A stretch of DNA of 33,552 bases from Planctomycetota bacterium (GTDB taxonomy: Bacteria; Planctomycetota; UBA1135). Position numbers and translations under genes: made by a program. The stretch spans positions 1 through 33,552 of the forward strand of contig JACNIZ010000236.1 in assembly GCA_014382805.1 (NCBI GenBank), read 5' to 3'. This document shows positions 1 through 33,552 of the stretch, piece by piece; position 1 is the first letter of the stretch, and each line of letters begins with the position of its first letter. The notes below the pieces were generated by a model. The model searched no databases. It saw nothing but the letters and a program-made list of their open reading frames with translations, and was not told the DNA's origin.

Positions 1-1598
1 GGCCTGGGGGCAATGAGCAGGAGGTGCTTGCGTTGAGGAAGTTGCTCGGCGGCGCGATTGTGATTGCTGACGCGCGGCACACTGGCGGTAAACCAAAAAG
101 TGCTGCCTTCGCCGATGGTGCTTTCCCCACCAAGGCGACCGTCCCTCAAGTCGGCCAACTGACTGGTAATTGCCAATCCTAGACCAGTGCCACCGAAGCG
201 TCGTGTGGTAGACGCTTCGGCTTGTTGGAATGGTTGAAAAATGGCTTCCTGCACGTCATCGGGAATGCCAATGCCAGTGTCTTGAACCTCGAAACGCAGC
301 AAAGTGTCAACATCGACGGCGCGACTGGTGCCGTCAACATTGCTGGCTTGGGTGCCATCCTCGCACAGAACACGCACCACGACTTCGCCTTGCTCGGTGT
401 ACTTGATCGCGTTTCCAATTAAGTTCATCAGTACCTGCCGCAATCTACAAGGGTCGCCGATGACGCGCTGTGGGACGTCCGGCTGCAGACTGTACGAAAG
501 CTCCAAACCCTTGCCATAAGCTTGTCCACCTAACAAGTCGATGACCTCTTCCATCAAGTGCGCCAAATCAAAATCTAGCTTCTCCATCTCCATCTTGCCG
601 GATTCAATCTTTGAAAAGTCCAGGATGTCGTTGATGATCGCTAACAAAGCTTCGGCTGATCGATAAGCGGTTTGGGCATAGTCTTTTTGCTCGACATTCA
701 ATTCGGTATCCAACAGCAAGGCCGCCATTCCCATTACGCCATTCATAGGCGTGCGGATTTCATGACTCATCGTCGCCAGAAATTCACCCTTGGCTTGGTT
801 GGCATTTTCAGCGTCTTGCAGCGCAACATTTAGCTTTTCCATGATTTGCGCCATTTCCTGATTGCGATCCTCCACTTGCTGATAAGTAGCACGTAAATTC
901 GATCGCATGTGGTCCAAGGTTTCCGCGAGACGACTGAATTCGTCGGTCTGGGGCAGGGTGATTTTTGATGTGAAATCGCCAGACCCTAAGCGGTTAGCTT
1001 GCTGCTCTAAACGGCGAATAGGCTGCAAAACTACCAGCCGCAACAATAACAGTAATACCGCGATGCTGGCCCCTATCGCCACTCCACATTCGGTAATAAT
1101 CTTGCGCTTGTAGCCGGCCAATCGTGTGATCATGGGTTCGGTGGCAAAACCGATCCTGATTTGACCAATAGCACCCTGCCGCAGCGAATTTTGGGTGTGG
1201 TCATAAACTGGCTCTATGTGCACGTAATAACCGATTTCATCAAAGCCGGTGCGTTCCAATTCCTGCGCAGCCAAGCCCTCCATGCCGATGGACGCGAGTT
1301 GTTTGCCACCAGGTTGGGAATGAATTTCGGCAAAGCGGGCATCGGGGTATGCTGCCACCATTTCCGCCAGCTTTGTTTTGGCCGTCTCGGAATCCAGTTG
1401 CAACAGACTGGTTCGCAGCTCTTGCCCGCCTTGCTTGGCAACCAATGCCACTTGATTGGCCAATGCTTTTTCCATCTGCGATTGCTCGTGACGCAACAAT
1501 CGATTGCCGATAATTCCGCCGCCAATGGCTGGAATGAGTAGAGTTCCAAGCACTAGCTTTATACTGAGCTTGGTTCGAAATTTTGTTACGGCAGGCAT
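1..1598 (-). CDS. Membrane sensor histidine kinase, probably hybrid (3' end outside window)
   Basis: The protein runs off the left edge after about 532 residues. In order it has an N-terminal membrane helix (about residues 10-30), an extracytoplasmic stretch of about 130 residues, a second helix (about 166-186), a HAMP linker, a HisKA domain with [10 protein letters not shown] (phospho-acceptor His near 279), and an HATPase domain with DTGIGIP (near 440) and GGTGLGLAI (near 468). The translation continues past the ATPase domain into a basic stretch and then LLLIAP, which looks like the first strand of a receiver domain, so a hybrid kinase is likely. The signal sensed is unknown. It lies 171 bases downstream of the VWA lipoprotein gene on the same strand. 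The start is uncertain: ATG 1598 follows a GGTGGA-like site and ATG 1616 is also possible. An ATG at 1680 with a better Shine-Dalgarno sequence is in another frame. Confidence 0.9.
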
Positions 1599-1769
1599 CG
1601 GCAGTCCACCGCCCATGAAAGGGCCAGCGCCATGAATTGGTTGAGGGAGGGAGACAACGCCAGCCTTGGTTTGGCAGCATTGGGAGGAATCTCCTATCGG
1701 CGCAATTTGCGGCGAACTAAAGACTGTCGCACGCTGATCAGGTCGCGACGATCATAATATGCACGGGTC

Positions 1770-3032
1770 TTAGCGGATCGCGCGGTACACGCCCGAATTC
1801 TGCTCAGCCAACTTAGATAAAAAATATCCCGCCGATTGAGGTGCACTTAATCCAACAGTACTAATGCGCACCTTTTGCCAACGATTGCGGCGCTGTACCC
1901 AAGCTAAAATACGATCCGGTTGTTGGATGGACCCTGCCGATGGCATGCCGTCTGTCAGCAAAATAATTTCTTCGACGTCATTGTTTTCCAACGCTTTTTC
2001 AATGCCGCCAAAAAGGTTGGTGCCGCCGTCAAAATGGTTTCGCTTTAACCAACTCGCGGCGCTTTCCACGCGTGAAGTTTCGTTTTTTATCAAACTCCCG
2101 GTAGACAACCGTGACACAGAGTCGGCGAAAAACACCACGTCAAAACGCGCATCTGGAGGCAAATTTGGCAGCAATTTGACCAACTCCCCAACTGCACGTT
2201 GGCCGCGCGAATTGCCAGTTTCGGACATCCCTGAGTTCATGGAACCAGAAGAATCTAGCACAAAAATCACCTTATCCCCTAGCAGAGGAATGCCCATATA
2301 AGAAAGGGTGTGGGATTCGTCGTCATTATCACCTTTAGGGTGACGGAACTCAGTGCCATCGGTGCGATGCTTCAAAAAGAAGTAGCGCCAACTGCGGGCG
2401 TCGGCGCCAATTTTGTAGCCGGTGATTTTTTGCAGCATGGCAACAGCACTATGCCTAGCCCGGCCTTCGCGATCAGCGACGACGTCGATTAAGTAGCGGA
2501 TATCATCTTGGCATGGATTGCGGCCGATGACGTCAATGGCCTCCAACAACAGCGCTCCGTTGGCGGTAGAAAGGCGGCGAACCGCTTCGACATGGGCGAG
2601 CACCGAACCGCGGTCGGCCAAGCCACGCAAGGCAGCTACCCGCGCAATCGTAGGTTGTTTTTGATCGCGCAGAACTTTCATGGCAAAACGATCGCCGGAC
2701 TTATCATCGGCCATGGTCATCCCATAAACCGCTTCAGCGCGAATCATCGGTGTCTTGTTGCGTACATATTTGCTCAGGTCGGTGACGGCATCTGGGCCAC
2801 ATCGGCCTAGGCAGCGCACATAGTCCGCTACCCACTCACCTCGAGCGATGGCTTTGGCCTCGGTGAGCAACTCATAATTTAAATCGCCCTTGCGTCCAGC
2901 CAATTCTTCCAACATTTGCACCCGCGCATTTGCTGCGATGCCCCGGTCTGCAAGACGATTTTGCAGCGAACCGGAACTCATATTCTGGTACTGCGGCACA
3001 CAAGCCAGCAGAAAGGTGAGGGCAACAAGCAT
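1770..3032 (-). CDS. HEAT-repeat / von Willebrand factor A lipoprotein
   Basis: 420 residues. The N-terminus is a short hydrophobic signal ending in the lipobox LLAC (Cys 11), so lipid anchoring is predicted, although the n-region lacks the usual basic residues. An in-frame TAG just upstream excludes a longer start. Residues about 30-215 are Ala/Leu/Arg-rich helical repeats of HEAT type. Residues 255-420 form a VWA domain with an intact metal-ion-dependent adhesion site: Asp260, Ser262 and Ser264 in DSSGS, Thr338 in GGT, and Asp361 in LLTDG. VWA domains bind protein ligands through a Mg ion; no enzymatic activity is suggested. The next gene downstream is the sensor kinase, so it may present or scaffold something for that sensor, but this is inference. 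The family is common in Planctomycetota. Confidence 0.85.
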   Translation of the reverse strand: MLVALTFLLACVPQYQNMSSGSLQNRLADRGIAANARVQMLEELAGRKGDLNYELLTEAKAIARGEWVADYVRCLGRCGPDAVTDLSKYVRNKTPMIRAEAVYGMTMADDKSGDRFAMKVLRDQKQPTIARVAALRGLADRGSVLAHVEAVRRLSTANGALLLEAIDVIGRNPCQDDIRYLIDVVADREGRARHSAVAMLQKITGYKIGADARSWRYFFLKHRTDGTEFRHPKGDNDDESHTLSYMGIPLLGDKVIFVLDSSGSMNSGMSETGNSRGQRAVGELVKLLPNLPPDARFDVVFFADSVSRLSTGSLIKNETSRVESAASWLKRNHFDGGTNLFGGIEKALENNDVEEIILLTDGMPSAGSIQQPDRILAWVQRRNRWQKVRISTVGLSAPQSAGYFLSKLAEQNSGVYRAIR

Positions 3033-3064
3033 TGGAGGACGGGGGGAACGTTTAGTCTACTGCC

Positions 3065-3409
3065 ATGCAGATCTTGATCGACCTGGACTTGCCGGGGCTT
3101 GAGAGCAGCCTTGAGGGTCTCCTGCCGGCCGGCATTCGAATGGATGGGCTGGAGGCACGCGGCTCCCAACTTCGTGCGCAGTTGCAAGCACCGATGGTAG
3201 GCTCCTGCACTTTGACGGCGGCAATCCAGTTAAATGGACCGCAGATGGTACTCAGCAATTTCAATTTGGAAGGAGCTGGGCTTGCCAAACCCTTTGCCCT
3301 GTCTGCCTTAAGGCGAAAATTGGCGGAACTGGACCAGCGCCGTGGCAAGTTTCGGATTTGGGGGGACAGCGAAGGCAATCGACTCCACCTCAATTGGTCA
3401 TCCCAGTGA
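3065..3409 (+). CDS. Unknown 114-residue protein coupled to the sulfatase-fold gene
   Basis: I do not recognise a family. The product has no signal peptide and no long hydrophobic segment. It alternates short hydrophobic stretches with charged turns, and has a basic helical segment (ALRRKLAELDQRR) near residues 80-92. Its stop overlaps the GTG start of the next gene (GTGA at 3406-3409), which indicates translational coupling and a shared job with the membrane sulfatase-fold protein. It begins 32 bases from the divergent VWA lipoprotein start, so the two promoters must overlap. A minus-strand reading of the same bases (3052-3426) is Arg/Ser/Pro-rich and looks like a shadow. Confidence 0.65.
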   Translation: MQILIDLDLPGLESSLEGLLPAGIRMDGLEARGSQLRAQLQAPMVGSCTLTAAIQLNGPQMVLSNFNLEGAGLAKPFALSALRRKLAELDQRRGKFRIWGDSEGNRLHLNWSSQ

Positions 3410-5460
3410 CATCGAGGCTTCTGCATGGGTTGCTATTAGGCGCATCAATCGCCTGCGTTTCGCTATTCCTTGAACTGCAGCTGCATTTTCGCAGCTACCC
3501 CTACCATCACGATTTCGCATTTTTCTGGACTTGGTTGCCAGAATATGCCCTCGCCGGCAGCTTGCTCGGCTTGCTTGCTGGTGGCCTGCTGCGCTTTTTA
3601 GACCGTTCGGGGCAGGTTCAACGACAAACTGGGTTACATTTGGCTGCTCTCATTATTGGGCTTGGAATTAGCCTTATTAGCGGCTCCACCACGGCTAGTC
3701 TCGAATCGCCGCAAGACATTGTCATAAAATACCTTGTAGCCATTTCTGCTGGCGGTTTAAGTGTATTACTATTCACTGGCTTCGCGCAAAGCCGATACGC
3801 TTGGACGATCTCCGGCTTCACCACTCCATGGTTTTGCGTATTAGCCCTGGCTTTGATTTTTGGTTCGGGACTATCCCTAGGCAAGTTTGGCCCGCAATCC
3901 TGGCCCCCATCTCCCTCCTGGCTGGCGGATCACGAAAATCAAAACTTGCCTGTACAACCAAATGTGCTTTTGGTGGTGCTTGATGGCGTCGGCGCTAGCC
4001 ATCTGGGCAGTTATGGCTACCACCGCTCAACCAGTCCAGAATTGGATCGCATCGCCGGTGAGGGTGTGGTTTTTGAAAACGCGTTTGCAGCCGCCGCCTG
4101 GACCCTGCCTAGTCACGCCAGCCTATTTACCAGTTTGCAGCTCAGTTCCCATGGTGTCGGCTGGCAAAATCTCCATTTAGGCGATGGCCGCCAGGGCAGC
4201 AACGATGCCTACACCCTGGCCGAGGCTTTGGCCTTACGCGGATTTCAAACCTGTGGCATTTCCAACAGTCAGTGGCTGTCGCACCAACACGGCTTGAGCC
4301 AAGGCTTCGATTATTATTTCGACCTACAAGCGACGCCTATTCCAGACCGACTGTTCCTTTCTCAATTGCTCTCCACCTTTGGGATTTCCCCACGCCAAGC
4401 CCGGTTGAGCAGTTCCAGTTTACAAGCGGTAACCACCGCACTTTCATGGTTGCATCAACCGCGTATGCGCGAACCGAAGCAACCGTTTTTTATGTTTGTA
4501 CACCTAGATGAGGCAGACGCCCCCTATCACCTGCCGGAAGATTTCGCCGACGCCACTCGCTTCTTACCAGCCGGCACTCAGCTCAGTGATTTAACGCCAG
4601 CACAATTAGGCAGCGCCGAATCCCGTCAAAGTTATCACTTGGGTTTGCGCGAATTGGAAAAGGATGAGGCGGCCATCCAACAAGCTTTGTATGACGCCAG
4701 CATTCTTTATTTGGATGGATTGCTCCACAAATTATTAGAAGGCTTGCGCGAGCAAAATGCGCTTGAAAATACTTTGGTAATAGTGACTTCTTCGCATGGC
4801 GAAGAATTTTTAGAGCACGGGCGATTTGGCCATCAGTTTTCCTTATCCGACCGTGTCCTGCACGTGCCGTTGATTATGCGCTTACCCAAAATGTTGCCAG
4901 CCGGAAGCCGAGTCCCATCGTTGGCTTCTTTGGTCGACGTCGCGCCAACCATATTTGGAGTTCTCAATAAGGCCGAAGACCAAGAGCCAAGGAATGGTCA
5001 ACTGCTTTGGGAAGGCTTTGATTTAGGTCCAGTGATGCATGACCCGTTGGCAGCACCAAGGGACTGGGTACTCGCGCAATACCAAAACCCAGCTCGCTTG
5101 CTGTTACAGCAGTCGACTGCGCTTTCTGCACCGCAAACCATGGTTGCACGCTCCATCACCACGCTGCGTTCCGACTTAGGCAAGTACTTTCGCTTCGGCG
5201 ACGGCTCGGCCAGCTTTTCCGATTTGGCAACCGATCCAAACGAAAGTGCAGCCGAAAGGTCGGTCGACGACAAATACGCCATAGGGTTTGAAAGAGAATA
5301 TGCGCAAACCCTAGACCAGCTTGAAAATTGGCTAAAAACGCGTCGCACTCTGTTGCAAGGTGCACCGGCTTCCGATGCCGAACAACTCGCCGAGCCAAGC
5401 GCCCTAAAAAAGGCTGAAACTCTTAGAGTGCCGCCAATCTTGTTTGGTTCTAAAAACTAA
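3406..5460 (+). CDS. Membrane-anchored sulfatase-fold (alkaline phosphatase superfamily) enzyme
   Basis: About 684 residues from a GTG start that overlaps the previous stop; a TTG at 3358 would be longer but overlaps the upstream gene by 52 bases. Residues 1-160 hold about four or five membrane helices, and the catalytic domain follows at about residue 188. Metal-site motifs are visible: VVLDGVG with Asp193, WTLPSHASL with Thr233 at the nucleophile position, and HGEEFLEHG (His464) followed by GH and VPLIMRLP. True sulfatases carry Cys or Ser here (CxPSR) for conversion to formylglycine. Here it is Thr, as in the phosphoethanolamine and phosphoglycerol transferases of this superfamily. The reaction is therefore more likely phospho-group transfer or hydrolysis than sulfate ester cleavage. 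The substrate is unknown; an envelope lipid or glycan is plausible. Confidence 0.87.
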   Translation: MTSRLLHGLLLGASIACVSLFLELQLHFRSYPYHHDFAFFWTWLPEYALAGSLLGLLAGGLLRFLDRSGQVQRQTGLHLAALIIGLGISLISGSTTASLESPQDIVIKYLVAISAGGLSVLLFTGFAQSRYAWTISGFTTPWFCVLALALIFGSGLSLGKFGPQSWPPSPSWLADHENQNLPVQPNVLLVVLDGVGASHLGSYGYHRSTSPELDRIAGEGVVFENAFAAAAWTLPSHASLFTSLQLSSHGVGWQNLHLGDGRQGSNDAYTLAEALALRGFQTCGISNSQWLSHQHGLSQGFDYYFDLQATPIPDRLFLSQLLSTFGISPRQARLSSSSLQAVTTALSWLHQPRMREPKQPFFMFVHLDEADAPYHLPEDFADATRFLPAGTQLSDLTPAQLGSAESRQSYHLGLRELEKDEAAIQQALYDASILYLDGLLHKLLEGLREQNALENTLVIVTSSHGEEFLEHGRFGHQFSLSDRVLHVPLIMRLPKMLPAGSRVPSLASLVDVAPTIFGVLNKAEDQEPRNGQLLWEGFDLGPVMHDPLAAPRDWVLAQYQNPARLLLQQSTALSAPQTMVARSITTLRSDLGKYFRFGDGSASFSDLATDPNESAAERSVDDKYAIGFEREYAQTLDQLENWLKTRRTLLQGAPASDAEQLAEPSALKKAETLRVPPILFGSKN

Positions 5461-5909
5461 GAAAGCTCTGGCTGAAAGGCGCGGTCCACGGCCAACCAAG
5501 TCGCGACGAGCACGATGAAGCCGTGCCACATTAAATAAACCCAAAGGTCTGAGCGACGCCAAGCCCATGTTGCACGTTGTGATTTGCGCATGCCCCAACG
5601 CAGCACCAAAGTTTCTAAAGCGCCGATTGCAGCCCAAATTATCAGCCCGGAAATTGCCCACGAAAACCAAGTCGGAGACCCTTGAATCATGCCGGTATGC
5701 GGCTGCGAAACGAGTTCGCCCACAGCCCCACTGGATAAGATGACTAGCCCGCAAACCCAACTGCAGCCCACCGCCGCCAAAAGCAGCAATGTCGTGCGGC
5801 GGAAAAAATGCCCTAAGGTGAACCAGATTGCCCACCATTTCAATACCAAGGACAACACCAAAATCCCGGGATGAGCCAGCGCTTGCAATACCGCAGCGGT
5901 TGGCGTCAT
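5457..5909 (-). CDS. Four-helix membrane protein, unknown function
   Basis: 150 residues with about four hydrophobic segments (near residues 12-32, 40-62, 82-102 and 122-142). Basic residues follow the third segment (LRWGMRKSQR) and a conserved-looking SDLWVYLMWHG precedes the fourth. I do not recognise the family. It is the last gene of the glyS-ptsI-Myb-DUF971 run, beginning 19 bases after the DUF971 stop. Its stop codon interlocks with the stop of the convergent sulfatase-fold gene, with a 4-base overlap. Another minus-strand frame (5404-5838) is open too, but lacks the regular hydrophobic pattern and looks like a shadow. Confidence 0.7.
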   Translation of the reverse strand: MTPTAAVLQALAHPGILVLSLVLKWWAIWFTLGHFFRRTTLLLLAAVGCSWVCGLVILSSGAVGELVSQPHTGMIQGSPTWFSWAISGLIIWAAIGALETLVLRWGMRKSQRATWAWRRSDLWVYLMWHGFIVLVATWLAVDRAFQPELS

Positions 5910-5928
5910 GAGGTTAATTCCATGCTAG

Positions 5929-6231
5929 TTATGGCTGGCTGGTTGAGCCGATTTTCCGTAGGTATTCGAGACGGAAAATCCCTGAATCGTGTTGATCGCT
6001 GAACAGCATTCGATAGGCGTAATGGCCAACCGGCTGCATATCCAAAAGGGTTAAATCATCGGCCACACTGGCTGGATCCAGAATCGCCGCACCAGTCAAC
6101 TCACTGATGCATTCGGCGCATGGGCAAGCCCGGCGCAGAGTCGCTGGTTGCAGGGAGACGCACAAGTCGTCATCCCAGGTGAATTCGATCGCGTCCCCGA
6201 CGCGTTTCAGGGAGCGGAGTGTCGCAGACAT
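5929..6231 (-). CDS. DUF971-family protein
   Basis: 100 residues. It matches the DUF971 fold, which also forms the N-terminal domain of gamma-butyrobetaine hydroxylase and a C-terminal part of some ApbC/MRP proteins. A beta-rich start (IEFTWDDD) leads into LRRACPCAECI with Cys36, Cys38 and Cys41, then MQPVGHYAYRMLFSDQHDSGIF, shown here in part: VGHYAYR, then HDSGIF, then the closing EYLR. These are the standard landmarks. A longer reading up to 6330 exists, but the domain starts at ATG 6231 and the extension would overlap the gene upstream. Stand-alone DUF971 proteins have no settled function; iron-sulfur or metal binding has been suggested from the Cys motif. It is the fourth gene in the glyS run. 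Confidence 0.85.
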   Translation of the reverse strand: MSATLRSLKRVGDAIEFTWDDDLCVSLQPATLRRACPCAECISELTGAAILDPASVADDLTLLDMQPVGHYAYRMLFSDQHDSGIFRLEYLRKIGSTSQP

Positions 6232-6265
6232 ACTAACTAGCCGGTGGCAAGCAAAGGTGGCCGAA

Positions 6266-7015
6266 CTAAGGCAAAGGTGCCCTGTCGGTGGAATAGCTCG
6301 GGCTTTGTTTCTGGTAGCGCAGGCGCACATTTTCGCGCCCCATGTCCCGCAACCGCGACGAGCTTTTTTTCAGCCCTAAATCATGAGCTTTGGACACCGC
6401 ACTCTTAAGGGTGCGATTTAAAGCATGGGCAATATCCAAATTGGGTGTATCCGGATAAAGCTGGGCCAACTTTTCGACGTCATCCTTGGTCCAACGGGGC
6501 ATGCGCACACGTTTTCCCGTTCCGCGACGTCGTTGGAAACCCTTGTCCTTGGCGAGGCGAAACTCGGAGGCTTTTTCCTCTATATCAGCCTCAGGGCGCC
6601 CGAGGATCACAACCAAGTCAACGCTAGACCGAGTGCCGTAGTGGCGTTTAAGCAATTGCAGGTCCTCGGCCAACCAAGGCCGTGACCGCACTTCGCCACG
6701 CAACTCTTTGACCTTGCGCAGAATGTCGCCTTGGGTCCTGCGTAGCACTAATTCCATTACCAGGATTTCCGCTACGCCCCAATACTCCTTGAGCAGGTAA
6801 ACCTCCTTCGGAGCCCACGGCCCGGTGCGAAGATCACCCTTAAATACCTTTTTGGCTATGCGGCGGACACTTTCAACTGAGCGATTTAAGTCTCGACCCA
6901 AGGCTTTATCCGAAACCTTGCCGTACTTACGTTTCAGCTTATCCAGCTCAGCGTGGGACCACGGGCCTTTGCGTCGACGCGTTACGCTTTGGGTGCCTTG
7001 GACGGTGGAATTCAT
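6266..7015 (-). CDS. Protein with four tandem Myb/SANT-like helix-turn-helix repeats
   Basis: 249 residues, very basic. Four repeats each open with a tryptophan after a basic turn: GPW (Trp19), GPW (Trp67), RPW (Trp114) and PRW (Trp175). Each then runs through the pattern acidic-x-x-x-Leu-x-x-x-Tyr, followed by a second and third helix of the type LGR/LNR-x-x-x-x-(V/I)-x-x-K. Spacing is 48, 47 and 61 residues. The last repeat (WTKDDVEKLAQLYPD, then LNRTLKSAVSKA) is the most canonical. This predicts a DNA-binding protein with no other domain and a basic tail of about 35 residues. The start is uncertain: ATG 7015 is chosen, while GTG 7033 and TTG 7054 are in frame. It follows ptsI closely, so it is probably co-transcribed with glyS and ptsI. 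Confidence 0.8.
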   Translation of the reverse strand: MNSTVQGTQSVTRRRKGPWSHAELDKLKRKYGKVSDKALGRDLNRSVESVRRIAKKVFKGDLRTGPWAPKEVYLLKEYWGVAEILVMELVLRRTQGDILRKVKELRGEVRSRPWLAEDLQLLKRHYGTRSSVDLVVILGRPEADIEEKASEFRLAKDKGFQRRRGTGKRVRMPRWTKDDVEKLAQLYPDTPNLDIAHALNRTLKSAVSKAHDLGLKKSSSRLRDMGRENVRLRYQKQSPSYSTDRAPLP

Positions 7016-7060
7016 ACCTTTGTTAGTATGCACCCCGAGTGGTTGTAAGTGCAAGCCCCA

Positions 7061-8815
7061 TCAGGAAGAAGGGCGAACAAATTGCTTAACAACGGTACTC
7101 CAAGCCTGTCCGGCCACCTCGGAAAGCAAGGCAAAGGCCGACGCAGAGTCTTTACAAGCGGCCGCTTGGTGCGCTAATTCCGTCAATTCTTCTTTGCCCA
7201 GCACCGCCAATACGGCTTTTAACTCGGGCACGAAGGGCGGACTGACGGACATGTGGTCAAATCCGGCACCAACCATGAACAGGGCGCCTTCCAATTGGCC
7301 TGCCATTTCGCCACAAACTGAAAGCGGCACATTGGCTTTGTTGCAAGTCCGGGCGATGTGAAGCAGCAGGCGTAAGTGAGCCGGATGAAAGGGCTGGTAA
7401 AGGTCCGCCACCCAAGGATTGTCGCGGTCGACGGCAAACAAGTACTGCACCAAATCATTGGTCCCTACCGAGATGAAATCGACTTCCTCTACGATGTCAG
7501 ATAGCGCCATCGCCGCGGCAGGCACTTCCAGCATTGCCCCCAGTGGCGGCGGTTCCATGCCCTCGGGAAGGACTTGATCGAGCAATTTTCGCACCTCGCG
7601 CACTTCCTCTGCCACGGTCAACATCGGCAACATAATGCGCAAGTCGCCGTGTGGTCTGGCTTCGAGCAACCCTTGAATTTGCGCCAGCAGCAGGTCCTTC
7701 CACTTCAATACCAAACGCAATCCCCGCCAACCCAGCGCCGGATTGCGCTCATCGGGCATGCTGAAATAGCGCAATTGTTTGTCATTCCCAATATCTAGTG
7801 TGCGAAAGACTACAGGCTTACCAGGGAAGTGGCTGAGCAACTCCATGTATATTTTTGCCTGCTCAGCGGAGCTCGGGAACGTCGGCCGTTCCATATAGGC
7901 GAACTCGGTGCGGAATAACCCGACGCCATCGACGATGTTGGGGTCGAACATTTTCAAGTCACGCGGTGACTCAACGTTGACCATCACCGAAATCTTGGTA
8001 CCGCAGGCCATCACCGCACCTTTGGCGGCTCGTTCGGTCAGGATGTCGCGTAAAGCGGTGCTTTCTTGTGCCTTTTTGCTGGCGGCACCCAGCTCAGCCT
8101 GGTCCGCACCAAGCAGCAAACGCGCGTTGTTGGCATAAATCACCGCGCTTTCGCCGGGGATGCACTGCTGACTCAATTGATCCACGCCGGTAACCGTCGG
8201 TATGCCGAACGAACGTGCGACCACCGCACCATGGCTAAACCGACCGCCGCGCTTGCAGATAATTCCGGCCAGTTTTTCACGTGGCAAACGCGTGGCTAGC
8301 GACGGCACCAATTCTTCGGCGACCAAAATGATCGGCCCGGCATCACCGCTTTTCAAGTCTTCTTGTTGGCCCAAAGCCAGCTCACGTTGCACCGCATACC
8401 ACGGATCGCGCAAGTCGCCAGCCCAGTTTTTCATGTCGCCGCCTTCCAAATTTTCGAATAGGAGACTGAACTTTTCGACGACGGATTGGATCGCCGATTC
8501 AGGCGCTAGCAATTTATCTTCAATCAGTTCACGAATTTCGCTGAGGGCAGATGGATCATGCAAAATCGCGACTTGAGCGCCGTAAATGGCCGCGTCTTGC
8601 AGCCCAAGTTCGCGGGCGGTGGCGGCCTGCACCCGCTCCAAAGATTGAATTGCTCGATGCCGCGCCGAATCAAACAGGGCTATTGCCGCTTTTACTTGTT
8701 CTTTTGGGATATGCCGCGGAGGCAAATCACTATTGCCACCCACGTCGGCGAATGCGATCACCCCGGTCCCTATACCAGGGGCAACCGTCTGTCCAAAAAG
8801 TTCAAGCCGGGCCAT
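7061..8815 (-). CDS. ptsI: Phosphoenolpyruvate-protein phosphotransferase (PTS enzyme I)
   Basis: 584 residues, the normal length for enzyme I. It transfers phosphate from PEP to HPr through a histidine. The phospho-histidine motif GGRFSHGAVVAR is intact with His195. The C-terminal PEP-binding barrel has VGLFRTEF (about 298-305), TLDIGNDK (about 339-346), the TNDLVQY segment and the active-site Cys501 in LSVCGEMAG. The PEP-binding region is therefore complete. The window contains neither HPr nor any sugar-specific EII, so this may serve a regulatory phosphorelay or depend on genes elsewhere. It starts 7 bases after the glyS stop, which indicates co-transcription with glyS. Confidence 0.95.
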   Translation of the reverse strand: MARLELFGQTVAPGIGTGVIAFADVGGNSDLPPRHIPKEQVKAAIALFDSARHRAIQSLERVQAATARELGLQDAAIYGAQVAILHDPSALSEIRELIEDKLLAPESAIQSVVEKFSLLFENLEGGDMKNWAGDLRDPWYAVQRELALGQQEDLKSGDAGPIILVAEELVPSLATRLPREKLAGIICKRGGRFSHGAVVARSFGIPTVTGVDQLSQQCIPGESAVIYANNARLLLGADQAELGAASKKAQESTALRDILTERAAKGAVMACGTKISVMVNVESPRDLKMFDPNIVDGVGLFRTEFAYMERPTFPSSAEQAKIYMELLSHFPGKPVVFRTLDIGNDKQLRYFSMPDERNPALGWRGLRLVLKWKDLLLAQIQGLLEARPHGDLRIMLPMLTVAEEVREVRKLLDQVLPEGMEPPPLGAMLEVPAAAMALSDIVEEVDFISVGTNDLVQYLFAVDRDNPWVADLYQPFHPAHLRLLLHIARTCNKANVPLSVCGEMAGQLEGALFMVGAGFDHMSVSPPFVPELKAVLAVLGKEELTELAHQAAACKDSASAFALLSEVAGQAWSTVVKQFVRPSS

Positions 8816-8822
8816 GGAATGC

Positions 8823-10298
8823 TTAGCCGCTTACTGCAGCCTCCTGCGGAGTGGATGGTCGACTCCAGGCGGCGCTCTTAGCGTCCATAATTTCACGTAA
8901 GTCCTCGATCTTGACGCGTTCCTGGGCCATCGAATCGCGCTCGCGCAAAGTGACGCTGCCGTCGCTAAGGGTATCGCCATCGACAGTGACACAGAATGGT
9001 GTACCGATCTCATCCTGACGCCGGTAGCGTCTGCCAATGGACTGATTTTCTTCAATCGCAGTACGGAAATGGCGACGTAATTCCTGCTCAATCTCGGCCG
9101 CCTTTTCCGGCATGCCTTCTTTTTTCACCAACGGGAAGATCGCCACGGTGACCGGCGCAATGCGTGGGTGGAAATGCAAAACAACGCGCTTTTGCTTGCC
9201 TTCACCTTCTTCGTCATAGGCGTCGGCGAGGAAAGTCATTGCAGTGCGATCGCAACCAGCAGCGGGCTCAATTACAAATGGGGTGATGTGCTCATTAGCT
9301 TCCTGATCAAAGTAACTCAAGTTTTGGCCGCTACATTCGCTGTGCTTTGTCAGGTCGTAATTGGAGCGGTTGGCGATGCCTTCCAGCTCGGACCAGCCGA
9401 ATGGGAACAAGTATTCGACGTCGCCGCAACCACGCGCATAGTGGGCCAATTCATCTTTTGCGTGCTCGCGCATGCGCAGCTTGTCTGGGTTGATGCCCAG
9501 ATCCAAGTACCACTGATAGCGCTCCTGCTGCCAGTACTTGTACCACTCATCGGCTTCCTCGGGACGGCAGAAGAATTCCATTTCCATTTGCTCGAACTCA
9601 CGCGTGCGGAAGACAAAGTTGCCGGGCGTAATTTCGTTGCGGAATGACTTGCCAATTTGGGCAATGCCGAACGGCAATTTTTTGCGTGTAGAAGTCACCA
9701 CATTGTTGAAGTTAATAAAAATGCCCTGGGCGGTTTCGGGTCGCAAATACGCAATCGAAGCACTGCCTTCCACCGCACCGACCTGGGTTTGGAACATCAA
9801 ATTGAACTGGCGTACGTCGGTCCAATCATCGGTACCGGAAACAGGGTCCTTGATGCCTTCATCCAAAATCAACTGCTTCAACGCGTCGTTGTCGCCAATG
9901 GCCGCCACCAACTTGGACTCCAATGCAGCAACCTTGTCAGTTTTACCCTTCTTGCGATACTTCTCGATCTTGGCTTCAACCAAGTGATCGGCGCGATAAC
10001 GTTGCTTAGAAGTTTTGTTATCAATCAGAGGGTCACTAAAGCCGCCGACGTGGCCACTTGCTTGCCAAACCTTGGGCGATTGAATAATCGCCGAATCCAA
10101 GCCGACGATATCCTGACGTGAGTAAACCATGGCTTCCCACCAGGCTTCTTTGACGCGTTTTTTCAGTTCAACGCCCAATGGCCCCCAGTCATAAGTGGAG
10201 CCTTGGCCTCCGTAAATTTCGGAAGCAGGAAATACAAAACCTCTGCGTTTGCAGAGGGAGACAACTTTGTCCATCACGGAGGGTGCAGGCTTTGCCAT
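8823..10298 (-). CDS. glyS: Glycyl-tRNA synthetase, single-chain (alpha2) class II type
   Basis: 491 residues. It charges tRNA-Gly. This is the dimeric single-chain type shared with archaea, eukaryotes and part of the bacteria, not the GlyQ/GlyS tetramer. Visible landmarks are the N-terminal FVFPASEIYGG with the DWGPLG loop (about 21-43), LRPETAQG (185-192), motif 2 FRNEI (219-223) followed by the glycine-pocket segment EFEQMEMEFF (234-243), and motif 3 GCDRT (348-352). An anticodon-binding domain follows from about residue 380 to the end. A tRNA-Gly(GCC) gene lies about 5.7 kb away in this window. It is the first gene of the minus-strand run and its promoter must lie in 10299-10606. Confidence 0.96.
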   Translation of the reverse strand: MAKPAPSVMDKVVSLCKRRGFVFPASEIYGGQGSTYDWGPLGVELKKRVKEAWWEAMVYSRQDIVGLDSAIIQSPKVWQASGHVGGFSDPLIDNKTSKQRYRADHLVEAKIEKYRKKGKTDKVAALESKLVAAIGDNDALKQLILDEGIKDPVSGTDDWTDVRQFNLMFQTQVGAVEGSASIAYLRPETAQGIFINFNNVVTSTRKKLPFGIAQIGKSFRNEITPGNFVFRTREFEQMEMEFFCRPEEADEWYKYWQQERYQWYLDLGINPDKLRMREHAKDELAHYARGCGDVEYLFPFGWSELEGIANRSNYDLTKHSECSGQNLSYFDQEANEHITPFVIEPAAGCDRTAMTFLADAYDEEGEGKQKRVVLHFHPRIAPVTVAIFPLVKKEGMPEKAAEIEQELRRHFRTAIEENQSIGRRYRRQDEIGTPFCVTVDGDTLSDGSVTLRERDSMAQERVKIEDLREIMDAKSAAWSRPSTPQEAAVSG

Positions 10299-10508
10299 GG
10301 TGGCCAGATTTTATGTGCGCGGACGCACCGAAACAGCCTACCGTCGGATGGATTCAGGCAAAAAAACGAGACGCCCGCCCTCCAACTGCGGACGCCCCGC
10401 AGGGCTAAATATCCCTTGTTGCTGAACCAAAGCTCTGCAACCCTTGGCGAACCAAGTTCACCTAGACTAACGACATTTGTGGATTGGGACGGCAAGGATT
10501 CGGCCTGT

Positions 10509-10520
10509 TTCACCGGTGAA
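10509..10520. promoter_or_regulatory. Perfect 12-base palindrome, candidate operator
   Basis: TTCACCGGTGAA is a perfect palindrome lying 86 bases upstream of the AAA+/Fis start codon and about 210 bases upstream of the divergent glyS start. A half-site (TTCACC) also occurs near 10457. Its length and symmetry fit a dimeric helix-turn-helix protein. No regulator can be named from the sequence. Confidence 0.4.
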
Positions 10521-10538
10521 GCAACATTCAAACTATCA

Positions 10539-10570
10539 ATATGAGAGTTGACTGTTCAAATATGAGAGTT
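10539..10570 (+). promoter_or_regulatory. Two direct repeats 21 bases apart upstream of the AAA+ gene
   Basis: ATATGAGAGTT occurs exactly at 10539-10549 and at 10560-10570. The start-to-start distance of 21 bases is two helical turns, so bound proteins would lie on the same DNA face. A TTGACT hexamer (10548-10553) and a TACAAT hexamer (10575-10580) flank the second copy, but they are 21 bases apart, longer than the usual 16-18. The second copy fills that spacer. This fits a regulator-dependent or autoregulated promoter. Confidence 0.5.
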
Positions 10571-10606
10571 TCATTACAATGATCGGGGAAAGAATCGTCC
10601 CTCCCT

Positions 10607-11623
10607 ATGTCTACTTCACTCCCCCCCGACGACCCCTCGATCACCGCAGTTTTTCGTCGCCGCCAGGTGACCTTTGAATTTTTCCAGACCCGGGACTTGG
10701 GCATGGCGAAAATCCTAGTCAAGGCGGACAAACTGGCCCAGTTGGACGCTCCGGTTTTAGTTCACGGAGAACCTGGGACGGGCAAATCACTCTTAGCCCA
10801 GGCGATTCACAACGGTTCGCAGCGCGCGCGTCGACCGCTTCGTGTGTTGGGATCTGGCGACGCCGCCGGACGCCAAATCCGCGAACGCTTGTTCGGATCG
10901 AGTGGAGAACCCGGCTTGATCGACCTTTGTGAAGGCGGCACCCTAATCCTAGACGAGGTCCAAGAATGGCCCGATGAGGTGCAAGTGCTGTTTGAGCAAA
11001 TCCTCGATTTCCGCGAATTCCCATCGCCCATCGATCAAAGCCCGCGCTTCGTTGACGTGCGCCTCATTGTGACTGCCAGCGGCGTCGACACCATGGCGTC
11101 GCACTGCCCAGACGGGGTGGTTCCTGGTTTGTATCACCGCTTGCGAGGCACCGAGATCCAGCTTCCGCCGTTGGCCGCCCGCCAACCTGACATAGAATTC
11201 CTCGCGATGGAATTTTTGGCTCGCTTCGCCCGCCGTGAAGGAGTGCGACCGGCAGCATTGAGCCCAGAAGCGCTTCAAACCGTGTTGGAACGGCGTTGGT
11301 ATGGAAACCTGCGAGAATTGGATCAAGCAATGCGCGCGGCTTCGATCTCAGCGGGCACAAGCGGCTTAATTACCTGCCCTGACTTGCCCTTGCCATTAGA
11401 AGCCCCGATGCGCGATCACCAAATGCCTTACCGTTTGGATCGCATCGAAAAATGGGCGTACCAACGCGCGCTGCGGGCGACTTCGGGTAACCGCAAGCAA
11501 GCCATCACTATGCTGGGAGTCGCGCCGGCGACGTTTTACCGCAAGGCACGTACCTTCGGCCTTATTGAAAAGCGTTCCCGCCCTGTGGGCGGTCAAACCA
11601 GTTCGGTTGACGCGGAGGATTAA
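10607..11623 (+). CDS. AAA+ regulator with Fis-type HTH, lacking the sigma-54 GAFTGA loop
   Basis: 338 residues, related to NtrC-family enhancer-binding proteins. Walker A is GEPGTGKS (54-61) and Walker B is LILDEV (113-118). An arginine-finger segment GLYHRLRG follows near 184-191, and WYGNLREL is in the lid. The C-terminus is a Fis-like helix-turn-helix (GNRKQAITMLGVAPATFYRKA). Between ERLFG (about 93-97) and the glycine-rich stretch before Walker B, the usual GAFTGA insertion is missing and only a few residues join the two. GAFTGA contacts sigma-54, so this protein should not activate sigma-54 promoters. It may act with another sigma factor or not be a classical activator. There is no receiver, GAF or PAS domain, so signal input is unclear. 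Its last 62 bases overlap the convergent M16-like gene. Confidence 0.85.
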   Translation: MSTSLPPDDPSITAVFRRRQVTFEFFQTRDLGMAKILVKADKLAQLDAPVLVHGEPGTGKSLLAQAIHNGSQRARRPLRVLGSGDAAGRQIRERLFGSSGEPGLIDLCEGGTLILDEVQEWPDEVQVLFEQILDFREFPSPIDQSPRFVDVRLIVTASGVDTMASHCPDGVVPGLYHRLRGTEIQLPPLAARQPDIEFLAMEFLARFARREGVRPAALSPEALQTVLERRWYGNLRELDQAMRAASISAGTSGLITCPDLPLPLEAPMRDHQMPYRLDRIEKWAYQRALRATSGNRKQAITMLGVAPATFYRKARTFGLIEKRSRPVGGQTSSVDAED

Positions 11624-13709
11624 CCTGCCATTGAAATAGCTGCCAAGTCTCCGAATCCGCCTTACCTTTCGTTGGCGCAGGATATTCCAAGTTTTCAGAC
11701 CTAGTCGTCACGCTTAGCCGAGCGGGCAACTTGAGGCCATTCACAGTTTGAAATCCTAAATACTGCACCATTAAATTCGGGCAACGCAAGCGCTCAATTT
11801 GGCCATTGCCTAGACAGTGCAGCTCAAAGCTAATTCCAGAACTAGATGTCAATTCAACGCCCGCAGTACCGGCGGCTAGGTCCCTCGCCAACAAATTGCC
11901 GCGCGCTAATTCCATCAACAAGGTCGGCAACAATGCCATAGCGAATTCATTCCAGCTGTGACGTTCCGACGCCATCAAAGTGCGTACCCGGTCGCCATTT
12001 TTTTGCCAACCGCCCTCGTCATTAACTACCACCACGCTGCTATTCATCAGCTTTTGATTGGAGCCTTTAAATGCTTGATAACGCAGTCTATTCGGGTTTT
12101 CCAGGATCACTTGGGCTTCACTCGGCGCCCGCCCGTTATACCCCTGTCGACGCAATTGAGTGGCAAATAACGCTGCCCCTTGCCAAGCGGCGACGCCGCC
12201 GTGGGCCTGTAAAATTCGAGCCGACCAACCCTGCCCAGTATCGACCGAAGCTGCCCGCTCCGCCGTTTCTTCCGCCCCAATAGTTGCTTGGCTTGGCTGC
12301 TCGGCTTGCGGTTCCGTTAATAACACCGATTCCTCAGCCGACGGTGCGTCCAAAAACTGCAACAGGACTAACTGGGAACGTACCTGGTCGGACTCGCCGC
12401 GCAAGAAAAACCGCAATTGTGAGGTGCGCAAATGGCGTCGCGTGGCGGCGATGACTTCTTTCTTGCTTAATCGAGAAAGCGACCATTCCAGGAGTTCGTC
12501 AAAGTTGCGCGGATAGCCAAAATATTCCAAATCCAAAGCTCGCTCCAGCCGATCCTTGATTGCGGGGCTACTCCGCACGACCTCTAGCGTTGCACTCCGA
12601 ACCGCGGCCTGTAACTGCTCATCTGTGCAACTTTGCAGCGCGACGTCGGCGGAACCTAAATGATGCATAAATGCCTCTAAACGTTCACTCATGGCATTTG
12701 AGGACGATTGGCCTTGAGCAACAAAACGTCCTGCATGGCGATATCCACCTTGCCATTCCAGCTGCCAATTTGCGTTACTCAATAACCTTCCAGCGACCAA
12801 CAGCGCCGGCATGTCAGGGTGATCCCAACGCAAACCGGAAGCCAAAGCCATCCAGTCATTTTGTTGCCCAGGAGCCACAATGACGATGGTATTAGAGTCG
12901 CGCTCAAACCCAGTCCCCTCGGCACGACTTGCCGCCTGGGGGCGCCAGCCGCCCAAAGTGGATGCCACAGAATCCATCCAATTGGAATTCGCATTTTGAT
13001 GGGACAGTGCCAAAATCGCGTTGCGACTGCCATATTGTTCGGCATAAAAACGACGCACTGCCGAGGCGGGAATCGCCATGGATGGTGCCTGCAGTGAGTG
13101 GTCGCTAGCAAGCTCATAGCCGGGATAAGCTCGCCGCGCATCTTCCAACAGGCCGGTATTCGATGGCTTTTCGGTTTGCCGCATTCGTTGCATAGCTCGA
13201 TCCATTTGCTCCGGAGCAAACTCGGTTTCAGCAATCCCTTGATATAAATAACCAAGCGCAGCTCGCAAGGTTTGGGCCGACGTTCGGAAGTAGAAGTCCG
13301 TCCACTGAGCCTGCACGTCGGCTTGGAAATGGTGGATAGCGTGCCCACCTGTCCCCGACATGGACGGTGCGGCTTGTTGTGCAGGTAAACCTGCTAAAAC
13401 CACGTTTGCGGTTAATTGCGCCAATCCGGGCCATTCTTCTGGATCCGCATGCCAGCCAGTCTCTACCCGCAGGCAGCCGTGAACGATTTGGCTATTCGCG
13501 GCGGCGGAACGGGAGGACGTCGGCGGCGGCAATACCAACACAGCCATGCCATTTTCCAAACGATGGCGGGCCAAACGATCGGCCGCAGGTGACATGCCTA
13601 TAAGTGGCGTGCGCTGGTCGGTTTTATCGGGCTGAAGACGACTGGAGCCCCAATCGCAACTGCCCAACAAGAGGAGCAGGAATAACCCTAGGCGAAGACG
13701 TCTATTCAT
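11562..13709 (-). CDS. M16-peptidase-like lipoprotein, probably inactive, with C-terminal LolA-like region
   Basis: About 715 residues. The N-terminus MNRRLRLGLF then a Leu-run and LLGSC (Cys18) is a clear lipoprotein signal. The start at ATG 13709 overlaps the gpsA stop by 8 bases (ATGAATAG). Residues about 45-470 follow the paired M16 layout: LARHRLENGMAVLVL, then LRVETGWHADPEEWPGLAQL. Where active M16 enzymes have HxxEH, this protein reads A-Q-L-T-A (about 97-101), so it cannot bind zinc there. It may be the inactive partner of an active subunit elsewhere, or a chaperone. Residues about 500-710 (AHGGVAAWQGA onward) resemble the lipoprotein-carrier (LolA-like) beta fold seen fused to M16 proteins. 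It is the third gene of the plsY-gpsA run. Confidence 0.78.
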   Translation of the reverse strand: MNRRLRLGLFLLLLLGSCDWGSSRLQPDKTDQRTPLIGMSPAADRLARHRLENGMAVLVLPPPTSSRSAAANSQIVHGCLRVETGWHADPEEWPGLAQLTANVVLAGLPAQQAAPSMSGTGGHAIHHFQADVQAQWTDFYFRTSAQTLRAALGYLYQGIAETEFAPEQMDRAMQRMRQTEKPSNTGLLEDARRAYPGYELASDHSLQAPSMAIPASAVRRFYAEQYGSRNAILALSHQNANSNWMDSVASTLGGWRPQAASRAEGTGFERDSNTIVIVAPGQQNDWMALASGLRWDHPDMPALLVAGRLLSNANWQLEWQGGYRHAGRFVAQGQSSSNAMSERLEAFMHHLGSADVALQSCTDEQLQAAVRSATLEVVRSSPAIKDRLERALDLEYFGYPRNFDELLEWSLSRLSKKEVIAATRRHLRTSQLRFFLRGESDQVRSQLVLLQFLDAPSAEESVLLTEPQAEQPSQATIGAEETAERAASVDTGQGWSARILQAHGGVAAWQGAALFATQLRRQGYNGRAPSEAQVILENPNRLRYQAFKGSNQKLMNSSVVVVNDEGGWQKNGDRVRTLMASERHSWNEFAMALLPTLLMELARGNLLARDLAAGTAGVELTSSSGISFELHCLGNGQIERLRCPNLMVQYLGFQTVNGLKLPARLSVTTRSENLEYPAPTKGKADSETWQLFQWQVNPPRQPNWFDRPQGGNAFQ
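11578..11592. repeat. Short hairpin in the overlapping 3' ends of two convergent genes
   Basis: CCGCCC and GGGCGG form a perfect 6-base stem with a TGT loop, inside the final codons of both the AAA+ regulator gene and the M16-like gene. No T-tract follows in either direction, so it is not a standard intrinsic terminator. A structural or bidirectional 3'-end role is possible but unproven. Confidence 0.4.
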
Positions 13710-14727
13710 TTGCGTGCAAGGCTTGGGTGGCATCTAATTCCGGTTTTGAGGGTCGACTCATCAACTCCCTTACGGCTTCACCCACGTCGGCGTTGTCGAA
13801 CAAAATGCCATAAAGCGCATCGGTGATCGGCATTTCGATGTTGCGCTCGCGCGCGGCTTTGTGAATCGCCTTGGTTGTCCACACTCCTTCCGCCACCTTT
13901 TGAGTAGATGCCAGAATCTCCTCTAAGCTTTCACCGCTGCCAATGCGATGGCCCAGTGAACGATTTCGCGAGTGCTGGGAATAGCAGGTCACCATCAAAT
14001 CGCCGGCACCGCTAAGTCCGAAAAAAGTTTCGCGTTGGGCGCCATAAGATTCGCCAAATCGGGCCATTTCAATTAAACCGCGGCTAACCAATGCCGCCTT
14101 CGCATTGTCGCCCAAACCCAACCCGTCGGCGACGCCAGCGCCGACTGCGATAATGTTTTTTAAAGCACCGCCCAGTTCGACCCCAACCGGATCGGAACTG
14201 GTGTAAACGCGAAATTGCTCACTGGCAATCCGTTCTTGGCAACATTTCGCCAATTCAGGATTCTGGGCCGCCGCGACCACCGTAGTGGCTAAACCGCGAC
14301 TGACTTCTTCCGCATGAGAAGGACCGGACAATACTGCGATGTCGTCGGTGCCGGTGAATTCGGCCAGGATTTCGGTTGGCCTCAACAAGGTAGAAATTTC
14401 CAAACCCTTCGAAGCGGAAACCAACGGGATGTTGCTTAAACGCGGTCCAAATCGCTCTAAGGTCGGTCGAAGAAACTGAGTGGGAACGACGGAATAGCAT
14501 TCCACTGCGCCATCAATCGCTTCATCGGCATCGCCGGTCCAGACAATTTCTTCAGGGATATGCACGCCCGCCAAATACTTGCTGTTATCGCGACTGCGTG
14601 CGACCTTGCGGCAGTAATCCGCGTCGAAACCCCAAACCGCGACCTCGCGGCCAGCGTTGTGCAAAGCCATGGCAATTGCTTGCCCCCATCCGCCGTCTCC
14701 AATGACTAGTGTTTTTCCGCTCAACAT
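13702..14727 (-). CDS. gpsA: Glycerol-3-phosphate dehydrogenase [NAD(P)+]
   Basis: 341 residues, typical length. It makes sn-glycerol 3-phosphate from dihydroxyacetone phosphate, the backbone for phospholipids. The NAD(P)-binding loop is GDGGWG (10-15; the first Gly-x-Gly is standard). Other family marks are SASKGLE (104-110), SGPSHAEEV (134-142), the catalytic Lys190 in GALKNIIAVGAG, and GLSGAGDLMVTC. ATG 14727 has a good Shine-Dalgarno sequence (AAGGAA) at suitable spacing. It sits 46 bases after plsY, whose product uses the glycerol 3-phosphate made here, so the pair forms a logical two-step cassette at the entry to phospholipid synthesis. Confidence 0.97.
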   Translation of the reverse strand: MLSGKTLVIGDGGWGQAIAMALHNAGREVAVWGFDADYCRKVARSRDNSKYLAGVHIPEEIVWTGDADEAIDGAVECYSVVPTQFLRPTLERFGPRLSNIPLVSASKGLEISTLLRPTEILAEFTGTDDIAVLSGPSHAEEVSRGLATTVVAAAQNPELAKCCQERIASEQFRVYTSSDPVGVELGGALKNIIAVGAGVADGLGLGDNAKAALVSRGLIEMARFGESYGAQRETFFGLSGAGDLMVTCYSQHSRNRSLGHRIGSGESLEEILASTQKVAEGVWTTKAIHKAARERNIEMPITDALYGILFDNADVGEAVRELMSRPSKPELDATQALHANE

Positions 14728-14773
14728 GTGCTTATTCCTTGCTTAATCTGATTTCGGTAGCGAACTGCGCTGC

Positions 14774-15364
14774 TCAAGATGAGCGAGACCCCAACTTACG
14801 CTCTTCACCGTCCAGGAGGCGCTTGATGTTGGCTCGATGGGTGAAAAAAAGGAGCACGCCGGCGACGATGCTGAAGTAGAGCAATGACTCAGACTCACCA
14901 CGCCACCAAACGATGATGGGGAACAGCACCCCTATCGCAAGCGAACCAACCGACATCATGCGCGCCAAAGCCACTGCAGCGACAAAACCAAGCATGGCAA
15001 AAAGCATGGACATCGGCGCGAGTCCTAAACCAGCGCCGACGTAGGTCGCGAGGCCTTTCCCGCCCTGGAATCGGAAATAAATCGGCCAAATGTGCCCGCA
15101 GAAGGCGCCCAGACCCGCCCAAACCGCCAACGAGTAGTCGTCGTTGATGGCTAACCAGGCTAAAACCGGGATCAAACCCTTAGCCGCGTCCAAAAACCCG
15201 ACCAAAGTCCCAATTTTCCGCCCCATTAAGCGGCCGGCGTTGGTGGCACCAGGGTTGCCGCTGCCAGAACCGCGAATATCAACACCCTTGAGCCTTGCGA
15301 GCAGCAAAGCGAAAGAAAAAGCGCCTAAAAAATAGCCGCTCAGAAAGGCGAGGTAGGGTGCCAT
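14774..15364 (-). CDS. plsY: Acyl-phosphate:glycerol-3-phosphate acyltransferase
   Basis: 196 residues, an integral membrane protein with about five hydrophobic segments. PlsY transfers an acyl group from acyl-phosphate to glycerol 3-phosphate at the cytoplasmic membrane. The three family motifs are present: GSGSGNPGATN (32-42), a GHIWPIYFRFQGGKG segment with His91 and GGKG at 101-104, and a C-terminal FTHRANIKRLL (about 174-184). It is the first gene of the plsY-gpsA-M16 run and is divergent from the ferredoxin gene, 148 bases away. No clear Shine-Dalgarno precedes ATG 15364. Confidence 0.96.
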   Translation of the reverse strand: MAPYLAFLSGYFLGAFSFALLLARLKGVDIRGSGSGNPGATNAGRLMGRKIGTLVGFLDAAKGLIPVLAWLAINDDYSLAVWAGLGAFCGHIWPIYFRFQGGKGLATYVGAGLGLAPMSMLFAMLGFVAAVALARMMSVGSLAIGVLFPIIVWWRGESESLLYFSIVAGVLLFFTHRANIKRLLDGEERKLGSRSS

Positions 15365-15512
15365 GTACGCGCGTAGAAAGGGGCGAAGTTCGCTCAGGTT
15401 ACAGGATAGCTAATCGGTTTCGGGAAATACCTTGACCTACGCTCCGGCGCGACTAAGAAGAGTGCATCAGAAAACGGGAGCCCCCCCTGTGGCTCTCAAA
15501 TGGAAAAAATAC

Positions 15513-15779
15513 ATGACGTACGTCATTACCGAACCCTGCGTCAACACCAAAGACACTGCTTGCGTGGACGTCTGCCCGGTGGAATGCATCTACGAGGCCG
15601 AGCCCCAGCCCGGCACCCTTGAGCTCCCTATGTTCATCCACCCGGATGAGTGCATCGATTGCGGCGCTTGCGAACCTGAGTGCCCGGTGGACGCAATTTT
15701 TGTCGAGGAAGAAGTTCCAGACAAGTGGATGCCCTTTACTCAGGCGAACTCCGACCTAGCAGCCGAGTTCGACGGTTAA
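15513..15779 (+). CDS. Dicluster (7Fe/8Fe) ferredoxin
   Basis: 88 residues. It carries low-potential electrons in the cytoplasm. The pattern is that of the Azotobacter FdI-type family: Cys9, Cys17, Cys21 and Cys25 in the first half (EPCVNTKDTACVDVCPVECI) and Cys47, Cys50, Cys53 and Cys57 in the second (ECIDCGACEPECPVDAI). The second cluster binds 4Fe-4S. The wide Cys9-x7-Cys17 spacing suggests a 3Fe-4S first cluster. A longer reading starts at 15432, but the family begins at MTYVITEPC, so ATG 15513 with GGAAA upstream is chosen. It is a single-gene unit between plsY and tRNA-Gly; its redox partners are not in the window. Confidence 0.93.
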   Translation: MTYVITEPCVNTKDTACVDVCPVECIYEAEPQPGTLELPMFIHPDECIDCGACEPECPVDAIFVEEEVPDKWMPFTQANSDLAAEFDG

Positions 15780-15820
15780 TTGCAATTTAGCCCTGGCGGG
15801 GTTATTTCCGTCGCCAACAC

Positions 15821-15856
15821 ACCCCACGGGTTGCTTACAAAAGTGAGTCGTGGGGT
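15821..15856 (+). terminator. Inverted repeat after the ferredoxin gene
   Basis: ACCCCACG (15821-15828) and CGTGGGGT (15849-15856) are perfect complements with a 20-base loop, 42 bases after the ferredoxin stop. Three T follow on the plus strand, which is short for an intrinsic terminator. It probably marks the transcript end of the ferredoxin gene. Confidence 0.45.
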
Positions 15857-15943
15857 TTGCAATGCTGGCGATTGAATCAGAGTTTCCTTAACTGCGGCGC
15901 TCGCAATTCCGGCATGTTCCGACGTCTTAGCCTGCCCATGGAC

Positions 15944-15977
15944 AAAAAAAACCGGACCAGGAAAAATCCTGATCCGG
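15944..15977 (-). terminator. Intrinsic terminator of tRNA-Gly
   Basis: Read on the minus strand, a near-perfect 11-base stem (CCGGATCAGGA / TCCTGGTCCGG, with one G-T wobble) has a four-T loop and is followed directly by eight T. It begins 7 bases after the tRNA CCA end. This is a textbook rho-independent terminator. Confidence 0.93.
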
Positions 15978-15983
15978 ATGTAT

Positions 15984-16059
<76 letters not shown>

Positions 16060-16113
16060 TTTTTCAAGTGGGCGAGAAGGATAATTGCCTTCGCCGCCAA
16101 TGTCAACGCCCTA

Positions 16114-17175
16114 TCAGAGATTTCTCTGGGAGCGTTTGGCCAATTTGCGTTGCGAAGCTGCGACCAGGGGCACTGGCTCGACGCCCTCCACACCAAAAAG
16201 CTTAAGAGCGCGGATGCGGATCTTCTCAACCACGTCCTCTATCGCCAGGTCGGTCAATGGGACCTGGCCTCCAGCCATGCGCCCATGGCCGCCACATGCA
16301 CCCTCGCCACCGAGGATGTAGCGCAACGCCGGGTAAGCGTCGGCGCCGGGCATGTCGGTGCGCAAGGAAACTTGGTAACGACCGTCACACGCCCCTCCCG
16401 CCAATGACCATTGCTGGCCGTCTAAACGTACAAACCAATCAGCGACTTCGGCGACGGTCTCGGGGCTGGTGACCTCACCCATCAACGCCAACAATGCGAA
16501 ACCATAAACTTCACAGCTATCGATCGCCTGTGCCATTTGCCCGAAGTAGGAACGCGGCAAGGGAGGGCTATCAATCTGTTGCAGCATTTTCCGATCGGCA
16601 TTTTTTTGCAATTCAAAAAATGATTCTTCGTCAAAGCTGGTTGACTCAAGAGCCAAGTCGTGAGTGTCGTAGCGTATACCGCAGAACAACGCAGTTGCGG
16701 TTCTACGCGAGGGTATGACATCGAATTCGCGCATCAAGTGATGCACCATGGTCGAGGTCGCACCGAAGCCGGAATCCACCCACGAATAGATTGGATCCAA
16801 CAACTCGCTGCATGGTTCTTCCGCGCCTTCGTGGTGGTCCAGTACCGCCAGCAACGGCAAACCGCCTGGCGGATGGGTATGGGAAAAGCCGGGTTGGCTA
16901 TCGACCAAAATCAATCCTTTGTATTCCGCAGGATTCACACCGCCTTTAGGGATGGAATGAATCTTGAGCAACTGCCGCATGGCAACGTTTTCGGCTCGGC
17001 GAATTCGTCCTTCCAATACCAAGTCGGAACCAAGGCCGAATCGATCTTGAAGCAATTGCTGGATACCCACCAACGCACCCAGGCCGTCGGGATCGGGATG
17101 GCGGTGAGTGCAGAGCAACAACTTCCCCTCGGAGGGAAGGGCTTCTGCGAATCGCTGAGGATGCGACGGGCTCAT
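16114..17175 (-). CDS. DHH-family phosphoesterase (NrnA / RecJ-like superfamily)
   Basis: 353 residues. All four DHH motifs are present: THRHPDPDGLGA (His26, Asp28, Asp30), VDSQ (Asp92), DHH (113-115), and GIRYDTHDL (Asp170). The C-terminal DHHA1 domain has the glycine-rich GGHGRMAGG near residue 300. These are metal-dependent phosphodiesterases. NrnA-like members degrade nano-RNA or pAp, and others cleave cyclic dinucleotide products, so the exact substrate cannot be read from the sequence. It starts 15 bases after the TIM-barrel gene and is followed by tRNA-Gly. No membrane or GGDEF-like part is attached, so it is unlike the GdpP type. Confidence 0.9.
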   Translation of the reverse strand: MSPSHPQRFAEALPSEGKLLLCTHRHPDPDGLGALVGIQQLLQDRFGLGSDLVLEGRIRRAENVAMRQLLKIHSIPKGGVNPAEYKGLILVDSQPGFSHTHPPGGLPLLAVLDHHEGAEEPCSELLDPIYSWVDSGFGATSTMVHHLMREFDVIPSRRTATALFCGIRYDTHDLALESTSFDEESFFELQKNADRKMLQQIDSPPLPRSYFGQMAQAIDSCEVYGFALLALMGEVTSPETVAEVADWFVRLDGQQWSLAGGACDGRYQVSLRTDMPGADAYPALRYILGGEGACGGHGRMAGGQVPLTDLAIEDVVEKIRIRALKLFGVEGVEPVPLVAASQRKLAKRSQRNL

Positions 17176-17190
17176 TCAAAGGATGCGGAG

Positions 17191-18084
17191 TCAACGGATA
17201 CCGAAGGAAGCCAAAGCTTCCCGAGCGGCAGGCAAGGACCCTATAGGATAAACGGGAGCGGCCGCCAGCACACGCACTGCTGGGCGGGGTAAATATTCGG
17301 CCACCAATTGGAAATCCACCTGGCCCTCCCCCGGCAGCAGTAAATCGCGGCCATCGGCCCAATCTTGCAGCGTACATCCGGCAATTGCACCACCGGCGGC
17401 ATCCAGCCAATCGCCCGGCTGCTCCATTCCAAATGCGGCCCTGGTTTGCACGTTGCCACAGTCGTGCCAATAGCTCAGCCAGGTCAATCCAGCGTCTTGA
17501 CGCAGGATCTGCAGGTGAGCTGGGCGCAATAAACCAGCAGGCGAGGCGTTGGCAGTCACCGCCAAAATCAGCCCGGGTGCGCGCTGGTGAATTCCATGGA
17601 GAAACCTGGCCAGGGCATCCAATTGACGCTCCAGCTCACCCCCAGCAGGGTTTTGGAGGGGCTCTAGGGCTTCTTGAGCCGGTCCAGGCGCTCCATTCTC
17701 CATGAAATCCATAAGTAGCTTTTCCCCACGCTGTTGGGCGCCAGCCGCCTGCAAAAAACCGACGTCCAAAATGAGCGCCTGGGCACCCAAAAGTTGCAAG
17801 CCCGAGCGAACCGAGGTCCATTGTTGGGCAGCTCGGCTCCAGATTTCAGTCACGGTGGACGAGGGTGAGGCGGGCAGGTTTGTATCGGCAGGCGGGTGCA
17901 GACAACTCCAGGCGGCCACCGGGACACGACCGTGGAGGTGGGCCGGGAAAGCCTCGACATCGTCGATGGTGAGAAGGTCTCCAGGCAAGGGCACAACGCC
18001 GCTAAAGCCGAATTCGGCCGCGAGGTCGATTTGCGCTTGAATTCCGTCGGCATTTGAGCCGAAACACGTCTGAGCCAAATTCAT
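17191..18084 (-). CDS. Xylose-isomerase-like TIM-barrel protein with degenerate active site
   Basis: About 297 residues from ATG 18084; a TTG at 18117 would add 11 residues. The layout follows the sugar-phosphate isomerase/epimerase (AP endonuclease 2-like) barrel: an AQIDLAAEFGFSGVV opening strand-helix, LILDVGFL in the middle, LSYWHDCGNVQTRAAFG late, and LLLPGEGQVDF near the end. The WHDCGN and PGEGQVDF segments are the best matches. The metal-binding Glu expected on the middle strands is not obvious (LILAVTANAS stands where an E-N pair is usual), so catalysis is doubtful. It is the first gene of a short run with the DHH phosphoesterase. Substrate and role are unknown. Confidence 0.65.
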   Translation of the reverse strand: MNLAQTCFGSNADGIQAQIDLAAEFGFSGVVPLPGDLLTIDDVEAFPAHLHGRVPVAAWSCLHPPADTNLPASPSSTVTEIWSRAAQQWTSVRSGLQLLGAQALILDVGFLQAAGAQQRGEKLLMDFMENGAPGPAQEALEPLQNPAGGELERQLDALARFLHGIHQRAPGLILAVTANASPAGLLRPAHLQILRQDAGLTWLSYWHDCGNVQTRAAFGMEQPGDWLDAAGGAIAGCTLQDWADGRDLLLPGEGQVDFQLVAEYLPRPAVRVLAAAPVYPIGSLPAAREALASFGIR

Positions 18085-18199
18085 GGAAGAAGCCGATTTT
18101 TCTAAGTTTACAGCCAAGAAAGGGCCGCCAAGTGGGCAGTTTAATGGTTAAGCTAGCCCCTGCGAGAAATCGCATTGATCCTACCCATTCATCATCATC

Positions 18200-19771
18200 A
18201 TGTTGAGCATTCTTACCACCGTCATGTTGCTACTCCCTGCCGTTCCGCAGGAAGCCGCACCAACTTGCCCGTCTCAGGAGCCTGCAAAGGTCTGCACTGA
18301 GGCTACCGCTGTCGCCGCCGCCAAGGCCAACGACAAGTCCTGCTGCGAAGCAACTGCTGCTACCACTGCATCGGTGGCCTCCGCCACCTGCGATTCGGTG
18401 GCCTCCGCCACTTGCGATTCAGTTGCGACCGCAACCTGCGATTCCATCGCCACTGCCAGCTGCGATTCCAAAGTGGCAAGCTTGGATTACGCCCTCGCTA
18501 GCATCACCCAGAAACTGGATGCTCAAGAGCCGGAATGCAGCAAGTCCGCTTGCGATTCGTTAAAGGCATCGGAATGCTCCACGGTGGCAAGCGCAGAATG
18601 TGGCGCACCGACCTACTCGACAGTCATGTTGCAGATCGACGAATGCTTGAAGCCGTCCGAATGCGACAGTAACAAAGAATGCTCTGACGAAGCCGCTTGC
18701 CCAACTACGCAACAAGCTGCATTGGTTTCGGCCTCCACATGCCCTTCGCAACAAGCCCAGCAAGCTGCTGCCACCTGCCCGTCGCAACAAGCTGCTCAGC
18801 AAGTTGTCACCTTGGTTGCTGCTCAAGAGCCTGTGAGTGCTTGCAGCGAAGTTCAAGCTCAAAGCTGCAAGACTAGTGAGTGCGCCACTACTGCCAGTAG
18901 TGCACCCTCCGCTTGCGCCACTACTGCCAGTGCACCTGCCGCTTGCGCAACTTCCGAATGCGCCACTGCCGAGTGTGAAACGAACACCGTGGTAACTTTG
19001 GTCGAAGAGATTGTCGAAGAAGAATGCAGCGAGTGCTGCGAGGAAAGCGTTGCTTGCGAAGAAATTGTGGTAAGCAGCAATAATGCTAGTGGCACCTTTG
19101 AATTTGTTGTAAACACTGGTGGCCAAGCACAGGTCATTGAAGTTTGCTGTGAAGAAGTTGAAGAAGTTTGCTGCGAAGAGGCAACCGAAGTTGGCTTTGA
19201 AGTAGCTACTGCCGAGTGCTGCAAAGAAGAAGCCGAGGCCTGCTGCGATGAGCAAGAGATTGCCTTCGACCTCACCGCCCTTGATAGCTTGGGTTACGTC
19301 GGTTCCGGCCATGGCGAAAAGGCGATGAAAGTTATGATCCAGATTGATGGCGACGTCGACAACCTGGATGCTCAGATCGCAGAGTTGCTAGCCAACATCG
19401 ATGTACAACAGTTAGGCGGTCATTCCGTCATTCGCCTGGACGCTGCCGACAACGACGAGCAATGCAGTGAATGTGACGATAATGATGATGGCTGCGAGGA
19501 TTGCGACGAAAAGTGCAGCGAGTGTGATGATGAGCACAACGCACCGAAGCTAATCCAGAAACGCATCGAACTCCGTCGTCCGGTTTCTGCACAGCAGTCC
19601 ATTGAAGGACAACACCATTTGGATTTACGCGGTGGCCTCACTTTCTCCGGCAACGCTCCGGTTGTTGAAGTGGTAGAAAGTCGCGACAACATGGAACAGC
19701 GCCTTGTGGCACTGGAGAATCGCTTGGCTCGCATGGAGCAGTTACTAGAGCGCTTGAACGAGCGTCTGTAA
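18200..19771 (+). CDS. Exported, extremely cysteine-rich repeat protein with C-terminal coiled coil
   Basis: 523 residues and about 43 cysteines, all before residue 450. I do not recognise a family. A hydrophobic N-terminus (MLSILTTVMLLLPAV) is a likely signal peptide. Next come four 8-residue repeats of the form SVASATCD (58-89), Cys/Gln units of CPSQQ (about 180-200), Ala/Thr/Ser/Cys-rich stretches, then Glu-rich segments with CC pairs (VCCEE, ECCKEE, ACCDE; about 275-355). A more ordinary segment (MKVMIQIDGDVDNL onward, about 378-415) precedes an acidic Cys cluster with six cysteines (about 422-447). The last 28 residues form a heptad-patterned coiled coil. Export into an oxidising space would favour disulfide cross-linking; metal binding is the alternative. 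It stands alone with its own terminator. Confidence 0.85.
   Translation: MLSILTTVMLLLPAVPQEAAPTCPSQEPAKVCTEATAVAAAKANDKSCCEATAATTASVASATCDSVASATCDSVATATCDSIATASCDSKVASLDYALASITQKLDAQEPECSKSACDSLKASECSTVASAECGAPTYSTVMLQIDECLKPSECDSNKECSDEAACPTTQQAALVSASTCPSQQAQQAAATCPSQQAAQQVVTLVAAQEPVSACSEVQAQSCKTSECATTASSAPSACATTASAPAACATSECATAECETNTVVTLVEEIVEEECSECCEESVACEEIVVSSNNASGTFEFVVNTGGQAQVIEVCCEEVEEVCCEEATEVGFEVATAECCKEEAEACCDEQEIAFDLTALDSLGYVGSGHGEKAMKVMIQIDGDVDNLDAQIAELLANIDVQQLGGHSVIRLDAADNDEQCSECDDNDDGCEDCDEKCSECDDEHNAPKLIQKRIELRRPVSAQQSIEGQHHLDLRGGLTFSGNAPVVEVVESRDNMEQRLVALENRLARMEQLLERLNERL
18371..18466 (+). repeat. Four tandem 24-base repeats in the Cys-rich gene
   Basis: Four units start at 18371, 18395, 18419 and 18443, each encoding eight residues (SVASATCD, SVASATCD, SVATATCD, SIATASCD). 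The first two units differ by a single base (ACCTGC vs ACTTGC), while units three and four have diverged at several positions. This gradient suggests a recent duplication of units one and two in an older array. Confidence 0.9.
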
Positions 19772-19780
19772 CAACGATAC

Positions 19781-19798
19781 TGGCCAACGGATTGGCCA
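19781..19798. repeat. Hairpin after the Cys-rich gene
   Basis: TGGCCAA and TTGGCCA pair perfectly around a CGGA loop, 10 bases after the Cys-rich stop codon and just ahead of the main terminator. No T-tract follows. It may protect the 3' end of the mRNA. Confidence 0.5.
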
Positions 19799-19803
19799 AT
19801 GCG

Positions 19804-19836
19804 AAAGGGCACCTGGTAGGTGCCCTTTCTTTTTTT
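19804..19836 (+). terminator. Intrinsic terminator of the Cys-rich gene
   Basis: AAAGGGCACC (19804-19813) and GGTGCCCTTT (19819-19828) form a perfect 10-base stem with a five-base loop, followed by C and seven T. This is a strong rho-independent terminator 33 bases after the stop codon, ahead of the convergent purB 3' end. Confidence 0.95.
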
Positions 19837-19870
19837 ATGGAAACTCAAAAAGCTTCCGTGACGCGGGAAT

Positions 19871-21310
19871 TTATACGCTGACTTCACCCGCTGCAGCTTT
19901 AACTTCGCTGCGCTTTAGCAAACAAGGCATCACGTGTTCTGCAAGGAAGTCCTGCACCTGCTCGGAAGCACGGCCCACAAAGCCTTTTGGATGAACTAGT
20001 TCTTGGATCCGATCCTTGATGCAGGCAAATGCATCATCCGCTGTAATGCGCTCTAGCAAATCATTGACGCCATCTTCGGTCTTCATACGCGCAGCCGCAG
20101 CGTGGCTATGAATGCGAATGCGCTCGTGTAAATCCTGACGATCGCCGCCCGCTTGCACGGCTGCCATCAGCAAAGTTTCTGTCGCCATGAAGGGTAGCTC
20201 TTTGGCCAGATTGGCTTCAATCACCCGTGGGTATGGGATTAAGCCCGATGAAACATCTTGCACTAGCAGCAAAATGGCGTCGGCCGCCAAGAATGACTCC
20301 GGGATGGCGATACGACGGTTTGCTGAATCGTCCAGAGTACGCTCTAACCACTGATTCGCAGCGGTTTCGCTGGCGTTTGGTGCTAGGTTCATGAGGTAGC
20401 GCGCCAAAGCTCCAATGCGCTCAGATCGCATCGGATTGCGCTTATACGGCATTGCGCTGGATCCAATTTGTTTGGTTCCAAATGGCTCTTCCAATTCGCG
20501 ACGGTGCGCTAACAAGCGAATGTCTGTAGCGAACTTGGCGGCAGATACACCGATTCCGGCGATCGTCTGAAGCACCATTGCATCCCACTTGCGTGGATAA
20601 GTTTGACCGCATACAGGCACTGCTCGCTGGAAACCCATGCGCTTGGTCACGTTGGCTTCTAGGTCGCGGACCTTTTGATGATCACCATCAAATAGCTGCA
20701 AAAAGCTGGCTTGGGTACCAGTCGTTCCCTTGACGCCGCGGAAGGGCAAAATGTCAATCAAGCGCTCAAGCTCTTGCAAGTCGAGCAGGAAATCCTGCAA
20801 CCACAAACTTGCGCGCTTGCCCATCGTGGTCGGTTGCGCTGGCTGGAAATGAGTAAATCCTAAAACAGGCAGATCTTTTTGCTCATCACAGAATTCGGCT
20901 AGGGCACGCATCGCCGCAACTAAACGATCGCGCAGGATCAGCATGCCCTCCTTCATTTGGATCAAGTCTGAACCATCGGCGACGTAACAAGAAGTCGCTC
21001 CAAGGTGAAGAATCGGTTTGGCCGACGGCGCGACTTCACCATAAGCGTGGACGTGCGCCATCACGTCGTGGCGCAACTGGCGTTCTAGCTCAGCCACTCG
21101 ATCAAAATCGATGTCTTCCCGTGCAGCCCGCAACTCTGCGATTTGCTCCGCACTAATATCCAAACCCAATTCGTGCTCAGCTTCCGCTAATGCGATCCAC
21201 AAATCGCGCCAAATCAAGCTGCGCCGTCGGTAAGAAAAATTCTCCTGCATGGCAGGACTTGCATAGCGAGCTGCGAGCGGAGAAACGTAGCGATCGTGGG
21301 TTTGAGTCAT
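19871..21310 (-). CDS. purB: Adenylosuccinate lyase, eukaryote-like type
   Basis: 479 residues. It catalyses two fumarate-releasing steps of purine synthesis (SAICAR to AICAR, and adenylosuccinate to AMP). The fumarase/aspartase signature GSSAMPYKRNPM is at 283-294. LGATSCYV is at 103-110, and the catalytic TH pair is in GFTHFQPAQ (151-159). Long stretches are the ones I know from animal ADSL rather than from E. coli or Bacillus PurB, for example FRGVKGTTGTQASFLQLF, ERTLDDSANRRI, KELPFMATE and GRASEQVQ (mammalian: GRASQQVQ). The length also fits the animal enzyme (about 484). It is the last gene of the ruvC-to-purB run, 12 bases after the VanZ-like gene. Confidence 0.96.
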   Translation of the reverse strand: MTQTHDRYVSPLAARYASPAMQENFSYRRRSLIWRDLWIALAEAEHELGLDISAEQIAELRAAREDIDFDRVAELERQLRHDVMAHVHAYGEVAPSAKPILHLGATSCYVADGSDLIQMKEGMLILRDRLVAAMRALAEFCDEQKDLPVLGFTHFQPAQPTTMGKRASLWLQDFLLDLQELERLIDILPFRGVKGTTGTQASFLQLFDGDHQKVRDLEANVTKRMGFQRAVPVCGQTYPRKWDAMVLQTIAGIGVSAAKFATDIRLLAHRRELEEPFGTKQIGSSAMPYKRNPMRSERIGALARYLMNLAPNASETAANQWLERTLDDSANRRIAIPESFLAADAILLLVQDVSSGLIPYPRVIEANLAKELPFMATETLLMAAVQAGGDRQDLHERIRIHSHAAAARMKTEDGVNDLLERITADDAFACIKDRIQELVHPKGFVGRASEQVQDFLAEHVMPCLLKRSEVKAAAGEVSV

Positions 21311-21322
21311 GGTCTAGGGCGC

Positions 21323-21838
21323 TTATTGTCCGGATGGCAGGAAGGGTAGGGGAGGATCAGGTGCGTAAACGACGATCATATTCCAAGTCACCCCGATCCA
21401 AACCTGAGTACTAATCAGCACTGCGGTCTGCCAAGGTTTACGGGCTTTGGAAAACCACAAAGCCAAAAGTAAAATGTGCATAGCCCCCAAAACGTCCGAG
21501 CCTACGTCGTTCATACCACTGCCGCGAAACCGATAACTTTGATTCCACTCATCCATCATGCCCAAAAAACAAACTAGCAAAGGCAGCCACACCCAAGTTT
21601 TGACTTTTTGCGGCAAATTGGCCGGTAACAGCATCAATAAGGTAAGCGTGAAAAAGCCGTAAAGGAATTGATGGCCTAAGTTGTAAGTAAATTCAATATC
21701 AAAGGGAGTAGTGGCTTCGGCACCGGGCTTGTTGTCGCCGATCCGCATCGAGGTTTGGACCAGGACATAAACGCTGAACCCGAACAATGAAGCCCGCACC
21801 CAAAGCGGAAATCGATGCAAGTTAAGCAGTAGGTTCAT
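21323..21838 (-). CDS. VanZ-like membrane protein
   Basis: 171 residues with about four membrane helices (near 17-30, 56-72, 82-96 and 115-130) and a possible fifth. The VanZ-family signature lies between helices three and four: DEWNQSYRFRGSGMNDVGSD, with Asp96-Glu97, Gln100, Arg105, Asp111 and Asp115. VanZ proteins are linked to teicoplanin resistance in enterococci, but most relatives, including this isolated one, have no tested role. The start at ATG 21838 overlaps the end of nadC by 17 bases, so it is translationally coupled to nadC and co-transcribed with purB downstream. Confidence 0.82.
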   Translation of the reverse strand: MNLLLNLHRFPLWVRASLFGFSVYVLVQTSMRIGDNKPGAEATTPFDIEFTYNLGHQFLYGFFTLTLLMLLPANLPQKVKTWVWLPLLVCFLGMMDEWNQSYRFRGSGMNDVGSDVLGAMHILLLALWFSKARKPWQTAVLISTQVWIGVTWNMIVVYAPDPPLPFLPSGQ

Positions 21839-22685
21839 CGAACAAAAATGATAAGTCTAGTGCTGGCGCAGAATGTGTCAGTAAACCCAAGGAAACTCGA
21901 TCAACCCCCATCCCGGTCAGCTGGCCCAAAGAAGCGGGATCTAAACCACCGCTGACCTCAATTTTTGCGTTGGGATGTAAATCCCGAATTTTCTGAATTG
22001 CCGCAGCCAAAGTTTGACGAGGAAAGTTATCGAGCATGACATAAGTTGCGCCCTCAGCCAGGGCATCGCAGGCCTGCTGCAAATTTTGCGCTTCTGCTCC
22101 AACTATTTTGCCGCCGCTCTTGGCAACCGCTTTGGCAACGGCCTCGGCGTAGCTGACTCCAGCTAGGGCGAAATGGTTTTCCTTGATCAAAATCTGATCT
22201 TCCAAATCGCGCCGGTGGTTCACACCCCCACCCGCGACCACGGCAGCCTTTTGGGCGTCGCGTAATCCAGGTGTGGTTTTGCGCGTATCCAAAACTTGAA
22301 AATCTAGCCCAGCGGCTACTGCTAGAGCAGTCACCGTGGCCACTCCGCTCAGTTGCTGCAAGAAATTCAGAGCGGTGCGCTCTGCGGCTAGCAATCCTTT
22401 GGCTGAGCCTGAACAGGTCATCACCACATCACCAGGCTTCACCGCGGAACCGTCGCCAGCCGACCACTGGAATTTACCGTCTGGCTCACACAGGTCAAAT
22501 GCTACACGAGCATAATTCACTCCAGACAAGACTCCACTTGCTTTAGCAACGATTCGCCCAGAGGCTTGTGCACCATCGGGTACTACAGCATCGCTGGTGG
22601 CATCCGCCCACGCGTGATCTTCCAACAAAGCCTGGCGAACTTGCTCTTGAATTCCTTGTTCAAGGGGTGGCTCCAGATCCTGCAT
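21822..22685 (-). CDS. nadC: Nicotinate-nucleotide pyrophosphorylase (quinolinate phosphoribosyltransferase)
   Basis: 287 residues, typical length. It converts quinolinate and PRPP to nicotinate mononucleotide in de novo NAD synthesis. Family marks in order are ERTALNFLQQLSG (102-114), DTRKTTPGLR (133-142), GGGVNHRRDL (152-161), LIKENH (166-171), and the closing EVSGGLD and GVDRVSLG segments. The usual nadA and nadB genes are not in the window. It lies 9 bases after the helix-hairpin-helix gene and overlaps the VanZ-like gene. Confidence 0.96.
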   Translation of the reverse strand: MQDLEPPLEQGIQEQVRQALLEDHAWADATSDAVVPDGAQASGRIVAKASGVLSGVNYARVAFDLCEPDGKFQWSAGDGSAVKPGDVVMTCSGSAKGLLAAERTALNFLQQLSGVATVTALAVAAGLDFQVLDTRKTTPGLRDAQKAAVVAGGGVNHRRDLEDQILIKENHFALAGVSYAEAVAKAVAKSGGKIVGAEAQNLQQACDALAEGATYVMLDNFPRQTLAAAIQKIRDLHPNAKIEVSGGLDPASLGQLTGMGVDRVSLGLLTHSAPALDLSFLFDEPTA

Positions 22686-22694
22686 CGCGGCATT

Positions 22695-23069
22695 CTACTT
22701 TGGCGGAGGTCGAGTAATAGTTGTGCCTTTAGACCCATTCAGCAACCAGGCATGCGGGAGTTGAGCTGCAAGCTCGCTGCCGACCCCTGGCATTAAGTGC
22801 AGTGAATCCACGTTCACCGGAATGCCCAATCCAGCCCGGTGGGCAACTATTCCTCGGGCGGTTTGTTCGCCGATTCCAGGCAGCCATGTTAATTCCGGCC
22901 AAGATGCCGTCGCCAGATCGATTGAAAGTGGCGGCAGGTTTTTGAAGCTCTCATAGGCCTCAAAATTTTCGCCAAAGCTGTTTCCGACCCCCAGCGCAAT
23001 CCAAGTGCGTGCACTTGCCACGAGCAAAAGCACCGCAGTAAAGCGAAAGCGCAGGGTAAATGACGCCAT
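22695..23069 (-). CDS. ComEA-like helix-hairpin-helix protein with N-terminal membrane anchor
   Basis: 124 residues. An N-terminal hydrophobic stretch (about 9-30, after basic residues) acts as an anchor or signal. It is followed by a linker and a tandem helix-hairpin-helix unit: WPELTWLPGIGEQTARGIVAHR (hairpin PGIG at 64-67) and LHLMPGVGSELA (PGVG at 94-97). This is the ComEA DNA-binding fold, which binds DNA without sequence preference during uptake in competent bacteria. No other competence gene is nearby. The neighbours ruvC, nadC and purB do not indicate a role. It starts 29 bases after the preceding gene. Confidence 0.8.
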   Translation of the reverse strand: MASFTLRFRFTAVLLLVASARTWIALGVGNSFGENFEAYESFKNLPPLSIDLATASWPELTWLPGIGEQTARGIVAHRAGLGIPVNVDSLHLMPGVGSELAAQLPHAWLLNGSKGTTITRPPPK

Positions 23070-23098
23070 ACCTGGAAGACGTCACAGCCCGGCAAAAG

Positions 23099-23830
23099 TT
23101 ACAACGAAATTTCTTCAGTTCGGCGATGGCGCAAAACACTGTCAATTGCCAAATCGCGATCCAACGGCAAATTCAAATCCAAAATGGTGTACTTTTCGTC
23201 CTGAGTCGGTACGGACATCAGCAAGCCAGACTCGGAACTATGCAAAGATGCAAATGGACCTTCCGAATTGACTAGATTCATTGGCCACGGACCGCCTTGC
23301 AGCGCAATTTTGACGCCACCGCGCCCAGCGGCCGCCAACATGCGTTGAATAAAATCTCGATCTTTCTCCTCGATGCATTCTAACCAAGGCTGGCTTAGCC
23401 CCGGCTCGGGTTCCGGATAAGCCAAGCGCAATTGCCATGACGTCGTCAGTTTGGCGATTCTGAAAGCCCGAATGGAAATGCTCTCCGCAAAAAACCTCAG
23501 CCGCGAATAGTCTTCCAAACGCAAGGCGTGGCTAAGTACAAACAAACGCGGCTCACGACCTCGCTGGTAGATAGGGTCGGCTCCCTCCAGTCCGTCGCGG
23601 AAACTGGTGATGACCTCCAATAGCCAATCATATGCTTGGGCGTCCAATTCGAGAAACATACCGAATAGGCACGGCCGCCCAAGCAAATCTATGCCATGCA
23701 AATCGATACGGTTACCGCTGCGCATGGTGATCGGCTCGGCCCGCAACAGCAGTCCGGGTTCGGCTGCGGCTGGCTTCTGCAACAGTTGCTGAATCAACTC
23801 AAATTGCGAGTCATCGGCGAGCAGAGTCAT
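23099..23830 (-). CDS. Unknown 243-residue protein coupled to ruvC
   Basis: I do not recognise a family. The start ATG overlaps the ruvC stop (ATGA at 23827-23830), which implies translational coupling and suggests a DNA-related role. There is no signal peptide or membrane helix. Residues about 38-62 (GNRIDLHGIDLLGRPCLFGMF then LELD) faintly recall the IDLL-x-x-D-x-x-GR stretch of some PD-(D/E)xK nucleases such as NucS. However, the expected E-x-K is not visible, so any such fold would be inactive or misjudged. The second half has LECIEEKDRDFIQRMLAAAGRGG and ends in a charged tail. Calling it a nuclease is not supported. Confidence 0.75.
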   Translation of the reverse strand: MTLLADDSQFELIQQLLQKPAAAEPGLLLRAEPITMRSGNRIDLHGIDLLGRPCLFGMFLELDAQAYDWLLEVITSFRDGLEGADPIYQRGREPRLFVLSHALRLEDYSRLRFFAESISIRAFRIAKLTTSWQLRLAYPEPEPGLSQPWLECIEEKDRDFIQRMLAAAGRGGVKIALQGGPWPMNLVNSEGPFASLHSSESGLLMSVPTQDEKYTILDLNLPLDRDLAIDSVLRHRRTEEISL

Positions 23831-24408
23831 TGCAAAGAAGCCCCCGGTGGCAAAGTATTTTTCCGTGACGACGCCATGCTGCGGCCACTAGCGGTCAACT
23901 CCAAACCAGGCACGCTAGCCACCCGCATTTGCATATCTAAGCCGCACAAAGCCACCGCCAGGGCGTCGGATTCGTCGAAAGTATCGAAGGCATGGCCGTC
24001 CTCAAGGCCGAGCCGCAAAGCCACCAATCGAGCGATTTGCTCCTTTGTTGCTGCTCCCGCGCCGCCGATGCGGCGTTTGACCACTGCCGGAGGCAACTCG
24101 ATGATTTCCATTTCCTGTTCGGCGCAAGTCACCATGACCACTCCACGCGCTTCGCCGATCCGCAGAGCACTGCGAGCGTTTTTTCCGAAAAAAGCTGCCT
24201 CGAGAGTCAGCTGGCGTGGTTTGTGAATCTGGAGTATTTCCTGCAAGCCACAGCGCAGCCGAAACAGGCGCTCGGGAATGGGGTCTTTGGATGTTCCCAA
24301 GTGCATCGTTCCGCTTCCTAGGCGCACAGGAGTGGCGTCAGCGGCGGCGAGCACCGCCCATCCCACTGCGCGAGTGCCTGGATCAATGCCTAGAATGCGA
24401 TGTTGCAC
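23827..24408 (-). CDS. ruvC: Holliday junction resolvase RuvC
   Basis: 193 residues from a GTG start. It cleaves Holliday junctions during recombination. The RNase-H-like active site is complete: Asp9 in GIDPGTRAVGWAV, Glu70 in LTLEAAFFGKN, and Asp145 and Asp148 in DESDALAVALC. The tail after residue 155 (MQMRVASVPGLELTASGR) is somewhat longer than usual. The ruvA and ruvB genes are not in the window. It is the first gene of the six-gene minus-strand run and is divergent from ispD with 92 bases between them. Confidence 0.96.
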   Translation of the reverse strand: MQHRILGIDPGTRAVGWAVLAAADATPVRLGSGTMHLGTSKDPIPERLFRLRCGLQEILQIHKPRQLTLEAAFFGKNARSALRIGEARGVVMVTCAEQEMEIIELPPAVVKRRIGGAGAATKEQIARLVALRLGLEDGHAFDTFDESDALAVALCGLDMQMRVASVPGLELTASGRSMASSRKNTLPPGASLQ

Positions 24409-24500
24409 TCCCTCATGCTAACTGCTGGAGCAGGTATTTTCACTCACAGCATGGCGGCTGGGCAGAATGAGCCCCGCGCCAGCCCTGTTAAACTCCGGCC

Positions 24501-25205
24501 ATGAGCCCTGATATCACCGCTGTCGTGCTTGCCGCAGGCCAAGGTAGGCGTATGGGCGGAACAAACAAAGCCTTGCTGCCTCTGGCTGGCCGACCGGTTC
24601 TGCACTATTCCATGACTGCTTTTGCGCAATGCCCCAGCGTGGCGCAACTCATCCTGGTAATGAATGACGCCGACGTCCTCCGCCTGCAAGAACAGTGGCA
24701 GATGACGCCAGCGGATTTAGGCGCCGATTTGGTAGTCCCGGGCGGCGCTGAGCGCTGGCTATCGAGCCTGGCCGGATGCCAAATGGCCGAGCACGCAGTG
24801 GTTTTGGTCCACGACGCTGCTCGAGCATTGATTACCGCTTCCACCATCGAAGCCGTGGCCGCTGCAACGCGTAAACACGGAGCAGCTTTGGCCGCCCACC
24901 CTTTGGCCGACACTCTGAAACGCGAAGCCGCGGGCGGCAAAGTCGCCGAAACTGTGGCCAGGGAAAATTTGTGGTGCGCGCAAACTCCACAGGGTTTTAA
25001 ACGCGATTTATTGCTGCGCGCTTTTACCCACTGGCAGCAAAACCACGATCACTTACCTACCGACGAAGCCATGTTGGCCGAAGCCGCCGGGATCGCACCG
25101 ATGCTGGTTGCCGCTCCATCGAGCAACTTTAAACTCACCACACCAGCTGATTTGGCTTTGGCCGAAAGCCTGCTTCACGTCGCCGCGTCCACCGATCATG
25201 CATGA
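24501..25205 (+). CDS. ispD: 2-C-methyl-D-erythritol 4-phosphate cytidylyltransferase
   Basis: 234 residues. It attaches CMP to methylerythritol phosphate in the MEP route to isoprenoids. The nucleotide-binding loop is AAGQGRRMGG (11-20) with Lys23. Then come VPGGAERWLSSL (about 79-90), VHDAARALI (103-111) and AQTPQGFKRD (160-169), and TDEAMLAE follows, as in the family. It overlaps the start of ispF by 8 bases, so the two are translated together. The preceding 92-base gap holds promoters for both ispD and the divergent ruvC; I could not pick convincing boxes. Confidence 0.96.
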   Translation: MSPDITAVVLAAGQGRRMGGTNKALLPLAGRPVLHYSMTAFAQCPSVAQLILVMNDADVLRLQEQWQMTPADLGADLVVPGGAERWLSSLAGCQMAEHAVVLVHDAARALITASTIEAVAAATRKHGAALAAHPLADTLKREAAGGKVAETVARENLWCAQTPQGFKRDLLLRAFTHWQQNHDHLPTDEAMLAEAAGIAPMLVAAPSSNFKLTTPADLALAESLLHVAASTDHA

Positions 25206-25716
25206 GACACCCACCACGTCCTCATCCGAAATCGAGGCTGCTCCACGTATAGGCTTGGGCACTGACCGACATCGCATGGTGGTAGGTCGACCCTGCCTAT
25301 TGGGCGGCGTTTCCATCGATTGCCAAGTTGGCCCGTTTGGCCATTCCGACGCCGACGCCATCTTGCATGCGCTTATTGATGCATTGTTGGGCGCCGCCGG
25401 ATTGGATGACATCGGCACTTTGTTCCCTGATACCGACCCGCAATGGAAAGGCGCGAACTCGGCGGATTTATTGGTTGAGGCCTTGCAATTATTGTCCGCT
25501 CAATCCCTGCACCCTGTATCGGCGGACATAACCGCTCATTGTGACCGGCCCAAAATTGGACCCCATCGCGCTCAGATTCGGGCCAATCTTGCGAACTGGT
25601 TGGGGTTGCCGCTGGACCGCGTAAATATAAAAGGGAAAACGCTAGAGGGCGTCACCACCGATGTGGAGTATATAGACGTAATCGCGGTGGTCCTTTTGCA
25701 GAACCACCGCGATTGA
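25198..25716 (+). CDS. ispF: 2-C-methyl-D-erythritol 2,4-cyclodiphosphate synthase
   Basis: 172 residues from ATG 25198; a longer TTG reading into ispD is unlikely. It cyclises the CDP-ME phosphate to MEcPP. Zinc ligands are visible as GTDRHR (Asp23, His25) and His57 in GHSDADAILHALIDALLGAAG. FPDTDPQWKGANS (76-88) follows, with a GLDDIG in place of the usual GDIG. The C-terminus (VNIKGKTLEGVTT) differs from the common KATTTExLGFxGR form, as in some planctomycete enzymes I recall. It has a short N-terminal extension of about 16 residues before the family core. IspE, which acts between IspD and IspF, is not in the window. Confidence 0.95.
   Translation: MHETPTTSSSEIEAAPRIGLGTDRHRMVVGRPCLLGGVSIDCQVGPFGHSDADAILHALIDALLGAAGLDDIGTLFPDTDPQWKGANSADLLVEALQLLSAQSLHPVSADITAHCDRPKIGPHRAQIRANLANWLGLPLDRVNIKGKTLEGVTTDVEYIDVIAVVLLQNHRD
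25680..25714. repeat. 12-base perfect inverted repeat in the last codons of ispF
   Basis: AATCGCGGTGGT (25680-25691) and ACCACCGCGATT (25703-25714) are perfect complements around an 11-base loop. The hairpin lies inside the ispF coding end and stops 2 bases before the gene ends, 22 bases from the convergent lipoprotein stop. There is no T-tract on either side. The stem is strong enough to form in RNA from both strands. Confidence 0.8.
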
Positions 25717-25735
25717 GCTTGAATGAATTCCAGGT

Positions 25736-28700
25736 TTACCAGGTAAACGGAATCTTCAAGTAAGAAATCAACGGCTGCGGAGTGGCAAGGTTCACACCGG
25801 AAGCCAGGGCGTCGATATCGAACACCACTTGGTAGCGGATGAAACGATAGCCTTGCAATTGGCTGAGGTCCGAAGTCCAAGTATTGGTGTCCGGGAATGG
25901 CGTGCCAGGCACATTGGTTCCTGCACCAGATTGCTCGGCACCTTGGAATTGAATGGTGACTCCAGTGCCAGCTGGCAAAGCATCCAATACACCGCCAGTA
26001 GTAAGGCGGAAGAACCGAGGAAGCAGCGCCCAATTCAAGCCTGTGCCAACCAACAACGAGCCGTCGGCTGGATCGGTGAGCAAGGTCAAGGTATCCGTCG
26101 ATTTTTTGTAAGAGGCACTCACTACGGTGCGATTTGCGGAAAGCACTTCATTTGGTTTGAAGCCGTAGCCACGCAGCAGGTTTGGTTGACGCAGGAAGTG
26201 CTCCAAGCCAGCAAAGACAGTGGATGCATTGCCAATTTGCGCCTCGAAGTCGAACAGACTGCTGTCGGAAACGGAGCCGCTGACGATTTGCGTCAAGGCG
26301 GAAACCATGCCCGAATCGACATCAACAGAACCATTGCTGGAGTTGATGCCCATCAATTGCAGCATCGAACTAGTGTAGTTCGGGAAATCAACCGGTGGAC
26401 TTACATTTGGTTGACGTAATTCTGCTAAACCGGTATCAACCCACTTACTACGGAACATGGATTTCGCAGAGAAAATGGGGACCAGCGCGTATGGCTTCGG
26501 TGCAGCGAAGACTCGCAAAATCTCTTCCAGACGGTCGCGATCTAAGTCGTTGTTGTTGACGTCGCCGTTGTGCAGGTAATTCTTAATTTCAGAATCTCGA
26601 GATACTGGCCAAAGGATGTCAGTCGTCGGATCCGGAACGTGAATTTGAACCACGCCGTTTCCGCCAGCACCTCCTCGGCCGATGGCGTAAGTTTCATTGC
26701 CATCATCAATAACGGAGCCAGAACCTAAGTCGGCGTCATTCACTTGCGACATTGCCCAGCCACGACGACCCCCAATAGCAACCAACACTTCGGTGAAGTA
26801 AACACCTGCGATTGGAATCTCGTAAAAGTCTTCGTCTTGAATGGTCCAGTTTTGGTCGCCGCCTTGACCAGAATCAAGGATGTCAATTTCAGAAAGGTCC
26901 AACTTGGATGCCGTGCTAAGCACGATGTGACCACCGGAGCCACCGCCAGATCCACTGACCTGGCCGTAAGTCCATCCGATGGACTCACCACCCATGCCGT
27001 TGCCGCCGCGGGCCAATACTTTGCCGGCAGCACCGATGACGATGTCACCAATTGCCATGACCATAACTTGGCCACCACCGCCGCCGCCTGGAGCACCTTT
27101 ACGGTAAACGTCAATCCTACCGTTAGGGAAGTTCGGCTCCGGGAAGCTATCCGTCAACGGATCGTCACCGTTATTGCCGCGCACGTAAATCACCATATCG
27201 CCGGACGCGCCACCACCGGCACCGGCCCATGGGATCAGCAACTCACCAGGAGTTACGGAGCCGTCGTTGTTTACGCGTACACCCCAGAAGTCGTTACTAG
27301 TAGTGCCATCGTTTGAGAATATGGACGGCCCTGGCAAACCGGCGTCGGCGCCCTTGGTTGGGTGACCCAGCAAGCGTGGGAATTCGTTCACCGTGTCGGC
27401 CACCAAAGTCTTGCCACCGGCAATGTCGTTACTGAACGGGTTTGGCTGAGTTGCAGTGTTATCCCAAGGCTCAGAATAACGTTCCACAAAGGGGCCGGAT
27501 TGACCATCTTGTGCTTCAGCAGCATTGGTCGGCCGGTAGATGAGGTCAGGAGACTCATCCTCCATTCCATAAACACCATTTGGCTTCAGCGGATCCTCTT
27601 CAGTAGAACCCCACGAGCTACCACGCACACCAGCTTCGCCACCAACTACGTTGTAAACGAAACGACTACCAGACAACTGCGGATCGGTGGCAGTGTTCCA
27701 GTTCAGACGGTGGTCCATGGTAAAGTTTTTATCTACCGAAGGCATCTTGTCGTCTTCCGTCCACCGCGTCCAATAAATGGAGACGTTATCGGTAAGCGCA
27801 AAAGTACCGCCACCGCCCCCGGCTGCAGTGTTACTTACCGCTTCTTTGGTGTAACTCGCATCGGTGTAGCGCTCTTGGTTGAAGCCGCCTTCACCTCCTT
27901 GGCCACCATTGCCTTCAAAACCCCAAGCACCGTCACCGGATGAACCGCGATAGGTTTCTTGAAAGACTTCCTGGGACGAAGTACCACCGGTGCCACCACC
28001 ACATTCTCCTTTGGCACCACCTTCAGGGCGCTGCGGGGAATTCAGTCCAGTTGGCCAGATCGCATTGTTACCGGAAACGTTTAGTATGCCGTCCAAGGTC
28101 ACCGTGCCAGTGGCGTAGACCACCAATGGGTTGGACCCACGTGCACGTAATTCACTGTCGGCTTCAATGGTAAAGTTGCGGCAACTAATGACACCATTCA
28201 AAACAGTATGGGTCGTATTACCGGAGTCGGTAAAGAAGGTCTGTGAGTTTGTGGAAATCTCGGTGTAGCCAGAGTCCAGATAAAAGTCCTTAGTCGTAAA
28301 TTCACCAGGGAAATCAAAACTCGCTTGCACGTAGCCGTCTTCGATCGTTGCCGAAGGCAGCGGCAAGGCGGCGGACAAATCCAAACGCGTCGAGTTCTCA
28401 AAGAACTCTTGATACTCATCGGTCACCTCGTTGGCAGACCAGTCCACACTGGAATCGCCAAGTGCTTTTGCAATAGTTGGAGTGGTATGGGTCGCAGGTA
28501 GCAAATCAGCGAAGTTTCCTTGACCGGCAATGTCGGTGAATTGACGCTTGATGATTGCTTGCAACTTGCGGTTAGGTGGCAGCAATCCTGCAATTTCAAA
28601 CAACACAACTGCGCCGGTAGAAACACAATTTTCCTCAATGCGGATGGAACCCGGCAGTCGGTTCGTTACCGGGAAAACGTCTTCGCCTGCGGTACCGATC

Positions 28701-29386
28701 TCACCGTCGGCATAGAGGATGTACAGGTTTAATAAGTTCAGATTCAGGTTTCGGGCGTCGATGGCCTGATTGAAATGGAATCGAATCGAGGATTCCGGAT
28801 CGTTGTAAAAGTTAAGTCCTTTGGGCCATTCGATGGATGGGCTGGAAAGCAGAGTTGGGGGTCCATCGACGTAATCCAAAAACAAGCTGGAGCCTGCACC
28901 AGTCGGCGAGGTGAAACTGCGGGTCACCCCTTGCTTGAGTGCTCGACCATCCTTATCCCGCAGAACCTCGGCGCCGAACTTCGTGGAAGTCGGAATGCTC
29001 AGCGTGTAGGTGTAGCCGCCAGGTACAAATCCACCGTTGGAGTTGTCGTTCGCTGTGGGGCAAGTCGGGCGGAAATAAATGGTGCGTGGATCTTCTGAAT
29101 CACTTTCAAAAGAACCGGTCACTGGTTGATTCACGTCCTTGGAACTGAAAAGGATGGTTCCAAAGTGAACGGTATCCATGTCGACCGGGTTATTGAAGGT
29201 CAGCTGGACCAACTTATTCAATTCCCAGGTAACCCCGTCACCCATATTGGTGGATTGGAGCAAAAAGTTGCCGGAGGACCCTTGGCCACCAGCATTGGTG
29301 CCAGAACCTCCTCCGCAAGAGGGCAGCACAAAGAGCGCGCCGACGACAGTCAGCGTGCTAAGAGTTGAGAGAATTTTGGACGCCAT
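25736..29386 (-). CDS. Large glycine-rich lipoprotein with N-terminal Ig-like domain
   Basis: 1216 residues from ATG 29386, which has a good Shine-Dalgarno sequence (AAAGGA). A basic, hydrophobic signal ends in the lipobox LPSC (Cys24), then a GGGSG spacer. An extension to 29560 is open but has no signal and is rejected. Residues about 45-165 look like a bacterial Ig-like (Big_5) domain: VTWELNKLVQLTFNNPVDMDTV. Residues about 430-830 are rich in Gly, with runs such as GGGGGTF and GGGGGGQVMVMA and recurrent beta-strand stretches (TVTLDGILNVSG, IVIGAAGKVLARGG), which suggests a beta-solenoid. The last 380 residues look globular. A surface-exposed adhesin or matrix role is plausible. It is 182 bases downstream of the methyltransferase gene, so it probably has its own promoter. 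Confidence 0.82.
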   Translation of the reverse strand: MASKILSTLSTLTVVGALFVLPSCGGGSGTNAGGQGSSGNFLLQSTNMGDGVTWELNKLVQLTFNNPVDMDTVHFGTILFSSKDVNQPVTGSFESDSEDPRTIYFRPTCPTANDNSNGGFVPGGYTYTLSIPTSTKFGAEVLRDKDGRALKQGVTRSFTSPTGAGSSLFLDYVDGPPTLLSSPSIEWPKGLNFYNDPESSIRFHFNQAIDARNLNLNLLNLYILYADGEIGTAGEDVFPVTNRLPGSIRIEENCVSTGAVVLFEIAGLLPPNRKLQAIIKRQFTDIAGQGNFADLLPATHTTPTIAKALGDSSVDWSANEVTDEYQEFFENSTRLDLSAALPLPSATIEDGYVQASFDFPGEFTTKDFYLDSGYTEISTNSQTFFTDSGNTTHTVLNGVISCRNFTIEADSELRARGSNPLVVYATGTVTLDGILNVSGNNAIWPTGLNSPQRPEGGAKGECGGGTGGTSSQEVFQETYRGSSGDGAWGFEGNGGQGGEGGFNQERYTDASYTKEAVSNTAAGGGGGTFALTDNVSIYWTRWTEDDKMPSVDKNFTMDHRLNWNTATDPQLSGSRFVYNVVGGEAGVRGSSWGSTEEDPLKPNGVYGMEDESPDLIYRPTNAAEAQDGQSGPFVERYSEPWDNTATQPNPFSNDIAGGKTLVADTVNEFPRLLGHPTKGADAGLPGPSIFSNDGTTSNDFWGVRVNNDGSVTPGELLIPWAGAGGGASGDMVIYVRGNNGDDPLTDSFPEPNFPNGRIDVYRKGAPGGGGGGQVMVMAIGDIVIGAAGKVLARGGNGMGGESIGWTYGQVSGSGGGSGGHIVLSTASKLDLSEIDILDSGQGGDQNWTIQDEDFYEIPIAGVYFTEVLVAIGGRRGWAMSQVNDADLGSGSVIDDGNETYAIGRGGAGGNGVVQIHVPDPTTDILWPVSRDSEIKNYLHNGDVNNNDLDRDRLEEILRVFAAPKPYALVPIFSAKSMFRSKWVDTGLAELRQPNVSPPVDFPNYTSSMLQLMGINSSNGSVDVDSGMVSALTQIVSGSVSDSSLFDFEAQIGNASTVFAGLEHFLRQPNLLRGYGFKPNEVLSANRTVVSASYKKSTDTLTLLTDPADGSLLVGTGLNWALLPRFFRLTTGGVLDALPAGTGVTIQFQGAEQSGAGTNVPGTPFPDTNTWTSDLSQLQGYRFIRYQVVFDIDALASGVNLATPQPLISYLKIPFTW

Positions 29387-29446
29387 TGCTTTCCTTTTGG
29401 CTATGCGATTAATTCGCAGCTTTGTTAGGTACCGACTTAACCGCAA

Positions 29447-29461
29447 ATGCTGTACCAGCAT
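29447..29461. repeat. Small hairpin or palindrome upstream of the large lipoprotein gene
   Basis: ATGCTG and CAGCAT pair around a TAC loop within the 182-base gap between the methyltransferase stop and the lipoprotein start. It could be an operator or part of a 5' leader. No T-tract follows on the minus strand. The rest of the gap shows nothing I can name. Confidence 0.35.
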
Positions 29462-29568
29462 AGCCCGGCCGGTCCTGGGAGGGAATTGCGCGAGTCCGCG
29501 CTGAATGTTCGAAATCGAACAAGCCGGGCAGCAGGCAAGTGCTGCTCTCGAGGGTGCCAAACTCTAGT

Positions 29569-30225
29569 CTAATGCCTAGCGGAGGTCTGCAACGACATAT
29601 GCCGGTCAGAATCGACGACTACATGAAAATCAGTCAATCCGGCCCGAAAAGCCATCTTTTCCAGCTCATCCGGGGTAAAAGCGGCACCTAGGCTGTCACG
29701 GAAAAGGCGCTGGCTCAAGGGCGGCTCTTTGCTGGCGTGGAGTTGAACCAATTGATCGGCCTCGGCGGCAGTATGAGGTCGAAATAAATCCCGTATGAGC
29801 AGCACACCGCCTGGCTTCAAAACCCGCCACGCCTCGGCCAAAAAAGGCCCTGGATCGGGGATGTGATGCAAGATGGTATTGCTACAAACGCAATCGAAGC
29901 TATGGTCGGCAAAACCCAGCCCCTTGGCGTCGGCGAGCTGAAAGCGAACTCGACTTGCGTGCTCGGAACGCTGACGGTGCTCTTCTGCCAATTTCAGCAT
30001 TTCGGTCGATAGGTCCACTCCAACCACTTCACAGGAAGCATGTTGCGAACAAAGTAAGAGCGGGATTGTGCCCGGTCCAGTGCCGATATCTAGCACCTTA
30101 CCTACCGCGCCCAAATCCAACAGGCGGCGGACAAAATTCTGATTGGCTTCGGTGTGATCCATCGCGTCATAGGCTTCCGCTTCTTCCACAGTGTCCATGA
30201 CCTCGGGTTCTAGTACTCGCTCCAT
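29569..30225 (-). CDS. Class I SAM-dependent methyltransferase
   Basis: 218 residues. The SAM-binding motif I is VLDIGTGPGTIPL (about 44-56), followed by EVVGVDLSTEML (motif II), FQLADAKGLGFADHSFDCV (motif III) and HHIPDPGPFLAEAWRVLKPGG with LIRDLF (motif IV onward). This is the Methyltransf_11 type, as in UbiE/COQ5-like and small-molecule methyltransferases. The substrate cannot be read from the sequence. Its start is 23 bases from the divergent SMUG1-like gene, so the two promoters overlap. The C-terminus ends just before the gap upstream of the large lipoprotein. Confidence 0.88.
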   Translation of the reverse strand: MERVLEPEVMDTVEEAEAYDAMDHTEANQNFVRRLLDLGAVGKVLDIGTGPGTIPLLLCSQHASCEVVGVDLSTEMLKLAEEHRQRSEHASRVRFQLADAKGLGFADHSFDCVCSNTILHHIPDPGPFLAEAWRVLKPGGVLLIRDLFRPHTAAEADQLVQLHASKEPPLSQRLFRDSLGAAFTPDELEKMAFRAGLTDFHVVVDSDRHMSLQTSARH

Positions 30226-30248
30226 GCTGGCTAGCGTACACTCCCGCG

Positions 30249-30965
30249 ATGCGCTTGCAGAAGATCAGCGATGAGTTGTCGGATCAGGTCGACGCCCTGG
30301 AATTCCGGCCACCGGTGACCTGGGTTTACAACCCCTTGAGCTATGCCCGTGCCCTGCACCACGCGTACTTGGACCTCGCGCAACCCAATGCTGATGCCTT
30401 GTTATTAGGCATGAATCCTGGACCTTGGGGAATGGCCCAAACCGGCGTGCCCTTCGGTGAAGTCGCTGCAGTGCGTAACTGGTTAAAAATTCGCGGCCAA
30501 GTGATCGCCCCGCTGGAACAGCACCAAAAGCGACCTATTTTGGGGCTGGATTGCTCGCGCTCCGAAGTCTCCGGCCGACGTCTTTGGGCCTGGGCCGAGC
30601 AGCGCTACCGCACGCCGAAAAAGTTCTTTAAACAGTTTTTCGTTTACAATTTTTGCCCGCTCGCCTTCTTAGAAGAGACTGGGCGCAATCGAACCCCTGA
30701 CAAGCTCCCAATTGAAGAAAAACAACTCCTATTTGATGTATGCGACGAAGCCTTGCGCCGCTTCGTCACCGAATTGAAGCCTAAACGGGTGATCGGAATC
30801 GGCCGTTTCGCCGAGCAGCGAGCAAAAATTGCGCTGGCAGGAATGAACGTCCCGACCGCCACCATTCTGCACCCCAGCCCGGCCAGCCCAGCGGCCAATC
30901 GAGGCTGGCAACCGCAAATTGAAAAACAACTGGCTGAGTTAGGTTTGCCCTGCCCTACAAATTAG
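30249..30965 (+). CDS. SMUG1-type single-strand-selective uracil-DNA glycosylase
   Basis: 238 residues. It removes uracil and oxidised pyrimidines (such as 5-hydroxymethyluracil) from DNA in base-excision repair. Motif I is GMNPGPWGMAQTG (54-66, Asn56), nearly identical to the human SMUG1 motif. It is followed by VPFGEV and VRNWLKI, which include the substrate-pocket residues. The C-terminal motif II is HPSPASPAANRGW with catalytic His208. These marks set it apart from family 1 UNG and from the bacterial MUG and family 4 and 5 enzymes. The gene sits 4 bases ahead of an ExoIII-type AP endonuclease, the enzyme that acts on its product, so the two form a repair cassette. SMUG1 is mainly animal, with scattered bacterial members. 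Confidence 0.94.
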   Translation: MRLQKISDELSDQVDALEFRPPVTWVYNPLSYARALHHAYLDLAQPNADALLLGMNPGPWGMAQTGVPFGEVAAVRNWLKIRGQVIAPLEQHQKRPILGLDCSRSEVSGRRLWAWAEQRYRTPKKFFKQFFVYNFCPLAFLEETGRNRTPDKLPIEEKQLLFDVCDEALRRFVTELKPKRVIGIGRFAEQRAKIALAGMNVPTATILHPSPASPAANRGWQPQIEKQLAELGLPCPTN

Positions 30966-30969
30966 GCCG

Positions 30970-31755
30970 ATGCGCATCATCACCGTCAACGTCAACGGCT
31001 TGCGAGCCGCCGTCCGCAAAGGTTTTTTGGATTGGGTCGCCGAGCAAAATGCCGACGTCATCTGCTTGCAGGAGATCCGCATTCAGGAGCATCAGCTGAC
31101 CAAGGCGATGAAGAAGCCAGGCGGCATGCTGGCCGAATATTTGCCTGCCCAAAAACCGGGATACAGCGGCGTCGGACTTTATTTCAAAACGAAGCCTAAA
31201 GCCATTCTTCACGGCATCGGCGCGCCCGAGTTCGATGACGAGGGGCGGGTGCTGACCGCAGATTATGGCGATTTACGAGTGGTTAGCCTTTACCTACCCT
31301 CTGGGACCTCCGGCGACCCGCGCCAAGATTTCAAATACAAGTTTATGGACAAGTTTTTAGCCTGGATGGAGGTCCAGCGCCAGGAAACCAAGCACGTCGT
31401 CGTTTGCGGCGATTGGAATATTGCCCACCAGAAGATTGACTTGAAAAACTGGCGCGGAAATCAAAAAAATTCCGGTTTTCTACCCGAAGAACGCGCCTGG
31501 ATGGACCAAGTGCTAGGCCCTTCCGGCTGGGCAGACGCATATCGCTGCCTCCATCCCGAAACGGAAGGCGAATGCTACACCTGGTGGTCCAACCGCGGCC
31601 AGGCCTGGGCCAACAACACCGGATGGCGCATTGATTACCAGATTTGCACGCCTGACCTAGCCGCAAAGGCCCAATCTGCCACGGTTTTTAAAGATGAGCG
31701 CTTTTCCGACCACTCACCCCTGATCGTCGATTTCGAACATAATCTGTTAGGGTAG
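30970..31755 (+). CDS. xthA: Exodeoxyribonuclease III / AP endonuclease
   Basis: 261 residues, typical length. It incises DNA at abasic sites and has 3'-5' exonuclease activity. Active-site residues match the ExoIII/APE1 family: Asn7 in TVNVNGLR, Glu35 in ICLQEIRIQ, Tyr108 in SLYLPSG, Asp148 and Asn150 in GDWNIAH, a WRIDYQI segment, and Asp247-His248 in FSDHSPL. It follows the SMUG1-like glycosylase by 4 bases, so abasic sites left by that enzyme could be processed at once by this product. It ends 36 bases before the next gene on the same strand. Confidence 0.96.
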   Translation: MRIITVNVNGLRAAVRKGFLDWVAEQNADVICLQEIRIQEHQLTKAMKKPGGMLAEYLPAQKPGYSGVGLYFKTKPKAILHGIGAPEFDDEGRVLTADYGDLRVVSLYLPSGTSGDPRQDFKYKFMDKFLAWMEVQRQETKHVVVCGDWNIAHQKIDLKNWRGNQKNSGFLPEERAWMDQVLGPSGWADAYRCLHPETEGECYTWWSNRGQAWANNTGWRIDYQICTPDLAAKAQSATVFKDERFSDHSPLIVDFEHNLLG

Positions 31756-31791
31756 AAGTCCCCCTGGAAACTTCCTCCCCCACAAATAAAG

Positions 31792-32745
31792 ATGAAGAGC
31801 ATACGCATACTCGCAATTACCTCGTTGCTGTTTGGTGGCGCTTTCGCCGTCAACGCCGACGCCCAGTCCCAATACACCATGGACCTGGACGTCAACACCT
31901 GCAATTTCAATTTCAGCGGCAATTCCAGCAGTGGCCGCATTGTTGGCAAACCACCGCGGTTTAATATGGATGGCACCATGGAAATGTTGCTGACTCCAGG
32001 CGGCGGTCCCTTTGCCACTGGCGAGGTCAATGGTGGCTTAATGTTCACCGATCCGGCACGGATCAAGGCCGAGATTCCGAACATCTTCAGTTGGTTGCCG
32101 CCGCTCGCAACTATCTATATCGACGATGCAGAATACACTGCCTCCACGCCCCAATTTGCAGTCGATGGCGCCGGTAACTTTGCCACTGACATCGTTCTAA
32201 CCCCAATCGCCGGAACGGTTACCGTCATCCCTTTGGTGGGCTCTACCGAGGTTTCCAATTTGGCGGACTATGATCCAACCGATCCCACTCCTATTACTGG
32301 TAACCTCAGTGAGTCCGGTGGCACTGTCAGCTTGCACTCCGCAATCGACGTAACTTTCAGCAGTGACGATGGCATGGGCAACTGGGTAGACCTCAGCATC
32401 GACGGCACCCTCGACGCCTATGCTCCGACCCAATCAGGCATGTCGCTGACATCAGGTGCTGTAGTTGCAGGCTCGAATGCGATCTTTTCTGTCGCCACCG
32501 GTCAAGCCAATTCTGCCACCTTCTTGGCTTACGGTCTTTCGCTTGGTTCCACCCCGGTACCACCATTGAATGTGGTTTTGGATATCGCCGCTGCCACTCA
32601 AGTTGGTTCGATGAAAATGACCGACGGCTTAGGCAACTGCTTCTGGAATGAGATGGTTCCACCAGGTACCTCTGGCGTCACTGTTTACATGCAAGCATGC
32701 CAAAACAGCCTGACTTCGAATGTCCTTACAGTGACCATTCAATAA
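31792..32745 (+). CDS. Secreted protein with planctomycete-like C-terminal module
   Basis: 317 residues. A typical signal peptide (MKSIRILAITSLLFGGAFA) ends with ADA before Gln25. The mature part is rich in Gly, Thr, Asp and beta-strand residues, with no catalytic motif I recognise. Residues about 35-210 appear as one or two beta domains. The last 95 residues (NAIFSVATGQANSATFLAYGLSLGSTPVPPLNVVLD onward, shown here in part, to SNVLTVTIQ) match in pattern a small C-terminal module, ending LSNVxxVTI, that I recall from many exported proteins of marine Planctomycetota. That recollection is not confirmed by search. It lies 36 bases after xthA and probably has its own promoter. Confidence 0.7.
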   Translation: MKSIRILAITSLLFGGAFAVNADAQSQYTMDLDVNTCNFNFSGNSSSGRIVGKPPRFNMDGTMEMLLTPGGGPFATGEVNGGLMFTDPARIKAEIPNIFSWLPPLATIYIDDAEYTASTPQFAVDGAGNFATDIVLTPIAGTVTVIPLVGSTEVSNLADYDPTDPTPITGNLSESGGTVSLHSAIDVTFSSDDGMGNWVDLSIDGTLDAYAPTQSGMSLTSGAVVAGSNAIFSVATGQANSATFLAYGLSLGSTPVPPLNVVLDIAAATQVGSMKMTDGLGNCFWNEMVPPGTSGVTVYMQACQNSLTSNVLTVTIQ

Positions 32746-32753
32746 GTTCTGAA

Positions 32754-33143
32754 TTAGACTGCAACCCAAGTCGGCACTGCTGACTTGGGTTGTTCGGTGT
32801 CTGCGTTTCGGGCAGAGCGGTCTTGAAAGCTACGCTTGAGTGCGCGCCGGACTTGTGCACAAGCCTCGCCGACCTCTGGACATGCCAATTCCACAAACAG
32901 GAACCGTCCAGCGCGGCGGGTGGTCACCAAACCAGCGGCCTGCATCTTACTTAAATGCTGTGACAAGCTCGGTTTAGGGATACCTGTCAATTTCAATAGC
33001 CGAGCCGAGGCAACTTCACCTCGCTGTTGGCATAAAGCATCCAATATTTGTAATCGAATGGGGTGGCCCATGGTTTTGCAGAATTCGGATTGAATCCGGT
33101 AACCATCTAGGTCGCTCTCATTGGGAAATCCGGTCAAATTCAT
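32754..33143 (-). CDS. ArsR-family winged-helix transcriptional regulator
   Basis: 129 residues from ATG 33143; an upstream reading to 33287 lacks family features. The ArsR fold is clear: CKTMGHPIRLQILDALCQQ, then LLKLTGIPKPSLSQHLSKMQAAGLV (turn and recognition helix about 51-73) and TTRRAGRFLFVEL as the wing. Metal-sensing ArsR proteins usually carry paired cysteines in alpha-3 (CVC) or an equivalent site. The three Cys here (22, 38, 88) are not in such a motif, so this is more likely a redox or other type of sensor. It is divergent from a partial lipoprotein gene, the usual layout for an autoregulated pair. Confidence 0.88.
   Translation of the reverse strand: MNLTGFPNESDLDGYRIQSEFCKTMGHPIRLQILDALCQQRGEVASARLLKLTGIPKPSLSQHLSKMQAAGLVTTRRAGRFLFVELACPEVGEACAQVRRALKRSFQDRSARNADTEQPKSAVPTWVAV
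32762..32792. repeat. 11-base perfect inverted repeat in the last codons of the ArsR gene
   Basis: CAACCCAAGTC (32762-32772) and GACTTGGGTTG (32782-32792) pair perfectly around a nine-base loop. The hairpin overlaps the last codons of the ArsR gene and lies 16 bases beyond the stop of the convergent secreted-protein gene. There is no T-tract on either strand. It could end or protect transcripts of both genes. Confidence 0.75.
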
Positions 33144-33296
33144 GGTATTCGCAATGGCACAAACAGTTGTTGCGGATCTCTCTAACTCACAGGATGGATC
33201 AAACAAGCCGAGTTTTGCAACAACCCGAAGGTGTAGTACGCTGCCGCAACCTGAAACCGGCCCCACCCGCTGTGGTGCCCAGGTCAATCACAACCC
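33144..33296. promoter_or_regulatory. Divergent ArsR / lipoprotein regulatory region with inverted repeat
   Basis: 153 bases between the two starts. GTTGTTGC (33166-33173) and GCAACAAC (33217-33224) are perfect inverted copies with start points 51 bases apart, about five helical turns. They are candidate sites for ArsR-type dimers, although the usual ArsR operator is a closer inverted repeat. No convincing -35 and -10 pair was found. Confidence 0.35.
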
Positions 33297-33552
33297 ATGA
33301 AAATCGTCCTACTCGCTGCTTTGACCGGCGCCATGCTTTTGCCGTCCTGTCAAACCACCCAGCAACACCTGAAGCCGGGCATGACTCGGACTGCGGTGGC
33401 TTTTTCCTACGCGGATATGAGCACTCCGGCCGGTGATTCCACTGATCTAACCGTGGAGGGCGCTTACGGCACTTTCTATCAAGCGGATCAAGAAGTTGGC
33501 TTCAAGGTAAATTACAGCGATTCTGAGTTAGCGGGGGCTTCTACCGACCAGT
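33297..33552 (+). CDS. Lipoprotein, N-terminal part only (runs off right edge)
   Basis: 85 residues are visible. MKIVLLAALTGAMLLPSC is a lipoprotein signal with the lipobox LPSC (Cys18). The remainder (AVAFSYADMSTPAGDST, then LTVEGAYGTFYQAD) alternates polar and hydrophobic residues, as in a beta-barrel or beta-sheet outer-membrane protein. The gene is cut by the end of the window. Its family and function are unknown. It is divergent from the ArsR gene and may be its target. Confidence 0.75.
   Translation, partial: MKIVLLAALTGAMLLPSCQTTQQHLKPGMTRTAVAFSYADMSTPAGDSTDLTVEGAYGTFYQADQEVGFKVNYSDSELAGASTDQ

Follow-up and report, generated by a model that had tools for sequence, protein, structure and literature searches.

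The question posed by this locus is "What role is served by a protein in which cysteine is so abundant?" The window (the whole stretch of DNA analyzed, 33,552 nucleotides from a planctomycete of the UBA1135 lineage) contains 23 genes, one of which encodes a protein of 523 residues with exactly 43 cysteines (8.2%), and the products of the other 22 contain 0-1.9% cysteine. A preliminary description, made from the sequence, had counted about 43 cysteines and had listed SVASATCD tandem repeats, CPSQQ units, Glu-rich CC pairs, a six-Cys acidic cluster, a heptad-patterned C-terminus and a monocistronic gene with a strong terminator, and each of these features was borne out (Table 1). The four SVASATCD-type units occupy residues 58-89, CPSQ units begin with residues 23, 181 and 193, the Glu-rich CC pairs lie at residues 279-349, and the six cysteines of the acidic cluster fall within 21 residues (422-442) in which Asp and Glu abound; similar acidic clusters occur in the related proteins of L070 and L074 and in the L082 lipoprotein. 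Overall the window protein has six CC pairs, four CxxC and no CxC, and a net charge of -66. Its gene stands alone because the upstream neighbor is divergent and purB, downstream, is convergent. AlphaFold2 was run on this protein and six relatives; the window model has a pLDDT of 39.7 overall and mostly below 50 outside one helix, low values that are partly due to a shallow alignment, and its sole confident element is that helix, at residues 495-522 (pLDDT 87-96), where the heptads had been noted.

Table 1. Features of the cysteine-rich gene and of the neighbors that mark its position (coordinates in the window).
Feature	Position	Strand	Basis or remark
Cys-rich exported protein gene (type A, see text), 523 aa, 43 Cys; export predicted	18200..19771	+	ORF, ribosomal-protein-like codon use, syntenic homologs
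Hydrophobic N-terminal segment, putative export signal, cleavage site unclear	18200..18259	+	In relatives, a canonical signal peptide or a lipobox
24-bp unit in four tandem copies, coding for SVASATCD-type octapeptides	18371..18468	+	TRF, period 24 x4.1
Two CPSQQ units, residues 181-200	18740..18799	+	Related CPSQ at residue 23
Glu-rich region with CC pairs, residues 276-349	19025..19246	+	Sequence
Acidic six-Cys cluster CSECDDNDDGCEDCDEKCSEC, three CxxC, residues 422-442	19463..19525	+	Sequence
C-terminal amphipathic helix, residues 495-522	19682..19765	+	The one part of type A that is well conserved
Intrinsic terminator: 12-bp stem, 3-nt loop, T7	19803..19829	+	Sequence
purB (adenylosuccinate lyase), convergent neighbor marking the slot	19871..21310	-	Found in 26/26 family genomes
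308-aa divergent neighbor, other border of the slot	17191..18117	-	No Pfam/NCBIfam match
DHH/DHHA1 phosphoesterase-family gene, conserved marker for finding the slot	16114..17175	-	

Is the gene an orphan? A protein search of 85,000 species returned no matches for the window protein, a search of 60 related genomes returned one marginal match (in G021) and no convincing relative, and no other Cys-rich paralogs were found in its own genome by protein search; genes of this kind evidently escape ordinary homology search. The marginal match (L002/L004) was rejected as a different, M56-linked protein, and the other C-terminal matches, to PDZ and unrelated proteins, were rejected because only a generic amphipathic helix is in common. 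The preliminary description had stated that the layout of the protein matches no nameable family, and this agrees with our searches of Pfam, NCBIfam and PDB, which gave no match; nor did Pfam give one for any member scanned of the two types of relative described below. Matches to SlyX, XhlA and DUF7310 in Pfam, and to GTP_morpho_1 and MSCRAMM (L070) in NCBIfam, were rejected as weak coiled-coil or low-complexity matches. By these computations the family lacks sequence homology to known families, and it is absent from the libraries searched.

Relatives were found by reading the purB-adjacent regions of family genomes and then scanning for the DHH gene. The gene order in the family is purB, the slot gene or genes on the opposite strand, the 308-aa gene and DHH, and the slot holds an exported Cys-rich ORF in 22 of the 25 readable family loci (18 complete, 4 truncated), counts that come from incomplete MAGs. 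That ORF is missing from L079, unrelated genes lie between the slot markers in L080, and in G020 an MscS-like gene adjoins purB, the remainder of the locus being unread. About 40 outgroup loci were read and none has a Cys-rich exported ORF in the slot, the gap there being short or occupied by other genes. A search with the tail alone matched a protein of G002 whose gene is also convergent with purB. The named loci belong to UBA1135, a lineage of Planctomycetota, and L068 is the MAG that bears this name; Pla163 and Poly30 are more distant relatives, and the slot gene is absent from both. The window gene is no orphan: it is a member of a syntenic, fast-evolving, lineage-restricted family, set apart less by its sequence than by its position, its composition, export and codon usage. 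The upstream regions of the slot genes showed no conservation, and no sigma-70 promoter was found in them.

Two kinds of protein are encoded in the slot. Type A (the window protein, L066, L067, L070, L072, L074, L077, L085 and others) opens with a hydrophobic or signal segment, continues with Cys-rich repeats that vary between members, and carries a conserved C-terminal helix with the consensus [E/Q/S/K/R][R/Q](L/I/M/V)..(L/I/M)E.(R/Q)L.R(I/L/M)E.(L/M)(L/V). The period of its tandem repeats differs in nearly every genome (24, 84, 87, 162, 186 bp and others), and the window protein aligns with L066, L067 and L070 at weak pairwise scores of 31-35 bits, against a maximum of 26.6 in 200 shuffles each. 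Type B, with ten members, is a lipoprotein beginning MIRFLLPxLLL..[GAS]C, with 8-17% Cys and no coil; the Cys after the hydrophobic segment is invariant (10/10) and a lipobox pattern is present in nine of the ten, L069 having LCSC. Its profile matched 10 of 26 family genomes and none of 125 other genomes of the order. Both types occur together in L082, L069, L087 and also L078 (the A gene of which is partly N), and in these genomes A has few cysteines (0-2.5% where measured, in three of them) and is Met/His-rich, the cysteines being carried by B. On a tree of purB and DHH, genomes with A alone are basal in the slot-bearing clade, those with A and B form a derived grade and those with B alone make up one nested group; the B-containing clades are supported at 0.91-0.99 and the B-only group at 0.70. 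B arises once on this tree, where A is Cys-poor, and afterwards A is gone from the slot; the simplest reading is a single hand-over of the Cys load from A to B.

Some loci of the family have peculiarities of their own. The L070 slot gene (4473-6974, minus strand) contains an 84-bp repeat (CDSKAAAVTVSGKACDTKQKQECETKKA) some 13 times over and encodes 64 Cys in a weakly acidic protein, so strong acidity is no family trait. In L067 (5812-6984, minus strand) there are N bases inside near-identical 162-bp Cys-rich repeat units, and the copy number is uncertain through this assembly ambiguity. In three of the genomes with both types (L069, L078, L087) the 308-aa neighbor gene was not found by tblastn and the Cys-poor type A gene directly adjoins the DHH gene.

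What has been kept while the sequence changed almost entirely from one species to the next? In close pairs, at 70-82% identity, Cys is the best-kept residue (retention 0.97-1.00) and dN/dS of the slot gene is about 0.07-0.25, and the cysteines are under selection. Their geometry varies between members, about half of which lack any tetra-Cys cluster, and their counts are both odd and even, so that parity is uninformative. Three repeat-free members (L071, L076, L090) are equally Cys-rich. Codon choice, tested against the ribosomal proteins of each genome by amino-acid-preserving resampling, is ribosomal-protein-like for the window gene (z 4.2, tied top among the 23 window genes) and for 16 of 17 slot genes of relatives (z 2.8-11.7), 14 of which are the top gene of their locus; repeats inflate some of these values, and the three repeat-free members give 3.2, 7.8 and 8.2, respectively. 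A class II aminoacyl-tRNA-synthetase-like gene of the window (8823-10298) also scores high, as expected. Codon usage thus suggests that the slot product is abundant. Separately, the window encodes, at 25736-29560 on the minus strand, a candidate for an abundant surface protein: it has 1274 aa, a Big_5 Ig-like domain and ribosomal-protein-like codons (z 4.2).

Export of the window protein is the least secure element of this description. The N-terminus had been called signal-like, and it is indeed hydrophobic, but MLSILTTVMLLLPAVPQEAAP has no Lys or Arg and no clear signal-peptidase site, which makes the signal peptide atypical and counts against the reading we prefer; a lipobox is also absent from it, and a longer ATG, GTG or TTG start is excluded by an in-frame TGA shortly upstream. 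Export is nevertheless supported, by comparison of sequences, because syntenic relatives carry canonical signal peptides (L072, L074, L085, L070) or, in type B, lipoboxes; L066 and L067 have the N-terminal motif MLS-L-T/S-T...QEP in common with the window protein.

Our best reading is that the slot product is probably an abundant, exported, mostly unstructured, thiol-rich protein of the envelope. The preliminary description had proposed a cross-linked structural protein of the envelope or a metal-sequestering protein; a thiol-dependent envelope role is supported because there is selection on Cys, high predicted expression and a lipid-anchored alternative carrier. We favor disulfide cross-linking as the role of the thiols, tentatively and at not quite an even chance, over its close rival, metal binding. 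The exported chain would be held in the envelope by the C-terminal coiled-coil helix (A) or by lipid (B), and its many cysteines would form inter-chain disulfides; the resulting matrix would be flexible and cross-linked, and comparable in function to chlamydial OmcB/OmcA or to the YTV wall proteins of planctomycetes. Repeats could expand, shrink or be replaced freely because such a network would need only the number of cysteines and a rough density. A multivalent thiol polymer of this kind would fit the predicted abundance and envelope targeting, the anchor, turnover of sequence and repeats, and strict Cys retention. Arguing for cross-linking in particular are the unconserved Cys geometry, the high predicted abundance and the presence of Cys-rich cross-linked envelope proteins in the same superphylum (PMC8567305, PMC10632474, PMC6752827).

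How close are those precedents? YTV-domain proteins (PF07639) were recovered from planctomycete cell-wall/SDS fractions (PMC8567305) and are reported only from Planctomycetales/class Planctomycetia (PMC8567305, PMC10632474), and the precedent of a Cys-rich planctomycete wall, to which the preliminary description had appealed, belongs to a lineage other than that of the window (PMC8567305, PMC10632474). YTV and slot proteins are alike in being Cys-rich, planctomycetal and exported (the slot proteins by homology), but no sequence similarity was found between them; the PF07639 search gave no matches in the window protein or the 26 family genomes, although its positive control gave none either. 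The second precedent is the chlamydial Omc complex, for which disulfide cross-linking is documented (PMC6752827). As in L082, the Omc system comprises two Cys-rich envelope kinds, a small lipoprotein beside a larger soluble one. The slot proteins differ from it in having no Pfam Omc match among the A and B members scanned, in that one carrier seems to pass its Cys load to the other, and in that DsbB was mostly not found in the family genomes and no developmental cycle is known. OmcA, the small Cys-rich protein of chlamydiae, is a lipoprotein, and OmcB is their large Cys-rich protein. The Braun lipoprotein, Lpp, is abundant, is encoded by a single-gene unit with a strong terminator, and has a lipid anchor and a helical coiled coil but no Cys-rich region; the slot proteins are like it, as a structural analogy only, in predicted abundance, in a lone gene with a strong terminator and in a lipid or helical coiled coil, but they have no homology to it and the Cys-rich region is theirs only. 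We think that the slot protein works like known Cys-rich envelope proteins, and by the tests run it is a member of none of them.

The outcome of the search for oxidation machinery speaks weakly against cross-linking. No canonical disulfide-forming pair was found in the family genomes searched: VKOR was found in none of the 26, DsbB was above the cut-off in only one, and the sole DSBA-family match in the window's own genome lacks a signal peptide. The absence of VKOR says little because the enzyme is patchy across the phylum (27 of 149 planctomycete genomes), and after this phylum-wide control we downgraded it as evidence for reduced thiols. Enriched tetra-Cys clusters and Met/His-rich versions also count against cross-linking, and point to metal.

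Could the slot protein, then, be an exported metal-binding protein, its cysteines, with Met, His and acidic residues, binding Cu(I), Zn or Cd? It might serve as a buffer in the periplasm or at the surface, in the manner of a Csp1-type store or of a metallothionein that is oversized and extracytoplasmic. We consider this a real possibility, if the less probable one. Cys, Met and His together (C+M+H) make up as much as 8-23% of the slot proteins, which are acidic and have few aromatic residues, the last and the cysteines being traits that they have in common with metallothioneins (SmtA, MymT) and Csp1; Cys is swapped for Met or His in some (13% Met in L072; 10.8% Met and 5.1% His in the type A protein of L069; 7.4% His in L063); CxxC-x3-7-CxxC clusters number 5 in A, against 0.7 in shuffles, and 19 in B, against 1.5; and the canonical disulfide enzymes are mostly absent from our searches. 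However, CxC, the classic metallothionein motif, is avoided family-wide (z -4.6 and -5.6), Cys geometry is unconserved, no metal transporter or regulator is found among the annotated neighbors, and ribosomal-protein-like codons suggest constitutive abundance rather than induction by metal. Metallothioneins are small and rich in CxC/CxxC, and the window protein is large, has no CxC and has no Pfam metallothionein match. The Cys-lined four-helix bundle of Csp1/Csp3 finds no counterpart either: there is no Pfam or PDB match to a metal protein, the window model is disordered, and the model of the type B protein L086, which is also limited by a shallow alignment, has helices at pLDDT 70-80 and no PDB fold match, Csp-like or other. 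Csp1 is exported (PMC7558416), but the N-termini of slot proteins are of Sec or lipoprotein type, not Tat. We also advance, at somewhat less than an even chance, a thiol-based envelope polymer of the lineage's own, encoded in a fixed slot, expressed at ribosomal-protein level and conserved only in Cys load, export and expression; its Cys load would have passed once from the coiled-coil-tailed A to a newly arisen lipoprotein, B, and its cross-links may be disulfides or metal thiolates.

An envelope thiol redox buffer or oxidant scavenger, in which free Cys and Met are both sacrificed and neither network nor metal is needed, seems improbable: it would account for a Cys/Met load that appears conserved when geometry is not, and for the Met-rich versions, but no partner reductase is found among the annotated neighbors and the conserved coiled-coil tail and the lipid anchor would be left unexplained. 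Far less likely is a low-complexity surface filler or decoy whose cysteines stem from repeat slippage and have no function, as the recently duplicated tandem repeats and the mostly disordered model might suggest, given that Cys is the best retained residue, dN/dS is low, repeat-free members are just as Cys-rich and codon usage is ribosomal-protein-like. We give least credence of all to a cytosolic protein with a hydrophobic segment by chance, since the N-terminus that invites this reading, with no basic residue and no evident cleavage site, has its motif in common with L066 and L067 and belongs to a family of signal peptides and lipoboxes.

A cross-linked matrix would be one more independent instance, within the Planctomycetes-Verrucomicrobia-Chlamydiae group, of envelope structure built on Cys-rich proteins, and it would come from a lineage beyond the one class that reportedly has YTV proteins. 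The slot is also an unusually clean example in which a gene has been retained for what it is made of, where it lies and how it is expressed, its sequence being replaced meanwhile, and the hand-over of Cys between carriers is a natural experiment on the role of the thiols.

Similar amphipathic helices are found elsewhere in the lineage, in proteins with other loci and other domains, where the helix in common is short and generic. The M56-linked protein of G021 (L002:1027-2214, minus strand), exported and 395 aa long, is encoded directly after an M56-type (BlaR1-like) peptidase gene and also has an acidic Cys cluster, GCGDENCEGCEECDITCEVEC; it is possibly a second Cys-cluster envelope protein family of the lineage. 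Two exported PDZ proteins (L005:403-1614, plus strand; L006:1498-2685, minus strand) end in nearly the type A helix (ALEDRLANMEHLLQRLADRL), and this C-terminal tag may be a targeting or oligomerization module common in the lineage.
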